Part shown: one piece after another, positions 1-64,000 of the stretch
How positions within the stretch are numbered: the first letter of the stretch is position 1
Layout of the letters: every line of letters begins with the position of its first letter
Source: Chelatococcus sambhunathii
GTDB taxonomy: Bacteria > Pseudomonadota > Alphaproteobacteria > Rhizobiales > Beijerinckiaceae
Direction of reading: 5' to 3'
DNA: 64,000 nt
Assembly: GCF_001418005.1 (NCBI RefSeq)
Contig: NZ_LIOL01000003.1
Span: forward strand, 124,001 to 188,000
Position numbers and translations under genes: made by a program
The notes under the pieces: model-generated
Database searches by the model: none
What the model saw: the letters and a program-made list of their open reading frames with translations, nothing else
What the model was told of the DNA's origin: nothing

Positions 1-600
1 GGCATCGTCGGCGGCGTGTTCACGGCGACCGAGGGCTCGGCCATCGCCGTCGTCTATGCCCTGACGCTCGCGCTTCTCTACCGCGAGCTGTCCCTGCAGG
101 ACCTCTATCGCATCCTCGTCGACACGCTGGAGGCAACCGCCATCGTCTCACTGATGGTCGGCACTTCGATGGCCATGGCCTATGTGATGTCGCTGGCCGA
201 GATCCCGCAGATGATCGGCGAGTGGGTGCGCCAGGTGTCCGACAGCAAGGTGATGGCGCTGCTGCTCGTCAACATCGTGCTGCTCATCATGGGCACCTTC
301 CTCGACCTGACGCCCGGCATCCTCATCTTCACCCCCATCTTCCTGCCCGTTCTGCAGAGCTTCGGCGTCGATCCGGTGCATTTCGGCATCATCCTCGTCT
401 TCAACATGTGCCTCGGCATCGTCTCGCCGCCCACCGGCAGCGCCCTCTTCATCGGCTGCGCTATCGCCAAGGTATCGATCGAGCAGGTGTTCCGCCCCCT
501 CATCCCCCTCTTCCTGTGGAGCACCGGCGCCCTGCTCCTCGTCACCTACATCCCCGCCATCTCGCTGTGGCTGCCGCGGTTCTTCGGGCTGATGCCCTGA
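1..600 (+). CDS. TRAP transporter large permease (DctM type), C-terminal part
   Basis: Inner-membrane large permease of a tripartite ATP-independent periplasmic transporter, which uses an ion gradient to take up organic acids or similar solutes delivered by a periplasmic binding protein. The reading frame is open from the first base, so the N-terminal half and the start lie outside the window; about 200 of the usual 420-440 residues are visible. Seen here are several hydrophobic segments and the family-like stretch with GTFLDLTPGILIF followed by a conserved SPPTGSALF. A GH31 glycosidase follows 39 bases later on the same strand, so the substrate may be a glycoside or sugar acid; this is inference only. 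Confidence 0.88.
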   Translation, partial: GIVGGVFTATEGSAIAVVYALTLALLYRELSLQDLYRILVDTLEATAIVSLMVGTSMAMAYVMSLAEIPQMIGEWVRQVSDSKVMALLLVNIVLLIMGTFLDLTPGILIFTPIFLPVLQSFGVDPVHFGIILVFNMCLGIVSPPTGSALFIGCAIAKVSIEQVFRPLIPLFLWSTGALLLVTYIPAISLWLPRFFGLMP

Positions 601-639
601 CCCGCGCCGCTGCAGACCCGACGACCTGGAGACTAGAAC

Positions 640-3012
640 ATGCTCGTGCTGACGGGAGCTCGTCTCGTGTCGGTCGACGCGGGCCGCGTCGAACTCGCCC
701 TCGACAGCGGCTATCGCGCCATCATCGACCTGCTCGACACCCATCTCGCCCGGTTCCTCGTGCTGCGGCCGAACGGCCTGCGCATCGACCGCACCTGGTC
801 GCTGTCGCCGGAACTTGCCGGCGAGGCTGAGGAGCCCGACGCGCTCACCGGGCGCAACCGCCTGTCTCGCAGCGGCTTCCCCGGCATCGCGGCGACAATC
901 GCCGAAGATGAGGCCGCCATCACGGTCGAGACCGCCTTCTACCGCATCCTGGTGCAGCGGGCGCCACTGCGGCTCGACTGGTTCTTCCGCCAGGAGACCG
1001 ACGGAGCATGGCGGCAGGTGCTCGCCGACCGGCCGACGAGCGCCTATGTCTTCGACCGCCACGGACCACGCCTTGCGCACTATCTGGTGCGGCGGCGTGA
1101 GGAGCGCTATTACGGCTTCGGTGAGAAAAGCGGGGATGCGGACAAGCACGGCCGGCGCCTGCGCATGGGCACCATCGACGCCATGGGCTATGATGCCGAG
1201 CGTAGCGACCCGCTCTACAAGCACATCCCGTTCTATGCCACCGTGCGGCCCGATCGCGGCGGGGACAGCGTCGGCCTTTTCTACGACAATCTTGCCCGCG
1301 GCGCCTTCGACCTCGGTCAGGAGATCGACGCCTATCACGGCGACTACCGCAGCTTCGAGGCGGAGGATGGCGACCTCGACCTTTACGTCGTTTTCGGCCC
1401 GAGCCTTGCCGAGGTCACGGCCCGCTTCACGGCGCTGACCGGCCGCACGGCCCTGCCGCCGCGCTGGTCGCTCGCCTATTCGGGCTCGACCATGCAGTAC
1501 ACAGACGACGCCGACCCGCCGGCGCGGTTCGAGGAGTTCCTTGCCCTGATCGCCGAGCACGGCATCCCATGCCGCTCGTTCCAGCTGTCGTCCGGCTACA
1601 CCATGATCGGCGACAAGCGCTACGTCTTCCACTGGAACCGCGACAAGTTTCCGGATCCGGCCGGATTCGCGCGCCGGCTGCGCACGGCGGGGCTGGAGAT
1701 CGCCGCCAATATCAAGCCTGCCCTTCTTACCGACCACCCGCTCTTTGCCGAGGTCGAGGCCTTTCGCGGCTTCGTGCGCGACAGCGAGGATGCGGCAAAG
1801 CCGCATCTTACGCAGTTCTGGGGCGGCACGGGCGCCTATCTCGACTTCACCAATCCGCGGACGTCGGCATGGTGGAGCGCCAAGGTGAAGACCAGCCTTC
1901 TCGACAACGGCATCGGTTCGACCTGGAACGATAACAACGAGTTCGAGATCTGGGACGATAAGGCAGGCTGCGACCTCGCTGGCGCCGGCACCACCATCGC
2001 CACGCTGCGCCCGGTGCAGACCAACCTGATGATGCGCGCCTCGCATATGGCCCAGACGGCGCATGCCCCTGGCAAGCGGCCGTATCTCATCTCGCGCTCG
2101 GGCGGCCCGGGCATGCAGCGCTACGTGCAGACCTGGACGGGCGACAACCGCACCGCCTGGAAGACGCTGCGCTACAACCTGCGCATGGGCCACGGCCTGT
2201 CCATCTCAGGTCTCTTCAACTTCGGCCACGACATCGGCGGCTTCGCCGGACCGAAGCCGGAACCCGAGCTCTTCGTGCGCTGGATCGAGCACGGCATATT
2301 CTGGCCGCGCTTCACCATCCATTCCTGGAACGACGACGGCAGCGCCAACGAGCCGTGGATGTACCCGCAGGTGCTGCCACTCGTGCGCGCGGCGCTCGCC
2401 TTCCGCGAACGGCTGACGCCTCTTCTCTACACCCTCCTGTGGCGAGCGCATCGGGAACACGTGCCCCTGCTGCAGCCGACCTTCTTCTCCTTTCCGCACG
2501 ACCCCCTGACCTACGAGGAGGACGACAGCTTCCTCCTCGGCGACGACCTCCTCGTCGCGCCCGTGGTCGATCCCGGCCTCACGGCGCGCACGGTCTATCT
2601 GCCGGCCGTGCCGGAGGGCTGGTTCGATTTCCATACGGGCGCGTGGCATCCCGGCGGCAGGCGCATCGAGATGGCGGCGCCGCTCGGCCGCTGTCCCCTT
2701 CTCGTGCGCGGCGCCACCATCCTGCCGCTCGGCCCGGCGCCGGGCGAGCCCGCAACACTCGCGCTGCGGCTTTTCTCCCACCACGGCGGCCTTCGCCCGC
2801 GCGTCGTCTTCGACGACGACGGCGAGAGCATCCTCGATACGGCAAACCACGTTCTCCTCAATTGCGCTATGCTGCCCGATGGGCAGGTGGAGGTCCTGCG
2901 CCGCGGCCGCCATGCGCCGCGCTGGACGCATCTGCGCCTTGAGGACCATGCGGGGGCAACGCTCTCCGAACGGTCGATGACAGACGTGCAGATCGTATCC
3001 GAAACACCGTGA
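640..3012 (+). CDS. GH31 family alpha-glycosidase
   Basis: Probable retaining alpha-glycosidase (alpha-glucosidase, alpha-xylosidase or a relative), 790 residues, without an obvious signal peptide and so probably cytoplasmic. The GH31 nucleophile motif is seen as WNDNNE (Asp431 in the W-x-D-x-NE context), and the acid/base position as WTGDN (Asp502). An N-terminal beta-rich region (about 1-250) precedes the TIM barrel, and a C-terminal beta domain follows from about 660. It begins 39 bases after the TRAP permease and is probably co-transcribed with it. Substrate specificity cannot be read from the sequence; the transporter context suggests that an imported glycoside is hydrolysed inside the cell. 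Confidence 0.88.
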   Translation: MLVLTGARLVSVDAGRVELALDSGYRAIIDLLDTHLARFLVLRPNGLRIDRTWSLSPELAGEAEEPDALTGRNRLSRSGFPGIAATIAEDEAAITVETAFYRILVQRAPLRLDWFFRQETDGAWRQVLADRPTSAYVFDRHGPRLAHYLVRRREERYYGFGEKSGDADKHGRRLRMGTIDAMGYDAERSDPLYKHIPFYATVRPDRGGDSVGLFYDNLARGAFDLGQEIDAYHGDYRSFEAEDGDLDLYVVFGPSLAEVTARFTALTGRTALPPRWSLAYSGSTMQYTDDADPPARFEEFLALIAEHGIPCRSFQLSSGYTMIGDKRYVFHWNRDKFPDPAGFARRLRTAGLEIAANIKPALLTDHPLFAEVEAFRGFVRDSEDAAKPHLTQFWGGTGAYLDFTNPRTSAWWSAKVKTSLLDNGIGSTWNDNNEFEIWDDKAGCDLAGAGTTIATLRPVQTNLMMRASHMAQTAHAPGKRPYLISRSGGPGMQRYVQTWTGDNRTAWKTLRYNLRMGHGLSISGLFNFGHDIGGFAGPKPEPELFVRWIEHGIFWPRFTIHSWNDDGSANEPWMYPQVLPLVRAALAFRERLTPLLYTLLWRAHREHVPLLQPTFFSFPHDPLTYEEDDSFLLGDDLLVAPVVDPGLTARTVYLPAVPEGWFDFHTGAWHPGGRRIEMAAPLGRCPLLVRGATILPLGPAPGEPATLALRLFSHHGGLRPRVVFDDDGESILDTANHVLLNCAMLPDGQVEVLRRGRHAPRWTHLRLEDHAGATLSERSMTDVQIVSETP

Positions 3013-3312
3013 TCCCGAGCCTCTTGACGAGGCGACGGCCCGGCTGTTGCGACAGGTGGGCGCCGGGAAGGTCCCGCGCCCGCCCGGCGTCGCGGACGGC
3101 GCAAACGCACCCATCAAGGTCCAATCGAGCCTCGTATCCAGCGCGGCTCCGAGACCCTTCGACGATCGGAGGATCGAACCGTTTGTCCGAGGCGGGCTGT
3201 TCGGGCTATACTTCTATTCCTACGGGTCGCGGCAGGTCTCGGTGCTGCCGGAAGTAGATGTCCGGCGGCGAGGGGCTGCGACGTCTCGAACTGCGGTTCG
3301 GGAGGGACGGAT
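3013..3312. other. Intergenic region upstream of the oxidase operon
   Basis: A 300-base gap between the GH31 gene and cytochrome c. Small open frames here have no family resemblance and no convincing ribosome binding site. The useful content is a sigma70-like promoter in the second half (listed separately) and a GGAGGG ribosome binding site just before position 3313. Confidence 0.6.
3183..3212 (+). promoter_or_regulatory. Sigma70-like promoter for the cytochrome c / oxidase operon
   Basis: A -35 like TTGTCC at 3183-3188 is separated by 18 bases from a -10 like TATACT at 3207-3212. Transcription would start near 3219, leaving a leader of about 94 bases before the cytochrome c start at 3313. 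Predicted by eye only. Confidence 0.45.
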
Positions 3313-3765
3313 ATGGCACGGCGAGCCACCGGGCGGTGTGGAGCCTCGGCCCTTGCGCGAGGTCTGCCGCGTGCGGTCCTGACATTGTTGGCAACCCTTG
3401 GCGCATTGATCGCCCTCTCGGAAGTCGCGGCCGCTCAGGACGCGGCCGCCGGCGAACGCGTCTTCGCCCAGTGCAAAGCCTGCCACCAGGTCGGGCCCAA
3501 TGCGCGCAACGCCGTCGGGCCGGTGCTCAACGGTCTCTTCGGGCGCAAGACCGGCATGGTCGAGGGTTTCCAATATTCCGGCGCGAACAAGGGCGCCGAT
3601 ATCACCTGGACGGAAGAAACCTTCGCGGAATACATCCGCAATCCGCGCGAGAAGATTCCCGGCACCAAGATGGTCTTCGCCGGAGTGAAGGACGAGCAGA
3701 AGATCAAGGATCTCATTGCCTATCTGCACAAGTTCGACGAGGCGCCCGTCGCGCTGACGCAATAG
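3313..3765 (+). CDS. Soluble class I c-type cytochrome
   Basis: Periplasmic monoheme cytochrome c, 150 residues. Residues about 20-41 form a signal peptide ending in an AAAQ-like cleavage site. The heme-binding CKACH is at 54-58 and Met120 in PGTKM is the probable axial ligand, as in cytochrome c2/c550 proteins. The start is supported by GGAGGG seven bases upstream. It lies directly ahead of the oxidase subunit genes (49 bases to subunit II), so it probably delivers electrons to this particular oxidase. A small hairpin (3771-3788) sits in the gap after it. Confidence 0.92.
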   Translation: MARRATGRCGASALARGLPRAVLTLLATLGALIALSEVAAAQDAAAGERVFAQCKACHQVGPNARNAVGPVLNGLFGRKTGMVEGFQYSGANKGADITWTEETFAEYIRNPREKIPGTKMVFAGVKDEQKIKDLIAYLHKFDEAPVALTQ

Positions 3766-3814
3766 GCCATGGGCGCGGCCGTGCGCCCGATGGAACCCGC
3801 GAGGTGAAGGGGCC

Positions 3815-4636
3815 ATGTACGTCGCTCTCGCCTTGTTTGTCATCGCCATCGGCTCTGTGGTGTTCCATCTCCTGAGCCCATGGTGGTGGACGCCGATCGC
3901 CTCCAACTGGAGCTACATCGACCACACCATCACCATCACCTTCTGGATCACCGGGCTCGTCTTCGTCGCCGTCGTCCTCTTCATGGCCTGGTGCGTCTGG
4001 CGCTACCGCCACCGGCCGCAGCAGGCCGAGGTGCTCTACGAGCCGGAGAACAGGCGCCTCGAATGGTGGCTCACGGTCGTCACCGCCATCGGCGTCGCTG
4101 CCATGCTGGCGCCGGGGCTCTATGTCTGGCGCCAGTTCATTACCGTTCCGCCCGATGCCGACGAGGTGGAGATCGTCGCCCAGCAATGGCAGTGGAGCTA
4201 CCGGCTGCCGGGGCCGGACGGCAGGCTGGGCGCCACGGCCATCCGGCATGTCTCCGATGACAACCCGCTCGGCCTCGACCCGGACGATCCGCGCGGGGCG
4301 GATGACGTCATGGTGCAGGGGGGAGAGCTTCACCTGCCCGTCGGCCGGCCCGTGAAGGCGGTGCTGCGCTCGCTCGACGTGCTGCACGACTTCTACGTGC
4401 CCGAGTTTCGCGCCAAGATGGACCTCATCCCGGGCATGGTCACCTATTTCTGGCTGACGCCGACGCGAACCGGCACCTTCGAGGTGCTGTGCGCCGAGAT
4501 GTGCGGCGTCGGCCACGCTTTCATGCGCGGCTTCGTCGTGGTGGCCGAGGAAAGCGACTACCGCGCCTGGCTGGAACAGCAGCAGCCGGCGCGCCCGGCG
4601 GCGCAGCGGGCGGTGCCGGTGATAGCCGAGCGGTGA
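3815..4636 (+). CDS. coxM: Cytochrome c oxidase subunit II (CuA protein, CoxM-like)
   Basis: Subunit II of an aa3-type heme-copper oxidase; its periplasmic cupredoxin domain accepts electrons from cytochrome c through the binuclear CuA centre. Hydrophobic segments lie at about 3-22, 40-62 and 85-105. CuA ligands are visible: His191 in LHDF, then Cys226, Glu228, Cys230, His234 and Met237 in the CAEMCGVGHAFM motif. No C-terminal heme domain is present (273 residues). The order II-I-III-III-IV matches the Bradyrhizobium coxMNOP alternative oxidase rather than the canonical ctaCDE arrangement; the symbol is given by that analogy. Confidence 0.92.
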   Translation: MYVALALFVIAIGSVVFHLLSPWWWTPIASNWSYIDHTITITFWITGLVFVAVVLFMAWCVWRYRHRPQQAEVLYEPENRRLEWWLTVVTAIGVAAMLAPGLYVWRQFITVPPDADEVEIVAQQWQWSYRLPGPDGRLGATAIRHVSDDNPLGLDPDDPRGADDVMVQGGELHLPVGRPVKAVLRSLDVLHDFYVPEFRAKMDLIPGMVTYFWLTPTRTGTFEVLCAEMCGVGHAFMRGFVVVAEESDYRAWLEQQQPARPAAQRAVPVIAER

Positions 4637-4640
4637 GATG

Positions 4641-4659
4641 CCGGCCGCGCGGCGGCCGG
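4641..4659 (+). other. Intercistronic hairpin in the oxidase operon
   Basis: An 8-bp perfect inverted repeat, CCGGCCGC / GCGGCCGG, with a 3-base loop lies between subunits II and I. No T-tract follows, so it is more likely an mRNA-stability or processing element than a terminator. Confidence 0.4.
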
Positions 4660-4681
4660 GAAAGGGCGGAGGGTTGAAGCG

Positions 4682-6472
4682 ATGGCCGACGTTCCCCTCG
4701 ACAGGGTGGCAGAAACCGCAGCGACCGAGGTGGAGGACCTCACCCTCCACCATCCGCACAGCTGGCTGACGCGATACGTCTTCAGCCAGGACGCCAAGAC
4801 CATCTCCATCCAGTACACGGTGACGGCGCTGGCGATCGGCTTCATCGCGCTCTTCCTGTCGTGGCTGATGCGCCTGCAGCTCGGCTTTCCCGGCACCTTC
4901 GCCTTCATCGACGCCGCCGCCTATTACCAGCTCATCACCATGCACGGCATGATGATGATCGTGTACGTGCTCACCGCAGTGCTCCTCGGCGGCTTCGGCA
5001 ATTACCTCATCCCGCTCATGGTCGGCGCGCGGGACATGGTCTTCCCCTACGCCAACATGCTGAGCTACTGGTTCTACCTGCTCGCCGTCGTCATCCTCCT
5101 CGCCAGCTTCTTCGCCCCTGGCGGCCCGACGGGGGCGGGCTGGACGCTCTATCCACCGCAGGCGATCCTTTCCGGCACGCCCGGCCAGGAGAGCGGCATC
5201 ATCCTGATGCTGGTGTCGCTCATCGTGTTCATCGCCGGCTTCACCATGGGCGGCCTCAACTACGTGGTCACGGTGCTGCAGGGGCGCACCCGGGGCATGA
5301 CGCTGATGCGCATGCCGCTGACGGTCTGGGGCATCTTCACGGCGAGCGTGATGGCGCTGCTCGCCTTCCCGGCCCTGTTCGTCGCCTCGGTGATGATGCT
5401 GTTCGACAAGATCTTCGGCACCAGCTTCTTCATGCCGTCGCTCATCGAGCTCGGCACGCCGCTCGACTACGGCGGCGGCAGCCCCATCCTCTTTCAGCAC
5501 CTGTTCTGGTTCTTCGGCCACCCGGAGGTCTATATCGTTGCCCTGCCGGCCTTCGGCATCGTCTCCGATCTCATCGCCACGCACGCGCGGCGCAACATCT
5601 TCGGCTATCGCATGATGGTGTGGGCGATCCTCGCCATCGGCGCGCTCAGCTTCGTCGTCTGGGCGCACCACATGTACGTCAGCGGCATGAACCCGTGGTT
5701 CGGCTTCTTCTTCGCCACGACAACCCTCATCATCGCCGTGCCGACAGCGATCAAGGTCTACAACTGGATCTTGACCCTGTGGCGCGGCGACATTCATCTC
5801 ACCGTGCCGATGCTCTTTGCCCTCGGCTTCATCGTCACCTTCGTCAACGGCGGCCTGTCTGGGCTCTTCCTCGGCAATGTGGTGGTCGATGTGCCCCTGT
5901 CGGACACCATGTTCGTCGTGGCGCATTTCCACATGGTGATGGGAATCGCGCCCGTGCTCGTCATCTTCGGCGCCATCTACCACTGGTATCCCAAGGTCAC
6001 CGGGCGGATGATGAACGAAGCACTCGGCAAGCTGCACTTCTGGATCACCTTCCTCGGCACCTACGCCATCTTCTTCCCCATGCACTATCTCGGTCTCCTC
6101 GGCGTGCCGCGGCGCTACCACGAGATGGGGGAAGCCAGCTTCTTCCCGGCCTCGGCGCAGATGCTCAACGCCTACATCACCGTCCTCGCCCTCGTCGTCG
6201 GGGCGGCACAGCTCCTCTTCCTGTTCAACCTCATCTGGAGCATCCGGCACGGGCGCGAAGCCGGCGGCAATCCGTGGCGGGCGACAAGCCTCGAATGGCA
6301 GACGCCCGAAACGCCGCCGCCGCACGGCAACTGGGGCAGGGAACAGCCCACCGTCTACCGCTGGGCCTATGACTACAACGTGCCCGGCGTCGCCCAGGAC
6401 TTCATTCCGCAGAACATGCCGCCGGAGGCCGTGCCATTGGGGCCCCGACCCGCGCCGGGAGGCATGTCGTGA
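4682..6472 (+). CDS. coxN: Cytochrome c oxidase subunit I (CoxN-like)
   Basis: Catalytic subunit of a proton-pumping aa3-type terminal oxidase, 596 residues with about twelve membrane helices. All redox-centre ligands are present: His88 (heme a, in MHGMM), His280 and Tyr284 of the HPEVY motif (CuB ligand and cross-linked Tyr), the His329-His330 pair (CuB), and His415/His417 in AHFHM (heme a3 and heme a). Its TGA overlaps the GTG start of the next gene by four bases (6469-6472), indicating translational coupling. The symbol follows the coxMNOP analogy. Confidence 0.95.
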   Translation: MADVPLDRVAETAATEVEDLTLHHPHSWLTRYVFSQDAKTISIQYTVTALAIGFIALFLSWLMRLQLGFPGTFAFIDAAAYYQLITMHGMMMIVYVLTAVLLGGFGNYLIPLMVGARDMVFPYANMLSYWFYLLAVVILLASFFAPGGPTGAGWTLYPPQAILSGTPGQESGIILMLVSLIVFIAGFTMGGLNYVVTVLQGRTRGMTLMRMPLTVWGIFTASVMALLAFPALFVASVMMLFDKIFGTSFFMPSLIELGTPLDYGGGSPILFQHLFWFFGHPEVYIVALPAFGIVSDLIATHARRNIFGYRMMVWAILAIGALSFVVWAHHMYVSGMNPWFGFFFATTTLIIAVPTAIKVYNWILTLWRGDIHLTVPMLFALGFIVTFVNGGLSGLFLGNVVVDVPLSDTMFVVAHFHMVMGIAPVLVIFGAIYHWYPKVTGRMMNEALGKLHFWITFLGTYAIFFPMHYLGLLGVPRRYHEMGEASFFPASAQMLNAYITVLALVVGAAQLLFLFNLIWSIRHGREAGGNPWRATSLEWQTPETPPPHGNWGREQPTVYRWAYDYNVPGVAQDFIPQNMPPEAVPLGPRPAPGGMS

Positions 6473-7167
6473 CCGCGGCTGTCGCCTTCCTCGTCCTCCT
6501 TGCCGCGCTCGCAGCCTGGTGGCTGTACGGCCAGCGGCTGATGAGCCGGCCGTGGCTGGCGGCCGGTATCGTCGAGGACACCGGCGGCCTCGCGCACATG
6601 CCGGCCGCCAAGGTGGGGCTCGGCGTCTTCCTCGCCGTCGTCGGCGCCCTGTTCTCGCTGTTTCTCAGCGCCTACACCATGCGCATGCAGCTGGCCGACT
6701 GGTCGGCCCTGCCGGTGCCGCGCATCCTGTGGGTGACCACCCTGCTCATCCTCCTCGCCAGCGCCGCCCTCGTCTGGGCCGTCCGGTCGGCCCGGCGCGG
6801 CGAGAAGGAGCGCGCGCTCGACGGGCTCCTCGCCGCCACGGGCTTCGGCTCAGCCTTCCTCGGCGGCCAGCTCATCGCCTGGGACGAACTCGCGGGCTCG
6901 GGCTACCGGCTGGCGGACAATGCCGCCAATTCCTTCTTCTACGTGCTCACCGGCCTGCATGGCGCGCACATCCTCGGCGGGCTCGTGGCGCTCGTCGCCG
7001 TGACGGTGAAGCTCTGGCGCAGCCCCGATGCCGCGGCGGCGCAGCTGCCCGTCGAGCTCTGTGCGCTCTACTGGCATTTCCTCGCCCTCGTCTGGCTCGT
7101 CCTCTTCGCCGTCATCACCGGCTGGGCGGGGGATTTCCTCGCCGTCTGCCGCCAGTTGCTGTCGTGA
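6469..7167 (+). CDS. coxO: Cytochrome c oxidase subunit III-like protein (first copy, CoxO-like)
   Basis: Membrane protein of 232 residues in the oxidase subunit III superfamily. It has hydrophobic segments throughout and the subunit-III-like features of a GLHGAHILGG helix (about 164-173) and a C-terminal YWHFLALVWLVLF helix. GTG start, overlapping the subunit I stop by four bases. It is followed after 12 bases by a second subunit III-like gene, as in Bradyrhizobium coxO/coxP. Subunit III normally stabilises the active site during turnover; why two forms are needed is not evident from the sequence. Confidence 0.82.
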   Translation: MTAAVAFLVLLAALAAWWLYGQRLMSRPWLAAGIVEDTGGLAHMPAAKVGLGVFLAVVGALFSLFLSAYTMRMQLADWSALPVPRILWVTTLLILLASAALVWAVRSARRGEKERALDGLLAATGFGSAFLGGQLIAWDELAGSGYRLADNAANSFFYVLTGLHGAHILGGLVALVAVTVKLWRSPDAAAAQLPVELCALYWHFLALVWLVLFAVITGWAGDFLAVCRQLLS

Positions 7168-7179
7168 AAGGAAGGCGCG

Positions 7180-7896
7180 ATGAACACCGCGTTCACCGAG
7201 CATCGCACCCGCGAACCCGAGAGCGGCCTGGCGACGATCGTCACCGACTTCTCCGCCGATCAGCGCGCCTTCCGCAACGTGTCGTGGGGGAAGGCCATGA
7301 TGTGGATCTTCCTCCTCAGCGATACCTTCATCTTCGGCACCTTCCTCATCGGCTACATGACCGCGCGCATGTCGACCGCCGAGCCCTGGCCCAATGCCAG
7401 CGAGGTCTTCGCCCTCGAGATCGCCGGGCATCATCTGCCGCTCATCCTCATCGCCATCATGACTTTCGTGCTCATCTCGAGCAGCGGTACCATGGCCATG
7501 GCGGTGAACTACGGCTACCGCCGCCAGCGCCGGCCGACGGCTGCGCTTCTGGTGGTGACCGCCCTCCTCGGCGCCACCTTCGTCGGCATGCAGGCCTTCG
7601 AATGGACGAAGCTCATCAGCGAGGGGGTCAGGCCCTGGGGCAACCCGTGGGGGGCGGCGCAGTTCGGCTCCGCCTTCTTCATGATCACGGGTTTCCACGG
7701 CACGCACGTGACCATCGGCGTCATCTTTCTGCTGATCGTCGCCCGCAAGGTCATCCGCGGCGATTTCGACCACGGACGGCCGGGCTTCTTCACAGGCCGC
7801 AAGGGACGCTACGAAGCCGTCGAGATCATGGGCCTCTACTGGCACTTCGTCGATCTCGTCTGGGTCTTCATCTTCGCCTTCTTCTACCTCTGGTGA
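7180..7896 (+). CDS. coxP: Cytochrome c oxidase subunit III (second copy, CoxP-like)
   Basis: Heme-copper oxidase subunit III family, 238 residues. Characteristic segments are the N-terminal WGKAMMWIFLLSD helix, the GFHGTHVTIG helix and the C-terminal YWHFVDLVWVFIF helix. A GGAAGG ribosome binding site precedes the ATG. It resembles the preceding gene but is clearly diverged from it, so the pair is an old duplication or two family branches rather than a recent copy. It is encoded between the first subunit III and subunit IV within one tight operon. Confidence 0.88.
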   Translation: MNTAFTEHRTREPESGLATIVTDFSADQRAFRNVSWGKAMMWIFLLSDTFIFGTFLIGYMTARMSTAEPWPNASEVFALEIAGHHLPLILIAIMTFVLISSSGTMAMAVNYGYRRQRRPTAALLVVTALLGATFVGMQAFEWTKLISEGVRPWGNPWGAAQFGSAFFMITGFHGTHVTIGVIFLLIVARKVIRGDFDHGRPGFFTGRKGRYEAVEIMGLYWHFVDLVWVFIFAFFYLW

Positions 7897-7906
7897 GGAG
7901 GACGCC

Positions 7907-8257
7907 ATGAGTGAGATCGCCCGCAGCGACGCGGCTCACCGCATCGTCGTCAAGGCCCACCCCATCCGGCTCTATCTCGTCGTTTGGGGCTGGCTCTTCG
8001 TGCTGAGCGCCTTCTCCTATCTCGTAGACTACTTCCACCTCACGGGGACGCTGCGCTATTCGCTGATCCTGACCTTCATGATGCTGAAAGCGGGGCTCAT
8101 CGTGGCCGTTTTCATGCACATGGCATGGGAGCGGCTCGCCCTCGTCTATGCCATCCTCGTGCCGATCGGCGCCATTCTCGCCTTCCTCGCCGCCATGGCC
8201 GTCGAGGCGGACTACACCTTGCTGACGCGGCTGGCCTTCTTCAGTGCGGGCCAGTAG
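7907..8257 (+). CDS. Cytochrome c oxidase subunit IV family protein
   Basis: Small three-helix membrane protein of 116 residues, resembling the bacterial COX4/CyoD family of accessory subunits that help assemble the CuB site. A GAGGAGG ribosome binding site lies ahead of the ATG and the gene begins ten bases after subunit III. It is the last gene of the oxidase operon; ampC comes toward it from the other strand 52 bases later, with no clear terminator visible in that gap. Confidence 0.8.
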   Translation: MSEIARSDAAHRIVVKAHPIRLYLVVWGWLFVLSAFSYLVDYFHLTGTLRYSLILTFMMLKAGLIVAVFMHMAWERLALVYAILVPIGAILAFLAAMAVEADYTLLTRLAFFSAGQ

Positions 8258-8309
8258 GCCACCGGTCGACGGGCTCGCCGCCCCTCGGCCGGCATCCATC
8301 GCCTCTTCC

Positions 8310-9482
8310 CTATCGCGCCGCGCCGTCCGCCACGGCGCTTAGGATGGCGTGCGCGGCACGGACGCGGTCGGGGTTCGGATAGAACCGGTTGGCGAGGAGC
8401 ACGATGCCGAGGCGCCTGCCCGGCACGACGGCGACATAGGCGCCGAAGCCGTTGGTGGACCCGGTCTTGTTGAGTAACACGTCCGGCCGTGGCAGCGCGG
8501 GCGGAACGAGCCAGGTGGCGGCCTTCCCCTTGCCGCTCGCCTGCGGTGTGTTGCCGGCGACCAGCGTCTCGAGCGACACGGGATAGTCGTATCGCTCCCA
8601 GCCGAGGCCTTGGGTCATCTCGCCGACGCGGACATAGCCCGTCTGCGTCGCGGCGATGGCCCGGCGCAGCCGCGCGTCCTGCGGCGGCGCGATGTTGGCG
8701 TCGAGGAACTTCAGGAGATCGGCCGCGCTCGTCCGCACGCCGTAGGCCGCCGCACCGAGCACGTCGAGGGAAATGCGCCGCGGCTTGCCTTCCCTCGTGT
8801 AGCCGAAGGCATAGTCTGCCATGCGCTCCGGCGGCACGCGGACATGGGTGCTCGCCATACCGAGGCTGGGCAGAATCTTGGCTTCAAGGATGTCCTCGTA
8901 GGAGCGGCCCATGCCGGCAGCGGCGAGATGGCCGAAAAGGCCGATGCTCGGGTTCGAGTAGACCCGCTGCGCTCCCGCCGGATAGGCGGGCTTCCAGCTG
9001 CGGAAGTAGGAGACCATGCTCGCCTCGTCCCTGACCTCGGGCGGGAACTGCAACGGCAGGCCCCCGGCCGTGTAGGTGGCGAGCTGCAACAGGGTGATCC
9101 TGTCGAAGCTGGAGCCGCGCAGCGCCGGCATGTAGCTGCTCGCCGGCGCCGTGAGCGAGACTTCGCCCTCCACGGCGCCCCAGGCACCCACCAGCCCCGC
9201 GAAGAGCTTGCTGACCGAGCCGACCTCGAACAGCGTCGTCTCCGTTACCGGATGCCCGCTTTCCTTCGACGCCACGCCATAGTTGAAAAAGTAATGCTTC
9301 CCGTCCACCGTGAGGCCGACGGCCATGCCGGGAACGGCATGCTCTCTCATGACCGGCTCGATGGCAACGTCGACGATGGCCTTCAGCAAGCCTCTATCCA
9401 GTTCTGCCGCACAAGCGCCCGCTGTCGCAAGAAAAATGGACGAGCACATGATGTATATGGATACGATATATTTTCTTTTCAT
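8310..9482 (-). CDS. ampC: Class C beta-lactamase (AmpC type)
   Basis: Periplasmic serine beta-lactamase, 390 residues. It has a signal peptide (Lys/Arg-rich n-region, hydrophobic core, cleavage near ACAAE about residue 27). The active-site motifs are all visible: Ser89-x-x-Lys92 (SVSK), Tyr175-Ser-Asn177 (YSN) and Lys339-Thr-Gly341 (KTG). An AGGAGC ribosome binding site precedes the ATG. It is divergent from a LysR regulator, the classic inducible ampC-ampR layout. The first codons are unusually AT-rich for this genome. A DD-peptidase/esterase of the same fold is possible, but the motif set and context favour a cephalosporinase. Confidence 0.92.
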   Translation of the reverse strand: MKRKYIVSIYIMCSSIFLATAGACAAELDRGLLKAIVDVAIEPVMREHAVPGMAVGLTVDGKHYFFNYGVASKESGHPVTETTLFEVGSVSKLFAGLVGAWGAVEGEVSLTAPASSYMPALRGSSFDRITLLQLATYTAGGLPLQFPPEVRDEASMVSYFRSWKPAYPAGAQRVYSNPSIGLFGHLAAAGMGRSYEDILEAKILPSLGMASTHVRVPPERMADYAFGYTREGKPRRISLDVLGAAAYGVRTSAADLLKFLDANIAPPQDARLRRAIAATQTGYVRVGEMTQGLGWERYDYPVSLETLVAGNTPQASGKGKAATWLVPPALPRPDVLLNKTGSTNGFGAYVAVVPGRRLGIVLLANRFYPNPDRVRAAHAILSAVADGAAR

Positions 9483-9632
9483 CGGTTATGCTCCTATAAA
9501 TCACATGCCTTTCTCGCAGATTAATCGCCTTTGTATGATTAATCGCGCGCAGGATAGTCGAAATACAATTCCATGACCGTCTCTCGCAAACGATAATATC
9601 TCGGGGGAGCCATTAGAAAATTTGGGGCCGCC
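9483..9632. promoter_or_regulatory. ampC-ampR divergent regulatory region
   Basis: This 150-base AT-rich gap carries a 10-bp direct repeat GATTAATCGC at 9519-9528 and 9537-9546. Between them lies the inverted repeat TTAATC-N10-GATTAA (9521-9542), which fits the LysR-family T-N11-A type of operator. It is the probable AmpR binding site, controlling ampC to the left and ampR to the right. Inferred from layout and symmetry. Confidence 0.5.
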
Positions 9633-10523
9633 ATGGTCCGCCGCTATCTGCCACTCAATGCCTTGCGCGCCTTCGAGGCGTCGGCCCGCCACCTGAGCTT
9701 CACCAAGGCCGCCATCGAGCTGCGGGTCACGCAGGCAGCGGTGAGCCATCAGGTGAAACAGCTGGAGGCGCAGCTCGATGCGACGCTCTTTATCCGCCTG
9801 CCCCGCGGCCTGATGCTGACGAGCGAGGGCGAGACCCTGCTGCCGGTGCTGCAGGGCTCGTTCGACCGCATCGCCACGGCACTGGAGCGTTTCGAGGGCG
9901 GCGGCCGCGAGGTGCTGACCGTCGGCGCAGTCGGAACCTTCGCCGTCGGCTGGCTGCTGCCGCGGCTCGACGCCTTCCGCGCGCGCCATCCCTTCGTCGA
10001 CCTGCGCCTCTCCACCAACAACAACCGCGTCGACATCGCCGCCGAGGGCCTCGACTACGCCATCCGCTTCGGCCAAGGCGCCTGGCACGGCATCGATGCC
10101 CTGCCGCTGCTGGAGGCTCCCCTGTCCGTTCTGTGCGCGCCGGAGGTCGCCCGGTGCCTGACAAAGCCGGAGGATGTGCTCGCGCACCGGCTGCTGCGCT
10201 CCTACCGCAGCGATGAATGGCCGCAATGGCTCGCCGCCGCGGGCGTCGGGGCCGGCCCGGCCGTGCCCGAGAGCGTCGTCTTCGATTCCTCCCTCGCCAT
10301 GATGGAAGCCGCCCTGCAGGGTTTCGGCATCGCGCTCGCCCCGCCGCTCATGTTCGCGCGGCATCTCGAAACAGGTGCCCTGCGACAGCCCTTCCCCGTC
10401 ACCGTGGCGACCGGCCGCTACTGGCTGACGCGGCTGCAGTCGCGCAGCGACACGACGGCCATGGCGACCTTCCGCAACTGGTTGCTGGATGAGATCGGCG
10501 TGGAAAGACCGGCCTCCGAATGA
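9633..10523 (+). CDS. ampR: LysR family regulator, AmpR-like
   Basis: Transcription factor of 296 residues. The N-terminal winged helix-turn-helix is seen at about 18-60 (SFTKAAIELRVTQAAVSHQVKQLE), followed by an effector-binding domain. AmpR proteins sense cell-wall recycling muropeptides and switch ampC on when beta-lactams disturb the wall; the divergent ampC gene and the symmetric site between them support that role here. The assignment to AmpR rather than a generic GcvA-like LysR protein rests mainly on this neighbour. A strong hairpin follows directly after the stop. Confidence 0.85.
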   Translation: MVRRYLPLNALRAFEASARHLSFTKAAIELRVTQAAVSHQVKQLEAQLDATLFIRLPRGLMLTSEGETLLPVLQGSFDRIATALERFEGGGREVLTVGAVGTFAVGWLLPRLDAFRARHPFVDLRLSTNNNRVDIAAEGLDYAIRFGQGAWHGIDALPLLEAPLSVLCAPEVARCLTKPEDVLAHRLLRSYRSDEWPQWLAAAGVGAGPAVPESVVFDSSLAMMEAALQGFGIALAPPLMFARHLETGALRQPFPVTVATGRYWLTRLQSRSDTTAMATFRNWLLDEIGVERPASE

Positions 10524-10526
10524 AAA

Positions 10527-10555
10527 GGGCCGGCTTGCGCCGGCCCCTCGTTCTT
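10527..10555. terminator. Rho-independent terminator between ampR and the DUF2076-type gene
   Basis: A perfect 8-bp stem GGGCCGGC / GCCGGCCC (10527-10534 and 10539-10546) with a TTGC loop is followed by a T-rich CTCGTTCTT and preceded by AAAA. It can serve both convergent genes. Confidence 0.65.
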
Positions 10556-10579
10556 CGCGGCAGGTTCCTGCGGCTCCGC

Positions 10580-11152
10580 TCAGATCTCCTCGTCGCCCCC
10601 GAAGAAGCCATCGAAGAAGCCGCCACCCTCGTCCGCCGCTGGCTCGGGCTCCGCCTCCGGCGTCGTAGCCTCGGCAGCCTGGGCCTCGTTGCCGCCGAAC
10701 ATGCCGGCGATGGCATTGCCCAGCAGGACGCCGCCGGCGACACCCATGGCGGTCTGCGCCGCGCCGGCGAGGAAGCCGCCACCGCGGCCGGGCTGCATCC
10801 CCGCCGGCGGCACCGCTGCAGGCGCCACGCCGCCCGGGGCGGCCGCACTGCGCGGCATCGGCGGAACGGAACCGGCGCGGCTCGTCTGCCCGCCGCCGAA
10901 GAGGCCCGACAAGAGGCCGCCGGCCGGGCGCGACGCCTGGCGCTCCAGCTCCTCGATGCGCCGCTGCGCCTCCCGCAGGGCGTAGTCCTGCATCACGATG
11001 GTCTGGGCCATGAAATAGGGCGCCCCCGGCTGCTGCGCCATGCGCTCGCGGATGAAGCTCTCGGCCGCCTGATCCCGCGGGCCCGCCTGGCGCTCGACCT
11101 CGCCGAGGCGGGCGAACAAACCCTCGATGGCCTGCCGGTCCTGATTGTCCAT
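10580..11152 (-). CDS. DUF2076-type periplasmic ligand-binding sensor-like protein
   Basis: 190-residue protein resembling the DUF2076 family. The N-terminal part (about 1-70) is a helical domain beginning MDNQDRQAI with acidic and Gln/Arg-rich helices. The middle is Gly/Pro/Ala-rich, with GLFGGG patches and a glycine-rich hydrophobic stretch near 130-150, and the C-terminus is very acidic and ends in DEEI. The start at 11152 is chosen because the frame upstream runs antisense or out of frame through the neighbouring YccA-type gene. The function of this family is unknown. It follows the YccA-type gene by 29 bases and is probably co-transcribed with it. Confidence 0.7.
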   Translation of the reverse strand: MDNQDRQAIEGLFARLGEVERQAGPRDQAAESFIRERMAQQPGAPYFMAQTIVMQDYALREAQRRIEELERQASRPAGGLLSGLFGGGQTSRAGSVPPMPRSAAAPGGVAPAAVPPAGMQPGRGGGFLAGAAQTAMGVAGGVLLGNAIAGMFGGNEAQAAEATTPEAEPEPAADEGGGFFDGFFGGDEEI

Positions 11153-11181
11153 TGTCACGAAGCTCCGTTGCTCGAACGAAT

Positions 11182-11907
11182 TCAGCCTTCCCGCTCGCCG
11201 GTGAAATTCAACAGCAGCTGGAAGATGTTGACGAAATTGAGATAGAGCGAGAAAGCGCCGAAGACAGCGAGCTTCTGCTGCGATTCCGCATCGAAGTTCT
11301 CGGCATAGCGCTCCTTGATCGCCTGCGTGTCCCACGCGGTCAGGCCGACGAAGACGAGGATGCCGATGACCGAGATGGCGAACTGCAGCGCGCTCGATCC
11401 GAGGAACAGGTTGACGATGCTCGCGATGATCACGCCGATGAGGCCCATGATCAGGAACGAGCCGAACTGCGACAGGTCCCGCCGCGTCGTGTAGCCGTAG
11501 AGGCTCGTCGCGCCGAACATCGCGGCAGCGATGAAGAAGGTGCGGGCGATGCTCGTGCCGGTGAAGACGAGGAAGATCGAGGCGAGCGACAGGCCCATGA
11601 CGCCGCAGAAGGCCCAGAACAGGCCCTGCGCGCCGGCCGCCGACATGGTCTGGATGCGGAAGGAGAAGAACAGAACGAAGGCGAGCGGCGCCAGCATCAC
11701 CACCCACTTGAGCGGCGTCGAGAAGATCGGCACGTAGAGCGCCGGCGTCGTGCCGACGATGAAGGCGACGACGCCCGTCAGCACGAGGCCGAGGGCCATG
11801 TAGTTGTAGACGCGCAGCATGTGCTGGCGCAGGCCCTCGTCGAAGAGTGCCCGATCGACGCGGGCACCGCCCGCCTGCCAGCCGTAGCCATAGTTCGGCA
11901 TGTTCAT
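11182..11907 (-). CDS. Bax inhibitor-1 / YccA family membrane protein
   Basis: Integral membrane protein of about 241 residues with seven hydrophobic helices, of the BI-1/YccA family, whose bacterial members modulate membrane proteolysis (YccA-FtsH) or act as pH-sensitive ion leaks. The start at 11907 (MNMPNYGYGW) is preferred over an upstream in-frame start because AGGAGA lies about ten bases before it. The N-terminal GYGW region, the RALFDEGLRQHMLRVYNYM stretch and a C-terminal FLSLYLNFVNIFQLLL-type end, with several conserved Asp residues, are typical. It lies downstream of the anti-sigma gene. Confidence 0.85.
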   Translation of the reverse strand: MNMPNYGYGWQAGGARVDRALFDEGLRQHMLRVYNYMALGLVLTGVVAFIVGTTPALYVPIFSTPLKWVVMLAPLAFVLFFSFRIQTMSAAGAQGLFWAFCGVMGLSLASIFLVFTGTSIARTFFIAAAMFGATSLYGYTTRRDLSQFGSFLIMGLIGVIIASIVNLFLGSSALQFAISVIGILVFVGLTAWDTQAIKERYAENFDAESQQKLAVFGAFSLYLNFVNIFQLLLNFTGEREG

Positions 11908-11949
11908 CGCTTGGTTCTCCTGGGGTGGATCAGTTGCTTGGGTTTGCAC

Positions 11950-12723
11950 TCAGTAGAGGGCTCGGACCAGCCGGTCGGCGGCCCGGTCGAGTTCCTTGGA
12001 ATCGGCGCGCGCCACGAGCGCATAGGCGACCTCGCCCATCTGCCAGTAGGCGGCGGCGAGATCGCCGTGGTGAGCGACCGTCGCCGGCACGACATCGAAG
12101 GCGCCCGGTCGCACGGCAAAGAGCGACACCGTCCCAAGCGCCTCGGTGCGGATCGCCATCTCGACGCTCGGCCCGAAGGTGGAGGGGAAGATCTGCACGT
12201 CAGCGACGGACCAGCCCTCGGGCAGGGGCGGCAGGCCGATCGCCGTCGCCGAGCGGATCTCGGCCGGGTCGTAGCGCGGTACGGCGGGCTGCGACGCCAT
12301 GCCGGCGCGTACCTCGGCCGTGCGGTGTGCCTGCATGGCATCCACCACATAGGCTGGCGGGATCGCCGAGGCGACGACCTCGCCGACGCGCAGGGCACCG
12401 AACTCGGCGTGGGCGAGCCAGCCGGTCCCAACGAGGACGGCGACAGCCGCCACCTTGCGCAGCTGGCGCAGGAAACGGTCGCGCGACAGCCCCCGCTCCA
12501 GCCGCAGGGCCGCTTCGGCCGTCGCGCTGCGCCCGACATAGGGCGGCCCGGCGAGGGCCAACCGCAACTCGTCGCGGATCTTGAGGTCCGTGATCACGCG
12601 GACCGCCTCGTCCGGATGCCGGACGAGGTGCGCTTCCACCTCGATCCGGCGGGCCACGGGCAACTGGTCCTCGACATAGGCCTCGAGATCGGCCTCGGTG
12701 ATCGGATCAATGGGACGGTCCAT
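11950..12723 (-). CDS. Anti-sigma factor for the adjacent ECF sigma factor
   Basis: 257-residue transmembrane anti-sigma factor. The N-terminal about 85 residues (starting with DPITEADLEAYVEDQLP) resemble the sigma-binding anti-sigma domain, although the zinc-binding HxxxCxxC pattern of ZAS proteins is absent. A single hydrophobic helix is seen at about 90-107, and the rest is probably periplasmic. The gene overlaps the end of the sigma gene by 17 bases, the standard coupled arrangement that sets the stoichiometry of the pair. The signal sensed is unknown. Confidence 0.82.
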   Translation of the reverse strand: MDRPIDPITEADLEAYVEDQLPVARRIEVEAHLVRHPDEAVRVITDLKIRDELRLALAGPPYVGRSATAEAALRLERGLSRDRFLRQLRKVAAVAVLVGTGWLAHAEFGALRVGEVVASAIPPAYVVDAMQAHRTAEVRAGMASQPAVPRYDPAEIRSATAIGLPPLPEGWSVADVQIFPSTFGPSVEMAIRTEALGTVSLFAVRPGAFDVVPATVAHHGDLAAAYWQMGEVAYALVARADSKELDRAADRLVRALY

Positions 12724-13270
12724 CGGATCCTCCTACGATTTTGAGGTCTGGCGCCTTGCCCCGACGGGCGCCGGCTTCCCCCTCCTCGAGTGCCCGGAGC
12801 GCCGCGCGCGCCCGGGCAAGGCGCGACATCAGCGTGCCGGAGGGAATGCCGAGGGCTTTCGCGGCTTCGGCGAAGCTCATGCCCTCGATGGCGACGAGGT
12901 GAAGCGCCGCGCGCTGCTCGTCGGGCAGGTCCATGAAGGCGCGGCGCAGCTGGGCGAGGCGCAGCTGCTGGTCCTGGACCGCCGGCTGGTGCTCGGGATG
13001 GAGATCGGCCACGAGCGCCTTGCGGCGCTCGTCCGCCCGCCGGGCCCGCTGCCCGTCCACGAAAAGGTTGTGGAGGATGGAGAACAGCCATGCGCGCAAG
13101 CCGCGGCCGGCCTCGAAGCTGCCGCGCCGCTCGTAGGCGCGCAGCAAGGTATCGTGCACGAGGTCCTCGGCAGCGACATCGTCGCGCGTCAGCGACCGCG
13201 CATAGCGGCGCAGCGCCGTGAGCTGTCCGAGGGTGTCGAAGCGGGACCGTTGCGACGTCATCAGCTCCAT
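12707..13270 (-). CDS. ECF-family RNA polymerase sigma factor
   Basis: 187-residue sigma factor. Region 2 (about 18-85, with ARSLTRDDVAAEDLVHDTLLRA and FLVDGQRAR-like core promoter binding residues) and region 4 (about 110-160, LPDEQRAALHLVAIEGMSFAEAAKALGIPSGTLMSRLARARAAL) are complete, and regions 1 and 3 are absent, as in ECF proteins. A second ATG nine bases downstream, just after GGAG, is an alternative start. It sits 61 bases after the SDR gene on the same strand. A GGGAC...CGTAT pair upstream could be an autoregulated promoter, but it is weak. Confidence 0.88.
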   Translation of the reverse strand: MELMTSQRSRFDTLGQLTALRRYARSLTRDDVAAEDLVHDTLLRAYERRGSFEAGRGLRAWLFSILHNLFVDGQRARRADERRKALVADLHPEHQPAVQDQQLRLAQLRRAFMDLPDEQRAALHLVAIEGMSFAEAAKALGIPSGTLMSRLARARAALRALEEGEAGARRGKAPDLKIVGGSDGPSH

Positions 13271-13331
13271 ATACGGAGCCGCCGACCGAATTCGTCCCTT
13301 GGACGTCGAAATTTTTGCGGCCCCGCGCCCC

Positions 13332-14072
13332 CTACACCACGCCGGCGTCGACGATGAAGTTCTGGCCCGTGCACATGCGTGCCTCGCCCGACAGGAGGAA
13401 GACGATCATCGCCGCGACGTCCTCGGGCAGGATCTCGCCGGGCAGCGCCTGGCGCTCGGCCGCACGGGCGAGCCGCTCGGCGGTCGCGGCGGCGCGCTGA
13501 CGCTCCGTCATCACCCAGCCGGGCGTGACGGCGTTGACGCGCACGCCGCCCGGCCCGAGTTCACGCGCCAGCGAGCGCGTGAAGCCGATGACGGCCGATT
13601 TCGCCGTCGTATAGGCGATGAGGTTGACCGCGCCCTGCATCCAGGAGGTGGAGGCGAGGTTGACGACCGCGCCGCGGCCGGCGCGCAGGCCCGGTGCCAC
13701 CGCCTGGGTGACGAACATGAAGTGGCGCAGGTTCACGGCGAGGCGGTCGTCCCAATAGTCCGGCGTCACCTCGGTGAAGGCATGGCGCTCGTCATGGCCG
13801 GCGTTGTTGACGAGGAGCGCGACGGGGCCGGTCGCCTGCTCGCCGTCCCGGATCGCGGCAACCGTCACCGCGACGTCGCGCAGGTCCGCCCGGCGGAAGA
13901 CGACGCCCGGCGCCTCGGCCACGAGCCGCTCGCCCTTGTCCGCATCGATGTCGAGCACGAGGCAGCGGGCGCCCTGGCGCGCGAGCGCCATGACGGTCGC
14001 CCGGCCGATGCCGTCCGCGCCGCCGGTGACGAGCGCGACGCGGCCGGCGAGATCAGGGTAGAGCGCGCTCAT
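13332..14072 (-). CDS. SDR-family NAD(P)-dependent dehydrogenase
   Basis: 246-residue short-chain dehydrogenase. The cofactor motif TGGADGIG is at about 16-23, NNAG at 88-91, Ser140 and the catalytic Tyr153-x-x-x-Lys157 follow, and a C-terminal IVDAGVV-type end is seen. It is the last gene of the sugar-acid operon; its ATG overlaps the stop of the IclR-SMP-30 gene by four bases. In oxidative sugar pathways an SDR of this type oxidises the free sugar to the lactone that an SMP-30 lactonase then opens, which fits the neighbour. The substrate (for example fucose, galactose, arabinose or rhamnose) is not determined. Confidence 0.87.
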   Translation of the reverse strand: MSALYPDLAGRVALVTGGADGIGRATVMALARQGARCLVLDIDADKGERLVAEAPGVVFRRADLRDVAVTVAAIRDGEQATGPVALLVNNAGHDERHAFTEVTPDYWDDRLAVNLRHFMFVTQAVAPGLRAGRGAVVNLASTSWMQGAVNLIAYTTAKSAVIGFTRSLARELGPGGVRVNAVTPGWVMTERQRAAATAERLARAAERQALPGEILPEDVAAMIVFLLSGEARMCTGQNFIVDAGVV

Positions 14073-15820
14073 ACCGCAAAAGCCGCCGTGGGCAGGCCCG
14101 GCACGGCGACCGGCAGCGCGAAGAGCCCGCCCGAGAACGGCGCCTCGGTGAGCACGCGCGAGGGCAGGCGCACGCGCGCGGAGGTGATAAAGAGTGTCTT
14201 CAGGTCGGCGCCGCCGAAGGCGACGCTCGTCGGCCGCGGCACGGGCAGGCCGACGTCCCGGTCGATCCGCCCGTCGGGCGCATAGCGGCGCACGCGCCAG
14301 CCGTCCCACAAAGCGCACCAGACGAAGCCGTCGCTGTCGACGGCAAGCCCGTCCGGCCTCCCCTCCTCGGGCGGCACCTCGGCGAAGACGCGCCGGTTCT
14401 CGACCGTGCCCGTCTCGGGATCGCAATCGAAGGCATAGATCCGGCCGGGCACGGAATCGACGAAATAGAGCGTGCGCCCGTCCGGGCTCCAGTCGAGCCC
14501 GTTGGCGGCGGTATAGCCGGAGGAGACGCGCCGCCAGGAAAGGTCCTTCTCGATGACATAGAGCGAGCCCGAGGTGCGGCTCGCGTCGAGGCGCATGCTG
14601 CCTGCCCACAGCCGCCCCCGCCGGTCGCACTTGCCGTCGTTGAAGCGGTTGTCAGGAATGTCCGCCTCGGGGTCGACGAGCGGCGTCGTCGCGCCCGTCG
14701 CGAAGTCGAGACCGACGAGGCCCGTCTGCGTGAGGGCCACGAGGCCCCCGCCACGGCGCGGCAGGAGCGCGCTGATGAGCTGCGGCAGGCGCAGTTCCTC
14801 GTTCTCGCCCGTCACCGGGTCGAAGCGGTTCGCCGAGGGAGCGAGGATGTCGACCCAGTAGAGCCGCTCGTGCCCGGCGATCCATACCGGCCCCTCGGCG
14901 AGATGGGCGCCCCACGGCAGGACGCACGCGACGGCGGGATCAGCGCCGTGGCCGGGACCGAGCTGGGAGGTGATGTTCATGGGCGCGGCGCCGACATTGC
15001 CCGAGACCTGCCGCGCCGCCGCCATGAGATCGCGGCCGAGCACGTGCAGGCGGTCGTTGGGAAGGCGCGCGCTCGGGCCGAAGACGCCCATCACCGCGAT
15101 CGCCTTGCCGGTATGGTCGAAGATGGGCGCGGCGGCGGAGGAGACGCCCTCGACATGCTCGGACACCGAGATCGCATAGCCGCGGGCGCGGATCAGCGCG
15201 AGTTCCGCCGTCAGCGCCGCCTCATCGGCAATGGTATTCGCCGTGTGCCGGGTGAGCCGGATGCGGTCGAGGAGCGCCCGCTGCTCGTGCGGCGCGGCGA
15301 AGGCGAGGAGCGCCTTGCCGCCCGCCGTGCAATGGAGCGGCGCCCGGCGGCCGACCTCGATGCGAAAGCCGAAGGCGCCGCCGCGGCTGCGCTGGTCGAT
15401 GTAGAGCACCTCGTCCGCATCGATGGTGGCGATGGCCACGGTCTCGGCGATCTCGTCGGCCAGGCGGTCGAGGACCGGAGCGGCCGCCCCGCGCAGGTCG
15501 AAGGATTCCCACACCCGGTGCGCCAGCTCGAAGAGCCGGTGGCCGAGACGATAGGTGCTGTCGCTCTCCTCGTGCCGCACGAGGCGGAAGAGGACGAGGG
15601 TGTTGAGCATGCGCGCCAGCGTGCCCTTGGGCAGGCCGGTCGCCGCCTGCAGGTCCTTGAACCGCGGCGGCGTCTCCGCTTCGCCGATGACCTCGAGCAG
15701 GTAGAGCCCCTTGGCGAGTGCGGCCGCGCCGGTGGGGACGTCCCGCTCCTCCGGCCTTACGACCGCTGCCGCGCGCTGCGCGCCGCGACCGCCTCGTCGA
15801 TCATGCGCTCGATGGTCCAT
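14069..15820 (-). CDS. IclR regulator fused to an SMP-30/gluconolactonase domain
   Basis: 583-residue two-domain protein. Residues about 33-275 are a complete IclR-type regulator: winged helix (about 50-90, LQAATGLPKGTLARML) and effector-binding domain (about 105-270). Residues about 290-583 are an SMP-30/regucalcin beta-propeller with the metal ligands Glu309 (AEGPVW), Asn394 (RFNDGKCD), Asn440 (NGLDWSPDG) and Asp490 (PDGLAVD). The frame runs through the junction with no stop and no ribosome binding site at the internal Met281, so this is a true fusion. No better start than the ATG at 15820 exists, giving a 64-base overlap with the epimerase gene. It may combine lactone hydrolysis with operon control. 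Confidence 0.85.
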   Translation of the reverse strand: MDHRAHDRRGGRGAQRAAAVVRPEERDVPTGAAALAKGLYLLEVIGEAETPPRFKDLQAATGLPKGTLARMLNTLVLFRLVRHEESDSTYRLGHRLFELAHRVWESFDLRGAAAPVLDRLADEIAETVAIATIDADEVLYIDQRSRGGAFGFRIEVGRRAPLHCTAGGKALLAFAAPHEQRALLDRIRLTRHTANTIADEAALTAELALIRARGYAISVSEHVEGVSSAAAPIFDHTGKAIAVMGVFGPSARLPNDRLHVLGRDLMAAARQVSGNVGAAPMNITSQLGPGHGADPAVACVLPWGAHLAEGPVWIAGHERLYWVDILAPSANRFDPVTGENEELRLPQLISALLPRRGGGLVALTQTGLVGLDFATGATTPLVDPEADIPDNRFNDGKCDRRGRLWAGSMRLDASRTSGSLYVIEKDLSWRRVSSGYTAANGLDWSPDGRTLYFVDSVPGRIYAFDCDPETGTVENRRVFAEVPPEEGRPDGLAVDSDGFVWCALWDGWRVRRYAPDGRIDRDVGLPVPRPTSVAFGGADLKTLFITSARVRLPSRVLTEAPFSGGLFALPVAVPGLPTAAFAV

Positions 15821-16740
15821 GTCGGCGTAAATCCCAGTCGTTCCCGGATCTTGCGGTTGGCCGTCCGATAGTGGATGCCCGGCCCCGGCAGGTTGACCTC
15901 GCGCAGAGGCAGGCCCGTGCGTTCGGCCATGAGCGGCAGGGCGCGCGCGAAGTCAACCGGCTCGCTCGCCCCGAGGTTGAAGACCTCCCTGGCCGCGGCC
16001 GGATGGCGCAAGGCGAGCAGGATCCCCTCCACCATGTCGCGCGTGTCGGTGATGTGCATGGCGAAGGGCCGGCCGTTCTCGTTGCGCGACAGGACGAGCG
16101 CCTCGCGCCCGTCGTCCACCGCCTCGAGCGCCGCGACCGCCGCCGCGTTGCCGAAGGCCTCCTGCTGGCGGATCTTGGGGTGCAGGAAGAAGCGCGGACC
16201 GGAGAAGAAGCTGTCGGGATCGAGCAGCTCGGCCGCATCCTGCGTGTGCGAGAAGCGCAGGATCACCGTCTCCATGGCGCCCGTGCGGCCGAGAAAGCGC
16301 ACGATCTCCTCGCCGAGGAGCTTGGTGAGGCCGTAGGGCGTGCGGGGCGCAAGCGGATGGTCCTCGTCGATGGGCTGATAGGCCGGCACGTTCTCGGGAT
16401 AGACCTCGCCGGACGAGGCGAAGACGAAACGCCGGCAGCCGGCGGCCGCGGCCGCCTCGGCCACCATGCGCGTGCCGGTGACGTTCGCCTCCCAGAGTCT
16501 GTCGGCATCCTCGCGCCGCCACGACATCAAGGCGCCGAGATGAAGAACGGCCTTAGCGCCCTCCGCCGCCTGCCGTGCGGCGGCCGGGTCCGAAAAGGCG
16601 CCGATGACCTCGCGGTAGCGGGGATGATCGATGCCGGCCGGGCGCAGGTCGAAGCCGACGACCGCCTCGCCTTCGTCGAGGAGGCGGCGCGCGACCCGAG
16701 ATCCGATACGGCCGGCACTGCCGGTGACGACGATGCTCAT
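15757..16740 (-). CDS. NAD(P)-dependent epimerase/dehydratase family protein
   Basis: 327-residue extended SDR enzyme. The N-terminal cofactor motif TGSAGRIG is at 6-13, and the catalytic YGLTK motif (Tyr-x-x-x-Lys) lies near 136-140. The family includes sugar-nucleotide epimerases and also uronate dehydrogenase, which oxidises galacturonate or glucuronate to the aldaro-lactone. Placement between the ABC ATPase and an SMP-30 lactonase domain in a catabolic operon favours a catabolic dehydrogenase or epimerase over a cell-envelope role, but it is longer than the usual 265-residue uronate dehydrogenases. The end overlaps the next gene. Confidence 0.82.
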   Translation of the reverse strand: MSIVVTGSAGRIGSRVARRLLDEGEAVVGFDLRPAGIDHPRYREVIGAFSDPAAARQAAEGAKAVLHLGALMSWRREDADRLWEANVTGTRMVAEAAAAAGCRRFVFASSGEVYPENVPAYQPIDEDHPLAPRTPYGLTKLLGEEIVRFLGRTGAMETVILRFSHTQDAAELLDPDSFFSGPRFFLHPKIRQQEAFGNAAAVAALEAVDDGREALVLSRNENGRPFAMHITDTRDMVEGILLALRHPAAAREVFNLGASEPVDFARALPLMAERTGLPLREVNLPGPGIHYRTANRKIRERLGFTPTWTIERMIDEAVAARSARQRS

Positions 16741-16777
16741 CGGAGGATCCTCATGGGACGATGCTCATGGCGAAACC

Positions 16778-17911
16778 TCAGCGGATGGCCCGGTGCGTGT
16801 CGGCGTCGAAGACGTGCAGGCGCGCCGGGTCGAAGGACAAGGTGATGGGCTCGCCCGTGGCCACCGCGCCGGCATCGACCAGCCGGGCGATGAGGGCGTC
16901 GCCCCGGCGCTCGTCGTCGGCGCCCTTGGCGTCCGCCGGTGCGCCGCGGTTCTCGTGCGGCAGGTCGACATAGATGTATTTCTCGCTCCCCAGGCTCTCG
17001 ACCAGCCGCGGCCTCACGGCGAAGGAGACGGGGCCGTGCGCCGGCCCGATGTGCTCGGGACGCAGGCCGAGGATGACCGGCCGGCCGGCGATGCCGGGCA
17101 CCGCCGCGAGCGGCACCGGCAGGGAGACGTCCTGCCCGAAGAGGCTGACGCGCGCGCCGCGCTCGTCGGCGGTAACGTTGCCGAGCAGGAAGTTCATGCC
17201 GGGCGAGCCGATGAAGCCGGCGACGAAGAGATTCTCGGGCCGGGCGAACATGGTGTCGGGATCGGCGATCTGCTGGATCTCCCCGTCACGCATGATGACG
17301 ATGCGGTCGGCCATCGTCATGGCCTCGATCTGGTCGTGGGTGACGTAGATGGTGGTGACGCCGAGGCGCTTGTGCAGGGCGCTGATCTCGGCGCGCATGT
17401 GCACCCTGAGCTTCGCGTCGAGGTTCGAGAGCGGCTCGTCCATGAGGAAGGCCTGCGGCTCGCGCACGATGGCGCGGCCGAGGGCGACGCGCTGGCGCTG
17501 GCCGCCGGAGAGCTCCTTCGGCCGCCGGTCGAGCAGGTGGTCGACGGCGAGGATCTTCGCCGCCTCCTTCACGCGCCGGTCGATCTCGCCCCGGTCCATG
17601 CCGCGCATCTTGAGGCCGAAGCCCATGTTGCGGGCGACGGTGAGGTGGGGATAGAGCGCGTAGTTCTGGAACACCATGGCGATGTCGCGGTCGCCGGGCG
17701 CGAGGTCCGTCACGTCCCGCTCGCCGATGAGGACGCGGCCGCCGCTCGCCTCCTCGAGGCCGGCGAGGATCTTCAGCATGGTCGACTTGCCGCAGCCCGA
17801 CGGACCGACGAAGACGACGAACTCGCCGTCGGCAATGTCGAGATTGAAGTCCCTGAGCACCGTGACGGCGCCGTAGGACTTGCGGACGTTCTCGATGCGG
17901 ATACCGGCCAT
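16778..17911 (-). CDS. CUT1-type sugar ABC transporter ATP-binding protein
   Basis: 377-residue MalK/UgpC-type ATPase that powers sugar import. Walker A GPSGCGKST at 36-44, Q-loop, signature LSGGQRQRVALGRA (about 134-147), Walker B and switch His (VTHDQ) are all present, followed by a C-terminal regulatory OB-fold (about 240-377). It works with the two permeases and the binding protein encoded just upstream in the operon. Such ATPases sometimes serve several transporters, so sharing is possible. Confidence 0.93.
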   Translation of the reverse strand: MAGIRIENVRKSYGAVTVLRDFNLDIADGEFVVFVGPSGCGKSTMLKILAGLEEASGGRVLIGERDVTDLAPGDRDIAMVFQNYALYPHLTVARNMGFGLKMRGMDRGEIDRRVKEAAKILAVDHLLDRRPKELSGGQRQRVALGRAIVREPQAFLMDEPLSNLDAKLRVHMRAEISALHKRLGVTTIYVTHDQIEAMTMADRIVIMRDGEIQQIADPDTMFARPENLFVAGFIGSPGMNFLLGNVTADERGARVSLFGQDVSLPVPLAAVPGIAGRPVILGLRPEHIGPAHGPVSFAVRPRLVESLGSEKYIYVDLPHENRGAPADAKGADDERRGDALIARLVDAGAVATGEPITLSFDPARLHVFDADTHRAIR

Positions 17912-17927
17912 AAATCGCTGCTCCGGA

Positions 17928-18755
17928 TTACTTCTCCGCGCCGGCGGTCAGGCCGCCGACGAGATAGCGTTCGAGGAAGAGGTAGATGACGAGGATGGGC
18001 AGGGCGACGAAGACCGCCGCGGCCGAGATCTCGTTCCAGTCGGTGACGTATTCGCCCTTCATGGTCGTGATGCCGAGGTTGGCCGTCCAGCTCTGCTGGG
18101 CATTGGTCAGGAAGGTGCGGGCATAGGCATAGTCCGACCAGGACAGCACGAAGCCGTAGAGGGCGGTGGCCGCGAGCCCCGGCGTCGCCACGGGCAGGAT
18201 GACGCGGAAGAGCGCGCCGAGCGGCGAGCAGCCGTCGACCATCGCCGCCTGCTCGAGCTCGCGCGGGATGGTGTCGAAATAGCCCTTCAGCATCCAGGTG
18301 GTGAAGGGCACGATCAGCGTCGCGTGGGCGAGCACCACCGACCAGAGGCTGCCGATGAGCCCGACAGAGCGGAAGATGCCGAAGAGCGGGATGACGAGCA
18401 GCGTCGCCGGCAGCATCTTCGCCGTGAGGATGAAGAGGCCGAGGGACTGGCCGCCGCGCACCCTGAAGCGCGACAGCGCGTAGCCGGCAAAGACCGATAC
18501 TGTCATCGACAGGGCGACCGAGCCGAGCGCCGCGAGCGTCGAGTTGGTCAGCCACAGGAGCATCGGCCGCTCCTCGGCGATCCGCGAGAAGACCTGCCAT
18601 TGCGGCACGTCCGGCCAGAAGCGCGGCGGCAGCGAGCGCAGGTCCGCCGGCGGCGAGATGGCCGTCACGAAGAGCCAGTAGATCGGGAACAGCAGCACGG
18701 CGCAGGTGGCGGCGACGCCGAGATAGAGCACGATGCGCGAGGACCGGAGCTTCAT
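17928..18755 (-). CDS. CUT1-type carbohydrate ABC transporter permease (MalG-like)
   Basis: 275-residue inner-membrane permease with six hydrophobic segments. The cytoplasmic coupling (EAA) loop, with ELEQAAMVDGCSPLGALFRVILP, is at about 172-194 and docks onto the ATPase. Ten bases separate it from the other permease upstream, and the ATPase gene follows after 16 bases. Smaller and more C-terminal in operon order than its partner, as is usual for MalG-type subunits. Confidence 0.92.
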   Translation of the reverse strand: MKLRSSRIVLYLGVAATCAVLLFPIYWLFVTAISPPADLRSLPPRFWPDVPQWQVFSRIAEERPMLLWLTNSTLAALGSVALSMTVSVFAGYALSRFRVRGGQSLGLFILTAKMLPATLLVIPLFGIFRSVGLIGSLWSVVLAHATLIVPFTTWMLKGYFDTIPRELEQAAMVDGCSPLGALFRVILPVATPGLAATALYGFVLSWSDYAYARTFLTNAQQSWTANLGITTMKGEYVTDWNEISAAAVFVALPILVIYLFLERYLVGGLTAGAEK

Positions 18756-18765
18756 CGCCGCCTCC

Positions 18766-19725
18766 TCAGTACATGGCTTCGGCGCGGCGGCCGACCATGA
18801 GAAGGCTCGCCAGCACGCACAGGACGAGCGTGACGATGCCCACGGCCGAGGCGTAGCCCATCTTGAAGAAGCCGAAGGCCTGCTCGTAGGTCATGATCGA
18901 CAGCGTCTGCGTCGCCTTGAGCGGCCCGCCGCCGGTCAGCACGTAGATGATGGAGAAGTCGCGGAACACCCACAGCATGACGAGCACGATGGTGACGCCG
19001 AGCACCGGCATCAGCGTCGGGATGGTGATGTTGGTGAAGCGCTGCCAGGCATTGGCCCCGTCCACCTTCGCCGCATTGTAGAAATCCTCCGGGATCGACT
19101 GCAGGCCGGCGAGCGCCATGATGGAGACGAAGGGATAGCCCTTCCAGATCATGGTGATCGCCACCACGGCGAAGGCGGCGTCGGGGTCCGAAAACCAGTT
19201 GATCGTCTGGCTCGTCAGCCCGAGCGTGATGAAGAGCCAGTTCATCAGCCCGAAGGAGGAATCGAAGATCCAGGCGAAGATGACGACGGCGATCACCTCC
19301 GGCACGGCCCACGGCAGGGCGACGAAGAGCCGGGCGATGCTGCGGCCGCGGAACCTGTTGTTGACCAGCAGCGCCGTCGCGAGCCCGAGCACGAAACAGG
19401 CGCCGGTGACGATGACGAGCAGCTTGAACGTCACCCAGCAGGCCATCCAGAACTCGGCCGAGGTGAAGAGGCGCTCGTAATTCGCCAGCGTGAAGGGCCG
19501 CCGCGGCTGGTCGAGCCGGGCGATGCCGACGTTCTGGAACGACAGGTCGAGCGAGATGAAGAGCGGATAGACGATGATGAGCGCGATCAGCAGCACGGCC
19601 GGCGCGAGCAGGAGATAGCCGAGCCAGTGCCGCCGGCTGGGACGCGCGAGATCGAGGCCGAAGCGGCGACGACGGCCCGGCGCGCGGGCGGCAAGCGGCT
19701 GCGCGGGGATGGACTGCGTGGACAT
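18766..19725 (-). CDS. CUT1-type sugar ABC transporter permease (MalF-like)
   Basis: 319-residue inner-membrane permease. A basic N-terminal tail (about 1-35) precedes a first helix, and five further helices follow. The EAA loop is visible as EDFYNAAKVDGANAWQRFTNITIP (about 219-242). It follows the substrate-binding protein gene after 79 bases that contain a strong hairpin, so it may be expressed at a lower level than the binding protein. Confidence 0.92.
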   Translation of the reverse strand: MSTQSIPAQPLAARAPGRRRRFGLDLARPSRRHWLGYLLLAPAVLLIALIIVYPLFISLDLSFQNVGIARLDQPRRPFTLANYERLFTSAEFWMACWVTFKLLVIVTGACFVLGLATALLVNNRFRGRSIARLFVALPWAVPEVIAVVIFAWIFDSSFGLMNWLFITLGLTSQTINWFSDPDAAFAVVAITMIWKGYPFVSIMALAGLQSIPEDFYNAAKVDGANAWQRFTNITIPTLMPVLGVTIVLVMLWVFRDFSIIYVLTGGGPLKATQTLSIMTYEQAFGFFKMGYASAVGIVTLVLCVLASLLMVGRRAEAMY

Positions 19726-19761
19726 GACGATAACCTTCTCACCGCGCCCCGGGGTGCGGGA

Positions 19762-19784
19762 GCCCGCCGGCGAGGCCGGCGGGC
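19762..19784 (-). other. Strong intercistronic hairpin after the CUT1 binding-protein gene
   Basis: A 10-bp perfect inverted repeat GCCCGCCGGC / GCCGGCGGGC (19762-19771, 19775-19784) with a 3-base loop lies between the binding protein and the first permease. On the transcribed strand no U-tract follows, so it is likely an mRNA-stabilising or partial-termination element rather than a full terminator. Confidence 0.55.
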
Positions 19785-19804
19785 CGGTGCTCGACCTGAG
19801 GCCG

Positions 19805-21085
19805 TTACTGTTTCTGGATCGCCTCGGCCTTCGCCTGCATCGTCGCGGCGACGGCCTTCGGGTCGAGGTCCTGGATGATCATGCGCTGGGCCTCTTCCAT
19901 GACCATCTTGGCGAATTCGTTGTACTGGATCTCGAGCCCGGTCGGGATGCGGTCGACGCCTGCCTTGGCGGCCGCCTGGGCCGCCTCGACGAGCAGGTCG
20001 AAATGCGGCGTCTCGCCCTTGGCGCCCGAGACGTCGGCCCGCGGGCTCGGTGGCGTCGAGGCGGCCATGGTGGCGTATTTCGTCTGGAAGTCGTCCGAGG
20101 TCGCGAGGGCGATGAAGTCCCACACGAGCGCCTTGCGGTCGTCGGAGATCTCGCTCGCCATGCCGAGCACGTTGGACGAGCCGCCGACCGGCGGATCGAA
20201 GGGCACCATGGCGAGCTTCAGCTTATCCTTGGCCGCCCCCTTCTGCATGATGGGATAGAGCCAGGGGCCGTCGAACTTCACGGCGATCTTGCCGTCGGCG
20301 AAGAGCTGGCGCACCTCGCCCGCCGAGAGGTCGCGCGGCGTGAGGTTATCCTTCACCACCGCCTTCCAGCGGGTGAGGCCCTCGACCATCTCCGGCGTGT
20401 CGATGGTCACCTTGCCGTTGGCGTCGGTCCAGCGCCCGCCGGCATCGAGGACATAGTTCAGCATCTCGGAGAGATACTGCCCGCCGCCGCCCTTGGTCTC
20501 GTGGCCGGTGCCGAACTGGTCGAGGATGCCGTCGCCGTTGAGATCCTTCGTGGTCTTGCGGGCCGCGGCGATGAACTCATCCCAGGTCCTGGGAACGGCG
20601 AGCCCCTCCTTCTGCAAGAGCTCCTCGTTGTAGCCCATGACGTAGCCGAAATAGAGCATCATGATGCAGACGGTGTCGCCCTGCCATTCGCAGGTCTTCT
20701 GGCCGGCCCAGCCGTCGAGGTTGAGCTTCGCCTTCTCGATCCAGGGATCGAGGTTCTCCAGCCAGCCGTTGTCGGCGAATTTCTGGAACTCGAAGGAGGC
20801 GAGATGGACGATGTCCGGCGGCGAGCCGCCGGCGAACAGCGTCGTCATCGTATCCGAATAGGCGCCGCGCTCGACCTTCGTCCACTCGATCTTGACGCCC
20901 GGGTGCTTCTCCTCGAAGGCCTTGATGAGCGCACCCCACCAGTCGCCGACGCCCCGCTCGTCCTTCTGCCAGGAGACGAATTTCAGGGTCGTGTCGGCCG
21001 CGGCGGGGACGATGGTGCCGGTCGCCAGAAGGGCGCCGGCCGCCGCGGCAAGGCCCAGGGCTTTCAGTCTCTTCGTCAGATGCAT
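19805..21085 (-). CDS. CUT1-type sugar ABC transporter substrate-binding protein
   Basis: 426-residue periplasmic extracellular solute-binding protein family 1 member. A signal peptide is visible (MHLTKRLKAL then a hydrophobic core, cleavage near PAAADT about residue 31). GGGAGGAAG lies just before the ATG. Mature-domain features are WWGALIKAFEEKHPGVKIEW early and a Trp/Tyr-rich sugar-binding cleft. It delivers the sugar to the two permeases encoded downstream; ligand identity cannot be read, though the neighbouring enzymes point to a sugar, sugar acid or their oligomers. Confidence 0.92.
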   Translation of the reverse strand: MHLTKRLKALGLAAAAGALLATGTIVPAAADTTLKFVSWQKDERGVGDWWGALIKAFEEKHPGVKIEWTKVERGAYSDTMTTLFAGGSPPDIVHLASFEFQKFADNGWLENLDPWIEKAKLNLDGWAGQKTCEWQGDTVCIMMLYFGYVMGYNEELLQKEGLAVPRTWDEFIAAARKTTKDLNGDGILDQFGTGHETKGGGGQYLSEMLNYVLDAGGRWTDANGKVTIDTPEMVEGLTRWKAVVKDNLTPRDLSAGEVRQLFADGKIAVKFDGPWLYPIMQKGAAKDKLKLAMVPFDPPVGGSSNVLGMASEISDDRKALVWDFIALATSDDFQTKYATMAASTPPSPRADVSGAKGETPHFDLLVEAAQAAAKAGVDRIPTGLEIQYNEFAKMVMEEAQRMIIQDLDPKAVAATMQAKAEAIQKQ

Positions 21086-21118
21086 GGCTTCCTCCCGTGG
21101 TCGCCTTGGGTCTGTTTC

Positions 21119-22285
21119 TTATGATCGCAACAGGTCGAGTGCCTCGCTGGACGGCTCGACGCCGAGCCCCGGCCCCGTCGGCAGGGTGTAGAACCCGTCC
21201 GCGCAGTCCATGTCGCCGGTGAGCAGGCGGCGGTTGGGCTCGAAGATGGAATGCTGGAACTCGTGGCAGTCGACGGCGGCGAGCGCCGCGCTCGCGTGCA
21301 GGCTCGCCGCGAGGAACAGCCCGATGCCGATGGTCGCGTGGGGAATGACCTTGAGGTGATGCGCCTCAGCATAGCCGCCGATGCGCATGAACTCGGTCAC
21401 GCCGGTGTGGCCCATCTCCGGCTGGACGATGCCGCAGGCCCGGCGCTCGACGCGCGGCACGAGATCAAAGACCGTGCGCCACTCCTCGCCGGCCGCGATC
21501 GTCGTCGACACCTGCGCGGCGACGCGGGCGAGACCGGCAACGTCCTCCGTATGCACCGGCGCCTCGGCGAACCACAGGTCGTGCGGCTCCATGGCCCGGA
21601 TGAGGCGGATCGCCTCCTCCGCCGTATGGGCCCAGTGCATGTCGCAGGCGATGCGCGCCTCCTCGCCGAGGCGCTCGCGCAGCGTCGCCATTTCCCTCGC
21701 CAGGCCATCGTCGGCGACCGGCGCGGCGAACTTGAAGGAGGAAAATCCCCTCTTCTGCCAATGCGCGGCGAGATCCGCACGGGCGGCGCGCGTTCGCTCC
21801 GGCAGGCCGGAGACATAGGCCGGGATGCGCTCGCGCCGCTGGCCGCCGAGCAGCTTGACGAGGGGCAGGCCGGCGAGCTTGCCGGCAAGGTCCCACAGCG
21901 CGATGTCGATGGCGGCGAGCGCATCGAGATAGAAGCCGCCGGTATAGCCGCGCACGCGCATGAGGTCGTAGAGGTCGTCGTGGATGACGGCCGCGTCGAG
22001 CGGGTCGCGTCCGACGACGAAGGGACCGAGCAGGTCTTCCACCAGCGCCAGCACCGTGCCCGGCGCGACGATGCCGTAGGTCTCGCCCCAGCCGACGGCC
22101 CCGCCCGTCGTCTCGATGCGCAGGACGACGCTGCGATCGACGGTGGGATAGACCGTGCGGTTGCCCTTGCGCACGATGTAGCCGCGCGCATTCACTTCCT
22201 CCCCGGGCCGCAGCGCGCCGAGATAGGGCGTCTCCCGCGGCAGGGTGATGGTGTGGGCGGTGACGGATGCGACGCGCTCTGCCAT
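21119..22285 (-). CDS. Mandelate racemase / muconate lactonizing (enolase superfamily) enzyme
   Basis: 388-residue enolase-superfamily enzyme acting through an enolate intermediate stabilised by Mg. The metal ligands are Asp215 (ACDMHW), Glu241 (FAEAP) and Glu267 (AAGEEW), a probable base is Lys185, and the opposite base is His316 (IPHAT). The position usually occupied by the Asp of the His-Asp dyad is Glu290 (QPEMGHTG). Start at 22285 (MAERV), overlapping the upstream stop by one base. In this operon it is probably a sugar-acid dehydratase or an aldarolactone cycloisomerase producing a 2-keto-3-deoxy acid. Confidence 0.85.
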   Translation of the reverse strand: MAERVASVTAHTITLPRETPYLGALRPGEEVNARGYIVRKGNRTVYPTVDRSVVLRIETTGGAVGWGETYGIVAPGTVLALVEDLLGPFVVGRDPLDAAVIHDDLYDLMRVRGYTGGFYLDALAAIDIALWDLAGKLAGLPLVKLLGGQRRERIPAYVSGLPERTRAARADLAAHWQKRGFSSFKFAAPVADDGLAREMATLRERLGEEARIACDMHWAHTAEEAIRLIRAMEPHDLWFAEAPVHTEDVAGLARVAAQVSTTIAAGEEWRTVFDLVPRVERRACGIVQPEMGHTGVTEFMRIGGYAEAHHLKVIPHATIGIGLFLAASLHASAALAAVDCHEFQHSIFEPNRRLLTGDMDCADGFYTLPTGPGLGVEPSSEALDLLRS

Positions 22286-23214
22286 CAGCGTGCTCCCACG
22301 GCTTCGGCTGCCGCCGGCGGCATGACGGTGAGGAGATCCGCGACCTCGTCGAACCAGCCGTCGATATCGGCCGTGCTCCACGGATCGAGCTCCGGCGTCG
22401 GCGCGCGCACCTCGGCGTTGTGGAGGACGCCGCGCCGCCTCAGCACGTGTTTCGTCAGGCGCATGCGGTAGAGCGCCTGCAGGGCGAGGAGCGGCAGGCT
22501 GCGCATGTAGAGCGCGCGGGCGCGGGCGCGGTCCCCCGCCTGCCAGGCACGGTCGAGCGCCACGTGCAGGTCGGCGAGTTCCAGCGCCGGCATGGCGCCG
22601 CAGGCGCCGCGGGCATATTCGTCGAGGATGTAGCGCGCTCCGCCGCCGCCGATGACGCCGGCGAGATGCGCCGGCGCTTCGGCGAGGATCGCGGTGATGG
22701 CCGGACCGGAGGGCAGCGTCTCCTCCTTGACCCAGCGCACCGCCGGCACATCCCGCACGACCGCGAGGATCGTTCGCGGGTCGAGATCCGAGCCGCGCGG
22801 GGCCGGCGCGTTCTGCAGGACGATCTCGGGGCCCGGCACTGCCTCGGCGACGCCGCGAAAGAAGGCGGTGACCGCCTCGCGGTCCGCGCCGATGCCCCGC
22901 GGCGCCTGGATCATCACGCTGCCGACGCCGGCAGCCAGCGCATCCCGGCAATGGGCGATCGTCTCTTCGAGCGAAGCTGCGCTCGCCCCCGCGACGACCG
23001 GGACGTGCCCTGCAACGGCATCGACGACAACGGCAAGGAGACGCCGCCGCTCCTCGCCGGAGAGGCTCTCCACCTCGCTGGCGAAGCCCGGGAAGACGAC
23101 CCCGTCCACCCCGCTCCGCAGCGCGAAGGCGACGAGGCGGCGCATGGCGGCTTCGTCGATGGCGCCATCAGGCCGGAACGGCGTCGGCAGGACAGGCAGG
23201 ATACCCCTCAGCAC
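22285..23214 (-). CDS. Dihydrodipicolinate synthase family enzyme (2-keto-3-deoxy acid aldolase or dehydratase)
   Basis: 309-residue TIM-barrel class I aldolase family member. The Schiff-base lysine is Lys163 in WVKEET. The usual catalytic tyrosine of the Y-N-x-P motif is replaced by Gln134 (LQNAP aligns with LYNVP of DapA), so it is unlikely to be a true DapA. It is the first gene of the operon, with a GTG start preceded by AGGGAG. By context it probably cleaves or dehydrates a 2-keto-3-deoxy sugar acid made by the next enzyme. The Tyr replacement makes the exact reaction uncertain. Confidence 0.82.
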   Translation of the reverse strand: MLRGILPVLPTPFRPDGAIDEAAMRRLVAFALRSGVDGVVFPGFASEVESLSGEERRRLLAVVVDAVAGHVPVVAGASAASLEETIAHCRDALAAGVGSVMIQAPRGIGADREAVTAFFRGVAEAVPGPEIVLQNAPAPRGSDLDPRTILAVVRDVPAVRWVKEETLPSGPAITAILAEAPAHLAGVIGGGGARYILDEYARGACGAMPALELADLHVALDRAWQAGDRARARALYMRSLPLLALQALYRMRLTKHVLRRRGVLHNAEVRAPTPELDPWSTADIDGWFDEVADLLTVMPPAAAEAVGAR

Positions 23215-23228
23215 AGCGCTACTCCCTT

Positions 23229-23273
23229 TGATCCATATATTGGATCATTTGTTGCTTATTGTGGATCATATGT
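23229..23273. promoter_or_regulatory. Palindromic operator between the catabolic operon and dgoK
   Basis: A perfect 19-bp palindrome TGATCCA-TATAT-TGGATCA (23229-23247) is followed 21 bases later by a repeated half-site TGGATCA (23262-23268) that leads into a second, imperfect dyad GGATCATATGTCC. The segment is AT-rich and lies between divergent genes, so it probably carries both promoters and the binding sites for one shared regulator. Confidence 0.6.
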
Positions 23274-23321
23274 CCGGGTGCTAAGCAGTGTCAACCAAGA
23301 GAGACGGGAGGAGGTCCTGGA

Positions 23322-24263
23322 ATGGGCGCTGACGCCGCGAAACGTGAGCCGAAGAGTGAACCCAACGTCGTCCTCGATTGGGGACCGGCGCAATTCCGCG
23401 CCCTGCTGATCGGCCCGGACGGAGAAGAGAGTGAGCGCATCGAGACGCCGCAAGGTATCCAGTCGATGGTGGACGGCGATTTCTCCGGGCTCCTTGCGCG
23501 CACCCTCACACCGTGGCGGCAACGACGTGGCCCCTTGTCCATTGTCGCCGCCGGCATGATCGGCAGCCGCAACGGCTGGTTGGAGATGCCCTACGTGCCG
23601 ACGCCGGCGAGTCCGGCGGATCTCGCGGCCGCGGCACGGCGCCTCGAACTCGAAGGGGGCGACACCGTCACTTTCCTGCCCGGGCTCACCCATCGGGCGG
23701 CCCGGCCCTATCCGGATGTGATGCGGGGCGAGGAGACACAACTCGTCGGCTTCGGCCTCGGGCGTGACATGACCGTCGTCCTGCCGGGCACCCACGCCAA
23801 ATGGGCGCGCATCGCCGGGGGGCGCATCGAACGCTTCCAGACCTTCGTGACCGGCGAGATCTTCGCGACCCTGTCGCGCCACTCCTTCCTCGCCAAGGTC
23901 GCGGCGCGGCCCGCCGTCCCCGACCGCCAGGCTTTCGCGCGCGGCCTCGCCGCAGCGCGCGACGCGCAGCCGGACGCCGGCGGTCTCCTGACCCGCCTCT
24001 TTTCCGTCCGCACGGGGTGGCTCGCCGGAAAGATCACGCCGGGCGAGATGGTCGACTACCTCTCCGGCCTCGTCATCGGCTGGGAATTCGTCGAGGCCGA
24101 GCGCGGCGGCTGGTGCAGGGCCGGTGACACGGTCGCCGTCGTCGGCGACGACGACCTCGTCGATCTCTACCGCCGCGCCGCCGAGGCGAGCGGGCTCGCG
24201 GTCGTCATGGGTCCCGAGGACGCCGCCGTGCGCGGGGCGCTCGCCATCACCGCGCTTGTGTGA
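23322..24263 (+). CDS. dgoK: 2-dehydro-3-deoxygalactonokinase
   Basis: 313-residue kinase phosphorylating 2-keto-3-deoxy-galactonate (or a related 2-keto-3-deoxy acid) in a De Ley-Doudoroff type pathway. Family features are the early nucleotide-binding LDWGPAQFRALL (about 18-29), AAGMIGSRNGW (about 84-94), LPGTHAKW (about 157-164) and TGEIFATL (about 179-186). The start at 23322 is chosen because GGAGGAGG lies seven bases upstream, rather than an in-frame ATG 63 bases earlier that would overlap the operator. Divergent from the sugar-acid operon and convergent with the CUT2 operon, with which it is almost in contact. Confidence 0.9.
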   Translation: MGADAAKREPKSEPNVVLDWGPAQFRALLIGPDGEESERIETPQGIQSMVDGDFSGLLARTLTPWRQRRGPLSIVAAGMIGSRNGWLEMPYVPTPASPADLAAAARRLELEGGDTVTFLPGLTHRAARPYPDVMRGEETQLVGFGLGRDMTVVLPGTHAKWARIAGGRIERFQTFVTGEIFATLSRHSFLAKVAARPAVPDRQAFARGLAAARDAQPDAGGLLTRLFSVRTGWLAGKITPGEMVDYLSGLVIGWEFVEAERGGWCRAGDTVAVVGDDDLVDLYRRAAEASGLAVVMGPEDAAVRGALAITALV

Positions 24264-24264
24264 T

Positions 24265-25233
24265 CTAGCCGCGGCCCGGCCGGCGCCCGCCCGACAGGGC
24301 GATGACGGCGATGATGATGAGGCCGGTGAGGATGAGGCGGACGCCGGCCCCGACGCCGAAGGTGTTGAGCATGGTCACGAGCAGGTAGAGAAACAGTGAC
24401 GCGCCCCAGATGCCCGGCACGTTGGAGAAGCCGCCGGCGACCGAGGTGCCCCCGATGACGACGACCGCAATGGAGGCGAGCAGGAACTCCTCGCCCATGT
24501 TGAGCGAGGCCCCGCCCGAAAAGCCGGCGAGCAGCGCCCCGCAGAAGCTCGCGAAGACGGCGCTGAGGACATAGGTGGCGAAGCGCACGCGCGCGACGCG
24601 GATGCCGGCGAGCCCCGCCGCCCGCGCATTCTGCCCGATGGCGAGCACCGAGCGGCCGTAGACCGTGCGGCGCAGCACGAGTGCCATCGCCGCCGCGACC
24701 AGGATGGCGATGATGGCGAGGATCGGCACGCCGAGAACGCGCCCCGTCGCAAGCTCGGCGAAGATCGGCGGCGGCTTGATGCGCAGGCCGCGGCCATAGG
24801 CGATCGCCGTCGACTGCACGAGGAAGCTCGCCGACAGCGTCGCGATGATGGGCGGGATGGAGAGGATGCGGATCAGCGCGAAATTGAAGCAGCCGATGGC
24901 GAGCCCAACGGCGGCGACGGCGGCGAGCCCCGGCACGATCATCGCGTTGCTGCCGTCCATCACCTTCATGGCCACGGCCCCGGCGAGCGCGATATTGGCG
25001 GGGATCGACAGGTCGACATTGCCGGGTCCCGTCGTGATGACGAACATCTGGCCGATGCCGACGATGACGTAGAAGGTGGCGAAGGTGAGCGCCGCCGTCA
25101 GCACGTCGCCGCCGCCCTTGCCGCTGGTGAAGGCGGTCGTCGCGAGGAAGATGAGGCCCGCGCCGACGAAGGACCACAGCCAGGGCCGCTCAGCGGACCA
25201 GTCGGCGAGGCGGGAGAAGGCGCTTTGCCGCAT
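24265..25233 (-). CDS. CUT2-type (ribose-like) ABC transporter permease, second copy
   Basis: 322-residue RbsC-like permease with about nine to ten hydrophobic segments. The GPGNVDLSIPANIALAGAVAM segment (about 69-89) and the GGTSVAGGFSNVPG segment (about 260-273) match the family. It is the last gene of a four-gene import operon, and its start overlaps the upstream permease stop by one base. It forms a heterodimer or mixed channel with the other permease. Its stop comes within one base of the dgoK stop on the other strand. Confidence 0.9.
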   Translation of the reverse strand: MRQSAFSRLADWSAERPWLWSFVGAGLIFLATTAFTSGKGGGDVLTAALTFATFYVIVGIGQMFVITTGPGNVDLSIPANIALAGAVAMKVMDGSNAMIVPGLAAVAAVGLAIGCFNFALIRILSIPPIIATLSASFLVQSTAIAYGRGLRIKPPPIFAELATGRVLGVPILAIIAILVAAAMALVLRRTVYGRSVLAIGQNARAAGLAGIRVARVRFATYVLSAVFASFCGALLAGFSGGASLNMGEEFLLASIAVVVIGGTSVAGGFSNVPGIWGASLFLYLLVTMLNTFGVGAGVRLILTGLIIIAVIALSGGRRPGRG

Positions 25234-26174
25234 CAGCGCCTCCGCTCGAGCCGGTTGACGAGGGCGCGCAGCGCCAGGACGACGATGAGGATGGCGCCCT
25301 GGGCGCCGATCTGCCAGTCGGGCGAGATGCGCAGGAAGGACAGGAGTGAGCCCGCGAGCGTCAGCGTCATGGCGCCGAGGACCGCGCCGACGGGCGAGAC
25401 GCGCCCGCCGACGAACTCGCCCCCGCCGAGGATGACGCCGGCGATGGACAGGAGCGTGTAGCGGATGGCGATGTTGGCGTCCGCCGAGGTGGTGAGGCCG
25501 ACGAGCGACAGGCCGCTGAGGACGCCGAAGAAGCCGGCGAGCGCGAACATCGTCACCTTGGTGCGCAGCAACGACCAGCCGGCCCGCGCCACCGCCACCG
25601 GATTGCCGCCCGCCCCGCGCAGGATCGCCCCCCAGGCCGAGCGCATGAGGCCGACATGGACGACGAGCGCCAGGGCGGCGCTGACGAGGATGGCGAACGG
25701 CACCAGGGGCGTCCTGACCTTCACGAGCGCCGCGAGCCAGGCCGGCGCGCTGCCGCCCGGCGAAGGCAGGAGCAGCACCGAGCAGCCCAGCCAGAAGAAG
25801 GACATGCCGAGCGTGACCACGATCGACGGCAGGTTGCGCAGGTGGATCAGCGCGCCGACGAGGGCATAGACGACGACCGCGCCGAGGAGCACCGCGACCC
25901 CGAGAAGCGGGGTCGCATTGAGCCAGGTGGCGCCGACGCAGGCGACGAAGCTGACGAAGGCGCCGATGGAGAGATCGAGGTCGTTGACCGTGATGACGCA
26001 GAGCTGCGCGATGGTCGCGAAGGCGATCGGCATCGCGAGGTTCAGCATCAGGTTGAAGCCGAAATAGCTGATGGCCCGCGGCTGCACGAACCAGATGGCG
26101 ACGAGGAGCGCCGCGAGCGACAGGGCTGGCAGCGCCGCCCTGACGAGGCGCGGCGAAGGCATCAGAGCGTTCAT
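25233..26174 (-). CDS. CUT2-type (ribose-like) ABC transporter permease, first copy
   Basis: 313-residue RbsC-like permease. The [21 protein letters not shown] stretch (about 64-84) and [19 protein letters not shown] (about 251-269) are the counterparts of the conserved family segments. Its first codons overlap the end of the ATPase gene by four bases, indicating translational coupling. Two different permeases in one CUT2 system are common in alphaproteobacteria. Confidence 0.9.
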
Positions 26175-27643
26175 GCCGCCTCCTCGGCGAAGGACGACTG
26201 CAGCACCCGTTCTTCCGTGATCTCGTTGGCGGCCAGTTCGGCGACGATGGCGCCGGCGCGGAAGACGTAGACGCGGTCGCAGTGGCGCAATTCGTCGAAC
26301 TCCGTCGTGTACCAGAGGAAGGTGCGCCCGCGCGCCGCCTCCGCCCGGATCATGCCGTAGACTTCCTGCTTGGTGCCGACATCGACACCGCGCATGGGAT
26401 CGTCCATCAGCACGATGCCGGCATCAGAGGCGAGCGCCCGCGCGAACAGCGCCTTCTGCTGGTTGCCGCCGGAGAGCGAGAGGATGCCGTTGCCCATGTC
26501 GGGCGTGCGGATGGCGATACGCTGGCGCCATTCCTCGGCCATGCGCGCCTCCGCCGCAGGGTCGATGAGCCCGAACCGGCGCAGGCCCCCGAGGGACCGT
26601 ATCGTGATGTTCTCCGCGATGCTCCACAGCGGGAACACGCCATCCGACTGGCGGTCGCCGGCGACGAAGGCGACCGCGCCGGCAACGCGCGCGTGCGGCT
26701 CGCGCCCCTGAGCCGCGGCATTGATGCGCACGAGAAGATCGGTCTGGCCGTGGCCGGCAAGCCCGGCGAGGCCGACGATCTCACCCCGGCGCGCGCGAAG
26801 GCTCCGCCCGTCCGCCTGCCGCGCGGGACGCGCCTCGACCACGACCTCGCCCGCCGGCTGCGCCGCCGCCGCCCGCTTTTCATCCTCCCGTGCCGCGACG
26901 GAGCCCATGGCGGCGACGAGGCTATCGCGCGTGAAGTCGCGGGCAGGGCGGGTCTCGACGACGCGTCCGTCCTTCATGACCACGACACGGTCGCTGGTCG
27001 CGAGAATTTCGCCGAGCAGGTGCGAGATGAGGATGACGCTGCCGCCCCGGGCGACGAAGCGGCGCACGAAGGCCATGAGCTGCTCGGCCACCACCTGGTC
27101 GAGCGAGGAGGTCGGTTCGTCGAGGATGACGAGGCGCAGCGGCTCGTCGGTGACGAGGAAGGCGCGGGCGATCTCCACCATCTGCCGACGGGCGATGGAA
27201 AGGTCCGCCACCACGTCCGCCGGATCGATGCCGTGGCGCGGGAAGATGTCGTCGAGCATGGCCGCCATGGCCGCGCCGGCGCGCTTGCGCCAGCCGAAGC
27301 CCCGGAAGGCGCGGTGCATGACGCGGGCGTTCTCGGCCACCGTCAGGTTGGGGCACAGCGACAGTTCCTGGAAAACGCAGACGACGCCGTGTGCCCGGGC
27401 CGCAGCCACGCCGGCGCTCGCGGTGATGTCGTCGCCCGCGACCACGAGCCGACCCTCGTCGGCGGCGAGCGTACCGGCGAGCACCTGCATCAATGTCGAC
27501 TTGCCGGCCCCATTGTGGCCGACGAGGCCAAGGCATTCGCCAGCCCGCACGTCGAGGTCGACGCCGGCGAGCGCGCGCACGGCGCCGAAACTCTTGCGCA
27601 CACCCTCGAGCTGCACGATGGCAGAAGCCGACGGAGCGTCCAT
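26171..27643 (-). CDS. CUT2-type sugar ABC transporter ATP-binding protein (RbsA-like)
   Basis: 490-residue ATPase with two fused ABC domains. The first has Walker [10 protein letters not shown] (about 38-46) and signature [14 protein letters not shown]. The second has a degenerate Walker A ([11 protein letters not shown]), as is normal for this family, and an intact signature [15 protein letters not shown]. Only the first site is expected to be fully catalytic. It follows the binding-protein gene by 86 bases containing a hairpin and is coupled to the permease downstream. Confidence 0.92.
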
Positions 27644-27680
27644 GGACCTGTCCCGTTCGATGCCCGCGGAAGAGACGGGA

Positions 27681-27709
27681 AGCCGCCCGGCCTTGTCCGC
27701 CGGACGGCT
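27681..27709 (-). other. Hairpin after the CUT2 binding-protein gene
   Basis: On the minus-strand RNA, arms AGCCGTCCGGC and GCCGGGCGGCT pair over 11 positions with one G-U wobble and a 7-base loop. It sits between the binding protein and the ATPase genes and has no U-tract, the same arrangement as after the other two binding-protein genes of the window. Confidence 0.5.
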
Positions 27710-27729
27710 CCGATCGAGGCCGTTTCGGT

Positions 27730-28740
27730 CTACTTGCCAGCGACGACGGCCTTGGCCTCGTCAAGCGTATATTCCTTGTTGGCGACACCACCCGGCTCGG
27801 TCGCCTCGAGAGAGGCCTCGAGGTTGTCCTGGTCGATGCGCAGGAAGGGCACCACGAGGTCCTTCGGCACGTCCTGGCCGTCGAGGATCTGCTGGGCCAC
27901 CCAGAAGGCGAGCGTCGACACGCCCGGGGCGATCGAGACCGACATGGTCTCGTAGCCGTTCGCGTCCTTCTGCTGCTTCCACCAAGTCAACTCGTCATGG
28001 CGGTTGCCCATGATGATGATCGGCGTCGGGCGCCCGGCCGCCTTGAAGGCCTCGGCCGCGCCGTAGCCATCGCCGCCTTGCGTCACGACGGCAGCGATCT
28101 CAGGCAGGCTCGGCAGGATGCCCGCCACCGCCTTCTGTGCGACGGTTTGCGCCCAATCGCCATTGACGGAGCCAACGACCTTGAACTTCGGATGCTTGGC
28201 GACGCCCGCGACGATCCCCGAATGGATCTCCTCGTCCACAGAGACGCCGGCGAGGCCCCGGATCTCGAGCAGATTGCCGCCGTCGGGCAGGCGCTCGGCG
28301 AGATAGTCGAGTTGGTCCGACCCCATCTTCTTGAAATCGACCGCAATGCGCCAAGCGCAAGGCTCGGTGACGATGCCGTCGAAGGAGACGACGACGATAC
28401 CCGCATCGCAAGCCTCCTTCACCGCGCCGTTGAGCGCCGTGGGCGAGGCCGCGTTGACGACAATGGCATCATAGCCCTGGAGGACGAGGTTCTGGATCTG
28501 CGCCGCCTGCTCCGTCGCCTGGTTCTCGGCGGTGGTGAAGGCGTCCGCGGCCGCCACCACCTTGTCGGCCACGGCCTGGGAGGTGACCTTCTGCCAGCTC
28601 TTCAGCATGGCCTGACGCCAGGAATTGCCGGCGTAGTTGTTGGACAGGGCGATCTTCTTGTCCGCCGTATCGGCGAGGGCCTGCGGCGCGGCGAGAAGCC
28701 CAAGCGTGGCCGAGGCAAGCAGCAACCTTGCGATTTTCAT
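27730..28740 (-). CDS. CUT2-type sugar ABC transporter substrate-binding protein
   Basis: 336-residue periplasmic binding protein of the LacI/ribose-binding fold. A signal peptide ([24 protein letters not shown]) ends about residue 23. The mature part begins [16 protein letters not shown], and later segments such as [19 protein letters not shown] and VVSFDGIV are typical of this fold. First gene of the import operon. The ligand is unknown; the operon lies next to dgoK and the oxidative sugar-acid cluster. Confidence 0.9.
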
Positions 28741-29052
28741 CGTTTCACTCCCCTTGACGTAACGCCCCGTTCATCGGGATCTTTGGCCGCGCGGCAACGC
28801 CGCGATCTAACCGATTTATGCCGGTGACGTAACCAGCGGTTGCAAGAACTGTCAACTCACTGCAGTCTCGATTACGAAGGGACCGAGGCCGTCACGGCCA
28901 GCTCAAGCTCACCATGCAGACGGGCGCTGCGCAAGACGGCTCGTCCGCGTGCTGTAGCTGGATAGCGGAGGCTGAACGAAGCCGAGCCTCCGGCGTTGAA
29001 GGATGGCGGCACCCGCCGGTCGCTGCGCTCCCCGACGGACAGGGACCAGACG
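28741..29052. other. Divergent intergenic region between the CUT2 operon and tspO
   Basis: About 310 bases without a gene. The left half holds a probable CUT2 promoter/operator (listed separately) and a direct repeat TGACGTAAC at 28755-28763 and 28825-28833. Nothing distinctive was seen in the right half besides the leader of tspO. Confidence 0.5.
28829..28855 (-). promoter_or_regulatory. Putative promoter and repressor site of the CUT2 operon
   Basis: On the minus strand a consensus -35 TTGACA (28850-28855) is followed within the spacer by an imperfect dyad GCAACC-GCT-GGTTAC (28829-28843), the usual place for a LacI- or GntR-type repressor. The -10 is not clear (TTACGT at 17 bases, or CATAAA further down). 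Confidence 0.35.
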
Positions 29053-29553
29053 ATGAGTGAACGCGAGCATCCCCTTCGCCCGTCTCCTTGGGCGCGCGCG
29101 GCCATCGCCGTGCTGCCAGTCATCGCCGCCTCACTCCTGGGCCAGCTCGTGACCTTTCCGAGCCTGGTGCCCTGGTACGCGGGGCTCGCCAAGCCGCCAT
29201 TCAATCCGCCGAACTGGATCTTCGGTCCCGTCTGGACCGCGCTCTACGCGCTCATGGCCCTTGCCGCCTGGCGCATTCTGGGCTTGCCGCCCAACACCCC
29301 GGGCAGAAGGGTCGCCCTCACGCTCTTCTTCGCCCAGCTCGCGCTCAACATCCTGTGGTCCTGGCTCTTCTTCGGGCTTCACAGCCCGCTGGCCGGGCTC
29401 TTGAACATCATGCCGCAGCTGTTGATCATCCTGGCAACGATCGATCGCTTCCGCCGTCTCGACGCGATCGCGGCCTATTGCCTGTGGCCGCTCGCCGCCT
29501 GGGTAGCCTTCGCCACGGTGCTCAACCTCGAGATCTGGCGCCTGAATGGCTGA
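29053..29553 (+). CDS. tspO: TspO/MBR family tryptophan-rich sensory protein
   Basis: 166-residue five-helix membrane protein of the TspO/peripheral benzodiazepine receptor family, which binds porphyrins and in Rhodobacter modulates photosynthesis and oxygen responses. Characteristic features are PPFNPPNWIFGPVWTALY (about 47-64) and LNILWSWLFFGL (about 96-107) with conserved Trp residues. The ATG at 29053 is preferred over an in-frame start 57 bases upstream because the family N-terminus fits better. Its end overlaps the photolyase start by eight bases, so both proteins are probably made together in light or oxidative stress. Confidence 0.9.
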   Translation: MSEREHPLRPSPWARAAIAVLPVIAASLLGQLVTFPSLVPWYAGLAKPPFNPPNWIFGPVWTALYALMALAAWRILGLPPNTPGRRVALTLFFAQLALNILWSWLFFGLHSPLAGLLNIMPQLLIILATIDRFRRLDAIAAYCLWPLAAWVAFATVLNLEIWRLNG

Positions 29554-31018
29554 GAGCCGGCAAAACCCCGCGAGACACGATCCCTCCGAACCCGGCCGAC
29601 CGGTCGTCGTCTGGTTCCGGGACGATCTGCGCCTTGCCGACAATCCGGCGCTGGCGGAAGCGGCGAGGACCCAGCAACCGCTCGTCTGCGTCTTCTGCCA
29701 TGACGAGGCGAGCCCGGGCCTGAGACCGTTAGGCGGTGCCGCGCGCTGGTGGCTGCACGGCTCGCTCGCTGCGCTCGACCAAGCGCTGCGCAAGTTGGGA
29801 GGGCAGCTCGTCATGCTGCGCGGTCCTGCGCGCGAGATCATCGAGCAGCTGGCAAGCGCTTGCAACGCCGGCGCGGTCTACTGGAACCGCCGCTATGGCG
29901 CGGCGGAACGCTCCATCGACGAGTCGGTGAAAACCGCCTTGCGCGCGAAGGGCATCGAGGCCGCCAGCTTCAATGGCCATCTGCTGCACGAGCCCTGGAC
30001 CGTACGCAGCCGGACGGGCCAGCCGTTCCGCGTCTTCTCCGCTTTCTGGCGCACGGCCTCGGCACTCGGCACCCCACCCCGACCCCTGGCGGCCCCACAC
30101 CGACTGTCCTTCCACGCCCTCGACGTCGCGCAACTGCCGGCCGTCGGCCTCACCGATCTTCAGCTCGAGCCGTCCAACCCGGACTGGGCCGGCGGCTTGC
30201 GCGAGGCCTGGATCCGCGGCGAGCCCGGTGCCCGGCCCGCACTCGACCGCTTCCTGGAGACGGCCCTGACCGGCTACGCGGAGCGGCGCGACCGGCCCGA
30301 CCGGGCGGCAACGTCGCGCCTGTCGGCTTATCTGCGCTTCGGCAACATCTCGGTGCGGCAGGTCTGGCACGCGGCCTCGGCGGCAGCGGCAGCGCAGGCG
30401 CCCGCGGCCCAGCGAGGACTCGAGAAGTTCCTCGCCGAGCTTGGCTGGCGCGAGTTCTCCTATCATCTCCTGTTCCACAATCCCGAACTGGCCTGCCGCA
30501 ACCTGCAACCCCGCTTTGACGGCATGCCATGGCGACACGATCCGCACGCCCTCGCCGCCTGGCAGCGCGGGCAGACGGGCTACCCGCTCGTCGACGCCGG
30601 CATGCGTGAACTCTGGGCCACCGGTTATATGCACAACCGCGTGCGCATGATCGCGGCCTCCTTCCTCGTCAAGCACCTCCTCATCGACTGGCGTGAGGGC
30701 GAGGCCTGGTTCTGGGACACGCTCATCGATGCCGATCCCGCGAACAATGCCGCAAGCTGGCAATGGGTGGCGGGATCGGGCGCGGACGCGGCCCCCTTCT
30801 TCCGCATCTTCAACCCGGTCCTGCAGGGCGAACGCTTCGATCCCGATGGCGCCTATGTGAAGCAATGGCTGCCGGAGCTGGCGTCCCTGCCGGCTTCCCG
30901 GATCCATCGCCCGTGGGAGGCTGGCGAAGAGGCGCTGGCCAAGCGCTATCCGCCACGCCTCGTCCTGCATGATGCCGCCCGCGAGCGGGCCCTCGCTGCC
31001 TTCCGCTCCGTGGGCTGA
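29546..31018 (+). CDS. phrB: Deoxyribodipyrimidine photolyase (CPD photolyase)
   Basis: 490-residue flavoprotein that uses blue light to split cyclobutane pyrimidine dimers in DNA. The N-terminal antenna-binding Rossmann domain starts VVWFRDDLRLADNPAL (about 20-35). The C-terminal FAD domain has the signatures LGWREFSYHLL (about 299-309), DAGMRELWATGYMHNR (about 351-366) and DADPANNAASWQWVAG (about 393-408). Length and motifs fit class I CPD photolyases rather than (6-4) or FeS-BCP types. It is translationally linked to tspO. Confidence 0.94.
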   Translation: MAESRQNPARHDPSEPGRPVVVWFRDDLRLADNPALAEAARTQQPLVCVFCHDEASPGLRPLGGAARWWLHGSLAALDQALRKLGGQLVMLRGPAREIIEQLASACNAGAVYWNRRYGAAERSIDESVKTALRAKGIEAASFNGHLLHEPWTVRSRTGQPFRVFSAFWRTASALGTPPRPLAAPHRLSFHALDVAQLPAVGLTDLQLEPSNPDWAGGLREAWIRGEPGARPALDRFLETALTGYAERRDRPDRAATSRLSAYLRFGNISVRQVWHAASAAAAAQAPAAQRGLEKFLAELGWREFSYHLLFHNPELACRNLQPRFDGMPWRHDPHALAAWQRGQTGYPLVDAGMRELWATGYMHNRVRMIAASFLVKHLLIDWREGEAWFWDTLIDADPANNAASWQWVAGSGADAAPFFRIFNPVLQGERFDPDGAYVKQWLPELASLPASRIHRPWEAGEEALAKRYPPRLVLHDAARERALAAFRSVG

Positions 31019-31169
31019 TGCGGATTGGGCAGGCGGATGCGCCACGGATCGGGTGCGGCATCGCACATCGCACCTGTTGCGCCTCTTGACGAAGGCGAGC
31101 CGGCACGATTCCAGTGGTGTGGCTGGTGCGTCGCCGAATCCGGCACCGTCCTGTCGATGAGGCCCGTCG

Positions 31170-31964
31170 ATGTGTCGCTTTCTCGCCTACCAGGGGGAGC
31201 CGATCTTCCTCGAAACGCTCGTGTGCGCATCGGAACATTCGCTGGTGCACCAGTCGCTGCACGCGGCCGAGTGCAAGACGGCAACCAACGGCGACGGCTT
31301 CGGCATCGGCTGGTACGGCGAGCGCGACATTCCCGGCCTGTTCCGCGACCTGCGCCCGGCCTGGTCCGACGAGAACCTGCGCTCCGTGTGCACACAGGTG
31401 CGCTCTGGCCAATTCTTCGCCCATGTGCGCGCGGCGACGGGTACCGTGACCAGCCGTGCCAACTGCCATCCCTTCGCTCACGGCCGCTGGATGTTCATGC
31501 ACAACGGGCAGATCGGCGGCTATGCGCAGATCAAGCGCCGGCTCGAAGCCGCCCTGCCCGACGAGTTCTATCACGCACGGCAGGGCACGACCGATTCCGA
31601 GGTCCTCTTCCTGCTCGCCCTGGCCGAGATCGCGAAAGGCAGTCCGCCGCCCGAGGCGGTTGCCGCCACACTCGGCTTCACCAAGATGCTGATGCGCGAC
31701 GCCAGTGTCGACGAGGCGCTGCGCTTCACCGCCGCGCTGACGGATGGCGAGACGCTCTACTGTTTCCGCGTCGCCTGCGACGATCGGCCGGCGAGCCTCT
31801 ATTTCAGCGAGCAGCCCGGCGCAGTGACCGTTGCGTCCGAGCCGGTGGACCGGGGTGGCGATCACTGGCAGGCGGTGCCGCGCGGCGCCTTCATCACGGT
31901 GCGGCGCGGCACGGCAACGACGGTCGCCCCATTTCCCTGGGCGGCGGAAGCCGTGGCGGCCTGA
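31170..31964 (+). CDS. Class II glutamine amidotransferase (YafJ-like)
   Basis: 264-residue N-terminal-nucleophile amidotransferase. Cys2, exposed after Met removal, is the nucleophile (MCRFLAYQG). ATNGDGFGIGWYG (about 38-50), FFAHVRAATG (about 82-91) and FMHNGQIGGY (about 109-118) are the conserved active-site segments. It stands alone after the photolyase (151-base gap) with no partner synthase domain. Members of this family include EgtC (ergothioneine synthesis) and uncharacterised YafJ; no egt genes are present here, so the substrate is unknown. Confidence 0.85.
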   Translation: MCRFLAYQGEPIFLETLVCASEHSLVHQSLHAAECKTATNGDGFGIGWYGERDIPGLFRDLRPAWSDENLRSVCTQVRSGQFFAHVRAATGTVTSRANCHPFAHGRWMFMHNGQIGGYAQIKRRLEAALPDEFYHARQGTTDSEVLFLLALAEIAKGSPPPEAVAATLGFTKMLMRDASVDEALRFTAALTDGETLYCFRVACDDRPASLYFSEQPGAVTVASEPVDRGGDHWQAVPRGAFITVRRGTATTVAPFPWAAEAVAA

Positions 31965-31982
31965 GCACGGCGACCGGTCCGG

Positions 31983-32795
31983 TCAGACGGGTGTTCCGTC
32001 GTCTGCGGCCAACCTCGGCTTGCAATGCAGCCACCTCATCTGTGCACCGCGTTTCTCGGCCAGCATGGCGCACAGCAGCGCGCGTTGGCGCTCCGTCCGG
32101 GCGAGGCGCGCCGCGGCGGTCGTCGCGACTTGCGGAGAGCAGGCCGAAACGAGGGTCTGGGCGTGGCTGCGGGCGAAACGCGCCTGCAACATGGCCGTCA
32201 CGCCGGGCACGAACATCTCGTGCAGTTCGACGAGGATTTCCGTCCGCCGGAGTGCCGGCACCTGCGCCGGATCGAGAAGATCCGCCTCCGCCCCCTCCAC
32301 ATCCATCAACAAGAAGGCATCCGCCGTTGCGGCCAATGCCGTCTCGAGCGTCTCGGGCGTGCACGCACCGCGGACGTCGACGGCGGCATCGAGCCCGTTG
32401 AGGCTGCGATAGCGCGTGAGAAGAGCAGCGCGGGTGGCGTCCATCTCGTAGGCGATCACCGGCACGCCCGGCAAGCGGTACGCAAGGCCGAGGGCATAGT
32501 AGCCGTAGGCGGCGCCCACATCGATGACGGCCGCCGGCGCGCGCGCGATGACATCTTCGATGACCGGCACCAGCGCAGCCTCATAGCTGCCGACGAGCTG
32601 GGCATAGTACGATCCGCCGATGCCGCTGTCCGGGAAGCGCAGGCCTGCGAAGGGGCCGCCCATGATGCGGCCGCCGGCATGCCGCTCCACCGCCGCCGCC
32701 ATCGCCCCGTAGCGCAGACGGTGCGCATGGCGGCGCATGGCCCGCCAGGGCCCCATCAGAAAGGGCGCATGTTGCTTGAGGGTGGCACGGATCAT
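31983..32795 (-). CDS. FkbM-family methyltransferase
   Basis: 270-residue SAM-dependent methyltransferase. The SAM motif I is VIDVGAAYGYYALGLAYRL (about 90-108) and the acidic motif VIAYEMDATRAALL follows; FLLMDVEGAEADLLDP (about 161-176) is a hallmark of the FkbM fold. The start is set at 32795 because the open frame further upstream has no family similarity. As the last gene of the minus-strand exopolysaccharide group, it probably O-methylates a sugar of the polymer, which is inference from position. Confidence 0.8.
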   Translation of the reverse strand: MIRATLKQHAPFLMGPWRAMRRHAHRLRYGAMAAAVERHAGGRIMGGPFAGLRFPDSGIGGSYYAQLVGSYEAALVPVIEDVIARAPAAVIDVGAAYGYYALGLAYRLPGVPVIAYEMDATRAALLTRYRSLNGLDAAVDVRGACTPETLETALAATADAFLLMDVEGAEADLLDPAQVPALRRTEILVELHEMFVPGVTAMLQARFARSHAQTLVSACSPQVATTAAARLARTERQRALLCAMLAEKRGAQMRWLHCKPRLAADDGTPV

Positions 32796-32923
32796 GGTGT
32801 GACCCCGGCTGTGCTGGTTGCGAGACGCCGGTCGGCGCCGGCGAGAATGGCGGTGACCCGTTCGCGAACGGGCGACGACTGCCGCGCCACTGCCCGGTCG
32901 ACGACGGAATGCACCGGTGGAAC

Positions 32924-35185
32924 TCAGGCCCCGCCATCGGCGCTCCCAATGCCGCAACAGTACCGGTAGCCCTCCGTCGTCACCTTCGAGAGGACGGCGC
33001 CGATCACGCGATCGGCATCGGCCGCGAGCGTGCGGATCGCCGCCTGCGCGGCGGCAGGATCGATCCTGCCCCATTCGACCACCAGCAGGGCGCCGTCGAC
33101 ACGGCCGATGATGGCGCGGCTGTCGACCACGGGCAGCAGCGGCGCCGCATCGACGATGACACGGTCGAAGGCCAGCCGCAGCCGCTCGAGCACGGCGTCG
33201 AAATGGTGGGTTTCGACGAGCTCGGCGGCATCGGCCACCGCTCCGGTCCGTACGGTCGGCAGGAACGTGAGCCCCGTCGCCTTGTCCTCCATGAGGATGG
33301 CGTCCAGCGGCTGCTCCCCGCGCAGGACCTCGATGAGACCCTGCTCGGCGTGTGGCGCCAGGACGCGGGTAAGCGCCGGATTGCGCAGGTCGCCGTCCAC
33401 CAGCACCACGCGTTCGCCCGCGACTTTCAGGGCAAGGGCCAGATTGGCGGCGATCGTCGACTTACCCTCCCCCGGCAGGGCCGAGACGACGACGAGCACC
33501 CGGACACCGCCGCCTTCGGCTGAGCGCAGGCCGACGCGGACCTTGCGTACGGCTTCCGCGAAAGCCGACAGCGGCTGCTCCACGAGAATGCGCATGAGCG
33601 CATCCGCTGGCCGGTTCGCTGACCACAGCCATGATCGGGAGGCGTCTCGCCCGGCTGCCTGCGGCGCCAACGGCATCGGCCGCGGCCGTTCCTGGACGAC
33701 GGGCAGAACGCCGAGGCATGGCACGCCGAGACAGGCCTCGACCTGCCCGATGCTGCGGAAGCCGACGTCGAGATGCTCGAGCGCGAAGGCGAGCGACAGG
33801 CCGGCAAGGATGCTGCCGGCACAGGCCACCGCAAGCACCAGCCCCGTCCGCGGGTAGCTCGGCCGCGTCGGCACGATGGCCGGAGCGACGATCTCCGCAT
33901 CGGCGATCTGCAGGCTCTCCTGCTCCAGCGTTTCCTTGGAACGTGTCAGGAATTGCTCGTAGACGGAGCGCAGGGCCATGGCCTCGCGCTCGAGCTCGCG
34001 CAGCCTCACCGTCGACTCGCCCCAGCGGGCGGCCTCCTTCTTCAGTTCGGCGAGGCTCGCCTCGAGCGATGCCTCGCGCCCGACGGCAACCTCGTATTCG
34101 TTGCGCACGCCGGCCAGAATGCGCGCGAGCTCGGCGTCGATCTGGCGCTGCAGGTCATCCACCTGCGCCCTGGCGGCCGTGACGCTCGGGTGCTGGCTGC
34201 CGTAGCGTGCGCCGAGCTCCGCAGTACGGCGCGCGGCTTCGGCGAACTGCGTGCGCAAGTTGGTGACGACGAGGGAGCCGAGCGCCTCCGCGATCCCTGG
34301 CTCTCCAACCCCGGCGCTGGCCGCTTCGCGGATCTGCGCGAATTTCGCCCGCGCCTCGGCGGTCCTGGCCCGCGCGAGGATCATCTGCTGGCTGATCTCG
34401 GCAATCTGCTGCTCGAGAAGGTTGTCACCGGACCCGACGGAGACGAGGTTGTGCTCCGCCTTGTAGTGCTCGACCGCCCGCTCGGCGCCATACACCTGCT
34501 CGCGCAACGCCTCGAGGCGCCCCCCGAGCCACTGGGAGGCACGCTCCGTCGCCCGATACTTGGCGGCGAGCTGGCCGGCCACATATTCGTCCGCCACTGC
34601 ATTGGCGAGCCGTGCGGCCTTCTGTGCGCTCTGCGACACGACCGAGATCTCGAGGACGTAGGTTCGCCCACGCCTCTTCACCTGCATGCGCTCGCGCAGG
34701 GCATCCAGCACCGCCGCACGCCGGAAGTCCGCCTCGTCATGGACGGGAGAATGTCGACCGACGGACACCTGCTCCAGAAGACGGAGGAGGAATCCCCGCT
34801 CGGCGAATTCGGGATCGCCCTCGAGCTTCTCGCGCGCGATCACGCGCAGGGCCAGTGTCGACGATTCGATGACCTCGACCTGGCTCTCGACAGCGGCCGC
34901 GTCCGATCCGATCCCCGAAAGCACCGCCTCGGCGGAGATCACGCGCTGCTGGCGCGGATCGATCAGCACCACGGCGGTCGCGCTGTAGCGCGGCTCGATC
35001 AGCGCCAGGGTCATGACGGTGATGGCGAGAACAAGACAGACGGTCGCCGCCACCATGCCTCCGCGACGGCGCAGCACGAGCCACAAACCGCGCAGATCGA
35101 GGATATCGCCCGACGCCGGGCCGTGGGCCTCTCCCGCCGGGACCGCCGGCAGCCCCGCGCCCTCGCTGGAACGTCGCGTCAACAT
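32924..35185 (-). CDS. Polysaccharide co-polymerase with tyrosine kinase domain (Wzc/ExoP-like)
   Basis: 753-residue inner-membrane protein that controls chain length and export of a Wzy-type polysaccharide. An N-terminal Wzz domain (helix about 40-60, then a periplasmic coiled-coil region about 200-430), a second helix preceded by the proline-rich PTRPSYPR, and a C-terminal BY-kinase domain with Walker A GEGKST (about 572-577), Walker A' VVLVDGDLR and Walker B VIVDAAPLL are visible. The C-terminal tyrosine cluster is minimal, with two Tyr in EGYRYC. The ATG at 35185 is chosen; a GTG 105 bases upstream is possible but lacks a ribosome binding site. Confidence 0.9.
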   Translation of the reverse strand: MLTRRSSEGAGLPAVPAGEAHGPASGDILDLRGLWLVLRRRGGMVAATVCLVLAITVMTLALIEPRYSATAVVLIDPRQQRVISAEAVLSGIGSDAAAVESQVEVIESSTLALRVIAREKLEGDPEFAERGFLLRLLEQVSVGRHSPVHDEADFRRAAVLDALRERMQVKRRGRTYVLEISVVSQSAQKAARLANAVADEYVAGQLAAKYRATERASQWLGGRLEALREQVYGAERAVEHYKAEHNLVSVGSGDNLLEQQIAEISQQMILARARTAEARAKFAQIREAASAGVGEPGIAEALGSLVVTNLRTQFAEAARRTAELGARYGSQHPSVTAARAQVDDLQRQIDAELARILAGVRNEYEVAVGREASLEASLAELKKEAARWGESTVRLRELEREAMALRSVYEQFLTRSKETLEQESLQIADAEIVAPAIVPTRPSYPRTGLVLAVACAGSILAGLSLAFALEHLDVGFRSIGQVEACLGVPCLGVLPVVQERPRPMPLAPQAAGRDASRSWLWSANRPADALMRILVEQPLSAFAEAVRKVRVGLRSAEGGGVRVLVVVSALPGEGKSTIAANLALALKVAGERVVLVDGDLRNPALTRVLAPHAEQGLIEVLRGEQPLDAILMEDKATGLTFLPTVRTGAVADAAELVETHHFDAVLERLRLAFDRVIVDAAPLLPVVDSRAIIGRVDGALLVVEWGRIDPAAAQAAIRTLAADADRVIGAVLSKVTTEGYRYCCGIGSADGGA

Positions 35186-35648
35186 CGAGATCCAGGCGCG
35201 TTCTGGAACGATTGAGAAGCGAACGGTTCGCGCTGCCGGGCGTGCGACTGCCGCCGCGAGCGGACGAGGGGCGCCCGTGGAGGCAGGCACCGGTCGCGCC
35301 GCGGGGCCGGAACGGTGCCGCTGGGGGCGGCACCGTCAGGACCTCGACGGGCTGACGATTCTCGCAGCGCGCACATGGGCGCCTCCCAGGGTGATCGGAG
35401 CGGGAGCACAACCGGCGGAAAGGAAGTCCGGCGCCCTTGCATTATGCGCGGCCTTGCATGTGCACCTCGCCATCTCAAGCAGCGTAACGGCTGGAAGAAA
35501 GATCTCGACATGGCAATGCCCTCGCAGCCGTCGCCGGCCGGGTGGCCGACACCCAAGTGTCAGATATATATTTTAACTTGCATTATACTGATAATACAAT
35601 TTTAAGGCGTTGCCGTCGATGAAGCAATGTGGTGGCCGGCACTTTGGT
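35186..35648. other. Intergenic region upstream of the wzc-like gene
   Basis: A 463-base gap with no convincing gene. GC-rich sequence near the wzc start gives way to an AT-rich block at about 35,560-35,605, which holds the promoter-like elements listed separately. The long leader suggests post-transcriptional control, but no known riboswitch was recognised. Confidence 0.45.
35570..35599 (-). promoter_or_regulatory. Putative promoter of the wzc-fkbM transcript
   Basis: On the minus strand, TTGTAT (35594-35599) and TAAAAT (35570-35575) are 18 bases apart in an AT-rich island. A separate TATAAT (35582-35587) lies inside the spacer and is an alternative -10. The leader before wzc would be about 380 bases. 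Confidence 0.3.
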
Positions 35649-36491
35649 CTAGCGTCCCGTGCGGGTCATCAGCACCACGGCGGCATGGAGACTGGTGGTC
35701 GCGTAGCGGCGCAGGAGTCGCCGCGGCTCGAGCCCAAGGCGGTACAGCCATTCGAGGCCGCAGGCCTGCATCCAGACCGGTGCCCGGCTGTGGCGTCCCG
35801 CCAAGAAGTCGAAGAGTCCGCCGCTCGTCTTGAGCAGCCCCACCCGGTGCAGACGGTCGCGATTGCGGACGCAGAACAGCTGCTCGCGGGGAACGCCCAT
35901 CGATACCCACACGATGTCCGGCGCCAGTGCATTGATATGCCGCGCCAACGCCTCTTCCTCGTGCTCGGCAAAAAAGCCGTGGTGGGTGCCGACGATGGTC
36001 AGCCGCGGATAAAGGGCCGCGACCTGGCGCGCCGCAGCGGCGCAGGTCTCGACCGTGCCGCCGAGAAGGAAAAAGCTCAGGCCCTCGTCCTGCGCATGGC
36101 GGGCAACGTCATGGAACAGGTCCGTCGTCGCGACTCGTTCCGGAAAGGGCGTGCGGCTCAGGAGCCGCGAGGCGAAGACGGCCGACATGCCGTCAACTGC
36201 AAGCCCGCCGCAGCGGCGGAACAGCGCGCGCACCGCTGCCTCGCGATGATAGCGCGAGATGGTCTGGCCATTGATCGACGAGAAGAACGGCGGTGGTGCC
36301 TCGCCGCGCGGACGGCAGCGGCATATCGCCCCGAACAGTTCGGCCCATTGCCGGCGGGTGAGGCGCTCCCCCGGCAGGCCGCCGACGGTCAGGCGCGGCA
36401 GGCGGCCGGCGGCAAAGGCCTCGTAAAGCGCTTCGGTATCGCTGAAAGTAACGACCGGTGGACGCGCGCTGAGGCTGCTGGACAGTCGCAT
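35649..36491 (-). CDS. WecG/TagA/CpsF family glycosyltransferase
   Basis: 280-residue cytoplasmic glycosyltransferase of the GT26 family, which adds the second sugar onto an undecaprenyl-diphosphate-linked primer. Typical stretches are SSINGQTISRYHR, GLAVDGMSAVFASRLL, the GTHHGFFAEHEEE region and INALAPDIVWVSMGVPREQLF. The start at 36491 is preferred because GAGAGG lies five bases upstream; an ATG at 36533 that overlaps the previous gene is the alternative. It directly follows the initiating sugar transferase, which fits adding the next residue. Confidence 0.85.
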   Translation of the reverse strand: MRLSSSLSARPPVVTFSDTEALYEAFAAGRLPRLTVGGLPGERLTRRQWAELFGAICRCRPRGEAPPPFFSSINGQTISRYHREAAVRALFRRCGGLAVDGMSAVFASRLLSRTPFPERVATTDLFHDVARHAQDEGLSFFLLGGTVETCAAAARQVAALYPRLTIVGTHHGFFAEHEEEALARHINALAPDIVWVSMGVPREQLFCVRNRDRLHRVGLLKTSGGLFDFLAGRHSRAPVWMQACGLEWLYRLGLEPRRLLRRYATTSLHAAVVLMTRTGR

Positions 36492-36519
36492 CCCGACCTC
36501 TCGATAGCATGATGGAGGT

Positions 36520-37971
36520 TCAATAGGCGTCATGACGCCATATCTGCGCGAATGTCATCTGCAATATCTTCATATCGAGTCCGAAAGACCAGTTGTCGGC
36601 ATAGAACAGATCGAGCTCTATTCTCCTGCGCATCTTCTCGATCGTATCCGTCTCGCCGCGGCAGCCGTTGACCTGGGCCCAGCCGGTGATGCCGGGCCTG
36701 ACATTGTGGCGGCGGGCATAGGACCGGATCAGGGCGTCGTAGTAGTCGTCGTGGGCGAGAGCATGGGGACGAGGGCCGACGAGCGACATGTCTCCGCGCA
36801 GGACGTTGTAGAGCTGCGGAAGCTCGTCGAGGCTCGTGCGGCGCAGAAAGCGCCCGACCCGCGTCACGCGCGGATCGTGACGGCGGGCCTGACGGATGTT
36901 GCGACCATCGTCCATCACCGTCATCGTGCGGAACTTGTAGATGACGAAGCTAGACCGGTTGAAGCCGTGCCGGCGCTGCCGGAACAACGCGGGGCCCGGG
37001 CTGTCGAGACGCACGGCCACGGCGATGACGAGAAGCAGCGGCGCCAGGAGAACAAGCACCGTGGCCGCCACCACGACGTCGAAGCAGCGCTTGACGATAA
37101 CCTCGCTGCTGTCGAGCGGCGGACGCGCCAGCTGCAGGAAGGCGGCACCGTCGAGAAGGCGCAATCGCGCTTCGGCGAGGCGACTGGTGATGCGGTCGGG
37201 GCACAGATGCACCGCCACGGGCAGTTCGGCCAAGCCGCGCAGGATGCGGGCGATGCGCTCGTCGTCTGTCCACGGCAGCGCGACGAAGACCTCCTCCACT
37301 GCCTGCCGGCGCGCGAAGTCGAGCACGCTCGCACGGCAGGCCGGACCCGCGTCGAACAGTGCCGCATCGACATGGCCAACCACCTCGAGGCCAAAGGCTT
37401 CCGCGTCGAACGCAGCGGCGAAGCCGGTCATGCGCCCCTGCTCGCCCACCAGCATGATGCGACTGCGGGCGAGATAGCCCGAAGCCTGCGCAAAGCGGGC
37501 GACGGCAGCGAATAGCCGGTTGGTCATCGCCAGAACACCAAGGCCAACCAGGGCGATGATGCAGGCCGCGGCCCGCGAGAGATCGCCGCCGAGCTTGGTG
37601 GCAAAGGCGATGACGATGGCGGCCACCATCACGCCGAGCCAGATGCGGCGACGCATCCGCGCCTGACCGGCAGCCGTCAGGCCGGGCATTTCATAGCCGC
37701 GGCGCTCGAAGATGAGGACAGCGGTCGTACCAGCAACGGCCGCGCAGAAGACGAGCGCCACATCGGCCGGATAGGGCGTCGCCAGCCACCAGGCATGATA
37801 GCCCCGGTAGACCGCCGTTGCGGCGACATGCAACGCCCAGAAGTCGACGAGTGCGAACAGCATGGCCAGGATCAGGCGATCGAGCGCCAGCGTGCGCCGC
37901 TTCGGCAAGGCTTTGCCGACGCGCATCGCGACGACGGGACGGCGGCGGTCCGTGCGGGGCTGGTGCAACAT
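36520..37971 (-). CDS. Initiating sugar transferase (polyprenyl glycosylphosphotransferase)
   Basis: 483-residue membrane enzyme that transfers a sugar-1-phosphate from a UDP-sugar to undecaprenyl phosphate to start each repeat unit. Four N-terminal hydrophobic helices (about 20-135), a soluble nucleotide-binding-like middle region, a fifth helix (about 300-325), then the catalytic domain with KRCFDVVVAATV, YKFRTM, RRTSLDELPQLYNVL and GPRPHA motifs are visible, as in WcaJ/ExoY proteins. The ATG at 37971 gives the normal family length; the frame extends further upstream from a TTG. Confidence 0.9.
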   Translation of the reverse strand: MLHQPRTDRRRPVVAMRVGKALPKRRTLALDRLILAMLFALVDFWALHVAATAVYRGYHAWWLATPYPADVALVFCAAVAGTTAVLIFERRGYEMPGLTAAGQARMRRRIWLGVMVAAIVIAFATKLGGDLSRAAACIIALVGLGVLAMTNRLFAAVARFAQASGYLARSRIMLVGEQGRMTGFAAAFDAEAFGLEVVGHVDAALFDAGPACRASVLDFARRQAVEEVFVALPWTDDERIARILRGLAELPVAVHLCPDRITSRLAEARLRLLDGAAFLQLARPPLDSSEVIVKRCFDVVVAATVLVLLAPLLLVIAVAVRLDSPGPALFRQRRHGFNRSSFVIYKFRTMTVMDDGRNIRQARRHDPRVTRVGRFLRRTSLDELPQLYNVLRGDMSLVGPRPHALAHDDYYDALIRSYARRHNVRPGITGWAQVNGCRGETDTIEKMRRRIELDLFYADNWSFGLDMKILQMTFAQIWRHDAY

Positions 37972-38130
37972 CGCTTCAATGGGCAATCGAGGGAGAAACC
38001 CGGCGCTTCCCCGCAGAACGGCCAATTGCGGACAGCCTGTGGACAGCCGGCATATTCGAATTCTGCGTCCTGCAGATGCGCCGTTCAATGCATGCACTGT
38101 AAGGTTGTGACGCAATTGCTGACCGGCCGG

Positions 38131-39258
38131 TCAGCCGAGACGGCAATCGCCGAGGAGTCGTTCGTAGGCGGCGGCCATCGCATCAGGGCTGTAGCGTCGT
38201 TCGAGGCGCCGGCCCGTCGCGGCCAGCCGCGCCGATGCGGCGGCGTCGCAGAGCAACGACGTCGCGGCTGCACCGAAAGCGCGCTCGTCCCGCGCGTCGG
38301 CAAAGAGCCCGCAGGGCTCGCCGTCGACCTGCAGCACCTCTCGCAGCACCGGCAGGTCATGGGCAAGGACGGGGACGCCGGCCGCCGCCGCCTCCACGAC
38401 GGCGAGTCCGAAGGTCTCGGCCAACGAGGGAAAGACGAAGAGATCGAGCCCGGCGAGAATATCGCCGATCGCCTCGGCGGGCTGCTCGCCAAGCAGGTGC
38501 AGACGCTCGTCGCAGCCGAGTTCGCGCGCAAGCGCGACGAGCGCCTCCCGCTCCGGCCCCTGCCCGACGAGGACGAGATGCCGCCTGGCGTCGCCCGGCA
38601 GCAACCGCACCGCCGCCGGGAGGTTCTTGAGCGCGTGCAGCCGCGACACGCAGCCGAGAACCGACGCTTCCGCGCCGAGGCCGAGCCGGGCCCGCAGGGC
38701 CTCGCGCGCCGCGTCCGGCGGCAGGCAGCCGGTGCGCGGTCGAAAGCCGTGGTCGATGCGCACGACGCGGCGGCGATAGGCAGCGGGGTGGCTGTCGTAC
38801 TCGCGCGCGACCTCTCCGGAATTGACGACGATGCGTGAATAGAAGCCCAGCACGCCGAGCACCTCGTCGAGCGCGGCCAATACGGGCCGCATGGCGAGGG
38901 TGGCGGAGGTGCGGTTGGCGAGGACGCAACGGACGCCGGTCACCCGCGCGATGGGCGCGGCGATCACGTTGCCCCAGTGCTGGAAGGTAACCGCAGCATG
39001 CGGCCGCACCCTGCGCAGATGGCGCAGGAGCGCGATGAGAAGCCGCAAGAGCGCGACGGCATCGCGTGGACGGCTGGCGGCACAGTAATGCACGCGCGGC
39101 AGGCCGTCGTAGAAGCCCGTGCGCCGGTAGAGAAAGCAGTGATGAACCTCGAACCCCCGCTCCGCGAGCTTCTCGCCGAGCAGACGCGCCAGCTCCTGGG
39201 CGCCGGCACCTTCGGCCTGAGGCTGAACGAACAGCAGTCGGAGGGGGCCGTCAGCCAT
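38131..39258 (-). CDS. Glycosyltransferase family 4 protein
   Basis: 375-residue retaining GT-B glycosyltransferase. The N-terminal domain begins LRLLFVQPQAEGAGAQELARLL; the C-terminal nucleotide-sugar domain has VSRLHALKNLPAAVRLL, VGQGPEREAL and the conserved PSLAETFGLAVVEAAAAGVPVLA with the E-x7-E pattern. The start at 39258 is supported by AGGTGA just upstream and lies five bases after the flippase stop. It adds a later sugar of the repeat unit in the cytoplasm before flipping. Confidence 0.88.
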   Translation of the reverse strand: MADGPLRLLFVQPQAEGAGAQELARLLGEKLAERGFEVHHCFLYRRTGFYDGLPRVHYCAASRPRDAVALLRLLIALLRHLRRVRPHAAVTFQHWGNVIAAPIARVTGVRCVLANRTSATLAMRPVLAALDEVLGVLGFYSRIVVNSGEVAREYDSHPAAYRRRVVRIDHGFRPRTGCLPPDAAREALRARLGLGAEASVLGCVSRLHALKNLPAAVRLLPGDARRHLVLVGQGPEREALVALARELGCDERLHLLGEQPAEAIGDILAGLDLFVFPSLAETFGLAVVEAAAAGVPVLAHDLPVLREVLQVDGEPCGLFADARDERAFGAAATSLLCDAAASARLAATGRRLERRYSPDAMAAAYERLLGDCRLG

Positions 39259-39263
39259 GTCGC

Positions 39264-40550
39264 TCACCTGTTTGCATGCCGCAGGAGCGCGATGACCGAC
39301 GGGTCGATGCCCAGCCGGCGTCGGCATAGGCGGTTGAGGATGACGGCCTGAAGGGACGCCATAAAGGCCACCGCTGCCGCCGCGCCGACGGCGCCGAAGG
39401 TGCTACCCAGGACGACGACGAGCACCATCCGCAGAACGAGGACCGCGATGCCCGCCATCGGATAGGCGCGCTCGTAACCGCACAGCAGCAACAGGTGCGG
39501 CGCCGGTCCCGCGAGAAGCGAAACGGCCGCCCCCAGGGCGAGGAGGCGGAGGATCGGCGCGAAATCCCGGTAGCCGTCGCCGAAAATCGCGAGCAGCGCC
39601 GCGCCCCATACCGCAACCACGGCGAGGCCGGTGACCGCCCCGACTGCCGCAAGCGACTGGAGCCAGGCCAGCAGGCTCTGCAGCCGCTGCCTCCGGCCGG
39701 TCGGGAAGAGCGCGGCAATTTGGCCGGAGGCATAGTTGGCGAGCCCCCCGGCGAGGATCGGGAAGATCGCCGCGACGCGAGCGGCGGCGAAATAACCGGC
39801 CGCGGCCGACGGATCGAGCAGCAGCCCGATGAGCACCACATCGAGATACTGATGGCCAGCGTCGAGGATGGCTGCGAGCCACATGCCACCCATCTGCCGC
39901 CGCCAGCCGCGCCGGTCGGCAGCAACCGGGCCAGCACCGCCCCGCATGCTGGACGAGAGCCGGCGCCATTGCCAGGTGGCGCTTGCGACCATGCAAAGGG
40001 CTGCCACGGCGAGGAAGGCCTCCGGCACGAACGGCCACCCGCCGCAGAGGCACGCGATGGCGGTGCCGGCGGCCGCCAGCCGCCAGACGACCTCCCGATG
40101 CCCCTCGGCCACGCCTATGCCGAGGCCCACGCGGCTCGCATGAGAGGTCAGATGCAGCATCGCCTGCGCCACGAGAAAGGCGCCGGCGGCAGCGGCGAGG
40201 CCCGGCGACGGATCGAGACCGGCTGCATGGGTAACCGTGAGCGCCACCACGAAGAACGCAAGCGCCGCCGCGATCATGTTGCCGAGCGCGAACCGCATGA
40301 GGCCATGCCGGCAGGCGACGGTCCCGGTCGCCCAGACCTTGAGAATCAGTGTTTCCTGGCCGCACAACGCGGCGACAGCCAGAAAGGACATCGCGTTGAA
40401 CCAGATGCCGAGTCGGCCGAAGGCCTCGGCATCCAAGGTGCGGGCCGTCACGGCGAACATGCCGAAAGCTGCGGCCGCCCCTGCAAACTTGAGCGCCAGC
40501 ACCGGGCCTGCCCCGGCGAGAATGGCACGCACCGGCCGTGCACCGTCCAT
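39264..40550 (-). CDS. Polysaccharide flippase (Wzx/MATE-like)
   Basis: 428-residue protein with about twelve hydrophobic helices, resembling oligosaccharide flippases that move undecaprenyl-linked repeat units to the periplasm. Typical features are an N-terminal KFAGAAAAFGMFAVTARTLDAEAFGRLGIWF and the central GYFAAARVAAIFPIL. The start overlaps the upstream polymerase stop by one base, so flippase and polymerase are co-translated. Confidence 0.85.
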   Translation of the reverse strand: MDGARPVRAILAGAGPVLALKFAGAAAAFGMFAVTARTLDAEAFGRLGIWFNAMSFLAVAALCGQETLILKVWATGTVACRHGLMRFALGNMIAAALAFFVVALTVTHAAGLDPSPGLAAAAGAFLVAQAMLHLTSHASRVGLGIGVAEGHREVVWRLAAAGTAIACLCGGWPFVPEAFLAVAALCMVASATWQWRRLSSSMRGGAGPVAADRRGWRRQMGGMWLAAILDAGHQYLDVVLIGLLLDPSAAAGYFAAARVAAIFPILAGGLANYASGQIAALFPTGRRQRLQSLLAWLQSLAAVGAVTGLAVVAVWGAALLAIFGDGYRDFAPILRLLALGAAVSLLAGPAPHLLLLCGYERAYPMAGIAVLVLRMVLVVVLGSTFGAVGAAAAVAFMASLQAVILNRLCRRRLGIDPSVIALLRHANR

Positions 40551-42088
40551 CACGGGTGCCCCTCGTACGGCGGCTGCCCGGCACGAGAGGCTTGCTGCCG
40601 CACGGCACGGCCGATTGCGAGGCCGGTCACAAGCATCAAGGCCCCCATGGCGAGCGGCGCGAACAGCGCCTCCTCCTGAAAGGCCCCGTTGACCAGCAGC
40701 GCCGGCACGGCAACAGCGACGGCAGCGACGAACGGCCCGCCCCCCGCCCGATGGAGCCGCAGGGCCGTTCCGGCGATGACGACATAGCCCACCAGAAGCG
40801 CGAGACCGCCGATCCCCATCTGGTGCAGCAGTACGCCGAGCGCGCTCTCGACCGCCTGGCCGGCCGTGCCCAGGGCCTGCGCGCGCTGCCAGTCGCGCTC
40901 CGCCGGGTCGACGGCGAGGTTGCCGCCGCTGCCGAGGCCGTGGCCGAGCGGATTGGCTGTGAAGCTCTCGAACCCTGCGACGAGGCCGAGCACGTGGTAG
41001 TCGCGCTGCTCCAACCCGACGACGAAGGCCGCCGCAGCATAGATCATGAGCAGCAGCAGGAACGTCGGCACCGCGAGCCGCGGCAGGCGGCGCAGCAGCC
41101 AGAAGCCCGCCAGCGCCATGAGCACGAACACGACGGCGCCCTTCGAGCCGATGACAGCGAGAAGGGGCACGGTTGCGACGAGATAAAGGGGGCGGCCCGC
41201 GGCAAGGAGAACGAAGGACAGGATCCCGAGCAGATAGGCGAAGCTGATCGGATGGAAGTTCGGACCGTTGAGGCGGTGCAACATCGGGCCGAAGTCTGCG
41301 AACCAAGGCACGTTGAACGGGTTGATCAGCAGCATGTCGCGCTCGTCACGCAGCACGCGGCCGCCCGCTTCGACGGCTTTCAGCCACAAGCCGCTGTCGA
41401 TCATGCGCCGGAAGCGCAGGGCGATATAGCCATCGGCATTGACGAGCGCCGCCAGCGCGTCATAGGCGAGGAGCTCGGCATAGCCGAAGGCGAGCACCAT
41501 CAGGGTGAGAGCCGGCAGGAAACGCTTGGGCGGCACCGCGAGGCGGGCACCGGCGACGAGGCCGATCTGGAACAGCATCACCGGAAGGGCGATGTTGCGC
41601 AGGTAGACGAGGGCGGCGCGCGGGTCGGCGATCGCACCAAGGACACAATAGCCACCAGCGGCGGCGATCATCGCGAAGGAGAGCGCCATCAGGCGTCTCG
41701 CCAACGGTGGGGCGCCCGCGCACCCCCTGAGATGGAAGGCGGCAAAGCCGGCCCACAGGAGCGCGGCGGTCAGGAAGCTGTAGCCCCGCACCGTGTCGAA
41801 CTCCTCCCTGTCGGGAAGCAGCGGCAGCAGCATCGCGACGAAACTGTTCTGAAAAGTGAAGACGAAGAGGAGCAGCGGCGGCACCATCCCGGGTCCGCCC
41901 TGCAGGAGACAGAGCGCCAGGGCGAGAGACATGACCGGGCCGAGCGCCGGAAAAGCCAGATGTCCCGCCACCGGCAGCGCAGCCGCCAGCGACGCTACGG
42001 CCAGGAAGACGCACAGCATCGGGTCGGGTCGCGCCGCTGCATCCCAAGACTTGGCAACATCCCGCAGATGAATTCTTATCGATTGCAA
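40550..42088 (-). CDS. O-antigen ligase/polymerase-like membrane protein (Wzy candidate)
   Basis: 512-residue protein with about twelve hydrophobic helices and a large periplasmic loop (about 235-280), the layout of Wzy polymerases and WaaL ligases. The NPLGHGLGSGGNL motif near 380 is typical of the O-antigen ligase-like fold. A TTG start at 42088 is preceded by GAGAGAAG; an ATG at 42019 is an alternative. First gene of the minus-strand polysaccharide group, so it probably polymerises repeat units in the periplasm. Confidence 0.82.
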   Translation of the reverse strand: MQSIRIHLRDVAKSWDAAARPDPMLCVFLAVASLAAALPVAGHLAFPALGPVMSLALALCLLQGGPGMVPPLLLFVFTFQNSFVAMLLPLLPDREEFDTVRGYSFLTAALLWAGFAAFHLRGCAGAPPLARRLMALSFAMIAAAGGYCVLGAIADPRAALVYLRNIALPVMLFQIGLVAGARLAVPPKRFLPALTLMVLAFGYAELLAYDALAALVNADGYIALRFRRMIDSGLWLKAVEAGGRVLRDERDMLLINPFNVPWFADFGPMLHRLNGPNFHPISFAYLLGILSFVLLAAGRPLYLVATVPLLAVIGSKGAVVFVLMALAGFWLLRRLPRLAVPTFLLLLMIYAAAAFVVGLEQRDYHVLGLVAGFESFTANPLGHGLGSGGNLAVDPAERDWQRAQALGTAGQAVESALGVLLHQMGIGGLALLVGYVVIAGTALRLHRAGGGPFVAAVAVAVPALLVNGAFQEEALFAPLAMGALMLVTGLAIGRAVRQQASRAGQPPYEGHP

Positions 42089-42180
42089 ACTTCTCTCATA
42101 TATTTCTGATTTAAAATTCCCAAAACTATCTTCATAATATCCTCATCGTCTTCATTCAAAATATTATCTAGAGTTTTCAT
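42076..42180 (-). CDS. Possible 34-residue AT-rich leader peptide upstream of wzy
   Basis: A short open frame starting MKTLDNILNEDDED, rich in Asp, Glu, Asn and Ile, with codon use unlike every neighbour. It lies in a strongly AT-rich block and its TAA overlaps the proposed wzy TTG start by 13 bases in another frame. No clear ribosome binding site is seen. In DNA this AT-rich a 34-codon frame free of stops is only mildly unlikely by chance, so this may simply be promoter DNA. Confidence 0.2.
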   Translation of the reverse strand: MKTLDNILNEDDEDIMKIVLGILNQKYMREVCNR

Positions 42181-42577
42181 CTTGCAATCCGCGAAGGATG
42201 AACGGCGAACGGCGCCATCCCAGTGGGTCGGCACGGCCAGAGGCCGCGGGACTGTATCGTGGAGCGGACCGGCGGGCCCAGCCCTCACGCTTCTTCGCGG
42301 CGCGGCACCGGCCATGTTCGGCTCCAAAAGCCCGACGGGTTCTTGCTCTGCTCACCGGCCTGTGCCTGCTGGGCCTCGCCTGCAACGGCGCCGTAAGGCT
42401 GGGTATGGCAGCAGCCGTCCGCTTCCTCGTGCCGGCCGTCGCGCTCGGGGTGGATGGGCTCGTCGACTTCAGTCGGCAGACCCCCGCCGTCGCCATGACC
42501 TATGCCGTCCTTCCCGGCGCCGGCTGCGCCCCTCGCATCCGCTGCGTTCCGTTCCTGACACCGCTCAGAGGCCGTTG
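42089..42577. other. Divergent regulatory region between wzy and the wza-like gene
   Basis: About 490 bases between divergent polysaccharide genes. The left 90 bases are AT-rich and hold the candidate leader ORF and probably the promoter of the wzy-led operon. The right part is GC-rich and contains a weak open frame on the plus strand (listed separately). No confident -35/-10 pair was identified. Confidence 0.4.
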
Positions 42578-42578
42578 A
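42198..42578 (+). CDS. Hypothetical small membrane protein ahead of the export lipoprotein
   Basis: 126-residue open frame with an Arg-rich N-terminal half and one or two hydrophobic stretches (VLALLTGLCLLGLACNGAV, then RFLVPAVALGVDGLV). No family is recognised. Its TGA overlaps the ATG of the next gene by one base, which would allow translational coupling, and this is the main support. It may equally be a chance frame in GC-rich DNA. Confidence 0.3.
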   Translation: MNGERRHPSGSARPEAAGLYRGADRRAQPSRFFAARHRPCSAPKARRVLALLTGLCLLGLACNGAVRLGMAAAVRFLVPAVALGVDGLVDFSRQTPAVAMTYAVLPGAGCAPRIRCVPFLTPLRGR

Positions 42579-43243
42579 TGGTTTCGTTCCCGCGCTCCAC
42601 GCCGCCTGTCCGCAATCCCGCCGCTCGCCCTGCCTCAGCGCCTGCGCTTGCGCTGGCAGCCCTTCTGTCCGGCTGCTTCGCCCCCGCTGCGAACGACGGC
42701 GGGCCGTCGGCGGCACTTTCTCCGACGGCAGCCGGCGCGACAGACGCAACGATCTCCCGGCCCGACCAGCCGGCCCCGTCGAGCTATCGCTACCGCCTCG
42801 GTATCGGCGACCGCATCCGGGTGACGGTATTCGGCGAGGAGGCGCTCTCCGGACAGTTCGAGATCGACGGCGGCGGCGCGGTCACGCTGCCCCTCATCGG
42901 CGCAGTACCGGCCGAGAACCAGACCCTCGCCGACCTGCAGGACACGCTGACCAGGCGCTTCCGTGGCGGCCTCCTGCGCAATCCCCGCATCGTCGTCGAG
43001 ATCCTCGCCTACCGGCCCATCTTCGTGCTCGGCGAGGTGCGCAACAGCGGCGAGTACAAGTTCCGCCCCGGGCTGTCGGCCTTCGAGGCCGTGGCGCTTG
43101 CCGGCGGCTTCACCCCGCGGGCCGATCAGCGGCGCATCTACATCCGCCGGCGCGGCGAAAGCGAGGAGCGGGCCCATGACATGGCCCGCCCCGTGCCTGT
43201 CTTTCCGGGCGACAACCTGCGCGTCGACGAGCGCTACTTCTAG
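42578..43243 (+). CDS. Polysaccharide export outer-membrane lipoprotein (Wza/ExoF/GumB-like)
   Basis: 221-residue periplasmic/outer-membrane protein for polymer export. A signal peptide ends in the lipobox LLSGC (about residue 33). The poly-export domain begins YRYRLGIGDRIRVTVFGEEALSG and is followed by the SLBB domain (YRPIFVLGEVRNSGEYKFRPGLSAFEAVALAGGFTPRAD). AGAGG lies seven bases before the ATG. Divergent from the rest of the locus, it completes the export machinery with the Wzc-like kinase. It is shorter than full Wza and lacks the C-terminal outer-membrane helix region, like GumB-type proteins. Confidence 0.88.
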   Translation: MVSFPRSTPPVRNPAARPASAPALALAALLSGCFAPAANDGGPSAALSPTAAGATDATISRPDQPAPSSYRYRLGIGDRIRVTVFGEEALSGQFEIDGGGAVTLPLIGAVPAENQTLADLQDTLTRRFRGGLLRNPRIVVEILAYRPIFVLGEVRNSGEYKFRPGLSAFEAVALAGGFTPRADQRRIYIRRRGESEERAHDMARPVPVFPGDNLRVDERYF

Positions 43244-43535
43244 AGCTCCATTCGGATCAGATTGCATCGCAATTTGCCGGGCCGCGGCCGGCTCGCCGCC
43301 ATTGCCCACGATTTGCCACAAGGCAGGAGAAATGCTTGGGGCCCGTCTGCGGCGCGTCCGGGCCTCTTCGGCCGGTCGCGCCGGGAACGTTCGACTTCCG
43401 GCGCTGTTCGGGCCCCGGACCGTTGTCGAGGCCTTCAGCGTCCAGACTGCCGTGCCCGGAGGGACGGCCGCTGCGCAGGCGTCGAAGCTGCGCGGTTCAT
43501 TGTCGATGCTTCGCTCGCATGAGGAGGTTTTGCCG
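43244..43535. other. Gap between the export lipoprotein and the second GT4 gene
   Basis: Nearly 300 bases without a supported gene. Short open frames present show no family similarity. A GAGGAGG ribosome binding site for the next gene is at 43521-43527. No promoter or terminator was recognised with confidence. Confidence 0.4.
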
Positions 43536-44642
43536 ATGAAGGCCCTGCCGATGAAGATCGCCCAGATCGCCCCGCTCGCCGAGAGCTGCCCACCGCGCCT
43601 TTATGGCGGCACGGAGCGCATCGTTTCCCATCTGACGGAAGAACTTGTCCGCCAGGGGCACGAGGTGACGCTCTTTGCCAGCGGCGACACCCGCACGAGC
43701 GCCGAACTCGTCCGATGCTCGGACATCGCCTTGCGGCTCAACCCGGCCGTGCGCGATCACGTGCCCTACCACGTTGCGATGCTGGATCGCGTGCGCGCGC
43801 TCGCCGACAGGTTCGACGTGCTGCATTTCCACATCGACATCCTGCATTTTCCTCTGATCCGCGATTTCGCCGACCGCACCGTGACGACCCTGCACGGCCG
43901 GCTGGACCTGCCGGACCTGAAGCCCTTCTATGCCGCCTTTGCCGACATCCCGCTCGTCTCGATCTCGGATGATCAACGCCGGCCGATGCCACCGGTCAAC
44001 TGGGTCGGCACGGTCCATCATGGCCTGCCGCGGGACCTCCTGCCGTTCAACGACCGGCCGAAGGGCGGCTATCTGGCTTTCCTCGGGCGCATCTCGCCGG
44101 AGAAGCGGCCGGATCTTGCCATAGCGATTGCGGCGCGGACGGGTCTGCCGCTGAAGATCGCCGCGAAGATCGACAAGGTCGACGAGGCCTACTGGAGCGA
44201 GCAGATCGCCCCCATGGTCGCGGCGACGCCGAACGTCACCTACCTGGGCGAGATCGGCGACGCCGAGAAGGCTGAGTTCCTCGGCAATGCCGCCGCTCTC
44301 CTCTTCCCGATCGACTGGCCGGAGCCCTTCGGCCTCGTTATGATCGAGGCCATGGCGTGCGGCACCCCGGTCATCGCCATGCGCCGCGGCTCGGTGCCGG
44401 AGGTCATCGAGCACGGCGTGTCCGGCTTCATCGTCGATGACGTCGACCAAGCGGTCGCGGCCGTCGGCCGGCTCGGCCTCATCCACCGGTCGGCCGTGCG
44501 GGCAGCTTTCGAGCGGCGCTTCACGGTCGAGCGCATGGCCGAGGATTATGTCGAAATCTACCGCACGCTGCCGGGGGTCAAGGCGCGCTCGCCGCTCCTT
44601 TACGTGGCAGGTGGCGAGACCGGCCTGCAGGTCGTCGCCTGA
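43536..44642 (+). CDS. Glycosyltransferase family 4 protein
   Basis: 368-residue GT-B glycosyltransferase. The N-terminal acceptor domain starts MKIAQIAPLAESCPPRLYGGTERIV with the glycine-rich loop. The C-terminal donor domain has FLGRISPEKRPDLAI, and the conserved PEPFGLVMIEAMACGTPVIA supplies the E-x7-E. The ATG after GAGGAGG (eight bases) is chosen; a second in-frame ATG lies 15 bases later. An amylo-1,6-glucosidase-like gene follows after 48 bases, a pairing that suggests oligo- or polyglucan metabolism rather than the exopolysaccharide itself. Confidence 0.88.
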   Translation: MKALPMKIAQIAPLAESCPPRLYGGTERIVSHLTEELVRQGHEVTLFASGDTRTSAELVRCSDIALRLNPAVRDHVPYHVAMLDRVRALADRFDVLHFHIDILHFPLIRDFADRTVTTLHGRLDLPDLKPFYAAFADIPLVSISDDQRRPMPPVNWVGTVHHGLPRDLLPFNDRPKGGYLAFLGRISPEKRPDLAIAIAARTGLPLKIAAKIDKVDEAYWSEQIAPMVAATPNVTYLGEIGDAEKAEFLGNAAALLFPIDWPEPFGLVMIEAMACGTPVIAMRRGSVPEVIEHGVSGFIVDDVDQAVAAVGRLGLIHRSAVRAAFERRFTVERMAEDYVEIYRTLPGVKARSPLLYVAGGETGLQVVA

Positions 44643-44690
44643 CGGCCGCGCGGCCCCGGTCCATCGGCTGACGAGAACGGGATTTGCGAC

Positions 44691-46907
44691 ATGCAGACGA
44701 TCGGCGCAGAAGCTGTTCCGCATGCACCGGCTCCTGCAGGGCCCGGGGCAGCGCAGATCGCGCAGTTCTTCATTCCGGCCTCCGCCTCCTTGCAGGAGCG
44801 GCGGCCGCGCACCCTGAAGCACGGCGACACCTTCGCGGTCTTCGACCACAACGGCGATGCGCTCTCCGGGCCGGGCAGCCCGGAGGGCATCTTCCACCGC
44901 GACACCCGCCATCTCTCGCATCTCTACCTCACCATTGACGGCGCACGGCCGATGCTGCTCAGCTCGACCCTGCGCGACGACAATGCCACCCTGACCTGCG
45001 ACCTCACCAATCCGGACCTGTTCGACGAGAAGGGGCGGCTCGTCCTCGGCCACGACCTCATCCATCTGCGCCGGTCCCGCTTCCTGTGGAACGCCGGCTG
45101 CTTCGAGCGGCTCGTGTTGCGCAACTTCGATGCCGAGACGCGGCGCCTTTCGGTCGAAATCGCCTTCGCAGCCGATTTCGCCGACCTTTTCGAGGTGCGC
45201 GGTTCGCACCGCGAACGGCGCGGCACGCATCACCCGCCCGACATCGGCGACAACCGGGTGGTGCTGTCTTACACCGGGCTTGACGGGCACCGCCGTGCCA
45301 CGACGCTCGCCTTCGATCCCGCTCCGGCACGGCTATCCGGCAGCTCCGCGATTTTCATCCTCGACCTGCCACCGCGCGAGAGCATCTCTTTGTTCCTCGA
45401 AATCAACTGCGGCTTCGAGGGCGCCAACCAGCCGCCGCGGCGAGCCTTCTTCAGCGCGTTGCGCGACGCGCGGCGCGCGCTGCGCCAGTCCGCTACGCGC
45501 GCGGCCTCCATCGCGACGTCGAACGACATCTTCAACGAATCGGTACGTCGCAGCGTCTCCGATCTCTACATGCTGATCACCGACACCCCCGAAGGGCCAT
45601 ATCCCTACGCGGGCATTCCGTGGTTCAGCACGGTCTTCGGCCGGGATGCACTCATCACCGCGCTCTGCACGTTGTGGCTCGATCCGACCATTGCCAGGGG
45701 CGTGCTCGGCTATCTCGCCGCCAACCAGGCAACGACCTTCGATCCGCTTGCCGATGCCGAGCCGGGCAAGATCCTGCACGAAGTACGCCACGGCGAGATG
45801 GCCGAGCTCGGCGAGGTGCCGTTCCGCCGCTATTACGGCAGCATCGACTCGACGCCGCTGTTCGTCATGCTCGCTGGTGCCTATCTGAAGCGCACCGGCG
45901 ACCTCGCCACGGTCGAGCGCCTGTGGCCGCACATCGAGGCGGCCCTCGGCTGGATCGACAGCCATGGCGACAGGGACGGCGACGGCTTCGTCGAATACGG
46001 GCGGCGCACCGATGAGGGCCTCGTCAACCAGGGCTGGAAGGACAGCCACGACTCCGTCTTCCACGACGACGGAAGCATCGCGGAGGGTCCGATCGCCCTC
46101 GCGGAAGTGCAGGCCTATGTCTATGGTGCCTGGCGGGGGGTGGCGGCGATGCTGCGCCGCATGGGCCGCCCCAAGGAGGCCGAGGTTTACGGCGCCCGGG
46201 CCGATGCCCTGCGCCGCCGCTTCGACGAGGCCTTCTTCGATGCGGCGCTCGGCACCTACGTCATCGCTCTCGACGGCACCAAGCGCCCGTGCCGCGTCCG
46301 CTCCTCGAATGCCGGGCACGTGCTCTTCACCGGACTCGCCGAGCCGGAGCGAGCGGAAGCGGTGATGCACACGCTGATGGGGAGCTCCTCCTATTGCGGC
46401 TGGGGGGTGCGGACCATCGCGGATACGGAAGCGCGCTACAATCCGATGAGCTACCACAACGGCTCGGTCTGGCCGCACGATAACGCCCTGATCGCCGCCG
46501 GCTTCGCCCGCTATGGCCATCGCGGCGCGGCGGCCCGCCTTTTCCAGGGGCTGTTCGAGGCCTCCACCTACATCGACATGCGGCGCCTGCCCGAGCTGTT
46601 CTGCGGCTTCGCGCGCCAGCGCACGCAGGGACCGACCTTCTATCCCGTGGCTTGTGCGCCGCAGGCCTGGGCCGCGGCCGCGCCGCTGTCGCTGCTCCAG
46701 TCCTGTCTAGGCCTCGGTTTCGATCCGGACGGGATGAAGATCACCTTCGACCATCCGGTGCTGCCGGATTTCCTCGACCACGTCACCCTGCGGCGGCTGT
46801 CGCTCGCCGGCAGCGTCGTCGACATCGCCCTGCGACGGTCCCGCGCCCAGGTGGTCGTGGAGGTGCTCAACCGCTCGGGGCCGGTCCGCGTGCTGACGAC
46901 GAACTGA
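44691..46907 (+). CDS. Amylo-alpha-1,6-glucosidase / glycogen debranching family protein
   Basis: 738-residue protein. The N-terminal part (about 1-250) resembles the N-terminal beta domain of glycogen-debranching-type enzymes (GDTFAVFDHNGDAL...GIFHRDTRHLSHL), and the C-terminal (alpha/alpha)6 barrel (about 270-735) has GIPWFSTVFGRDALIT, NQGWKDSHDSVFHDDG and NPMSYHNGSVWPHDNALI, where catalytic acids are expected. Many rhizobial genomes carry this family without classical glycogen genes adjacent. It is probably co-transcribed with the preceding GT4. The substrate is unknown; trehalose/glucan turnover or osmoprotection is a guess. Confidence 0.85.
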   Translation: MQTIGAEAVPHAPAPAGPGAAQIAQFFIPASASLQERRPRTLKHGDTFAVFDHNGDALSGPGSPEGIFHRDTRHLSHLYLTIDGARPMLLSSTLRDDNATLTCDLTNPDLFDEKGRLVLGHDLIHLRRSRFLWNAGCFERLVLRNFDAETRRLSVEIAFAADFADLFEVRGSHRERRGTHHPPDIGDNRVVLSYTGLDGHRRATTLAFDPAPARLSGSSAIFILDLPPRESISLFLEINCGFEGANQPPRRAFFSALRDARRALRQSATRAASIATSNDIFNESVRRSVSDLYMLITDTPEGPYPYAGIPWFSTVFGRDALITALCTLWLDPTIARGVLGYLAANQATTFDPLADAEPGKILHEVRHGEMAELGEVPFRRYYGSIDSTPLFVMLAGAYLKRTGDLATVERLWPHIEAALGWIDSHGDRDGDGFVEYGRRTDEGLVNQGWKDSHDSVFHDDGSIAEGPIALAEVQAYVYGAWRGVAAMLRRMGRPKEAEVYGARADALRRRFDEAFFDAALGTYVIALDGTKRPCRVRSSNAGHVLFTGLAEPERAEAVMHTLMGSSSYCGWGVRTIADTEARYNPMSYHNGSVWPHDNALIAAGFARYGHRGAAARLFQGLFEASTYIDMRRLPELFCGFARQRTQGPTFYPVACAPQAWAAAAPLSLLQSCLGLGFDPDGMKITFDHPVLPDFLDHVTLRRLSLAGSVVDIALRRSRAQVVVEVLNRSGPVRVLTTN

Positions 46908-46995
46908 GCGGCAAGCTGGCGGGCGACGGGTGCCCGCAACGTCCCGCAGGGTGACGGGAGGGCAAGACGGCGTCTCCCCTCCCCAGCCGCCCCCG

Positions 46996-47766
46996 TCAGG
47001 TACGACTGATCGAAACCCCGCCGTCGACGAGCACCGCCGCGCCGGTCACGAAACTCGCCGCATCCGAAGCAAGATGCAGCACGCAGCGGGCGATCTCCTC
47101 CGGTTGCGCCATCCGCTTCAGGGCGTGGAGGCCCTCGACGAAGGCGAGCAGCTCGGGCTTCGCGTCAGGCGCATTGGTGATGGCAGCGGGCGTATCCGTG
47201 CCGCCCGGCAGGATGGCGTTGGCGCGCACGCCCTTGGGCCCGAATTCGGCCGCGATGACCTTCATGAGCCCGATCATGCCCGCCTTGCTGGCCGCATAGG
47301 CGGACATGCCCGGCATGCCGACCGTGTGGCCGACGAAGGTGGAGGTGAAGATGAGCGATCCCCCGCCCCGTGCCAGCATCGCGGGAACCTGCCGGCGCGC
47401 GCCGAGAAACGCCCCCGTCAGGTTGATGTCGAGGATCGTCCGCCACGCATCGGCCGAAAGCTGATCGAGCGGTGCCATGTCTCCGACGACGCCGGCGTTG
47501 TTGAAGGCGATGTCGAGGCCGCCGAAGCGCTCGACCGCCGCCGCGACGGCTGCCTCGTGCAATGCCTCCTGGCGCACATCGCCGTCGACGGCGCAAGCTT
47601 CGCCGCCGGCGGCAGCGATCTCCTCCACGAGGGCCTCGAGCATCTGCCTGCGGCGGGCCGTCACGACGACCTTCGCGCCCTCGCGCGCGAAGAGCAGGGC
47701 GGTGGCGCGCCCGATACCGGAGCTTGCACCCGTGACGATGGCAACCTTGTCCTTGAGCATGTTCAT
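46996..47766 (-). CDS. SDR-family oxidoreductase
   Basis: 256-residue short-chain dehydrogenase. Cofactor motif TGASSGIG at about 13-20, NNAG near 89-92, Ser at about 140, and the catalytic Tyr-x-x-x-Lys in SAYAASKAG (about 155-159) are present, with the usual C-terminal VDGGVSISR. GAAGGG lies nine bases before the ATG. It follows the YbhB-like gene by 112 bases on the same strand and may be a separate transcript. Substrate unknown. Confidence 0.88.
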   Translation of the reverse strand: MNMLKDKVAIVTGASSGIGRATALLFAREGAKVVVTARRRQMLEALVEEIAAAGGEACAVDGDVRQEALHEAAVAAAVERFGGLDIAFNNAGVVGDMAPLDQLSADAWRTILDINLTGAFLGARRQVPAMLARGGGSLIFTSTFVGHTVGMPGMSAYAASKAGMIGLMKVIAAEFGPKGVRANAILPGGTDTPAAITNAPDAKPELLAFVEGLHALKRMAQPEEIARCVLHLASDAASFVTGAAVLVDGGVSISRT

Positions 47767-47878
47767 CTGCAAACCCTTCGAAATGACCGCCGGGCGGCCG
47801 GAAGGGCTGCAACCTCGCAGGCGCCGGGCCGGCAGGCACTCCGCTTCTTGCGCCTGAAATGGAACGTGCCGACGTCGC

Positions 47879-48340
47879 TCAGCGCTCGTAGGTACCCACC
47901 AGGGTCGCTTCCTCGAGCAGGTGCTTTCTCGCCTTTTTCCATACGTCCGCCACGCCGACGTCGCCGAGGATGCCGAGGCGCGGCTCGGAGATCGCCGCAA
48001 GGCGGAAATAGTAGTGATGCACCCCGTGGCCGGGCGGCGGCTGCGGGCCGTCATAGGCCGTGTTGCCGAAGTCGTTGCGGGCAAAGCGAAAGCTCTCGCC
48101 CGCCCCCGGGTCTGCCCCCTGCGACAGGCCGCTCTGGTCCGAAGGGATGTCGTAGATGCCGAGGTGACGGAACGTGCCGCGCGGCGCGTCGGGATCCTCC
48201 ATCACCAGCACGAGGCTGCGCGTGCCTGCCGGTACGCCCGCCCAGCGCAAGGGCGGCAGCAGGTTCTCGCCGTCGCGGGCGAAAGTGCGGGGGATTTTCT
48301 CGCCGTCGGCGAAAGCAGGGCTCGTGAGCGTCAGGGCCAT
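47879..48340 (-). CDS. YbhB/YbcL family PEBP-like protein
   Basis: 153-residue phosphatidylethanolamine-binding-protein fold (Raf kinase inhibitor-like), without signal peptide. The fold signature DPDAPRGTFRHLGIYDIP (about 48-65) and the GHGVHHYYFRLAA segment (about 104-116), containing the anion-binding-site His residues, are present. GGGAGGAGG precedes the ATG. Cytoplasmic role unknown. It follows the YbhR-like permease by 83 bases in the same direction. Confidence 0.9.
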   Translation of the reverse strand: MALTLTSPAFADGEKIPRTFARDGENLLPPLRWAGVPAGTRSLVLVMEDPDAPRGTFRHLGIYDIPSDQSGLSQGADPGAGESFRFARNDFGNTAYDGPQPPPGHGVHHYYFRLAAISEPRLGILGDVGVADVWKKARKHLLEEATLVGTYER

Positions 48341-48423
48341 CGCCTCCTCCCGGGATTGTCGGCCATCCTGCGCTGGCGAACGGGAACCGCAGCGGATTGT
48401 TCCCGCGCTATTCTCATTGTCCC

Positions 48424-49533
48424 CTATTCGAGGCGACGGCGGAAGAGCCAGGCGGCAGACATCAGAGCCGCGGCGGCGATCAGCGCGAGCGGCAAGGTCT
48501 GGGCCACGACCTCCGCCACCGGCAGGTCCTTCAGAAACACGCCCCGGACGATGACGAGGAAGTAGCGCAGTGGATTGACGATCGTGACCGGCTGGAGCCA
48601 CGCGGGCATGTTCTCGATGGGTGTCGCAAAGCCGGAGAGAAGCGTGGCCGGCACGAGGAGCAGGAAGGCTCCGAGGATGGCCTGCTGCTGGGTGGCCGCC
48701 AGCGCCGAGATGAAGAGGCCGAGGCCGGCGACGGACAGGAGATAGAACAGGGCGCTGCCATAGAGCAGGCCGATCGAGCCGCGCAGCGGAACGCCGAAGA
48801 CGACAACGGCCGCCAGCACGTATAGCGTCAGGTGTACCGTGCCGACGAGCATCGGCGGGATGACCTTGCCGATGAGGATCTCGTGCGTGCGCAGCGGCGA
48901 GACCATCAGCTGGTCGAAAGTGCCGAGCTCGCGCTCGCGCGCGATCGACAGCGCGGTGACGATGAGGCCGATAAGCAACGCGATGCTGGCGACGAGGTTC
49001 GGCACCATGAACCACTGATAGATGAGATTGGGGTTGAACCAGTTGCGCGCCACCACATCGACCGGCGGCGGCGCCCGTCCGCTGACGGCGATCTCCGCGC
49101 CAAGACCCTGGATGATGCGGGAGATGTAGCCGGCCACGATCTGCGACGCGTTGGATCGGCGCCCGTCGAGGATGACCTGCACCTTGGCCGGCACGCCGGC
49201 CGCGATGTCGCGCGAGAAGGTCGGCCCGATGGAGATGGCGGCGATCGCCTCCTGCCGGTCGATGGCCGCAGCAAGCGCCGCCTCGCTCTCCACCGGCACG
49301 ACGCGGCGGAAGTCCGGCGCGCCTTCGAGCCGCTGCACCAGCTCCCGGCTCGCCGCGCCGGCATCCCTGTCGAGCACGACGAGGTCGATGTTGGTGACGT
49401 CGAGCGTCGCCGCATAGGAGAAGACGAGGAGCTGCACGAGCGGCGGGCCGACGAGGATGAGCCGCGCCTTCGGGTCGCGCAGCAGCGCAAGCAGTTCCTT
49501 GACGATAAGGGCCTTGAGGCGCGTCCACCACAT
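48424..49533 (-). CDS. ybhR: ABC-2 type transporter permease (YbhR-like)
   Basis: 369-residue inner-membrane permease. A single N-terminal helix (about 20-40) precedes a large periplasmic domain (about 45-175) and five further helices, the ABC2_membrane layout of drug and ion exporters. The ATG at 49533 follows the stop of its partner permease by one base; a TTG nine bases upstream is also possible. It is the last member of a cecR-ybhGFSR type operon, expected to form the export channel with the YbhS-like permease. Confidence 0.87.
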   Translation of the reverse strand: MWWTRLKALIVKELLALLRDPKARLILVGPPLVQLLVFSYAATLDVTNIDLVVLDRDAGAASRELVQRLEGAPDFRRVVPVESEAALAAAIDRQEAIAAISIGPTFSRDIAAGVPAKVQVILDGRRSNASQIVAGYISRIIQGLGAEIAVSGRAPPPVDVVARNWFNPNLIYQWFMVPNLVASIALLIGLIVTALSIARERELGTFDQLMVSPLRTHEILIGKVIPPMLVGTVHLTLYVLAAVVVFGVPLRGSIGLLYGSALFYLLSVAGLGLFISALAATQQQAILGAFLLLVPATLLSGFATPIENMPAWLQPVTIVNPLRYFLVIVRGVFLKDLPVAEVVAQTLPLALIAAAALMSAAWLFRRRLE

Positions 49534-49534
49534 G

Positions 49535-50680
49535 TCAGGCAATCCGCTTTGCGGTGTTGCGCGCGGCGAGCGCGAAGAGGACGAGGCCCATCCCCGCCAT
49601 GACGGCGATGGCGGGCAGGAACATCGACCAGATATCGCCGGCGAGGAACACGCTCTGCAGGCTCGGGATCAGGTAGCGCGCCGGCACGATCAAGGTCAGC
49701 CACCGGATCGGCCCCGGCATGGAATTGATCTCGAAGAGGAAGCCCGACAGGAGGAACGCCGGCAGAAAGCCGGACATGAGCGCCAGCTGCGAGGCGAGGA
49801 ACTGGTTCTTGGTCACCGCCGAGATGAGGAGCCCCTGCCCAAGCGCCGGCATGAGGAAGGCGGCCGAGAGCCCATAGAGAGCGACGAGCGAGCCGCGGAA
49901 GGGCACGCCGAAGAGGAAGACGGCGAGGCCGACACAGAGCGTCATCGCGGCAAGCGCCAGCACGAAATAGGGCAGGATCTTACCCATCAGCAGCTCCGCC
50001 GCGCTCACCGGCGTCGCCATCAGCGCCTCCATGGTACCGCGCTCCCATTCGCGCGCGATGACGAGCGATGTCAGCAGGGTCCCGACCAGCGTCATGACGA
50101 TGGCGATGGCACCCGGTACCAGGAAGTAGCGGCTGGCGAGCTCCGGGTTGAACCAGAAGCGCTGCTCGACAGCGATGCCGACCGGGGCCGATGCGGTCTC
50201 GCTCGCCCGCACGGCTGCCCAGGTGGCGACGACACCGCGCGCGTAGTTCTGCACGAAGCTTGCGGTATTGGGCTCGGCTCCGTCGACGAGCACCTGGATG
50301 GCGGCAGGGCGGCGGCCGGCGAGATCGGTGGCGAAGGTCGACGGGATGACGACGATACCACGCACGCGGCCGAGCACCAGCGCCTCCTCGAATTCACGTC
50401 GGTCATGCCCGTCGATGACATCGAAATAGCGCGAGGCGCGGAAACTCGCCGCCAGATCCTGCGCCGACGGCGTCGTCTCCTCGACGACGAGGCCGATGCG
50501 GGTGCGTGTCGTGTCGAGCGATACGCCGTAGCCGAAGAGGAAGATGAGGATGAACGGCAGCACGAAGGCGATGAGGATGCTGCTCGGATCGCGCACGATC
50601 TGCAGCGCCTCCTTGCGCACGAGCGCCCCGAGCCGCCTGAGACGGCCGGTGCGGTCCGTGCTGTTGCCTTTGCTCGTCAT
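49535..50680 (-). CDS. ybhS: ABC-2 type transporter permease (YbhS-like)
   Basis: 381-residue permease related to its neighbour: an N-terminal helix (FVLPFILIFLFGYGVSLD), a periplasmic domain (about 60-185), and five C-terminal helices including the coupling segment REWERGTMEALMATPVSAAELLMGK. The start (MTSKGNS) overlaps the stop of the ATPase gene by four bases. It pairs with the YbhR-like permease and the double ATPase in an export complex served by a HlyD-type adaptor. Confidence 0.88.
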   Translation of the reverse strand: MTSKGNSTDRTGRLRRLGALVRKEALQIVRDPSSILIAFVLPFILIFLFGYGVSLDTTRTRIGLVVEETTPSAQDLAASFRASRYFDVIDGHDRREFEEALVLGRVRGIVVIPSTFATDLAGRRPAAIQVLVDGAEPNTASFVQNYARGVVATWAAVRASETASAPVGIAVEQRFWFNPELASRYFLVPGAIAIVMTLVGTLLTSLVIAREWERGTMEALMATPVSAAELLMGKILPYFVLALAAMTLCVGLAVFLFGVPFRGSLVALYGLSAAFLMPALGQGLLISAVTKNQFLASQLALMSGFLPAFLLSGFLFEINSMPGPIRWLTLIVPARYLIPSLQSVFLAGDIWSMFLPAIAVMAGMGLVLFALAARNTAKRIA

Positions 50681-52416
50681 GCCGCCTCGACCAGACGTGA
50701 TCGCTCGATGAGGGCGATGAAGGCATCTTCCATTGTGGGATCGGGCCGCTCGGGGCATGCGACGCTCGCCCGCAGCGCGTCCGGCGAGCCGAGCGCGATG
50801 GCCCGCCCGCGGTAGATGAGCGCGATGCGATCGCAGTATTCCGCCTCGTCCATGAAATGGGTGGTGACGAGGACCGTCACGCCCTTCTCGACGAGGCCGT
50901 TGATATGGGTCCAGAACTCCCGGCGCGTGACCGGATCGACGCCGGACGTCGGCTCGTCGAGGAACAGCGCGGCCGGATCGTGCATGACAGCACAGGCAAG
51001 CGCGAGGCGCTGCTTGAACCCCAGCGGCAGATCCTTCGCCGATATGCCGGACTGGGGGGACAGGGCGAAGACCTCCTTCATCAGCGCGATGCGCTCACGG
51101 CGACGCGGACCGGCGAGTCCGTAGGCCCCGGCGAAGAAGGCGAGGTTCTGATCGACGCTGAGATCGCCGTAGAGTGAGAATTTCTGCGCCATGTAACCGA
51201 GCTGGTTGCGCGCCTCGGCCGACTCGCGTCGAAGATCGAAGCCGGCGACCCGGCCTTCGCCGCTCGTCGGCTTCAGGAGGCCGCAGAGCATCTTGAAGGT
51301 GGTCGACTTGCCGGCCCCGTTCGGGCCGAGCAGGCCGAAGATCTGGCCGCGCGGGATGGAGAAGCTGATGTCGTCGGCCGCGGTGAAATCGCCGAAACGT
51401 TTGGTGAGCCCCCGCGCCTCGATGACGGCCTCGTCGCCGCCAGCGGCCCGCATCGGGCTCGCCTCCGCCAGTTGCGAGCGCCCGCCGGGCCCGCCGCCGA
51501 GCATGTCGATGAAGGCGTCCTCGAAGCGCGGCGGCGTCGGCCGCACCTCGGCGCCCACCCCGGCCCGGCTCCTGGCCTCAGTGATGGCCGCGTCCCTCTC
51601 CTGCGCACCCTCCGCGACGACGAGGCGAATGGCCTCGCCCTGGATAACGCCGTCGACGATGCCGCGACCGCCGAGCACCTCGGCAAGCACCGCGCGCCTG
51701 CCCCGCCCGACGCCGGTCAGCCTGAAGACACGGCCATCCACCTGTCGGGTGAGATCCGCCGGCGGGCCGGAGAAAAGCAACTCGCCGGCGTTGAGCAGCA
51801 GCACGCGGTCGCAGGCCTCCGCCTCGTCGAGATAGGCCGTCGACCAAAGGACGCCGATGCCATCGCCGGCAAGTTCCCTGACCATTGCCCACAGGTCGCG
51901 CCGGGATACCGGATCGACGCCGACGCTCGGCTCGTCGAGCAGCAGCAGCCGCGGCTTGGTGAGGAGCGCGCAGGCGAGGCCCAGCTTCTGCTTCATGCCA
52001 CCGGACAGGCGGCCTGCGAGACGCCCGGTGAAGCGCCTGAGATCCGTGAAGGACAGGAGCCGCTCGAAGACCTCCGCGCGTTCGGACGAGGCGAGCCCCC
52101 GCAGGTCCGCATAGAGATCGAGGTTCTCGGCCACCGACAGGTCCTCGTAAAGCCCGAAGCGCTGGGGCATGTAGCCGATCGCGGCCTGCACCGGCGCCAT
52201 GTCGCCGCGTGTGTCGAGGCCAAGCACCGAGAGGCGACCCTCATCCGGCAGGAGAAGGCCTGTCATGAGGCGGATCAGCGTCGTCTTGCCGGCGCCGTCA
52301 GGGCCGACGAGGCCGGTAATGCCGCCCTCGACGACGCACGAGACACCCCGCAGTGCAGGCGCCTGCGGGCCGAAGCGCATGGTCACGTTCTCGATGCGGA
52401 CGACGGGCTCGGCCAT
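50677..52416 (-). CDS. ybhF: Double-domain ABC exporter ATPase (YbhF-like)
   Basis: 579-residue protein with two fused ABC ATPase domains, the same size as E. coli YbhF. Domain 1 (about 1-235) has Walker A GPDGAGKTT and signature LSGGMKQKLGLA. Domain 2 (about 325-565) has GPNGAGKST and a divergent signature DLPLGFKQRLALA with no Ser-Gly-Gly. A linker of about 80 residues separates them. It is one base downstream of the HlyD-type gene. In E. coli this system confers some drug and Na+/Li+ tolerance; the substrate here is unknown. Confidence 0.9.
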   Translation of the reverse strand: MAEPVVRIENVTMRFGPQAPALRGVSCVVEGGITGLVGPDGAGKTTLIRLMTGLLLPDEGRLSVLGLDTRGDMAPVQAAIGYMPQRFGLYEDLSVAENLDLYADLRGLASSERAEVFERLLSFTDLRRFTGRLAGRLSGGMKQKLGLACALLTKPRLLLLDEPSVGVDPVSRRDLWAMVRELAGDGIGVLWSTAYLDEAEACDRVLLLNAGELLFSGPPADLTRQVDGRVFRLTGVGRGRRAVLAEVLGGRGIVDGVIQGEAIRLVVAEGAQERDAAITEARSRAGVGAEVRPTPPRFEDAFIDMLGGGPGGRSQLAEASPMRAAGGDEAVIEARGLTKRFGDFTAADDISFSIPRGQIFGLLGPNGAGKSTTFKMLCGLLKPTSGEGRVAGFDLRRESAEARNQLGYMAQKFSLYGDLSVDQNLAFFAGAYGLAGPRRRERIALMKEVFALSPQSGISAKDLPLGFKQRLALACAVMHDPAALFLDEPTSGVDPVTRREFWTHINGLVEKGVTVLVTTHFMDEAEYCDRIALIYRGRAIALGSPDALRASVACPERPDPTMEDAFIALIERSRLVEAA

Positions 52417-52417
52417 C

Positions 52418-53449
52418 TCATCCGCCTCCCGCCTCCGCCGCCGGCCGGGGCACCCTGACCGTGACGGGCATGCCCTGCCTGAGGCTGCCGTCCGGCGCGT
52501 CGACGACGATGCGCAGGCGGTAGACCAGATCTGTTCGCAACGCCGGCGTCTCCACCGTTTTCGGTGTGAACTCGGCTACCGGCGAGACGAAGCCGACTGT
52601 GCCCCGGTGCGCACGTCCCGGCTCCGTGTCGTTCGTCACCTCCACCGTCATGCCGGGCCGGATGCGGCCGAGGTCCGGCTCGCCGACATAGGCGCGCACG
52701 AAGACGGGCGCTTCGAGCGACAGCACGTAGACGATGTCGCCGCTTGCCACGATGGCGCCCGGCTCCTCGACGCGAGAGAGAATGACGCCCGCGGACGGCG
52801 CATGAAGCTCGGTATCGGCGAGAGCGGTTCGCGCCGCCGCCAGGCTCGCCCGCGCGGCATCGAGATTGGCCCGGGCGGCGGCGATATCCTCCGGGCGCGT
52901 GCCGTCCTCGAGGAGGCGCAGGGCGGCACGAGCCGATTCGACGCGCGCCCGGGCCATGTCACGGGCCGCCGTCGCCTGATCGAGATTGGCCTGCGAGGCG
53001 GCGCCGCTCGGCCTGAGCTGGTTCTGCCGCTCGTAGGCGAGCTGAGCATTCTCGAAATCGGCCTGCCGTTCAAGATAAGCCGCCCGTGCCTGCTCGATTT
53101 CCGCCCGTCGCGGCCCCGCCATGAGTTTGTCCAGCACGGCCTCGAGACTCGCGACCTGCGCCTCGGCGGCGCGAACGGCATCCGCGGCCGGTCCGGCATC
53201 GAGGCGGGCGAGCGGCTGCCCGGCCTCGACCCGATCACCCTCGTCGACCAGCGCCTCGGCGATTCGGCCGCTGACGCGAAAGCCAAGGCGCGCCTGCCGG
53301 ATGTCGACATTGCCGTAGAGGGTCAACACCTCGCCGCGGCTCTCCCGCCAGCCGACCCGGCCCGGCAGGTCGAACCACCAGCCGGCGGCAGTCGCGGCAA
53401 GGGCAAGAGCGAGGAGGATGGCCGCCTTGCGGCCTCTGCCGCCGCTCAC
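52418..53449 (-). CDS. ybhG: HlyD-family periplasmic adaptor protein (YbhG-like)
   Basis: 343-residue membrane fusion protein. An N-terminal anchor helix (about 9-25), a first half of the lipoyl domain ([18 protein letters not shown]), a long alpha-helical hairpin (about 80-200, rich in Ala/Arg/Glu), a second lipoyl half ([17 protein letters not shown]) and a beta-barrel follow in order. GTG start overlapping the TetR stop (GTGA), with GGGAGG about seven bases upstream. It links the inner-membrane exporter to an outer-membrane channel such as TolC. Confidence 0.9.
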
Positions 53450-54132
53450 GGGGCACCTCCCGGCCTGAGATCCGCCACGAGCGTGCGGGCGAGGCGCCGC
53501 ACGCGGCCTGTCTCCTCCGGACCAATCGCCTCCCAGCCGAGCTGGTGCAACACCGCCGCATGTGCCACGCGAAACACCATCACGCCGCCGAGCAGAGCAA
53601 GGGTTCTGAGACGCACGCCGTCGGAGTCGGGATCCGCCGCGACGAGGATGCCGACCAGCCGGCGGGCCACGTCGAGCGTCGGCTCCATGACACCTCCGTA
53701 GATGCGCTGGAAGGCTTCCGTCGGCGCCATCTGCTCGCGGATCAGGAAACGCGCCCAACGCTCCGAGTGCGGGCTGACGAAGAGCGCCGCCATCGCCTCG
53801 AGCATCTCGGCAAGAAGGGCCTGCGCCTCCTCCCCTCCGATCGAAGCCCCTGCCCCTTCAGCCTCCGAGAGCCTTTGGCGCAGCCGCTCGCGCAGGGTGG
53901 CGACATGAGCCTGGATGAGCCCCGCCAGATGCTCGGCCGTCGCAAGATAGAGCCCTTCCTTGCTGCCGAAATAGTAGGGAATAGCCTGGAGGTTGACTTC
54001 GGCCGCATCGGCTAGCTTGCGCGTGCTGGCGCCGTCGAAGCCGAACAGGCCGAAGACATCGATGGCTGCGTTCAGCAGCCTTTCGCGGGCGGCATCGCCG
54101 CGCCGCGGCGGCGGATCGTGCGTCGTTGACAT
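53446..54132 (-). CDS. cecR: TetR-family regulator with CerR-type C-terminal domain (CecR-like)
   Basis: 228-residue repressor-type regulator. An N-terminal helix-turn-helix is seen at about 25-65 ([26 protein letters not shown]) and a C-terminal ligand-binding domain follows. First gene of an operon with the same order as E. coli cecR-ybhG-ybhF-ybhS-ybhR, so it probably represses its own exporter operon. The promoter predicted upstream would start transcription at about the ATG itself. Confidence 0.88.
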
Positions 54133-54138
54133 GGAGAC

Positions 54139-54167
54139 AGCATATGGTCAACCGTCGAACAAGTCAA
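54139..54167 (-). promoter_or_regulatory. Promoter of the cecR-ybhGFSR operon, overlapping a dyad
   Basis: On the minus strand a -35 TTGACT (54162-54167) and a -10 TATGCT (54139-54144) are exactly 17 bases apart. The -10 ends seven bases before the cecR ATG, so the mRNA may be leaderless. An inverted repeat GTTGAC-N16-GTCAAC (54125-54130, 54147-54152) covers the spacer and start codon, a plausible autorepression site. Confidence 0.55.
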
Positions 54168-54270
54168 TCGAATGAATGACGATTACTGGCTGCCTCGCAC
54201 CCCTCAAGGCTGCGGCGGCGCCATGCATTAACCATAGATCTCTGAAATATATACCGCCCGTGTGCCGTCG

Positions 54271-54299
54271 TTGACTTTTTGTTAACCGCTCCGTTAAGT
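54271..54299 (+). promoter_or_regulatory. Promoter of the small lipoprotein gene
   Basis: A -35 TTGACT (54271-54276) and -10 TTAAGT (54294-54299) lie 17 bases apart, about 30 bases ahead of the lipoprotein ATG. Seen by eye; no regulator site was recognised. Confidence 0.45.
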
Positions 54300-54328
54300 G
54301 GTTCAGTTGTTTCTTTCGGGGAAAATCT

Positions 54329-54625
54329 ATGCGTATTCTGTTCGTTGCGGGGGCACTCGCGCTGACCCTGGCCGCTTGCCAGACGGCCCAGGAATCGGCG
54401 GTCGATGCCGAGTTCACCTGTCGTGAAGCCGGCCTGCGGCCGGGCACGCGCTCTTACGACCGCTGTGTCAATGCAGCCTATAACAGCAACCGCCGTCAGG
54501 CGGACCAGGCGGCCTCACAGGTCGCGGTCGGAACGGCCGCTGCCCTCGTCGGCGGCGCCGTTCTGGGGGCGGCGACCGCTCCGCGCGGCTATTACTATCG
54601 CTGCAACGCCTGGGGTTGCTGGTAA
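54329..54625 (+). CDS. Small putative lipoprotein with a glycine-zipper segment
   Basis: 98-residue protein of unknown function. A signal peptide ends in the lipobox LAAC (about residue 17). The mature part has two Cys residues (Cys31 and Cys46) and a glycine-zipper-like hydrophobic stretch VGTAAALVGGAVLGAAT, and ends in a Tyr/Cys/Trp-rich tail (YYYRCNAWGCW). It has its own promoter and a strong terminator, so it is a monocistronic gene, probably anchored at the outer membrane. Small lipoproteins of this sort are common in alphaproteobacteria. Confidence 0.75.
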   Translation: MRILFVAGALALTLAACQTAQESAVDAEFTCREAGLRPGTRSYDRCVNAAYNSNRRQADQAASQVAVGTAAALVGGAVLGAATAPRGYYYRCNAWGCW

Positions 54626-54650
54626 CAGCCGGACGAAGCCGCAAGTAAAA

Positions 54651-54685
54651 GCCCGGCAGGAGGCCGCTCCAGCCGGGTTTTCTTT
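54651..54685 (+). terminator. Rho-independent terminator of the lipoprotein gene
   Basis: The stem CCCGGC (54652-54657) / GCCGGG (54672-54677) is followed by TTTTCTTT and preceded by AAAAG, so it could also serve the convergent GST gene. Confidence 0.65.
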
Positions 54686-54700
54686 GCGAGGCGCCGATCC

Positions 54701-55354
54701 TCAGTCTTCCTGCGGGATCGGCAGGGGGAAGAGGGGCCGATAGGGCCTGGCTTCGTCCACGGCGCGTGCGAAGGACGGGCGCGCCAAGAGCCGGCTGCGA
54801 TAGGCGTGGACGTGGGCGCAGGCCGCCGGGATGGGATGCGTCCAATGAGCATAGAACAGGAACGGCGCCGCCCCGCAGTCAGCTAGGGTGAATGCCTCTC
54901 CCGCCGCCCAGACCCGCCCGGCCATCACGCCGTCGAGCCAATGATAGGCCCGATCCAGCATCTCGCGCGCCTCGGCGACGCCGCGGCCGTCCTTCTCCGC
55001 TTCGCTCCGGAGGGCGTCGAGGACGATCTTCTGCTGGGGCGTCGAGATGTAGTTGTCGAAGAAGCGATCCATCAGCCGCGCCTCGAGCGCCACCCGCGGG
55101 TCGTCCGGCACCAGTCGATGCACGCCCGAATGATAAAGATCAAGATACTCGATAATGATGCTGGCTTCCATTACCGGCCGGCCGTCATCGATCAGCACGG
55201 GAAAGCGCCGCAATGGCCAGATGGCCGTCAGATCCGCCATCGCCTCGGGCCCATCCAGCATGCGCAGCGCGAAGGGCATATCCTTCTCGTAGAGCGCCAC
55301 CAGCGCCTTCTGGCAATAGGAGGAAAAGGGATGAGCAAAGAGCGTCAGCGTCAC
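54701..55354 (-). CDS. Glutathione S-transferase family protein
   Basis: 217-residue GST-fold protein. The N-terminal thioredoxin-like domain (about 1-80) has FAHPFSSYCQKAL with Ser/Cys at the active-site position, the cis-Pro in RRFPVLID, and the glutathione-binding MEASIIIEYLD. The C-terminal helical domain has FTLADCGAAPFL, the usual N-capping box. Divergent from an HxlR regulator, with two matching operator-like boxes between them, suggesting redox- or electrophile-responsive expression. Confidence 0.88.
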   Translation of the reverse strand: MTLTLFAHPFSSYCQKALVALYEKDMPFALRMLDGPEAMADLTAIWPLRRFPVLIDDGRPVMEASIIIEYLDLYHSGVHRLVPDDPRVALEARLMDRFFDNYISTPQQKIVLDALRSEAEKDGRGVAEAREMLDRAYHWLDGVMAGRVWAAGEAFTLADCGAAPFLFYAHWTHPIPAACAHVHAYRSRLLARPSFARAVDEARPYRPLFPLPIPQED

Positions 55355-55436
55355 GGCCGGCCTCCTCGTTCTCGTAAGGCAGATGGCCCAGCCGAAGCCG
55401 GATCATCCCGATCGGCCACCGTGCCCGCCAGAAACT

Positions 55437-55490
55437 GATTGCGCATTGCAATCGGTTCCCTTCTCCTCCATCTGATTGTAGTTTGCAAGC
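55437..55490. promoter_or_regulatory. Two similar dyad boxes between GST and hxlR genes
   Basis: GATTGC-GCATT-GCAATC (55437-55453, perfect) and GATTGTAGTTTGCAAGC (55474-55490, imperfect) share the pattern GATTGnnnnTTGCAAnC and are 37 bases apart. They probably are binding sites of the HxlR-type regulator encoded to the right. Confidence 0.55.
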
Positions 55491-55508
55491 AGATAGTGAG
55501 GTCCCGCG

Positions 55509-56012
55509 TTGAGCAACGCCCGTCGGTCCGGCTGCCCCATCAACCTGACGCTGGAGCTGCTCGGCGATCGCTGGAGCCTTATCGTCATCCGCGATCTCAT
55601 GTTTGGCAATCGACGGCACTTCCGCGAGTTGCTCGCCCTGTCGGAAGAAGGAATCGCCTCGAACATCCTCGCCGACCGCCTGAAGCGGCTTGTCGCGGCG
55701 GGGCTCCTGACGAAGAGCGCCGATCCGGCCCACCGGCAGAAGGCCGTCTATTCCCTGACCGAATCGGCGATCCAGCTCGTGCCATTGCTTGCGACGATGG
55801 GTGCCTGGGGCTGCCGCCACACGCCAGTGTCACCCGAATTGGCCATCCGGGCCAAGCTGCTCGAGGACGGCGGCCCGCCCTTGTGGGAGGCCTTCATGGA
55901 CGAGTTGCGCAGCCTGCACCGTGGCTTGCCGGCCACGGGCCCATCCGTGCTGATGCAGTTGCAGGCCGCCTATGAGGCAGCCGTCGCTCCTGGCACAGTC
56001 GGCAGCCCTTGA
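55509..56012 (+). CDS. HxlR-family winged-helix regulator
   Basis: 167-residue transcription factor. The HxlR domain covers about 5-95 (CPINLTLELLGDRWSLIVIRDLMFG...HFRELLALSEEGIASNILADRLKRLVAAGLL), with Cys9 at the position of the conserved redox-sensitive cysteine. TTG start with GTGAGG upstream. Extra C-terminal residues (about 100-167) are of unknown role. Divergent from the GST gene, which is its probable target along with itself. Confidence 0.88.
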   Translation: MSNARRSGCPINLTLELLGDRWSLIVIRDLMFGNRRHFRELLALSEEGIASNILADRLKRLVAAGLLTKSADPAHRQKAVYSLTESAIQLVPLLATMGAWGCRHTPVSPELAIRAKLLEDGGPPLWEAFMDELRSLHRGLPATGPSVLMQLQAAYEAAVAPGTVGSP

Positions 56013-56035
56013 AGCAGGGTGCCGACCACCCCGCC

Positions 56036-57016
56036 CTACAGCGGCCGCTTCAGCCTTCTGGCGAGGACACCGATGATGCCCTCGCGGAACAGCATCACGC
56101 AGATGACGAAGATGACGCCCTGAATGACCGTGACCCATGCACCGAGATGGGCAAGGTAGTTCTGCATCGTCACGATGACGGCCGCCCCGACCATGGGACC
56201 GAAGACCGTGCCCATGCCGCCGACGAGCGTCATCAGCACCACCTCGCCCGACATGGTCCAGTGCACGTCCGTCAGTGAGGCGAGCTGGAAGACGATGGCC
56301 TTCGTCGCCCCCGCGAGGCCCGCCAGCGTCGCCGACAGCGTGAAGACGACGAGCTTGTAGCGGTTGGTGGCGTAGCCGAGCGAGATGGCACGCGGCTCGT
56401 TGTCGCGAATGGCCTTCAGCACCTGGCCGAAGGGCGAGTGGATGACGCGGTAGATGAAGAGCACCCCAACGAGGAAGATCACCGCGACGACATAGTAGAG
56501 ACTCGTGTCGCGCGACAGGTCGATGAGGCCGAACAGGTGCCCGCGCGGCACGGCCTGGATGCCGTCCTCACCGCCCGTAAAGGGAGCCTGCAGCGAGAAG
56601 AAGAAGACCATCTGAGCGAGCGCCAGCGTGATCATGGCGAAATAGATGCCCTGCCGGCGAATGGCGAGCGAGCCGAAGACGAAGCCCAGCGCGGCCGCGG
56701 CCGCCGTGCCGAGGAGGATAGCGACTTCGGGCGGCATGCCCCAGACCTTGGCCGTGTGGGCGCAGATGTAGCTCGCCGTGCCGAGATAGGCCGCATGACC
56801 GAACGACAGGAGGCCGCCGTAGCCGAGCAGCAGGTTGAAGGCGCAGGCGAAGAGCGCGAAGCACAGCACCTTCATGAGGAAGACCGGATAGAGCAGGAAC
56901 GGCGCCACCGCGAGGAAGATCGCAATGCCGACGAAGATGGCCCGATGCAGATGAGCGGCGTCCACCGCCGCCCGCGCGCTCGGCGCCGCTGCCATTCTTT
57001 CGCTGACGCTCGCCAT
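56036..57016 (-). CDS. livM: Branched-chain amino acid type ABC transporter permease (LivM-like)
   Basis: 326-residue permease with about nine hydrophobic segments. The family segments LLGYGGLLSFGHAAYLG (about 63-79) and GQVLKAIRDNEPRAISLGYATNRYKL (about 199-224, coupling loop) are present. The start (MASVSER) overlaps the LivH stop by one base. It forms the channel with the LivH-like protein. Substrates of this class extend from branched-chain amino acids to amides, urea and aromatic acids, so the name is by family only. Confidence 0.92.
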   Translation of the reverse strand: MASVSERMAAAPSARAAVDAAHLHRAIFVGIAIFLAVAPFLLYPVFLMKVLCFALFACAFNLLLGYGGLLSFGHAAYLGTASYICAHTAKVWGMPPEVAILLGTAAAAALGFVFGSLAIRRQGIYFAMITLALAQMVFFFSLQAPFTGGEDGIQAVPRGHLFGLIDLSRDTSLYYVVAVIFLVGVLFIYRVIHSPFGQVLKAIRDNEPRAISLGYATNRYKLVVFTLSATLAGLAGATKAIVFQLASLTDVHWTMSGEVVLMTLVGGMGTVFGPMVGAAVIVTMQNYLAHLGAWVTVIQGVIFVICVMLFREGIIGVLARRLKRPL

Positions 57017-57903
57017 CACGCGGTCCTCCCGAACAGTCCGGCCGGCTTGACAAGCAGCACCACGACCATGACGACGAATATCACGGTGGCAGCAGCCTCC
57101 GGATAGAACACCTTGGTCAGCCCCTCGATGAGGCCGAGTCCGAAGCCGGTGACGATGGAGCCGAGGATCGAGCCCATGCCGCCGATGACCACGACGGCGA
57201 AGACGACGATGATGAGGTCGGCTCCCATGTTGGGGTTGACCGAATAGATCGGCGCCGCAAGGACGCCCGCGAGCGCGGCGAGACCGACACCGAAGCCGTA
57301 GGTCAGCGTGATGAGCCGCGGCACGTTGATGCCGAAGGCCTGCACCAGCGTCGGGTTCTCGGTCGCGGCACGCAGATAGGCGCCGAGCCGCGTCTTCTCG
57401 ATGACGAACCAGGTGGCGAGGCATACCGCGAGCGAGGCGACCACCACCCAGCCACGATAGTTGGGAAGGAACATGAAGCCGAGGTTGCGGCCTCCGGCGA
57501 GTTCCGGCGGTATGCTGTAGGGCAGACCCGAGACGCCGTATTGATTGCGGAACAGTCCCTGGATGATGAGAGCGAGGCCGAAGGTCAGCAGCAGGCCGTA
57601 GAGATGGTCGAGATCGCGCAGGCGCGCCAGGAACAGCCGATCGATGACGATGCCCATGGCGCCGACGATCACCGGCGCAAGGAGAAGCGCCCACCAGTAG
57701 CCGATGCCCGCGTAGTTGAGCAGCATCCACGCCACGAAGGCGCCCATCATGTACTGGGCCCCGTGGGTAAAGTTGATGATGTTGAGGAGCCCGAAGATGA
57801 TCGCGAGCCCGAGGCTCAGGATCGCATAGAACGAGCCGTTGATGAGGCCGAGCAGCAGCTGGCCGAAAAGCGCCTGAGGCGGAATTCCCAGAAGTTCGAA
57901 CAT
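57016..57903 (-). CDS. livH: Branched-chain amino acid type ABC transporter permease (LivH-like)
   Basis: 295-residue permease. It has the N-terminal LINGSFYAILSLGLAIIFGLLNIINFTHG motif and the coupling loop LRAATENPTLVQAFGINV (about 176-193). The gene follows the binding-protein gene by 66 bases that contain a perfect 11-bp hairpin. It pairs with LivM in the membrane channel. Confidence 0.93.
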   Translation of the reverse strand: MFELLGIPPQALFGQLLLGLINGSFYAILSLGLAIIFGLLNIINFTHGAQYMMGAFVAWMLLNYAGIGYWWALLLAPVIVGAMGIVIDRLFLARLRDLDHLYGLLLTFGLALIIQGLFRNQYGVSGLPYSIPPELAGGRNLGFMFLPNYRGWVVVASLAVCLATWFVIEKTRLGAYLRAATENPTLVQAFGINVPRLITLTYGFGVGLAALAGVLAAPIYSVNPNMGADLIIVVFAVVVIGGMGSILGSIVTGFGLGLIEGLTKVFYPEAAATVIFVVMVVVLLVKPAGLFGRTA

Positions 57904-57936
57904 CTCTCGACCGGCCCGTACACGCGCGGCAGGGAG

Positions 57937-57961
57937 GCCGGGGCGGCACGGCCGCCCCGGC
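57937..57961 (-). other. Strong hairpin after the liv-type binding-protein gene
   Basis: An 11-bp perfect inverted repeat (arms 57937-57947 and 57951-57961, containing CCGGGGCGGC / GCCGCCCCGG) with a 3-base loop lies between the binding-protein and livH genes. There is no U-tract on the transcribed strand. Confidence 0.55.
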
Positions 57962-57969
57962 GCTTCAGG

Positions 57970-59172
57970 TCAGCCCTTGACCAGGGGGCATTCACCCTGA
58001 TCGAGCGGCCGGAAGGCCTCGGCCGCGGGAATGGTGGCGACGAGCTTGTAATAGTCCCACGGTCCCTTCGATTCCTCGGGCTTCTTCACCTCGAAGAGAT
58101 ACATGTCGTGGATCTTGCGGCCGTCGGCCCGCACTTGGCCCTTGCCGAAGAGCGGATCGTCGGTCGGCATCTCCTTCATCTTCGCCATCACCTTGGCGCT
58201 GTCCTTGTCCTTCAGCGCCTCGACGGCCTTGAGATAGTGCAGCGTGCCTGCATACACACCAGCCTGGACCATGGTGGGCATCTTGCCTCCGCTCTTCTCG
58301 GCGAAGCGCTTGGCAAAGGCGCGCGTCTCGTCGTTGAGGTCCCAATAGAAGGACTCGGTCAGCACCAGGCCCTGCGCCGTCTGCAGGCCGAGAGCATTGA
58401 CGTCGGTGATGAAGACCAGCAGCCCGGCCAGGTTCTGCCCCGCCTGGGTGATGCCGAACTCTGCCGCCTGCTTGATCGAGTTGATCGTGTCGCCGCCAGC
58501 ATTGGCAAGACCAATCACCTTGGCGCCGGACGACTGGGCCTGCAGCAGGAACGACGAGAAGTCGCTGCCCGGGAAGGGATGGCGCACGGTGCCGAGCACC
58601 TTGCCGCCCGACTTCTCGACGACGGCGATGGTGTCGCGCTCGAGCGCATGGCCGAAGGCATAGTCCGCCGTCAGGAAAAACCAGGTGTCGCCGCCGGCTT
58701 TGACCATGGCGCTGCCGGTACCGTTGGCGAGCGCCCATGTGTCATAGGTCCAGTGCACCGTGTTGGGCGAGCATTGCTTGCCGGTAAGGTCGGACGCCGC
58801 CGCACCGGAGTTGATGAAGATCTTGTTCTTCTCGCGCGTGATCTGGTTGATGGCAAGCGCGACCGACGAGGTTGGCACGTCGAGGATCACGTCGACGCCA
58901 TCCTGGTCGTACCACTGGCGCGCGATATTGGAGCCGATGTCGGGCTTGTTCTGGTGATCGGCCGAGACGATCTCGACGTTGATGCCTTTGTCCTTGGCCT
59001 TGAAATCCTCTACCGCCATGCGCGCGGCGATCACCGAGCCCTCTCCGGAAAGGTCGGCATAGGTGCCCGAGCGGTCGTTGAGCACGCCGAGCTTCACCGA
59101 AACCTGGGCCTCAGCCCCGCCGGCGAACAGGGCGACGAGCGCCGTGGCCAGCAACATGCGTCCGGTCTTCAT
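57970..59172 (-). CDS. Branched-chain amino acid type ABC transporter substrate-binding protein
   Basis: 400-residue periplasmic binding protein (Peripla_BP_6). Signal peptide MKTGRMLLATALVALFAGGAEAQ. The mature start VSVKLGVLNDRSGTYADLSGEGSVIAARMAVEDF is typical of this group. Unusually for a liv operon it sits between the ATPase pair and the permease pair. The ligand is unknown; many relatives with this N-terminus bind amides, urea-like or aromatic compounds rather than leucine. Confidence 0.92.
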   Translation of the reverse strand: MKTGRMLLATALVALFAGGAEAQVSVKLGVLNDRSGTYADLSGEGSVIAARMAVEDFKAKDKGINVEIVSADHQNKPDIGSNIARQWYDQDGVDVILDVPTSSVALAINQITREKNKIFINSGAAASDLTGKQCSPNTVHWTYDTWALANGTGSAMVKAGGDTWFFLTADYAFGHALERDTIAVVEKSGGKVLGTVRHPFPGSDFSSFLLQAQSSGAKVIGLANAGGDTINSIKQAAEFGITQAGQNLAGLLVFITDVNALGLQTAQGLVLTESFYWDLNDETRAFAKRFAEKSGGKMPTMVQAGVYAGTLHYLKAVEALKDKDSAKVMAKMKEMPTDDPLFGKGQVRADGRKIHDMYLFEVKKPEESKGPWDYYKLVATIPAAEAFRPLDQGECPLVKG

Positions 59173-59220
59173 GGACTTGTTCCTCCTCGTCTCTTCCCCA
59201 CTGCGGCCAAGCCGCAGGCG

Positions 59221-59961
59221 CTAGACGCCCAGATAGGCGTGCAGCTTGTCGATATTGGCGTCGAGTTCCGCGTTGGGGATCATATCGACCACCCGCCCCT
59301 GCTCGACGACGTAGTGCCGGTCCGCCACACGGGAGGCGAACCGGAAGTTCTGCTCCACGAGGACGATGGTGAAGCCCTCGCTCTTGAGCCGCGCAATGGT
59401 GCGCCCGATGTCGTCGACGATGACGGGCGCAAGCCCCTCCGTCGGCTCGTCGAGCAAAAGGAGCCGCGCCCCCGTGCGCAGGATGCGGCCGATGGCGAGC
59501 ATCTGCTGCTCCCCTCCCGAGAGCTTGGTGCCCTGGCTCGCGAGCCGCTCCCTCAGATTGGGGAACAATTCGAAGATCTGCTCCACGGAGAGGCCGCCGG
59601 GCCGCACCTGCGGCGGCAGGAGCAGGTTTTCCTCCACCGACAGCGAGGAGAAGATGCCGCGTTCCTCCGGGCAATAGCCGATGCCGAGCCGCGCGATGGT
59701 GCGCGACGGCATGCGCACGGTCTCAACCCCGTCGAAGACGACGGAGCCGGTGCGTTTCCTCATGATGCCGATGATCGACTTCAGCGTGGTCGTCTTGCCG
59801 GCGCCGTTGCGTCCGAGCAGCGTCACCACCTCGCCCGGCGCCACGTCGAAATCGATGCCGTGCAGCACGTGGCCCTCACCATACCAGGCGTTGAGGCCGC
59901 GCACGGAAAGGAGCGGCGCCGTCGCCGCCTTCGTCGCGATGTCGCGTGCCGCCTCAGGCAT
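59221..59961 (-). CDS. livF: Branched-chain amino acid type ABC transporter ATPase (LivF-like)
   Basis: 246-residue ATPase. Walker A GRNGAGKTT (about 51-59), signature LSGGEQQMLAIGRIL (about 147-161), Walker B LLLLDEPTEGLAPV are seen, with the LivF-specific ERGIFSSLSVEENLLL segment. Its start overlaps the LivG stop by eight bases, so the two ATPases are probably translated together and form a heterodimer. Confidence 0.94.
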   Translation of the reverse strand: MPEAARDIATKAATAPLLSVRGLNAWYGEGHVLHGIDFDVAPGEVVTLLGRNGAGKTTTLKSIIGIMRKRTGSVVFDGVETVRMPSRTIARLGIGYCPEERGIFSSLSVEENLLLPPQVRPGGLSVEQIFELFPNLRERLASQGTKLSGGEQQMLAIGRILRTGARLLLLDEPTEGLAPVIVDDIGRTIARLKSEGFTIVLVEQNFRFASRVADRHYVVEQGRVVDMIPNAELDANIDKLHAYLGV

Positions 59962-60709
59962 GACCGGCTCCTATATAGGCCTCGATCACGGCGGGATTGC
60001 TGGAGACGGTGGCGTAGTTGCCCTCCGCCAGCACCTTGCCGCGGGCCAGCACCGTGATGTGGTCCGACAGCGAGGCGACGACCGACAGGTTGTGCTCCAC
60101 CATCAGGATCGTGCGGTTGGCCGAGACGCGCCGGATCAGCGCGGCGATGCGCTCGACGTCCTCGTGCCCCATGCCCGCCATCGGCTCGTCGAGCAGGAGC
60201 ATCTCGGGATCGAGCGCCAGCGTCGTCGCGATCTCCAGAGCGCGCTTGCGGCCGTAGGACAATTCGACCGCCGGCAGCGCCGCGAAATCGGTGAGCCCAA
60301 CCGCGTCGAGCAAATTGAGCGCCTCGTCGTTCAGCGCGCGCAGAACGCGCTCTGAACGCCAGAAGTCGAACGAACCGCCGCGCTTGCGCTGCAGGGCGAC
60401 GCGCACGTTCTCGAGCGCCGTCAGATGCGGAAAGACGGCGGAGATCTGGAAGGAGCGCACCAGGCCAAGCCGGGCGACGGTCGCCGGCCTGAGCGCGGTG
60501 ATGTCGTTCCCCTTGAAGGTAATCGTCCCCTTCGTCGGAGTGAGGAATTTGGTCAGAAGATTGAAACAGGTCGTCTTGCCGGCCCCATTGGGACCGATGA
60601 GCGCATGGATCGTGCCCCGGCGGATGTCCAGACTGACCCCGTCGACCGCTACGAACCCCTTGAATTCAATCGTCAGATCCCTCGTCGATAGAATGATATC
60701 GGCGGTCAC
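59954..60709 (-). CDS. livG: Branched-chain amino acid type ABC transporter ATPase (LivG-like)
   Basis: 251-residue ATPase. Walker A GPNGAGKTT (about 40-48), the LivG-type LVRSFQISAVFPHLTALENV, and Walker B LLLDEPMAGMGHEDVERI are clear. The signature is VELSYGRKRALEIATTLAL, with Ser-Tyr-Gly in place of Ser-Gly-Gly, common in LivG. A GTG start is chosen to match the family length; an ATG 78 bases upstream is in frame. First gene of the operon. Confidence 0.92.
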   Translation of the reverse strand: MTADIILSTRDLTIEFKGFVAVDGVSLDIRRGTIHALIGPNGAGKTTCFNLLTKFLTPTKGTITFKGNDITALRPATVARLGLVRSFQISAVFPHLTALENVRVALQRKRGGSFDFWRSERVLRALNDEALNLLDAVGLTDFAALPAVELSYGRKRALEIATTLALDPEMLLLDEPMAGMGHEDVERIAALIRRVSANRTILMVEHNLSVVASLSDHITVLARGKVLAEGNYATVSSNPAVIEAYIGAGHA

Positions 60710-60884
60710 GATGCCGTTCTGTCCTCTGGGCTTTTTTATTTTGAGCCTTGTGCTTGGACTGTGCACCGCCTCGCGCTTCAAAATCAACCGGCTTTTGCGC
60801 CGAAAGGATGCGCATGATTGGGAATGGACCGCCGCAGACCCGCCGGGGCAGCCGGTTGGCGCCGAATCCGGCCGATTCCCTCCG

Positions 60885-61745
60885 TCACGCGAAGCGCTTC
60901 GCCCCGGCGACGCACAGGACGACGCCGGCGGTGACGGCCATCATCGCCGTATCGACACTCTCGCCGAGCAGCGCCGCGGCGATGGTGAGGCCGAAGAAGG
61001 GCTGCAGCAGCTGCAGCTGGCCGACGGCCGCGATGCCGCCCTGGGCAAGGCCGCGATACCAGAAGACGAAGCCGATGAGCATGCTGAACAACGACACATA
61101 GGCAAGACCCAGCCAGGCCTCCTGCGAGGTGCCGGCGAAGGAGGCGGGCATGGTGAGGAAGGCGAGCAGCACCATCACCGGCAGGGCAAGCACGAGCGCC
61201 CAGGAGATGACCTGCCAGCCACCGAGGCGGCGCGACAGCACCGCCCCCTCCGCATAGCCGAGGCCGCAGGCGACGATGGCGCCGAGCATCAGGAGGTCGC
61301 CGGTCAGCGAGGCGGAGAAGCCGCGGGAGGCGGCAAAGCCGGCGACGAGCGCGCTGCCGAGGCAGGAGAACAGCCAGAAGATGGGGCGCGGCCGCTCGCC
61401 GCCGCGCAGCGTGGCGAAGATCGCCGTCATGAGCGGCAGGAGCCCGACGAAGACGATGGAATGGGCGGCCGTGACGTGGCGGAGCGCCAGCGCCGTCAGG
61501 AGCGGAAAGCCGACGACCACGCCGAGGGCCACGACGACGAGCGGGCGCAGGTCCTCGCGCCGCGGCATCCTCTGCCGGAAGAGGACGAGGAGCGCGCCGC
61601 CGCACAGGCCGGCGATCACCGCCCGCGCCAGCGTGAGGAAGATGGGGTCGAATCCCGCCACCGCCACGCGCGTCGCCGGCAGCGACCCGCTGAAGATCAG
61701 CACGCCGAGGAAACCGTTGATCCAGCCGCTCACCGACCTGTCCAT
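60885..61745 (-). CDS. DMT-superfamily (EamA) transporter
   Basis: 286-residue inner-membrane protein with ten hydrophobic helices in two EamA repeats (about 10-140 and 150-280), like metabolite and amino acid exporters (RhaT/YdcZ-like). GSLPATRVAVAGFDPIFLTLARAVIAG starts the first repeat. Divergent from a MocR-type regulator; this pairing is common and suggests that the regulator controls export of an amino-compound, but the substrate is unknown. Confidence 0.88.
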   Translation of the reverse strand: MDRSVSGWINGFLGVLIFSGSLPATRVAVAGFDPIFLTLARAVIAGLCGGALLVLFRQRMPRREDLRPLVVVALGVVVGFPLLTALALRHVTAAHSIVFVGLLPLMTAIFATLRGGERPRPIFWLFSCLGSALVAGFAASRGFSASLTGDLLMLGAIVACGLGYAEGAVLSRRLGGWQVISWALVLALPVMVLLAFLTMPASFAGTSQEAWLGLAYVSLFSMLIGFVFWYRGLAQGGIAAVGQLQLLQPFFGLTIAAALLGESVDTAMMAVTAGVVLCVAGAKRFA

Positions 61746-61853
61746 CGCATCCGCTCCCGATGCCGTGGTATCGCGCGGTGGTGCTGGCGGCGCCAGAGAC
61801 AGCTCAGTACAATCTGCGATTACTGTTCTGGTTCATGGAGCAATACAGTTGCA

Positions 61854-63254
61854 ATGAACGCCCCATTGCCCCAGGAGGCCGGCAGCCGCGTTGCGCAGGT
61901 CGCAGCCGCCATCCGCGCCCGCATCGCGGAGCGCTCGCTGGCGCCCGGCGCGCGACTGCCCTCCATCCGCAAGCTCGCCGCCGCGATGCAGGTGTCACCG
62001 TCGACGGTGGTCGAAGCCTACGAGCGTCTCGTCGCCGCCGGCGCCATCCGGGCGCGCCGCGGCTCCGGTTTCTACGTTTGCGGTCCGTCGGCACCGCTGA
62101 CCCTGAGCGCACTCGCTCCCCGGCTGGAGCGCGCCATCGATCCGCTCTGGGTGTCGCGGCAGGCCCTCGAGACGGACCAGGGCGTGCTGAAGCCCGGCTG
62201 CGGCTGGCTCCCGTCCGACTGGATGCCGCAGGAGGCGCTGCGACGCGCGCTGCGCACGCTCGCCCGCTCGGGGGCGGATGCGGCCCTCGCCGACTATGGC
62301 ACGCCGCTCGGCCTGCCCGCGCTCCGCCAGCTCATCGCCCGGCGCATGGCGGAGCGCGGCATCGCCGCTTCACCCGACCAGATCATCCTGACCGAATCGG
62401 GCACCCACGCGCTCGATCTTCTCTGCCGCTTCCTCCTCAGCCCCGGCGATACGGTGCTGGTCGACGATCCCTGCTACTTCAACTTCCTCGCACTCCTGCG
62501 GGCCCACAGGGCGAAGGTCGTCGGCGTGCCCATGACACCGGCAGGGCCGGACGTGGAACGGTTCGCCGCCATCCTCGCGGCCGAGCGGCCCCGGCTCTAC
62601 GTCACCAATGCCGGCCTGCACAACCCGACGGGCGCCGTCGCCTCGCCGGCCGTCGCGCATCGCCTGCTGCGCCTCGCCGAGGCGCACGACCTCACCATCG
62701 TCGAGGACGACATCTTCGCGGATTTCGAGGAGGAGCCGGCCCCGCGGCTCGCCGCGCTCGACGGGCTCGAACGCGTCATCGAGGTCGGCAGCTTCGCCAA
62801 GACGCTCTCGGCCTCGGCGCGATGCGGCTTCATCGCGATGCGGCCGGACTGGATAGAGCCGCTGAGCGATCTGAAGACGGCCACGAGCTTCGGCGGCGCG
62901 CATCTTGCCAGCCACATCGCCTTCGCCATTCTCGCCGACGGGGGCTACCGCCGACATATGGAGAGCGTGCGGACGCGCCTTACCCGCGCACGCCAGCGCA
63001 CGCTGGCGCGGCTCGGCGCGCTCGGCATCGCGCCGTGGGTGGAGCCGCGCGCCGGCATGTTCCTGTGGTGCCGGCTGCCCGAGGGGCGCGATGCCGCCGC
63101 AGTCGCGCGTCATGCGCTCGGCCGGGGCGTGGTGCTGGCGCCCGGCGATGCCTTCAGCGCCTCGCGCAGCGCGGCGGCCTTCCTGCGCTTCAACGTTGCC
63201 CAGTCCACGGACCCGCGCATCTACACCGTTCTCGCCGAAGCGATGGCGACGTGA
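61854..63254 (+). CDS. MocR-type regulator: GntR winged helix fused to a PLP aminotransferase domain
   Basis: 466-residue protein. An N-terminal GntR winged helix (about 12-75, LPSIRKLAAAMQVSPSTVVEAYERLVAAGAI) is followed by a linker and a fold-type I aminotransferase domain (about 95-460) with the PLP lysine in GSFAKTLSASAR and the NPTG motif (LHNPTGAVAS). Such proteins are regulators (for example GabR, PdxR) that use PLP adducts as signals. Divergent from the DMT transporter with 108 bases between. An ACTGT / ACAGT dyad (61822-61849) ahead of the start may be its site. Confidence 0.9.
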   Translation: MNAPLPQEAGSRVAQVAAAIRARIAERSLAPGARLPSIRKLAAAMQVSPSTVVEAYERLVAAGAIRARRGSGFYVCGPSAPLTLSALAPRLERAIDPLWVSRQALETDQGVLKPGCGWLPSDWMPQEALRRALRTLARSGADAALADYGTPLGLPALRQLIARRMAERGIAASPDQIILTESGTHALDLLCRFLLSPGDTVLVDDPCYFNFLALLRAHRAKVVGVPMTPAGPDVERFAAILAAERPRLYVTNAGLHNPTGAVASPAVAHRLLRLAEAHDLTIVEDDIFADFEEEPAPRLAALDGLERVIEVGSFAKTLSASARCGFIAMRPDWIEPLSDLKTATSFGGAHLASHIAFAILADGGYRRHMESVRTRLTRARQRTLARLGALGIAPWVEPRAGMFLWCRLPEGRDAAAVARHALGRGVVLAPGDAFSASRSAAAFLRFNVAQSTDPRIYTVLAEAMAT

Positions 63255-63304
63255 AGCGGGGGTCGGCATCACGCTGCCCCACCCCGCTCTGCCGGTGCCC
63301 GCGA

Positions 63305-63925
63305 TCAGACGCGGGCGAAGGTCGCCGTCGCCCGGCCCTTGAGAAAATGGCCCTGGCCCATGGTAGCGAAATCGAGGGCGAGGCCGGCGGCACCGTCGAT
63401 CAGGTCCGTGATACTGCCGTGGCGCAGACCGTCGACGAGTTGAAGAGCGGGACCGACGAAGGGCACCAGGCCCGACAGGGATCTCAGCGCCGTCCCGAAC
63501 TGGCCGGAGAAAAGCCCCTTCGCCGCGTCATAGACATTGCCGATGATCGGGATCGACCGCACCGCCTGCTCCAGGCTGCCCATGGCCAGGCCGTTGAGGA
63601 CACCGAAGGGAATGCCGACGAGCGGCAGCTTACCGAGGATGTTGCCGGCGAGGCCGAGAACGCCCTTGGCCAGGCCCTTGAACCATCCGAACAGGCCGCC
63701 GGAGCTGGGCCTGAAGTCGCCGGCAACCGATATCCGGGCCTGCGCGCCGGACCGGGGCGTGAAATCCCCGTTGATGGAAAACTGCGCCGGTCGGCCCATG
63801 GCCTGCCCACCGCGCACGGAACCGGCGCCCGGCTGGGCCGCGGCCCGAGTCGCGCTGGACCAGTTGCCCGTGAGGACAGCATCGCCTCCGAAGCTGCGCA
63901 GGGTGAGATTGACGGCTATACTCAT
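63305..63925 (-). CDS. Hypothetical glycine-rich protein with two short repeats
   Basis: 206-residue protein that I do not recognise. The N-terminal part holds a duplicated motif of about 17 residues (FSINGDFTPRSG and ISVAGDFRPSSG). The middle (about 75-125) is rich in Gly, Leu and hydrophobic residues, FGWFKGLAKGVLGLAGNILGK and onward, and further on come IPIIGNVYDAAKGLFSG and LVPFVGPALQLVDGL, recalling the glycine/proline-rich pre-toxin segments of polymorphic toxins; that resemblance is weak. No signal peptide. GGGAGA precedes the ATG. Function unknown. Confidence 0.6.
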   Translation of the reverse strand: MSIAVNLTLRSFGGDAVLTGNWSSATRAAAQPGAGSVRGGQAMGRPAQFSINGDFTPRSGAQARISVAGDFRPSSGGLFGWFKGLAKGVLGLAGNILGKLPLVGIPFGVLNGLAMGSLEQAVRSIPIIGNVYDAAKGLFSGQFGTALRSLSGLVPFVGPALQLVDGLRHGSITDLIDGAAGLALDFATMGQGHFLKGRATATFARV

Positions 63926-64000
63926 AATATATCTCCCAATGAAGCACCTCCCGCGCCACGATCACGGGACGAATATTGCCTTGCTCAGAAGAGCCCATAT

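Follow-up and report, generated by a model that had tools for sequence, protein, structure and literature searches.

An IclR-type regulator fused in frame to an SMP-30 lactonase domain and its possible role as an enzyme-derived sensor of a predicted sugar-oxidation operon

Introduction

Why should a transcriptional regulator carry a complete enzyme domain on its own polypeptide? The question is raised by a gene of Chelatococcus sambhunathii, located in a 64,000-nucleotide stretch of contig NZ_LIOL01000003.1 (the window). A first-pass annotation described this gene as an IclR regulator that continues without a stop into an SMP-30 lactonase, and proposed that the product might switch its operon while hydrolysing its own inducer. 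Proteins that join a DNA-binding head to an enzyme fold are known, and most of them serve as sensors whose catalytic activity has been lost. Trigger enzymes, such as PutA, BirA, and NadR, are pathway enzymes that also control transcription; the protein studied here would embody the same idea with an IclR regulator paired with a sugar lactonase. A search of open papers by title and start of abstract found no description of an IclR-SMP-30 fusion.

Results

The fusion gene and its domains

The features of the locus are listed in Table 1. The in-frame fusion was confirmed as one frame on the minus strand with three Pfam domains. HTH_IclR (39.0 bits, cut-off 22) and IclR_C (150.6 bits, cut-off 24) each exceeded their curated cut-offs, which places the protein in the IclR family by its domains, and the SGL domain scored 294.3 bits, also above its cut-off. 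An annotated gene of equal length (1752 nt, WP_019400522.1) is present in Chelatococcus sp. CO-6.

Table 1. Features of the fusion locus, with positions given in the window
Feature	Position	Strand	Description
IclR-SMP-30 fusion gene	14069..15820	minus	583 aa; single 583-codon frame, ATG at 15820
HTH_IclR winged helix	15572..15721	minus	residues 34-83; recognition helix KGTLARM at residues 65-71
IclR_C effector/oligomerisation domain	15002..15514	minus	residues 103-273; Pfam
Linker	14903..15001	minus	residues 274-306; length near-constant across relatives; includes non-conserved M281 (14978-14980)
SGL/SMP-30 beta-propeller lactonase domain	14174..14902	minus	residues 307-549; E309, N394, N440, D490
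SDR dehydrogenase, downstream of fusion	13332..14072	minus	best NCBIfam model D-xylose 1-dehydrogenase, 267 bits, below cut-off of 400
NAD-dependent epimerase/dehydrogenase-family gene	15757..16740	minus	overlaps fusion by 64 nt; candidate sugar dehydrogenase
Sugar ABC importer	16778..19725	minus	ATPase 16778-17911; permeases 17928-18755 and 18766-19725
Sugar solute-binding protein	19805..21085	minus	Pfam
MR_MLE sugar-acid dehydratase	21119..22285	minus	best NCBIfam model galactonate dehydratase, 170 bits, below cut-off of 311
DHDPS-family gene, first of operon	22285..23214	minus	putative 2-keto-3-deoxy-acid aldolase or dehydratase
2-keto-3-deoxygalactonokinase (DGOK), divergent	23322..24263	plus	domain scan
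Candidate operator palindrome TGATCCATATATTGGATCA	23229..23247	no strand	conserved motif upstream of relatives' operons
Candidate operator half-site TGGATCA	23262..23268	no strand	21 bp from matching palindrome arm; overlaps -10
Promoter-like site TTGACA-18-TATGAT	23265..23294	minus	11/12 match

The nearest relatives of the regulatory half were BhcR and PcaR/PcaU/PobR in NCBIfam and PDB entry 8eju, with which it shares the winged helix and IclR_C; its score against the BhcR equivalog (155.5 bits) was far below the cut-off of 350. However, IclR family proteins are described in PMC8222616 as being about 250 aa long with an effector domain only, in contrast to the 583 aa and additional SGL domain of the fusion. 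For the enzyme half, the nearest solved structure was 7plb, which we take to be Caulobacter XylC, followed by regucalcin (4gnb/3g4e), and the whole propeller aligned, including four active-site residues. Each of these proteins is an enzyme on its own, about 290-300 residues long, whereas here the enzyme fold forms the C-terminal half of a regulator. The retention of all four metal ligands was counted on the alignment with the solved lactonase chain 7plb, in which E309, N394, N440, and D490 correspond to E18, N101, N146, and D196, presumably the metal/active-site residues of that enzyme. The SGL domain with its Glu/Asn/Asn/Asp site thus belongs to the SMP-30/SGL family, and it is probably the lactonase of the pathway.

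Next to the domains, the junction and the possible starts were examined. No stop was present in the junction in any of 105 aligned fusion rows, and the stretch corresponding to residues 275-303 was 29-30 residues long in 97 of them. Nothing resembling a Shine-Dalgarno sequence precedes Met281 (GGCGCCGCGCCCATG), in agreement with the first-pass annotation. The M281 column contained M in 44 rows, I in 43, V in 9, and other residues in 9; M281 is not conserved as a start. The ATG at 15820, the sole in-frame ATG for a full-length start, falls within the region where the gene overlaps its upstream neighbour and is not preceded by a clear Shine-Dalgarno sequence, whereas in many relatives a better one precedes an ATG located further along the frame. 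The start codon is uncertain; it may lie inside the overlap or closer to the conserved block.

Occurrence of the fusion

How widespread the fusion is had been left for a domain search. Full-length fusions were present in 16 of 397 Hyphomicrobiales genomes and were sparse beyond this order, and the 105 aligned rows came from many genera and included complete plasmid records. Among 50,697 phage records, 30 matched and none covered more than 80% of the query. Some assemblies or near-identical strains (for example L013/L054, L065/L157, L001/L046, and L003/L004) occur more than once in the 105 rows and in the 103 loci scanned for metal ligands. The trees were built from 39 rows retained at less than 78% identity; L209, whose extracted frame contains stops, was omitted from the IclR tree, and L035 was trimmed before its terminal stop. 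Leader stops in L071, L072, and L118, where the leader is poorly conserved, were written as X before alignment. L095, an intact-ligand locus counted within the 103, was excluded from the 105-row alignment; a stop interrupts its frame at aligned residue 93, a position outside the junction.

The operon

The gene had been placed in a sugar-acid operon between a dehydrogenase and an epimerase, and this arrangement stood: the SDR gene and the epimerase-family gene flank the fusion (Table 1). The importer encoded further upstream is presumably of the CUT1 type. The six core genes lay upstream of the fusion on the same strand in 66 of 84 loci, 63 of which also had the epimerase-family gene; a second gene order was found in 9 loci and neither order in the remaining 9, several of which are on short contigs. 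The start of the MR_MLE gene was set from the annotated length in CO-6, and the segment scanned was 21122-22270. No second lactonase or regulator was recognised by Pfam among the ten window genes scanned (13332-24263). NCBIfam did not name the pathway sugar, since the dehydratase, SDR, epimerase-family, and DHDPS-family proteins all scored below the cut-offs of their best models.

Candidate operator and promoter

The segment 23,229-23,273, which had been suggested for a gel-shift assay, is the likely operator, in which the palindrome is accompanied by a half-site over the -10 element. The promoter-like site was the only one in 13000-23500 (0.5 expected from shuffles), and the palindrome had its sole exact match in the 4.37-Mb genome at the window site.

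Upstream regions of relatives were grouped by recognition helix; 66 of 69 regions had an aligned helix, KGTLAR in 28, KPTF in 30, and others in 8. All 28 KGTLAR regions, the window included, scored at least 12/14 for the palindrome (0.06 expected), and the half-site lay upstream of it at 21 bp in 26 of these regions and at 20 bp in the other 2. In contrast, the KPTF regions carried a different, second motif (25/30; 0.27 expected). Cross-matches between the two helix types were found in 0/28 KGTLAR regions and 1/30 KPTF regions, and one of the eight other regions reached 12/14 for the first motif. A conserved palindrome near the cluster promoter, present in every KGTLAR region, is also in keeping with IclR membership.

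The tandem spacing of 21 bp in the window agrees with the published spacing of IclR regulators, mainly 19-21 nt (PMC8222616). The operators of several relatives fit the independent group 1 consensus of that paper: at 12/14 or better it was matched in 22/28 KGTLAR regions (2.8 expected) and 21/30 KPTF regions (1.6 expected), whereas the window's own site reached only 11/14, no better than shuffles.

Fusions that have lost the metal site

Metal ligands were intact in 96 of the 103 loci and lost from the fused lactonase in 7; the tree requires four changes or more to explain these losses. A separate intact SGL was present in the locus of 4/7 ligand-lost fusions but of 0/96 ligand-intact ones, a difference that was not significant in an underpowered phylogeny-corrected test (p 0.25-1, only 4 independent pairs). 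In Roseomonas the separate lactonase lies 5 kb from the ligand-lost fusion on the opposite strand, and three of the seven ligand-lost fusions had no stand-alone SGL within about 10 kb.

We also analyzed how much of each domain remained. Apart from the ligands, 73 SGL positions are conserved in intact fusions; the single-ligand losses L115, L021, L034, and Roseomonas retained 71, 72, 66, and 68 of them. The deeper ligand-lost clade retained 55, 46, and 47 of these positions and 19, 16, and 18 of 37 in IclR_C, in comparison with 59 and 51 of 73 and 29 and 29 of 37 in its intact sisters L030 and L035; in this clade IclR_C was more eroded than SGL. L027 and L031 shared 37% identity in SGL and 26% in IclR_C. 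However, the erosion pattern is not clean, because IclR_C is likewise eroded in the intact Marinovum fusion (22/37) and the identities of Sulfitobacter to L031 were 43% in SGL and 47% in IclR_C.

In the case of the Sulfitobacter ligand-lost fusion (WP_259956341.1), the divergent promoter contains a perfect 7-5-7 palindrome that matched the group 1 consensus of PMC8222616 at 14/14 (0/300 shuffles); the downstream neighbour of this fusion, WP_259956224.1, is a candidate lactonase. The upstream regions of the deeply changed ligand-lost fusions G205 and G183 contained no palindrome of the operator's geometry and no group 1 match above shuffles; a 9-nt inverted repeat with arms 12 nt apart was found upstream of G183. 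The Sulfitobacter and Roseomonas fusions came from plasmid searches. Family searches for further ligand-lost fusions returned only the query itself for G205 (1/28 genomes) and G183 (1/10). A search by the gene order of G205 found that order in itself alone and otherwise known fusions (16/397 genomes), and an order search around G509 gave no new ligand-lost fusion (0/5).

Discussion

We give even chances to the reading that one bifunctional protein serves a sugar-oxidation operon in two ways, as its dedicated repressor and as its lactonase, with the SGL domain signalling to the DNA-binding half. We infer the following scheme, the identity of the sugar included. The sugar would enter through the ABC transporter and be oxidised by a dehydrogenase to a lactone, which the SGL domain would open; the MR_MLE enzyme would then dehydrate the sugar acid, and the DHDPS-family enzyme, the divergent DGOK kinase, or both would finish catabolism. 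The IclR half, bound to the palindrome and half-site (23229-23268) over the promoter, would keep the operon off, its own gene included. The repressor would be released when the pathway lactone (or aldonate) reaches the SGL domain, with IclR_C perhaps taking part, and ongoing hydrolysis would clear the inducer and reset the switch. The domains, the operon, and the candidate operator are consistent with a pathway enzyme controlling its own genes, and the metal-site-lost fusions that keep the SGL fold, four of seven with a separate lactonase, hint indirectly at the trigger enzyme proposed in the first-pass annotation.

Since fusions without the metal ligands retain much of the rest of the domain, in some cases nearly all of it, and four of the seven have a separate lactonase nearby, the SGL domain, besides being the probable lactonase, probably also has a non-catalytic, sensor-like role; its coupling to the regulator would be part of that role. 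The further possibility, for which we estimate somewhat less than an even chance, is that the lactonase domain is the regulator's sensor: a functional enzyme that fusion turned into the ligand reader of its own operon's repressor, and whose catalysis was later erased in several lineages while the sensor was kept, with a separate lactonase in several clusters, giving a natural enzyme-to-sensor series.

A plausible competitor, which we hold clearly below even, is that the two halves are tethered for co-expression without cross-talk, with IclR_C sensing the aldonate or a 2-keto-3-deoxy acid. In the IclR family, KdgR and PcaU are examples of regulators that detect compounds of their pathways with an effector domain of this type, and IclR_C is here full length (150.6 bits) and kept in intact fusions, where it could by itself sense a later intermediate. 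This arrangement still fits much of the evidence, including the intact ligands in most loci. However, a mere tether does not account well for metal-site-lost fusions that retain the SGL domain instead of discarding it, nearly unchanged elsewhere in the single-ligand losses and less eroded than IclR_C in the deeper clade. Improbable, in our estimate, is that the ligand-lost domain is a structural relic that supports only oligomerisation or stability and senses nothing: a domain conserved for its structure alone, without the metal site, would leave an identical pattern in the sequences, and nothing decisive speaks against it, the separate lactonases beside four of the seven fusions fitting catalytic replacement here as well.

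The remaining explanations concern the gene itself. An in-frame ATG at residue 281 might allow a free lactonase to be made by internal initiation, or proteolysis might release one, but the internal start is rejected on the variable column and the missing Shine-Dalgarno sequence, and two polypeptides are very improbable. A false join of two genes by sequencing or assembly, for which no supporting evidence was found, is ruled out by the same fusion in independent genomes, many genera, and complete plasmids; its likelihood is virtually nil.

A parallel in architecture is the MocR/GabR family, in which a GntR winged helix is likewise joined to an enzyme fold; in EnuR the inducer is bound by this aminotransferase-like fold, and the operators overlap with the core of the promoter (PMC8739950). 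However, the DNA-binding and enzyme families are different here, the residues needed for catalysis are kept in most fusions, and the lactonase would itself be an enzyme of the pathway that is regulated; neither a GntR head nor an aminotransferase-like domain was found in the Pfam scan of the fusion, which is not a MocR/GabR member.

Members with an intact site and members with an erased site coexist in this family, their operons are related, and some of them have a readable operator, which makes the question of how an enzyme becomes a ligand sensor directly testable. Database names that call these fusion proteins only lactonases would need correcting, and, if the proposed role is true, the family would offer lactone-responsive genetic switches.

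Architecture and distribution of the fusion

The fusion gene on the minus strand (14069-15820) was one uninterrupted open frame of 583 codons, and each of its three domains was recognised by Pfam over the cut-off. The in-frame joining of an IclR regulator and an SMP-30 lactonase in a single protein, proposed by the first-pass annotation, was thus borne out. Solved IclR regulators were matched by the IclR half, and both regucalcin and 7plb, a solved chain of the lactonase family, aligned along the entire SGL half. Counted on the alignment, E18, N101, N146, and D196 of 7plb, which we take to be its metal/active-site residues, corresponded to E309, N394, N440, and D490 of the fusion, and the four metal ligands appear to be kept, as had been claimed. 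The sole in-frame ATG of the fusion, its putative start, made the frame overlap the upstream gene by 64 nt (15757-15820); it had no clear Shine-Dalgarno sequence, and many relatives had later ATGs.

Features of the fusion protein and of the upstream promoter region
Feature	Position	Strand	Remark
HTH_IclR	residues 34-83		Pfam
IclR_C	residues 103-273		Pfam
SGL	residues 307-549		Pfam
Promoter-like site TTGACA-18-TATGAT	23294-23265	minus	upstream of DHDPS
Candidate operator palindrome TGATCCATATATTGGATCA	23229-23247
Half-site TGGATCA	23262-23268		overlaps -10

Annotated genes with the same architecture were found in Chelatococcus sp. CO-6 and on S. meliloti pSymA; database entries for the fusion carry the name SMP-30/gluconolactonase/LRE family protein. 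The fusion, for whose spread the first-pass annotation had suggested a search, was widespread, and sparse beyond the order: of 397 genomes sampled within the order, 16 had a full-length fusion (E ≤1e-80; a 17th had an SGL match only), as had 5 of 385 from the class (E ≤1e-75; 10 more SGL only), and 3 of 398 from the phylum (E ≤1e-60; 8 more SGL only), samples that overlap because the genome of the window is in all three and genome G301 in two. The best 80 of 393 relative-encoding stretches, retained from a scan of genome contigs, included Chelatococcus, Bosea, Microvirga, Devosia, Sinorhizobium, Agrobacterium, Stappia, and others. A stop codon in the junction, raised earlier as a possible refutation, was present in none of the 105 aligned fusion rows (some assemblies are represented twice), and the linker was 29-30 residues long in 97 of them. 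The column of M281, proposed as a possible separate start, held Met in just 44 of the 105.

Trees were built from 39 fused rows and stand-alone proteins. All fused SGL halves lay on one side of a branch relative to 24 stand-alone SGLs (support 78), while the fused IclR halves required two changes relative to 28 stand-alone IclRs, one of them forced by well-supported branches. A single origin of the fusion would be compatible with both trees.

Faunimonas pinastri (L065, 10067-18662) carried two distinct IclR-SGL fusions, in two sugar operons that face each other across about 5 kb. In Devosia sp. A8/3-2 (L095, 9990-11720), a stop near the HTH broke the fusion frame and matches to several neighbouring operon genes were split, which suggests decay or poor sequence. 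The contig of the window (535,153 bp) resembled in size the Chelatococcus daeguensis plasmid NZ_CP018096.1 (534,877 bp), whose fusion was 99% identical to that of the window; from the likeness in size, the window may be part of a megaplasmid.

Operon and candidate operator

Genes for DHDPS, MR_MLE, a binding protein, two permeases, and an ATPase lay upstream of the fusion on the same strand in 66 of 84 loci, 63 of which also had an NAD-dependent epimerase-family gene there. In nine loci (L111, L114, L119-L125) the fusion was followed by ATPase and SDR genes, and the other nine showed neither order, several because the contig was short. A divergent DGOK gene was frequent among fusion loci. No other Pfam-recognised lactonase or regulator was found in the ten scanned genes of the window (13332-24263).

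The promoter-like site was the only one detected in 13000-23500 (0.5 expected from shuffles). The segment 23,229-23,273, singled out previously for gel-shift, does appear to hold a candidate operator, with the palindrome and a half-site over the -10. The palindrome was the sole exact match to TGRTCCA-N5-TGGAYCA in the 4.37-Mb genome, and three sites had one mismatch. Allowing up to two mismatches gave 49 sites; as the reversed control pattern gave 31, most of the weaker sites are chance matches. A single-mismatch copy (G000:C4:87782-87800, in the L011 neighbourhood) preceded by about 20 bp the match of another IclR-like gene in that genome, possibly reflecting cross-regulation or chance.

Among 66 upstream regions with an aligned recognition helix, this motif reached at least 12/14 in all 28 KGTLAR regions, including the window (0.06 expected), and in 1 of 30 KPTF regions. 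GTATCA-N5-TGATAC was present in 25 of the 30 KPTF regions (0.27 expected) and in none of the 28 KGTLAR regions. An additional half-site stood 21 bp away in 26 KGTLAR regions and 20 bp away in two; tandem sites of IclR regulators are spaced mainly by 19-21 nt (PMC8222616). Both motifs came from the very regions on which they were scored, and the loci share ancestry; an independent consensus, the IclR group 1 motif of PMC8222616, was therefore scored as well. At least 12/14 was reached by 22 of 28 KGTLAR regions, where 2.8 were expected, and by 21 of 30 KPTF regions, where 1.6 were expected; the site of the window itself scored 11/14, which was also reached by shuffles.

Loss of metal ligands

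The four residues were scanned in 103 loci other than the window, with about 10 kb per side where available. They were intact (ENND) in 96 loci and changed in seven: GQKN in L153 (genome G205), DNKG in L154 (G183), ENKN in L158 (Sulfitobacter), ENNN in L161 (Roseomonas), ENNG in L115 (Silicimonas) and L164 (G145), and ENNA in L165 (G625). Lactonases sought in the loci were of the SGL type. None of the 96 ligand-intact loci, 79 of them at least 17 kb long, had a second SGL gene, and in the genome of the window the remaining SGL matches were on other contigs. In contrast, a separate SGL with intact residues was found in four of the seven ligand-lost loci. It began 5 nt past the fusion in Sulfitobacter, shared the strand of the fusion and lay upstream by about 1.8 kb in Silicimonas, adjoining DHDPS and dehydratase genes, and was found at about 6 kb in G205 and at 5 kb on the opposite strand in Roseomonas. 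Fisher's test of the association gave p 8e-6 for loci and 4e-4 for 39 representatives. Ligand loss took at least four changes on the fused tree, and the four separate lactonases did not cluster on the SGL tree, though their branches were long and placed weakly. The independent-pairs test never gave the opposite direction (p 0.25-1); since it had only four pairs, the association is suggestive, short of proof.

Retention was measured on 73 further positions of SGL, defined by their conservation across 100 intact rows. Fusions with single-ligand losses kept 71 (L115), 72 (L021), 66 (L034), and 68 (Roseomonas) of these. L027, L031, and Sulfitobacter, which formed one deep clade on the fused tree (100/98), kept 55, 46, and 47, comparable with their diverged intact sisters L030 (59) and L035 (51), and retained 0, 1, and 2 of the four ligands, respectively. 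Their IclR_C domains kept 19, 16, and 18 of 37 positions, against 29 in each sister; the intact Marinovum fusion was also low (22/37). A perfect palindrome, TGTTCCA-N5-TGGAACA, was present in the divergent promoter of the Sulfitobacter fusion and matched the published consensus at 14/14, equalled by 0 of 300 shuffles; the intact fusion L074 likewise reached 14/14. Upstream of the ligand-lost fusions of G205 and G183, no such palindrome or consensus match above shuffles was found. Upstream of the G183 fusion, a perfect 9-nt inverted repeat with arms 12 nt apart (L154, 9314-9343) may be a candidate operator of different geometry.

Sulfatase genes lay beside two ligand-lost fusions (L158, 809-2260 and 19952-21391; L153, 14166-15683), a hint that their substrates could be sulfated sugars. 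Oligopeptide-type ABC transporter genes also adjoined the G205 fusion.

Proposed role of the fusion

Trigger enzymes are a recognised idea. No description of an IclR-SMP-30 fusion was found in the open literature; a review of IclR motifs gives about 250 residues for members, and its main text lacks the terms fused, fusion, and COG3386 (PMC8222616). Enzyme folds joined to DNA-binding heads are known from the MocR/GabR regulators, EnuR (PMC8739950) among them, which share this plan with the fusion.

The main rival explanation is a bifunctional tether, in which IclR_C by itself would sense an intermediate. The best reading of the sequences is that the fusion would be an autogenous repressor bearing the pathway lactonase. 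The sequences themselves show the fusion and its conservation, the operon, the candidate operator, the intact site, and the repeated loss of ligands. What we infer is that the protein represses, which steps the enzymes take, which sugar is used, and how the two halves are coupled: DNA binding of the fusion would be modulated by a lactone or an aldonate in the SGL domain.
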